Source: Myxococcota bacterium
Lineage (GTDB): Bacteria; Myxococcota_A; UBA9160; PR03
Assembly: GCA_030066475.1 (NCBI GenBank)
Contig: JASJBO010000325.1
Span: 1 to 8,257 of the forward strand
DNA length: 8,257 nt
Reading direction: 5' to 3'
Part shown: positions 1-8,257 of the stretch, piece by piece
How the letters are laid out: each line of letters starts with the position of its first letter
How positions within the stretch are numbered: position 1 is the first letter of the stretch
Made by a program: the position numbers and the translations under genes
The notes under the pieces: generated by a model
What the model was told of the DNA's origin: nothing
The model's input: the letters and a program-made list of their open reading frames with translations, nothing else
Database searches by the model: none

Positions 1-35
1 CCCTGCGGGCCGGCTCGATGCTGGCGCGGGCTCGT

Positions 36-94
36 CTTGGTGGACTCCGCTCGCCTGCGGCTCGCTGCGCGCTCCGGCTTCGCCTCCGCTTGCG
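36..94 (+). repeat. Dispersed repeat copy A, diverged
   Basis: Plus-strand copy beginning CTTGGTGGACTCCGCTCG. Its mini-hairpin is GCC-TGC-GGC (53-61), followed by CTCGCTGCGCGC as in the other copies. A second mini-hairpin, GGC-TTC-GCC (76-84), replaces the long GC stem, and the unit ends CCGCTTGCGG. It is the most divergent copy and is inverted relative to B and C. Confidence 0.7.
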
Positions 95-193
95 GCTTCC
101 CCCTGCGATCTAGGTAGAGATGACTACGGGAGCTTCGGGCGGGAGGCCGTCACGCCGGCCTGCCAGCCCCGAGCGAAGCCGCGACGGCTGCCC

Positions 194-280
194 GCGCAAG
201 CGCCGCCCACCGGAGCCCGAGCAGCGCTCACTGCCCCACGCGGCGCGCGCAGCGAGCCGAAGGCGAGCGAAGTCGATAAG
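194..280 (-). repeat. Dispersed repeat copy B
   Basis: Minus-strand copy beginning CTTATCGACTTCGCTCG and ending GCGGCGCTTGCGC. The left module (about 30 nt) matches copies D and E almost exactly. The stem arms GCGCCGC/GCGGCGC (240-246 and 200-206) are kept, but the loop between them is 33 nt instead of a few bases. It lies in the same orientation as copy C, about 40 nt further downstream of argG. Confidence 0.75.
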
Positions 281-319
281 GCCGCCAACGCACAGCAAAG
301 AGGCCCTACGCGGGCACCC

Positions 320-366
320 CGCAAGCGCCGCAGGCGCGCGCAGCGAGGCGAAGCCGAGCGAAGTCC

Positions 367-371
<5 letters not shown>
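320..371 (-). repeat. Dispersed repeat copy C, at argG stop
   Basis: Minus-strand copy beginning CTTAGGGACTTCGCTCG and ending CGGCGCTTGCG. Its first mini-hairpin is GGC-TTC-GCC (347-355), where copies B, D and E have GCC-TTC-GGC: both arms are exchanged and pairing is kept. Its second hairpin is short, GCGCC-TGC-GGCGC (325-337). The TAG of argG falls within the left edge. Being structured and just past the stop, it may help end or stabilise the argG transcript. Confidence 0.8.
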
Positions 372-1551
<1,180 letters not shown>

Positions 1552-1558
1552 ACCGGGA

Positions 1559-1565
1559 CTCCTCC
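1559..1565 (-). promoter_or_regulatory. RBS of argG
   Basis: GGAGGAG with 7-nt spacing to the ATG at 1551, a near-ideal Shine-Dalgarno and the best in the window. It lies in the 60-nt gap after the Hsp70 gene. I see no clear promoter or terminator in that gap, so argG is probably read through from upstream, at least in part. Confidence 0.8.
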
Positions 1566-1611
1566 GGGGGCGCAGTCTAAGCGACCCGAGCGGGGATCGC
1601 CCGGGGCGCCG

Positions 1612-3186
1612 CTACTCCTTGAACTGCACCTCGTACAGCTCGTTGTCGTCGATGATCCGCTGGATCTCGTCCTCGGAGAGCGTCCCGGTCGCGTTGACCG
1701 TGATCGACTGCTCGCGGCCGGTCTCGAGGTCGCGCGCCGACACGCTCACGATGCCGTTGGTGTCGATGTCGAACGAGACCTCGACCTCCGGCTCGCCCTT
1801 GCGCGCCTCGCGGATGCCCGAGAGGATGAACTCGCCGAGCAGGTCGTTTTCCTCCGCCACGTCGCTCTCGCCCTGGAGCACGCGGATCTTCACCGCCGTC
1901 TGGTTGTCGCGCGTGGTGGTGAAGACGTGCGCCCGGCGCACCGGCAAGGTGGTGTTGCGGTCGATCAGCTTGGCGAAGTGGCCGCCGTAGGTCCCGATTC
2001 CCAGGGACAGCGGCGTCACGTCCAGGAGCAGGAGGTTCTCGTCCTCGTTGATCAGCGCCTCGCCCTGGATCGCCGCGCCGGTGGCCACGACCTCGTCGGG
2101 ATTGACGCCCTTGTGGGGGCGCTTGCCGAAGAAGTCGGCCACCGTGTTCTGCACCATCGGCATCCGGGTCTGGCCGCCGACGAGGATCACCTGGTCCACG
2201 TCCTTCGGCCCGAGTCCGGCGTCGTTCAGGCACAGCTCGACCGTCTTGATCGAGTTGTTCACGATGTCGCCGACCAGGCCCTCGAGCGTCTGGCGGGTCA
2301 TCTCCACCGACAGGTGGCGCGGACCGTTGGCGTCGCTGGCGATGAACGGCAGGTTCACTTCGGTGCTGGCGCTCACCGAGAGGTCGCACTTGGCCTTCTC
2401 CGCGGCGTCCTTCAGCCGCTGCAGCGCCATCGGCTCGGAGCGCAGGTCGATGCCTTCGGCCGCCTCGAACTGCTCGAGCAGGTGGTTCACGATGCGGCGG
2501 TCGAAGTCCTCGCCGCCCAGGAAGGTGTCTCCGGCCGTGGCCAGCACCTCGATCACGCCGTCGCTCATCTCGAGGATCGAGACGTCGAAGGTGCCGCCGC
2601 CGAGGTCGTAGATCAGCACCTTCTCGTCGTCGGGCTTGCGACCGAAGCCGTAGGCGAGTGCGGCGGCGGTCGGCTCGTTGATGATCCGCAGCACCTCGAG
2701 ACCGGCGATCTTGCCGGCGTCCTTGGTGGACTGCCGCTGGGCGTCGTTGAAGTGCGCGGGCACCGTGATCACCGCCTCGCGGATCGGCTCGCCGAGGTGC
2801 TCCTGGGCGACGCGCTTCATCTCGCGCAGGATGATCCCGGCGATCTCGGGACAGGTGAAGACCTTCTCGCCGAGCTGGATGCGCGGGTCCTCGTTGGGGC
2901 CCTCGACGATCGCGTAGGGGCACAGATCGATGGCGCGGTCGACCTCGGGGGTGCCCCAGCGGCGTCCGATCAGGCGCTTGGAGGCGTAGACCGTATTGCT
3001 CGCGTTGGTGATCGCCTGGCGCTTGGCCAGGTGGCCCACCAGCCGCTTGCCGTCCTCGGCGAGGGCGAACATCGACGGCGTGGTCTTGTAGCCCCCGGTG
3101 TTGGGGATCACGACCGGCTGGCCGTTGTCCACCACCGCCACGCACGAGTTCGTCGTGCCGAGGTCGATACCGATCACGCGATTCAT
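1612..3186 (-). CDS. Short Hsp70 (DnaK family) lacking the lid
   Basis: ATP-dependent Hsp70 chaperone of 524 residues, against about 610-640 for housekeeping DnaK. The ATPase domain (1-383) is complete: [10 protein letters not shown] (5-14), [11 protein letters not shown] (170-180), [11 protein letters not shown] (193-203) with conserved T199, and [10 protein letters not shown] (334-343). The interdomain linker LLLLDV (385-390) and the beta substrate-binding domain (about 391-500) follow. The protein stops at LYEVQFKE, just past the first lid helix ([12 protein letters not shown]), so most of the helical lid and the C-terminal tail are absent. Only 60 nt remain before argG and hold no lid remnant, so this looks genuine rather than a frameshift. 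The ATG at 3184-3186 is chosen over 3204 because it sits 5 nt after GGGAGGG, overlaps the J-protein stop as ATGA, and gives the family-typical N-terminus. A specialised paralogue rather than the main DnaK is likely, so I give no symbol. Confidence 0.94.
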
Positions 3187-4637
3187 CGCTTCCCTCCCAG
3201 CCATCGGGCTGCAGCGAGGCGGCCGCCCATCGAGCGGAGCTCGTCACGGGCCTCCTGATCCTCGGGATCCAGCTTGACGGCGGTCTCGAGCTCGCGACGC
3301 GCGTTGGCGTCGAGCCCGGCCGCCTTGTAGACCTGTCCCAGCAGCCGCCGGTAGGGGCCGGAGTCGGGCACGAGCTCCACCGCCTCCGCGGCCCACTCCT
3401 TGGCCAGGTGCAGGTCCTGATCCGTCATCCAGGCCAGCCGAGCCGCCCGGAACAGCAGGTCGGCGTCGTGGGGGCGGTAGTGGACCGCCTCCTCGAACGC
3501 GCGGAACGCCGCGGGATAGTCGCGCAGCTCGAGCGCGTTCTCGGCCTCCTTCACCAGCTGGCGGGCGCGCTCGTCGTGGGCGCGGCGCTGCACGTCGGCG
3601 AAGTTCTCCTTGTAGATCTCGTTCCAGGGATCGAACGCGATCGCCAGGCGGACGCTGCCCGCGGCCTCGATCCAGCGCTCGTCGGCGAAGGCGGCCATGC
3701 CGGCCTCGAACATCCGCTTGGCCTTGCCGCGGCGTTCGCGCAGCACCCGGCCGTGGAGCGAGAAGCCGTGACGGCGACGGGCGCGACGCAGGGCACCGGG
3801 CGCCGGCGCCTCGGTCGGCTCGGCCTCGGGCTCGGGCTCGGCCTCGGCCTCGGCGGCCGTCGTCTCCTCGGGCGCCGGAGGCGCGGACGCGGGCGCCGCG
3901 GCGGGCGGCGGCGGCGCTCCCCCGGCGTGGGCGGCGGCGGCCAGCGAGCGCTCGATCTCGGCGCGCGCCATCGGATCGGACAGCAGCTCGTAGGCCTCGA
4001 CGATCTTCTTGTAGATCCGGTTGAGGCGCTCCTCGTAGGGCCCGATCTCGCGGCGGAAGTAGCGGTCGGGGTGGAAGCGCTTCGAGAGCTTGAAGTAGGC
4101 GCGCTTGAGCGCCTTGCGGTCGGCGTCGGCAGGCACGCCCAGGATCTCGGGATAAGTGCCCTGGAGCCGCGGCTCGAACTCGAGGATGCCGCGCTGCGCC
4201 TCGATCGAGAGATCGAGCGATTCGAGCAGCAGGGACTCGTCGATCTGGTGGACTTCGCTCGCCTTCGGCTCGCTGCGCGCGCCGCCGGAGGAACCGGCGG
4301 CGCTTGCGCCGGCGGCCTCGTTCGCGTTGGCCGAGTTAGTAGGCGGGCGGGAGGTGGCGTCGACCGGGGGCGGGGAATCCTTCTGGTCGCCGGCGGGCTG
4401 GATCGAGCCGTTCGAGAGCACGAGGACGCCGTCCTTCAGCCACTGCTCGAGGCAGCGGTCGACCTCTTCCGCCGGCAGGCCGCCGATCTCGCGCAGCAGG
4501 GCGCAGGAGGTGCGTCCGTCGATGCGCGACAGCAGGTAGCCCTCTGCCGGCGAGAGCGGCAGCTGGGCAGCATCGATCTCGGGTGCCAGGTTCGGCACCT
4601 GCTCCTCCAAGGCGACCTTTGTGCCGCGTCGATGCAT
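3183..4637 (-). CDS. J-domain protein with TPR repeats
   Basis: Probable co-chaperone of 484 residues for the Hsp70 encoded immediately downstream. Residues about 20-75 (LSPAEGYLLSRIDG then EEVDRCLEQWLKDGVLVL) look like a small winged-helix-type domain that I recall from deltaproteobacterial J/TPR proteins. A linker follows (about 80-135). The J domain spans about 160-232 and has an intact HPD motif (189-191), the signature for stimulating Hsp70 ATPase. A Pro/Ala/Glu-rich stretch (236-280) leads to three or four TPR-like helical pairs (about 304-470), presumably for binding a client or partner. There is no zinc-finger or Gly/Phe region as in housekeeping DnaJ. Residues 110-130 are encoded by a copy of the dispersed repeat. 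The ATG at 4637 has only a weak GGGG upstream at 3-nt spacing; GTG at codon 14, after GGAGGAG, is an alternative. The TGA stop overlaps the Hsp70 start. Confidence 0.9.
   Translation of the reverse strand: MHRRGTKVALEEQVPNLAPEIDAAQLPLSPAEGYLLSRIDGRTSCALLREIGGLPAEEVDRCLEQWLKDGVLVLSNGSIQPAGDQKDSPPPVDATSRPPTNSANANEAAGASAAGSSGGARSEPKASEVHQIDESLLLESLDLSIEAQRGILEFEPRLQGTYPEILGVPADADRKALKRAYFKLSKRFHPDRYFRREIGPYEERLNRIYKKIVEAYELLSDPMARAEIERSLAAAAHAGGAPPPPAAAPASAPPAPEETTAAEAEAEPEPEAEPTEAPAPGALRRARRRHGFSLHGRVLRERRGKAKRMFEAGMAAFADERWIEAAGSVRLAIAFDPWNEIYKENFADVQRRAHDERARQLVKEAENALELRDYPAAFRAFEEAVHYRPHDADLLFRAARLAWMTDQDLHLAKEWAAEAVELVPDSGPYRRLLGQVYKAAGLDANARRELETAVKLDPEDQEARDELRSMGGRLAAARWLGGKR
3192..3198 (-). 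promoter_or_regulatory. RBS deciding the Hsp70 start
   Basis: GGGAGGG, 5 nt upstream of the ATG at 3186 and lying inside the last codons of the J-protein gene. It favours MNRVIGID as the N-terminus over the upstream in-frame ATG at 3204. Together with the ATGA overlap it supports translational coupling, which would keep co-chaperone and chaperone in fixed ratio. Confidence 0.8.
3818..3856 (-). repeat. Hexamer-like tract, acidic linker
   Basis: Consecutive six-base units of the forms GGCTCG and GGCCTC (plus-strand reading) encode the Glu/Ala/Pro run EAEAEPEPEAEP in the linker between the J domain and the TPR region. It is probably slippage-prone and length-variable between strains. It is low-complexity and has no evident catalytic role. 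Confidence 0.6.
4245..4310 (+). repeat. Dispersed repeat copy D, inside J-protein gene
   Basis: Bases 4248-4309 are identical over 62 nt to 8195-8256. The unit starts GTGGACTTCGCTCG, contains a mini-hairpin GCC-TTC-GGC (4261-4269) and a 10-bp stem GCGCCGCCGG/CCGGCGGCGC with an AGGAA loop, and ends GCGCTTGCGC. It lies inside the J-protein coding region on the opposite strand and adds about 63 bases (21 codons) in frame, encoding residues 110-130 (Ala/Ser/Gly-rich then ARSEPKASEVH). The unit has no stop codon in any of its six frames. Confidence 0.9.
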
Positions 4638-4663
4638 CGTCCCCGTTCCCGGTCCACACGGGC

Positions 4664-4700
4664 GAGTCGAGCCGGCGTGCGAGGCCGGCTCGCGAGACTC
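4664..4700 (-). promoter_or_regulatory. Hairpin in leader of J-protein gene
   Basis: A perfect 9-bp inverted repeat (CGAGCCGGC, 7-nt loop, GCCGGCTCG; 4668-4692) is extended by GAGT/ACTC outer pairs across a small bulge (4664-4700). It ends 26 nt upstream of the ATG of the J-protein gene, in the 230-nt gap after argF. No T-run follows on the minus strand. It is not the CIRCE heat-shock operator, whose TTAGCACTC half-sites are absent. It could be a 5' leader structure, a protein-binding site or an attenuator. I found no convincing sigma-70 or heat-shock promoter in the gap. Confidence 0.35.
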
Positions 4701-4849
4701 ATCGGCTTACGGGTACGGGAAGCTGAGCGGGGAGTTGCCGCCCCACGACGACGCGGCGCGGCGCACCGCTGCGGCATTCGCCCCAGGGGCTGCTGCCGAG
4801 CCGCTACCGGCGCGATCCAGGTAGCCCCGCGGGGGAAGCGGACTGGGTG

Positions 4850-4864
4850 CGAGCGGGGCGCTCG
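4850..4864 (-). terminator. Possible terminator after argF
   Basis: A perfect 6-bp GC stem with a 3-nt loop (CGAGCG-GGG-CGCTCG) begins four nucleotides past the argF stop codon. No T-run follows, so this is not a classical intrinsic terminator. The position just after the last gene of the argB-argF block is suggestive, but in DNA this GC-rich such stems also arise by chance. Confidence 0.25.
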
Positions 4865-4867
4865 GGC

Positions 4868-5806
4868 TCAGTCGCCGCGCGGGCCGTGGCCCAGCAGGCG
4901 CTCGAGGACCGCCTTCTGGGCGTGCAGCCGGTTCTCGGCCTGGTCGAACACGACCGAGCGCTCCCCGTCGAGCACCTCGTCGGTGATCTCCTCCCCGCGG
5001 TGCGCGGGCAGACAGTGCATCACGCAGGCCTCCGGAGCGTGGCGCATCAGCCGGGCGTTGAGCTGGAACGGCTCGAAGAGCGCCCGCCGGCGCTCGGCCT
5101 CGTCCTCCTGGCCCATGCTGGTCCAGACGTCGGTGTAGACGAAGTGCGCCCCGCTCACGGCCTCCACGGGATCCTCCGTCCAGGAGATCCGGGCGCCGCT
5201 CGCGGCCGCCAGCGCCTCGGCGCGGCGCCGCACCTGACCGGCCGGCCGGTGCGAGGCGGGCGTCGCCAGGCGGAGCTGGCCGCCCAGCAGCGACCAGCCG
5301 TTGAGCAGCGAGTTGGCGACGTTGTTGCCGTCGCCCACGTAGGCCACCACGGCCTCCTCGATCGGCATGCGCTCGGTCACGGTCTGCAGGTCGGCCATCG
5401 CCTGGCAGGGGTGCAGCAGGTCGGTCAGGCCGTTGATCACGGGGATCGAGGCCGCGCGCCCCAGCTCCTCGACCAGGGCGTGGTCGTAGGTGCGCGCCAT
5501 GATGCCGTGCACCCAGCGCGAGAGGTTGCGCGCCACGTCCACCGGCGCCTCGCGGGTGCCGATGCCGACCTGCTCGGGCGTGAGCAGGATCGCGTGCCCG
5601 CCGAGCTGGGTCATGCCGGCCTCGAAGGTCACGTGCGTGCGCAGCGACTGCTTCTCGAAGTACATGGCCAGCGTGCGCCCGAGCAGCGTCTGCGGCGCCT
5701 CGCCCTTGCGCTGCAGGCGCTTGAGCTCGTGCGCGCGCTCGAGCATCCGCCGCACCTCGTCGGCGGGCCACTCGGCCAGGTTCAGGAAGTCCTTGGGGAC
5801 CGTCAT
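4868..5806 (-). CDS. argF: Ornithine carbamoyltransferase
   Basis: Makes citrulline from ornithine and carbamoyl phosphate in the cytoplasm. The 312 residues fit a single-domain-pair OTCase. Family motifs appear in order: the carbamoyl-phosphate loop FEKQSLRTH (50-58), HPCQ (132-135), the ornithine-binding DVWTSMGQE (226-234) and HCLPAHRGEE (264-273). The canonical SMG loop argues for ornithine rather than acetyl- or succinyl-ornithine as substrate. The first loop departs from the usual FEK[PS]STRTR: Gln, Leu and His replace Pro/Ser, Thr and the last Arg, while the key Ser54, Arg56 and Thr57 remain. The ATG (5804-5806) overlaps the argB stop as ATGA, so the two are probably translationally coupled. 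The same frame stays open far upstream through argB and the regulator, but only residues from this ATG resemble OTCase. argD, often found near these genes in proteobacteria, is not between argB and argF. Confidence 0.96.
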   Translation of the reverse strand: MTVPKDFLNLAEWPADEVRRMLERAHELKRLQRKGEAPQTLLGRTLAMYFEKQSLRTHVTFEAGMTQLGGHAILLTPEQVGIGTREAPVDVARNLSRWVHGIMARTYDHALVEELGRAASIPVINGLTDLLHPCQAMADLQTVTERMPIEEAVVAYVGDGNNVANSLLNGWSLLGGQLRLATPASHRPAGQVRRRAEALAAASGARISWTEDPVEAVSGAHFVYTDVWTSMGQEDEAERRRALFEPFQLNARLMRHAPEACVMHCLPAHRGEEITDEVLDGERSVVFDQAENRLHAQKAVLERLLGHGPRGD

Positions 5807-6654
5807 CCCATGATCAGCGACCCGACGCCGCCGTCCGTAAAGATCTCGAGCAACACAGCGTGCACCACCCGTCCATCGATGACGTGCGCTCGGGGCACGC
5901 CGGACTCGACGGCGCCGATGCAGCACTCGATCTTGGGAATCATGCCGCCCTGGATCACCCCCTCGGAGATCAGGCGGCGCGCCTCGTGCAGCGAGAGCTG
6001 GCCGACCAGCTCGCCCTCGGGATCGAGCACGCCCTCGACGTCGGTCAGCAGCATCAGCTTCTCGGCGCCCAGGGCGCGGGCGATCGCGCCCGCGGCCTCG
6101 TCGGCGTTCACGTTGTAGGTCAGGCCGTCGTCGCCGACCCCGATCGGCGCGATGACCGGCACGAAGCCGGACTCGGCCACGGCGCGGATCGCCGCCGGAT
6201 CGACCTGCATCACCTCGCCGACGCGGCCGATGTCGGTGCCCTCGTGCAGCCGGCGGCGCACCTGGATCATGCTGCCGTCGCTCCCGGTCAGCCCCACGGC
6301 GCGCCCCCCGCCGCGCTGCACCAGGTCGACGATCTCGTGGTTCACCTTGCCGCCCAGCACCATCTCGACGACCTCCATGGTGTCGTCGTCGGTGACGCGC
6401 CGGCCGTCCACGAAGCGGGTCTGCTTGCCGAGGCGCTCGAGCGTGGCGCCGATCTGCGGCCCGCCGCCGTGCACGATGACCGGCCGCACGCCGATGTGCT
6501 TGAGCAGCACCACGTCGACCGCGAACGAGGCGCGCAGGTCGGCGTCCTTCATCGCCGCACCGCCGTACTTGATGACGATGGTCTTGCCGAAGAAGCGCCG
6601 CATGTAGGGCAGCGCCTCGATCAGCACCCGCGCCTTGTCGATCAGCGCCTGCAT
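5803..6654 (-). CDS. argB: Acetylglutamate kinase
   Basis: Phosphorylates N-acetyl-L-glutamate with ATP, the second step of ornithine/arginine synthesis, in the cytoplasm. The 283 residues match the family length. Amino-acid-kinase motifs are present: IVIKYGGAAM with catalytic K29, VHGGGP (61-66) for phosphate and substrate, YNVNAD (180-185), LLTDVEG (202-208) and GGMIPK (236-241) with the second conserved lysine. An N-terminal helix (about 1-22) precedes the first strand. In characterised enzymes this extension marks the hexameric, arginine-inhibited type, so feedback inhibition by arginine is a reasonable inference. The ATG at 6654 is the first possible start, because the regulator's stop codon is in the same frame eight codons upstream. 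No good Shine-Dalgarno is visible, so translation may depend on coupling. The gene ends in an ATGA overlap with argF. Confidence 0.97.
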   Translation of the reverse strand: MQALIDKARVLIEALPYMRRFFGKTIVIKYGGAAMKDADLRASFAVDVVLLKHIGVRPVIVHGGGPQIGATLERLGKQTRFVDGRRVTDDDTMEVVEMVLGGKVNHEIVDLVQRGGGRAVGLTGSDGSMIQVRRRLHEGTDIGRVGEVMQVDPAAIRAVAESGFVPVIAPIGVGDDGLTYNVNADEAAGAIARALGAEKLMLLTDVEGVLDPEGELVGQLSLHEARRLISEGVIQGGMIPKIECCIGAVESGVPRAHVIDGRVVHAVLLEIFTDGGVGSLIMG

Positions 6655-6675
6655 GACCGGGGGACGGTAAGGAAC

Positions 6676-8145
6676 TCAGCCGCCGGCCGCTTCCCGGCGG
6701 ACCTCCGCGACCTCCTCCATGGAGGCCACCAGGCTGCGGTAGAGCAGCACGTTGCGCACCGCCGCCGAGAGGGCGGCCCCGAGCACCTCGGCAGCGCGCG
6801 GCGCGGTCGTCGCCCCGAGCCCGAAGGCGCGGAAGACGCCCAGCGACTTGCTTCGGAACCGCAGCGGCACCACCAGCAGCGGCGCAGCGCTGCCGGCCAC
6901 GGCCGTATCGACCTCGGCGTCGAAGCGGGGATCGCGATCCGGCGCGTCGGTCGCGACCGGCTGCCCGGACTCGAGCGCGGCCCCGGTGAGGCCGCGCCCG
7001 CTCGGCAGCGCCGCGCGGTCCGAGCCGCCGGCCCCCTCCCACTGGGCCTCGGCACGCAGCTCGCCGCTCACCGCGTCGAGCAGGAAGATCGCGGCGGGCG
7101 CCGCCCCGAGCTCGCCGCAGACCGCCTCGAGCGCGGCCTGGAGCATGCGCGAGGGCTCGACCTCGCGAGTGATCGCCTCGCACACGCGCCGCGCCAGCTC
7201 GGCGTCGCGCGGGTCGGCGGCGGCGGCGGAGTCCTGGGGCCCGCTCGCCGCGGCGCTGGCGCCCTCCGGCACCAGCAGCGGGCCGAACGCGTGCGCCAGC
7301 ACGCGCAACAGCGCCCCGTCGTCGGCATCGAAGGAGCCGCCAGCGCGCCGGTCGGTCGCGCAGACGGCGCCGAAGCACTCGCTGCCGCTGGCGAGCGGCG
7401 CCACCAGGAACGAGTCCGAGTCGTAGGTGCGACCCGGGGCGGGCTCGAAGCGCGGGTCGCGGGTCACGTCCTCGACCAGGATCGACTCGCCGCGTGCCAC
7501 CGCCAGGCCCGCCACCCCGTCGCCCAGCGGGACGCTGGCGAGCTCGCCCACGCCGGTCTTGCGACCGTGCGTGCCGGCCACCTGCAACGCCTCGCCCGCT
7601 TCGTCGAGCAGCATCACCGAGGTCTTGCGGGCTCCCAGCACCCGAGCCACGAGCTCGGCGGCGCGCGCCGCGCGCTCGCCGAGGCTCTCGTCCACCGAGA
7701 CGGCGCGCAGCGACTCGAGCTGGTCGGCCAGGGCACCGACCCGGTCGCGCAGCCCCTGGAAGCCCGCCGCCACCCGATAGGCCTCGAGCGCCCGTCGGAC
7801 CGACAGCCGCATCTCCTCTTCGTGCAGCGGCTTGGCCAGGTAGTCGCAGGCCCCGAGGCGCAGCGCCTCGAGCACGTAGGCCTGGTCGGTGTGCGCCGAC
7901 AGCACCACCACGCGCAGCTCGGGACGAACCTCGCGCAGCGTGCGCAGCACCTCGAGTCCGCTCTGGTCGGGCAGCTGGATGTCCAGCACCAGCACGCCGA
8001 TCTCCGGCTCGGCGGCGCGCTCGAGCGCCTCGGCCGCAGTCCCGACCAGCGCGCAATCGATCCCCTCGCCTTCCAGCAGCTCGCGGATCGCCTCGCGAAA
8101 GAACCGCTCGTCGTCGACGACGAGCACCCGGGTCTGCTCGCGCAT
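6676..8145 (-). CDS. Response regulator, REC-GAF-GAF
   Basis: Cytoplasmic signalling protein of 489 residues. Residues 1-120 form a receiver domain: acidic pair D11-D12, phospho-acceptor D55 in VLDIQLPD, switch S83 in VLSAH, and K105 in YLAKPL. A short probable coiled coil (about 120-150) leads to two GAF domains (about 151-290 and 315-470), separated by an Ala-rich linker. The GAF calls rest on overall pattern, such as SVMLLDEAG and AIFLLDAVSG openings and paired RDPRF motifs, and no ligand can be named. There is no DNA-binding, kinase, cyclase or phosphodiesterase domain, so output is probably by protein contact or through the GAF pair. Two adjacent starts exist, GTG at 8148 and ATG at 8145. 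I chose ATG because a G-rich Shine-Dalgarno-like run (8149-8156) would touch the GTG. The stop is 21 nt before argB, suggesting co-transcription. The partner kinase is not in the window. Confidence 0.9.
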   Translation of the reverse strand: MREQTRVLVVDDERFFREAIRELLEGEGIDCALVGTAAEALERAAEPEIGVLVLDIQLPDQSGLEVLRTLREVRPELRVVVLSAHTDQAYVLEALRLGACDYLAKPLHEEEMRLSVRRALEAYRVAAGFQGLRDRVGALADQLESLRAVSVDESLGERAARAAELVARVLGARKTSVMLLDEAGEALQVAGTHGRKTGVGELASVPLGDGVAGLAVARGESILVEDVTRDPRFEPAPGRTYDSDSFLVAPLASGSECFGAVCATDRRAGGSFDADDGALLRVLAHAFGPLLVPEGASAAASGPQDSAAAADPRDAELARRVCEAITREVEPSRMLQAALEAVCGELGAAPAAIFLLDAVSGELRAEAQWEGAGGSDRAALPSGRGLTGAALESGQPVATDAPDRDPRFDAEVDTAVAGSAAPLLVVPLRFRSKSLGVFRAFGLGATTAPRAAEVLGAALSAAVRNVLLYRSLVASMEEVAEVRREAAGG

Positions 8146-8190
8146 CACTCCCCCCCGGGCAGAACCGTAGCGCGTCTGGCGACGGCCCGG

Positions 8191-8257
8191 CTTTGTGGAC
8201 TTCGCTCGCCTTCGGCTCGCTGCGCGCGCCGCCGGAGGAACCGGCGGCGCTTGCGCG
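8191..8257 (+). repeat. Dispersed repeat copy E, cut by window end
   Basis: Bases 8195-8256 are identical to 4248-4309 in copy D, including both hairpins. It lies about 45 nt upstream of the response-regulator start, on the opposite strand, so it sits in that gene's leader or promoter region. The last visible base, and possibly the repeat's right edge, is at the window end. Confidence 0.9.

What the first reader, a model, noticed from the sequence alone, without database searches (positions are those of the whole stretch)
4245..4310. Repeat inserted in frame inside a co-chaperone gene
Copy D adds 63 bases, a multiple of three, in the linker before the J domain. It keeps the frame and encodes about 21 flexible residues (110-130). 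The same 62-bp DNA is intergenic at the window end, so the protein segment is derived from a mobile repeat. This recalls the palindromic elements of Rickettsia that insert within genes, but the sequence here is different.
Basis: partly seen in the sequence, partly recalled or inferred. Interest (0 to 1): 0.75.

Follow-up and report, generated by a model that had tools for sequence, protein, structure and literature searches.

The report
Mobile DNA hairpin inside a protein gene
A short repeated DNA hairpin sits inside a bacterial chaperone-helper gene without breaking its reading frame, and in related bacteria the same hairpin family sits in other genes too, facing the same way as the gene.

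Summary
In detail: 62 identical bases at 4248-4309 and 8195-8256; in the J gene they encode residues 110-130 in frame. They belong to a repeat family found mainly in one Myxococcota order (exact core in 29 of 377 phylum genomes). Anatomy: C(A/T)AG tag, a hairpin whose sequence differs between copies, then a constant core that folds into a second hairpin with compensatory changes. The J insert lies in a disordered linker. In seven related genomes plus the window, 15 of 105 classifiable sites (13 independent) lie in frame inside genes, all in sense, 12 in one reading frame, ARSEPxASEV. Aligned orthologues lack the insert for ClpA (12 of 12), CoaBC (11 of 11) and a molybdopterin enzyme (5 of 7). 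Of the other sites with a coding upstream flank 45 are sense, 7 antisense. In a second sample of 11 genomes 0 of 61 sites is in frame inside a gene, so coding invasion is lineage-limited. It works like Rickettsia palindromic elements but is not shown to be one. Its mover is unknown. No close J orthologue was found, so the J insertion itself is inferred.

The parts
4248..4309 (-). Copy D: element inserted in frame in the J gene (residues 110-130)
4303..4306 (-). CAAG tag of copy D (its last base, G, is the first base of the hairpin arm)
   Evidence: CAAG 55, CTAG 11 of 79 hairpins
4279..4303 (-). Hairpin 1 of copy D: 10-bp perfect stem, TTCCT loop; sequence variable in the family
4253..4278 (-). 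Constant 26-nt core of copy D, containing hairpin 2 (GC-GA-GCC-GNA-GGC-GA-GC)
3183..4637 (-). J-domain/TPR co-chaperone gene carrying copy D
1612..3204 (-). Hsp70 gene immediately downstream of the J gene (overlapping)
8195..8256 (-). Copy E: identical 62 bp including the variable stem, upstream of the RR-GAF gene
40..101 (-). Copy A: diverged member (73% to D without gaps), about 270 bp downstream of argG, same strand as argG
247..272 (+). Core of copy B, antisense to argG
338..363 (+). Core of copy C (compensated GGC-GAA-GCC variant), antisense to argG; the bases just after it overlap the argG stop codon

Best explanation
Copy D is one copy of a non-autonomous mobile double-hairpin element: C(A/T)AG, a hairpin of variable sequence, the constant core GCGCAGCGAGCCGNAGGCGAGCGAAG, and a TCCATCAGG-like tail. 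SHOWN: the unit is dispersed in related genomes; D and E share the variable stem as well as the core; the core fold shows compensatory changes; in related genomes the unit sits in frame, in sense, inside conserved genes, and for those examined the orthologues lack it. INFERRED: it inserted into the J gene, and is tolerated because the sense frame is usually stop-free, the peptide is short and hydrophilic (GASAAGSSGGARSEPKASEVH) and falls in a disordered linker. INFERRED: the unit is copied as a folded single strand by an unidentified enzyme, in a way that ties its orientation to that of the gene in front of it.
For: 62/62 identity of D and E including the variable stem. Core at up to 2 mismatches in 18 of 30 genomes reached through J homologues and in 6 of 6 near ones, reversed-pattern control 0. 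15 of 105 classifiable sites in frame inside genes, 15/15 sense, 12/15 frame ARSEPxASEV; all 14 non-window proteins match Pfam families. Openness of frames does not explain this: over 122 sites antisense frames are open in 58, 83 and 85%, sense frames in 74-80%. Insert-free orthologues: ClpA 12 of 12 aligned, CoaBC 11 of 11, molybdopterin enzyme 5 of 7. Hairpin 1: 79 of 183 sites score >=6 against 50 of 1934 random places; 57 distinct arms. Hairpin 2: 4 of 5 pairs show changes on both sides, which 0 of 500 shuffles reach. Upstream coding flank 60 sense, 7 antisense.
Against: No empty-site J orthologue; the linker is hypervariable, so the insertion in J and its boundaries are inferred. No target-site duplication resolved and no mobilising enzyme found. 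In a second sample of 11 genomes 0 of 61 sites was in frame inside a gene. 104 of 183 sites do not have a clear hairpin 1 by my score. Two pairs among the 15 in-gene sites are the same ancestral insertion. Copies B and C in the window face argG, against the sense rule.
Confidence: 0.87

Rival explanations
1. RNA-level element: the unit is a structured RNA module kept in sense at transcript 3' ends (as REPs are hypothesised to stabilise mRNA), and the in-gene copies are strays.
For: Without the 15 in-gene sites the upstream coding flank is 45 sense to 7 antisense while the downstream flank is 13 to 12; in 28 of 45 sites behind a sense gene the stop codon lies 46 to 8 nt before the core; two copies follow tRNA genes directly and in sense, tRNA-Tyr in L165 and tRNA-Glu in L177; conserved hairpin 2 with tandem G.A and GNA loop.
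Against: In the four genes examined orthologous sequence continues on both sides of the insert, so these copies are not at 3' ends. G-T pairs are 4 of 691 in stem 1, but the score counted G-T as a mismatch, so this is weak. No Rfam family matched the element in the six sources searched.
Confidence: 0.3
2. Selected peptide: the ARSEPxASEV frame is kept because the peptide does something useful, such as acting as a spacer or tag.
For: 12 of 15 in one frame (binomial against 1/3: 0.0003; 10 of 13 if orthologous pairs count once); one insertion is present at the same place in G008 and G035, 74% identical in that region.
Against: The host proteins are unrelated; the other sense frames may simply be worse (one reads RAASRRRAK, very basic), so purging alone could give the bias; no peptide data.
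Confidence: 0.15
3. Assembly artefact: a repeat-mediated misjoin put the repeat in the J gene.
For: The contig ends one base after copy E and begins near copy A; several copies in relatives lie at contig ends.
Against: Both sides of the insert match the same J orthologues in order and in frame; two in-gene insertions recur at the same site in two genomes.
Confidence: 0.03
4. The linker sequence is native to the J gene and copy E was copied from it.
For: D and E are identical, so the pair alone gives no direction.
Against: The family is dispersed in other genomes, the other 119 listed J homologues lack the motif, and D has all family parts.
Confidence: 0.03

Closest known systems
Rickettsia palindromic elements (RPE)
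   Same: Short palindromic repeats found between genes and fused in frame inside conserved protein genes, apparently tolerated (PMC2229807 and PMC10969869, passages read).
   Different: RPEs are described as 105-146 bp with terminal inverted repeats, in Rickettsia (PMC2229807); here roughly 45-65 bp, variable stem plus constant core, C(A/T)AG tag, GC-rich, Myxococcota MAGs, sense to the gene. RPE sequences were not compared.
REP elements with RAYT (Y1) transposases
   Same: Tetranucleotide tag at the foot of a hairpin; copies at gene 3' ends; tandem arrays (REP features partly recalled).
   Different: Tag is CAAG/CTAG, not GTAG or CGTC as in the title of PMC3733652 (listing only); Y1 matches do not track copy number; some copies lie inside coding sequence.
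Double-hairpin elements of fungal mitochondria (Allomyces)
   Same: Double hairpins suggested to be mobile (cited in PMC5910586, passages read; further details recalled).
   Different: Mitochondrial; no sequence comparison made; I recall no sense-only in-frame insertions there.
ERIC, Correia/NEMIS and similar bacterial MITEs
   Same: Some carry open frames found fused in frame to genes; a 107-bp Correia/NEMIS species is described as abundantly intragenic (PMC2229807, passages read).
   Different: These have terminal inverted repeats and target-site duplications in the table of that paper; here no end-to-end inverted repeat is seen and duplications are unresolved.

Membership tests
Rickettsia palindromic elements | In-frame copies within conserved protein genes plus copies between genes | tested here: met
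Rickettsia palindromic elements | Sequence homology to an RPE family | not tested
   no RPE sequence was fetched
Rickettsia palindromic elements | Terminal inverted repeats forming one long stem-loop | tested here: not met
   by eye on copy D and the list: tag, hairpin 1, core with hairpin 2; the ends are not complementary. No formal search.
REP/RAYT | Conserved tetranucleotide 5' of a hairpin | tested here: met
   C(A/T)AG at 66 of 79 scored hairpins, but not GTAG/CGTC
REP/RAYT | Y1 transposase (RAYT) present with the repeats | tested here: not met
   no match in G002, G003, G020 (21, 26, 81 copies), 31 matches in G015 (1 copy). Against this: G001, G007, G008, G034 have one match each and G035 two, as single-copy RAYTs would; these are incomplete MAGs.
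MITE | Target-site duplication | tested here: inconclusive
   empty sites too diverged to show one
Known structured RNA (Rfam 15) | Match of a curated family to the element | tested here: not met
   window and five loci, one weak hit (E 0.55) at L162 3202-3274, away from the element

The most novel reading that the evidence does not exclude
A new class of mobile palindrome that follows the direction of its target gene: a C(A/T)AG-tagged unit with an exchangeable stem and a constant core that inserts in sense at the 3' ends of protein and tRNA genes and, in one lineage, in frame into coding sequence, so that it works as a mobile 3'-end and peptide cassette.
Probability: 0.3. Interest if true: 0.85.

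Novelty: new variant of a known kind. Interest (0 to 1): 0.72.

Why it matters
In-frame invasion of protein genes by short palindromes is described as unusually frequent in Rickettsia (PMC10969869, passages read). Here something similar is seen in uncultured Myxococcota with assemblies of 3.5-5.5 Mb, in proteins such as ClpA, CoaBC and a DnaE-type polymerase, with insert-free orthologues, a sense-only bias inside genes and one favoured frame. That makes it possible to ask directly how new protein segments arise from mobile DNA, and what ties an insertion to gene direction.

Tried and rejected
RAYT as mobiliser: Y1_Tnp matched in 22 of 32 genomes without tracking copy number, though the near genomes G001, G007, G008, G034 and G035 have one or two each, so it is disfavoured, not excluded. 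Known RNA family: none at the element in the six sources searched. A protein-database search with the J linker region (residues 95-139) returned only the query; a match of about 20 residues cannot reach significance there, so this is uninformative. A literal search for four core strings in papers gave one unrelated hit, a P. aeruginosa mexX assay paper (listing only). Literature searches for coding palindromes in Myxococcota or Deltaproteobacteria returned no matching report (listings only; some searches were broader). Replication: a second sample from 11 further genomes of the phylum, chosen by core match and not by gene context, gave 0 of 61 in-frame sites, so I limit the coding invasion to part of the group. 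Chance openness of frames as the cause of the sense/frame bias was tested and not supported. Assembly misjoin was considered and set aside.

Limits: no RPE homology test; no dating of insertions. Site classes rest on a codon-usage score trained on 275 ORFs of the related loci, threshold 0.22, not on annotation. 24 of 129 sites and 4 of 65 were dropped for missing or N-masked flanks. Four of the 32 G035 matches were not fetched. Four more probable in-gene sites (L139, L145, L189, L224) were not added to the 15, nor were L148 and L180 (read by eye). Hairpin 1 was scored by its pairing, so its high pairing rate is partly by construction.

Full report
What was checked. The window is an 8257-base contig with no whole genome held. 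On the minus strand it carries argG, Hsp70, a J-domain/TPR protein, an ornithine carbamoyltransferase-type gene, argB and a response regulator with GAF domains. The claimed repeat is real: 62 identical bases at 4248-4309 and 8195-8256, the former in frame in the J gene. The best full-length J homologues match at 53-57% identity, so the gene is collinear on both sides of the insert. The linker holding the insert is 60 aa against a median of 32 (range 19-51) in 59 homologues and is predicted disordered.

The family. A scan with the J alignment fetched related Myxococcota and Deltaproteobacteria MAG loci. The core was found at up to two mismatches in 18 of 30 of these genomes, and in 6 of 6 with close J matches (G001, G002, G007, G008, G034, G035), never as the reversed control. 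An exact-core search of 377 genomes of the phylum hit 29; by my hand count 25 of these are among the 79 genomes of the order (set) and 4 among the other 298. Copy number varies: 34 matches in G034 and 4 in G001, whose ClpA proteins are 91% identical over the region compared.

Anatomy. Lining up copies shows C(A/T)AG, a hairpin, then GCGCAGCGAGCCGNAGGCGAGCGAAG and a TCCATCAGG-like tail. Of 183 sites with readable upstream sequence 79 have a clear hairpin 1 by my score (random places 50 of 1934), 104 do not; the 79 use 57 different arms, pair at 675 of 691 positions (partly by construction), and 66 of them carry C(A/T)AG at the foot. Some stems are shared by several copies of one genome (GCGACCGC 5 times in G002, GTCGGCCGAC 7 times in G003), as expected if the whole unit is copied. 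The core can fold as GC-GA-GCC-GNA-GGC-GA-GC: among 167 cores the two G.A positions hold in 166 and 165, and four of the five Watson-Crick pairs show changes on both sides. On 42 of the 45 distinct variants 95.7% of cells pair and 4 pairs have double changes, which 0 of 500 shuffles reach. The number of independent events is small, and cores were collected by similarity to the consensus.

In-frame copies elsewhere. I fetched all matches in G001, G002, G003, G007, G008 and G034 and all but four in G035 and scored flanks with a codon-usage model. Of 129 sites 105 had both flanks. Fifteen lie in frame inside genes: the J gene; ClpA (G034); an ABC transporter (G002); P450-ferredoxin fusions in G007 and G035 at the same place; CoaBC (G007); a molybdopterin enzyme in G008 and G035 at the same place; a CoA-transferase, an ATP-grasp/CoA-ligase protein, an Ap4A phosphorylase and an AAA regulator (G008); a DnaE-type polymerase and an AMP-binding enzyme (G035); an enoyl-CoA hydratase (G003) (Pfam). 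That is 13 independent insertions. All 15 are in sense; judged by the first core of each site 12 use the frame ARSEPxASEV, 3 use AQRAxGERS, none the third (binomial 6e-5 for orientation, 3e-4 for frame, on 15 sites). Four hosts carry two cores: the Ap4A phosphorylase, the AAA regulator and the enoyl-CoA hydratase as close tandem copies in one frame, the ABC transporter as two copies 131 bp apart in two frames.

Insert-free orthologues. ClpA: 12 of 12 aligned orthologues lack the segment, among them G001 (the G023 locus was not aligned). CoaBC: 11 of 11 aligned lack it (G003 and G020 not aligned). Molybdopterin enzyme: of 7 loci aligned G008 and G035 have it, G001, G007 and three others lack it. 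DnaE-type polymerase: of 4 loci aligned G035 has it, G008 and G020 lack it, G001 has a different longer segment there. In the molybdopterin pair hairpin 1 differs at one pair on both sides and has lost another pair (sequences, read by eye).

Orientation. The flank upstream of the element is coding in sense at 60 and antisense at 7 sites; without the in-gene sites 45 and 7; the downstream flank shows no bias, 13 and 12. Of 45 sites behind a sense gene 28 have its stop codon 46 to 8 nt before the core and 17 read into the element, 4 of these for hundreds of bases; this set was chosen for having a coding flank, so distant stops are under-represented. Two copies follow tRNA genes directly and in sense. 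So orientation appears tied to the gene in front, also where no protein is made. Openness of frames does not explain it. Copies B and C of the window are exceptions.

Against the reading. In 11 further genomes (nine of the order, two outside it) 0 of 61 classifiable sites is in frame inside a gene and 38 have no coding flank; where the upstream flank is coding it is 12 sense to 2 antisense by my count. In-gene 15 of 105 versus 0 of 61: Fisher p about 0.001. So invasion of coding sequence is limited to part of the group; kinship with the window rests on the J protein alone, and G003, with one in-gene site, is not among the closest. The mover is unknown; Y1 transposases do not follow the copies.

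Verdict. The finding is real and larger than stated. It works like the protein-coding palindromic elements of Rickettsia (PMC2229807 and PMC10969869, passages read; the 2000 and 2002 RPE papers were not read, the 2002 one is not held), but the anatomy differs and homology was not tested, so I do not file it as an RPE.

Noticed in passing
L171:1787-4000 and L226:489-2090: A cytochrome P450 and a ferredoxin are in one reading frame with the element at their junction in two genomes (G007, G035); the element may have fused two neighbouring genes.
   Followed up: partly
L138, L149, L150, L152 (G034): Tandem arrays of about four elements spaced roughly 53-68 bp, two of them at contig ends.
   Followed up: partly
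L165 core at 1951 (+), L177 core at 2017 (-): Copies lie directly after tRNA-Tyr (ends 1914) and tRNA-Glu (2062-2137, minus), in sense to the tRNA.
   Followed up: yes
window 338-372: Copy C faces argG and the bases after its core overlap the argG stop codon, an exception to the sense rule.
   Followed up: partly
L349-L357 (G009, G005): A subfamily with the same core but other surroundings (for example GGGCTCGGCCGCCT after the core), mostly without coding flanks.
   Followed up: partly
G015: 31 Y1 transposase matches in a genome with one core match.
   Followed up: no
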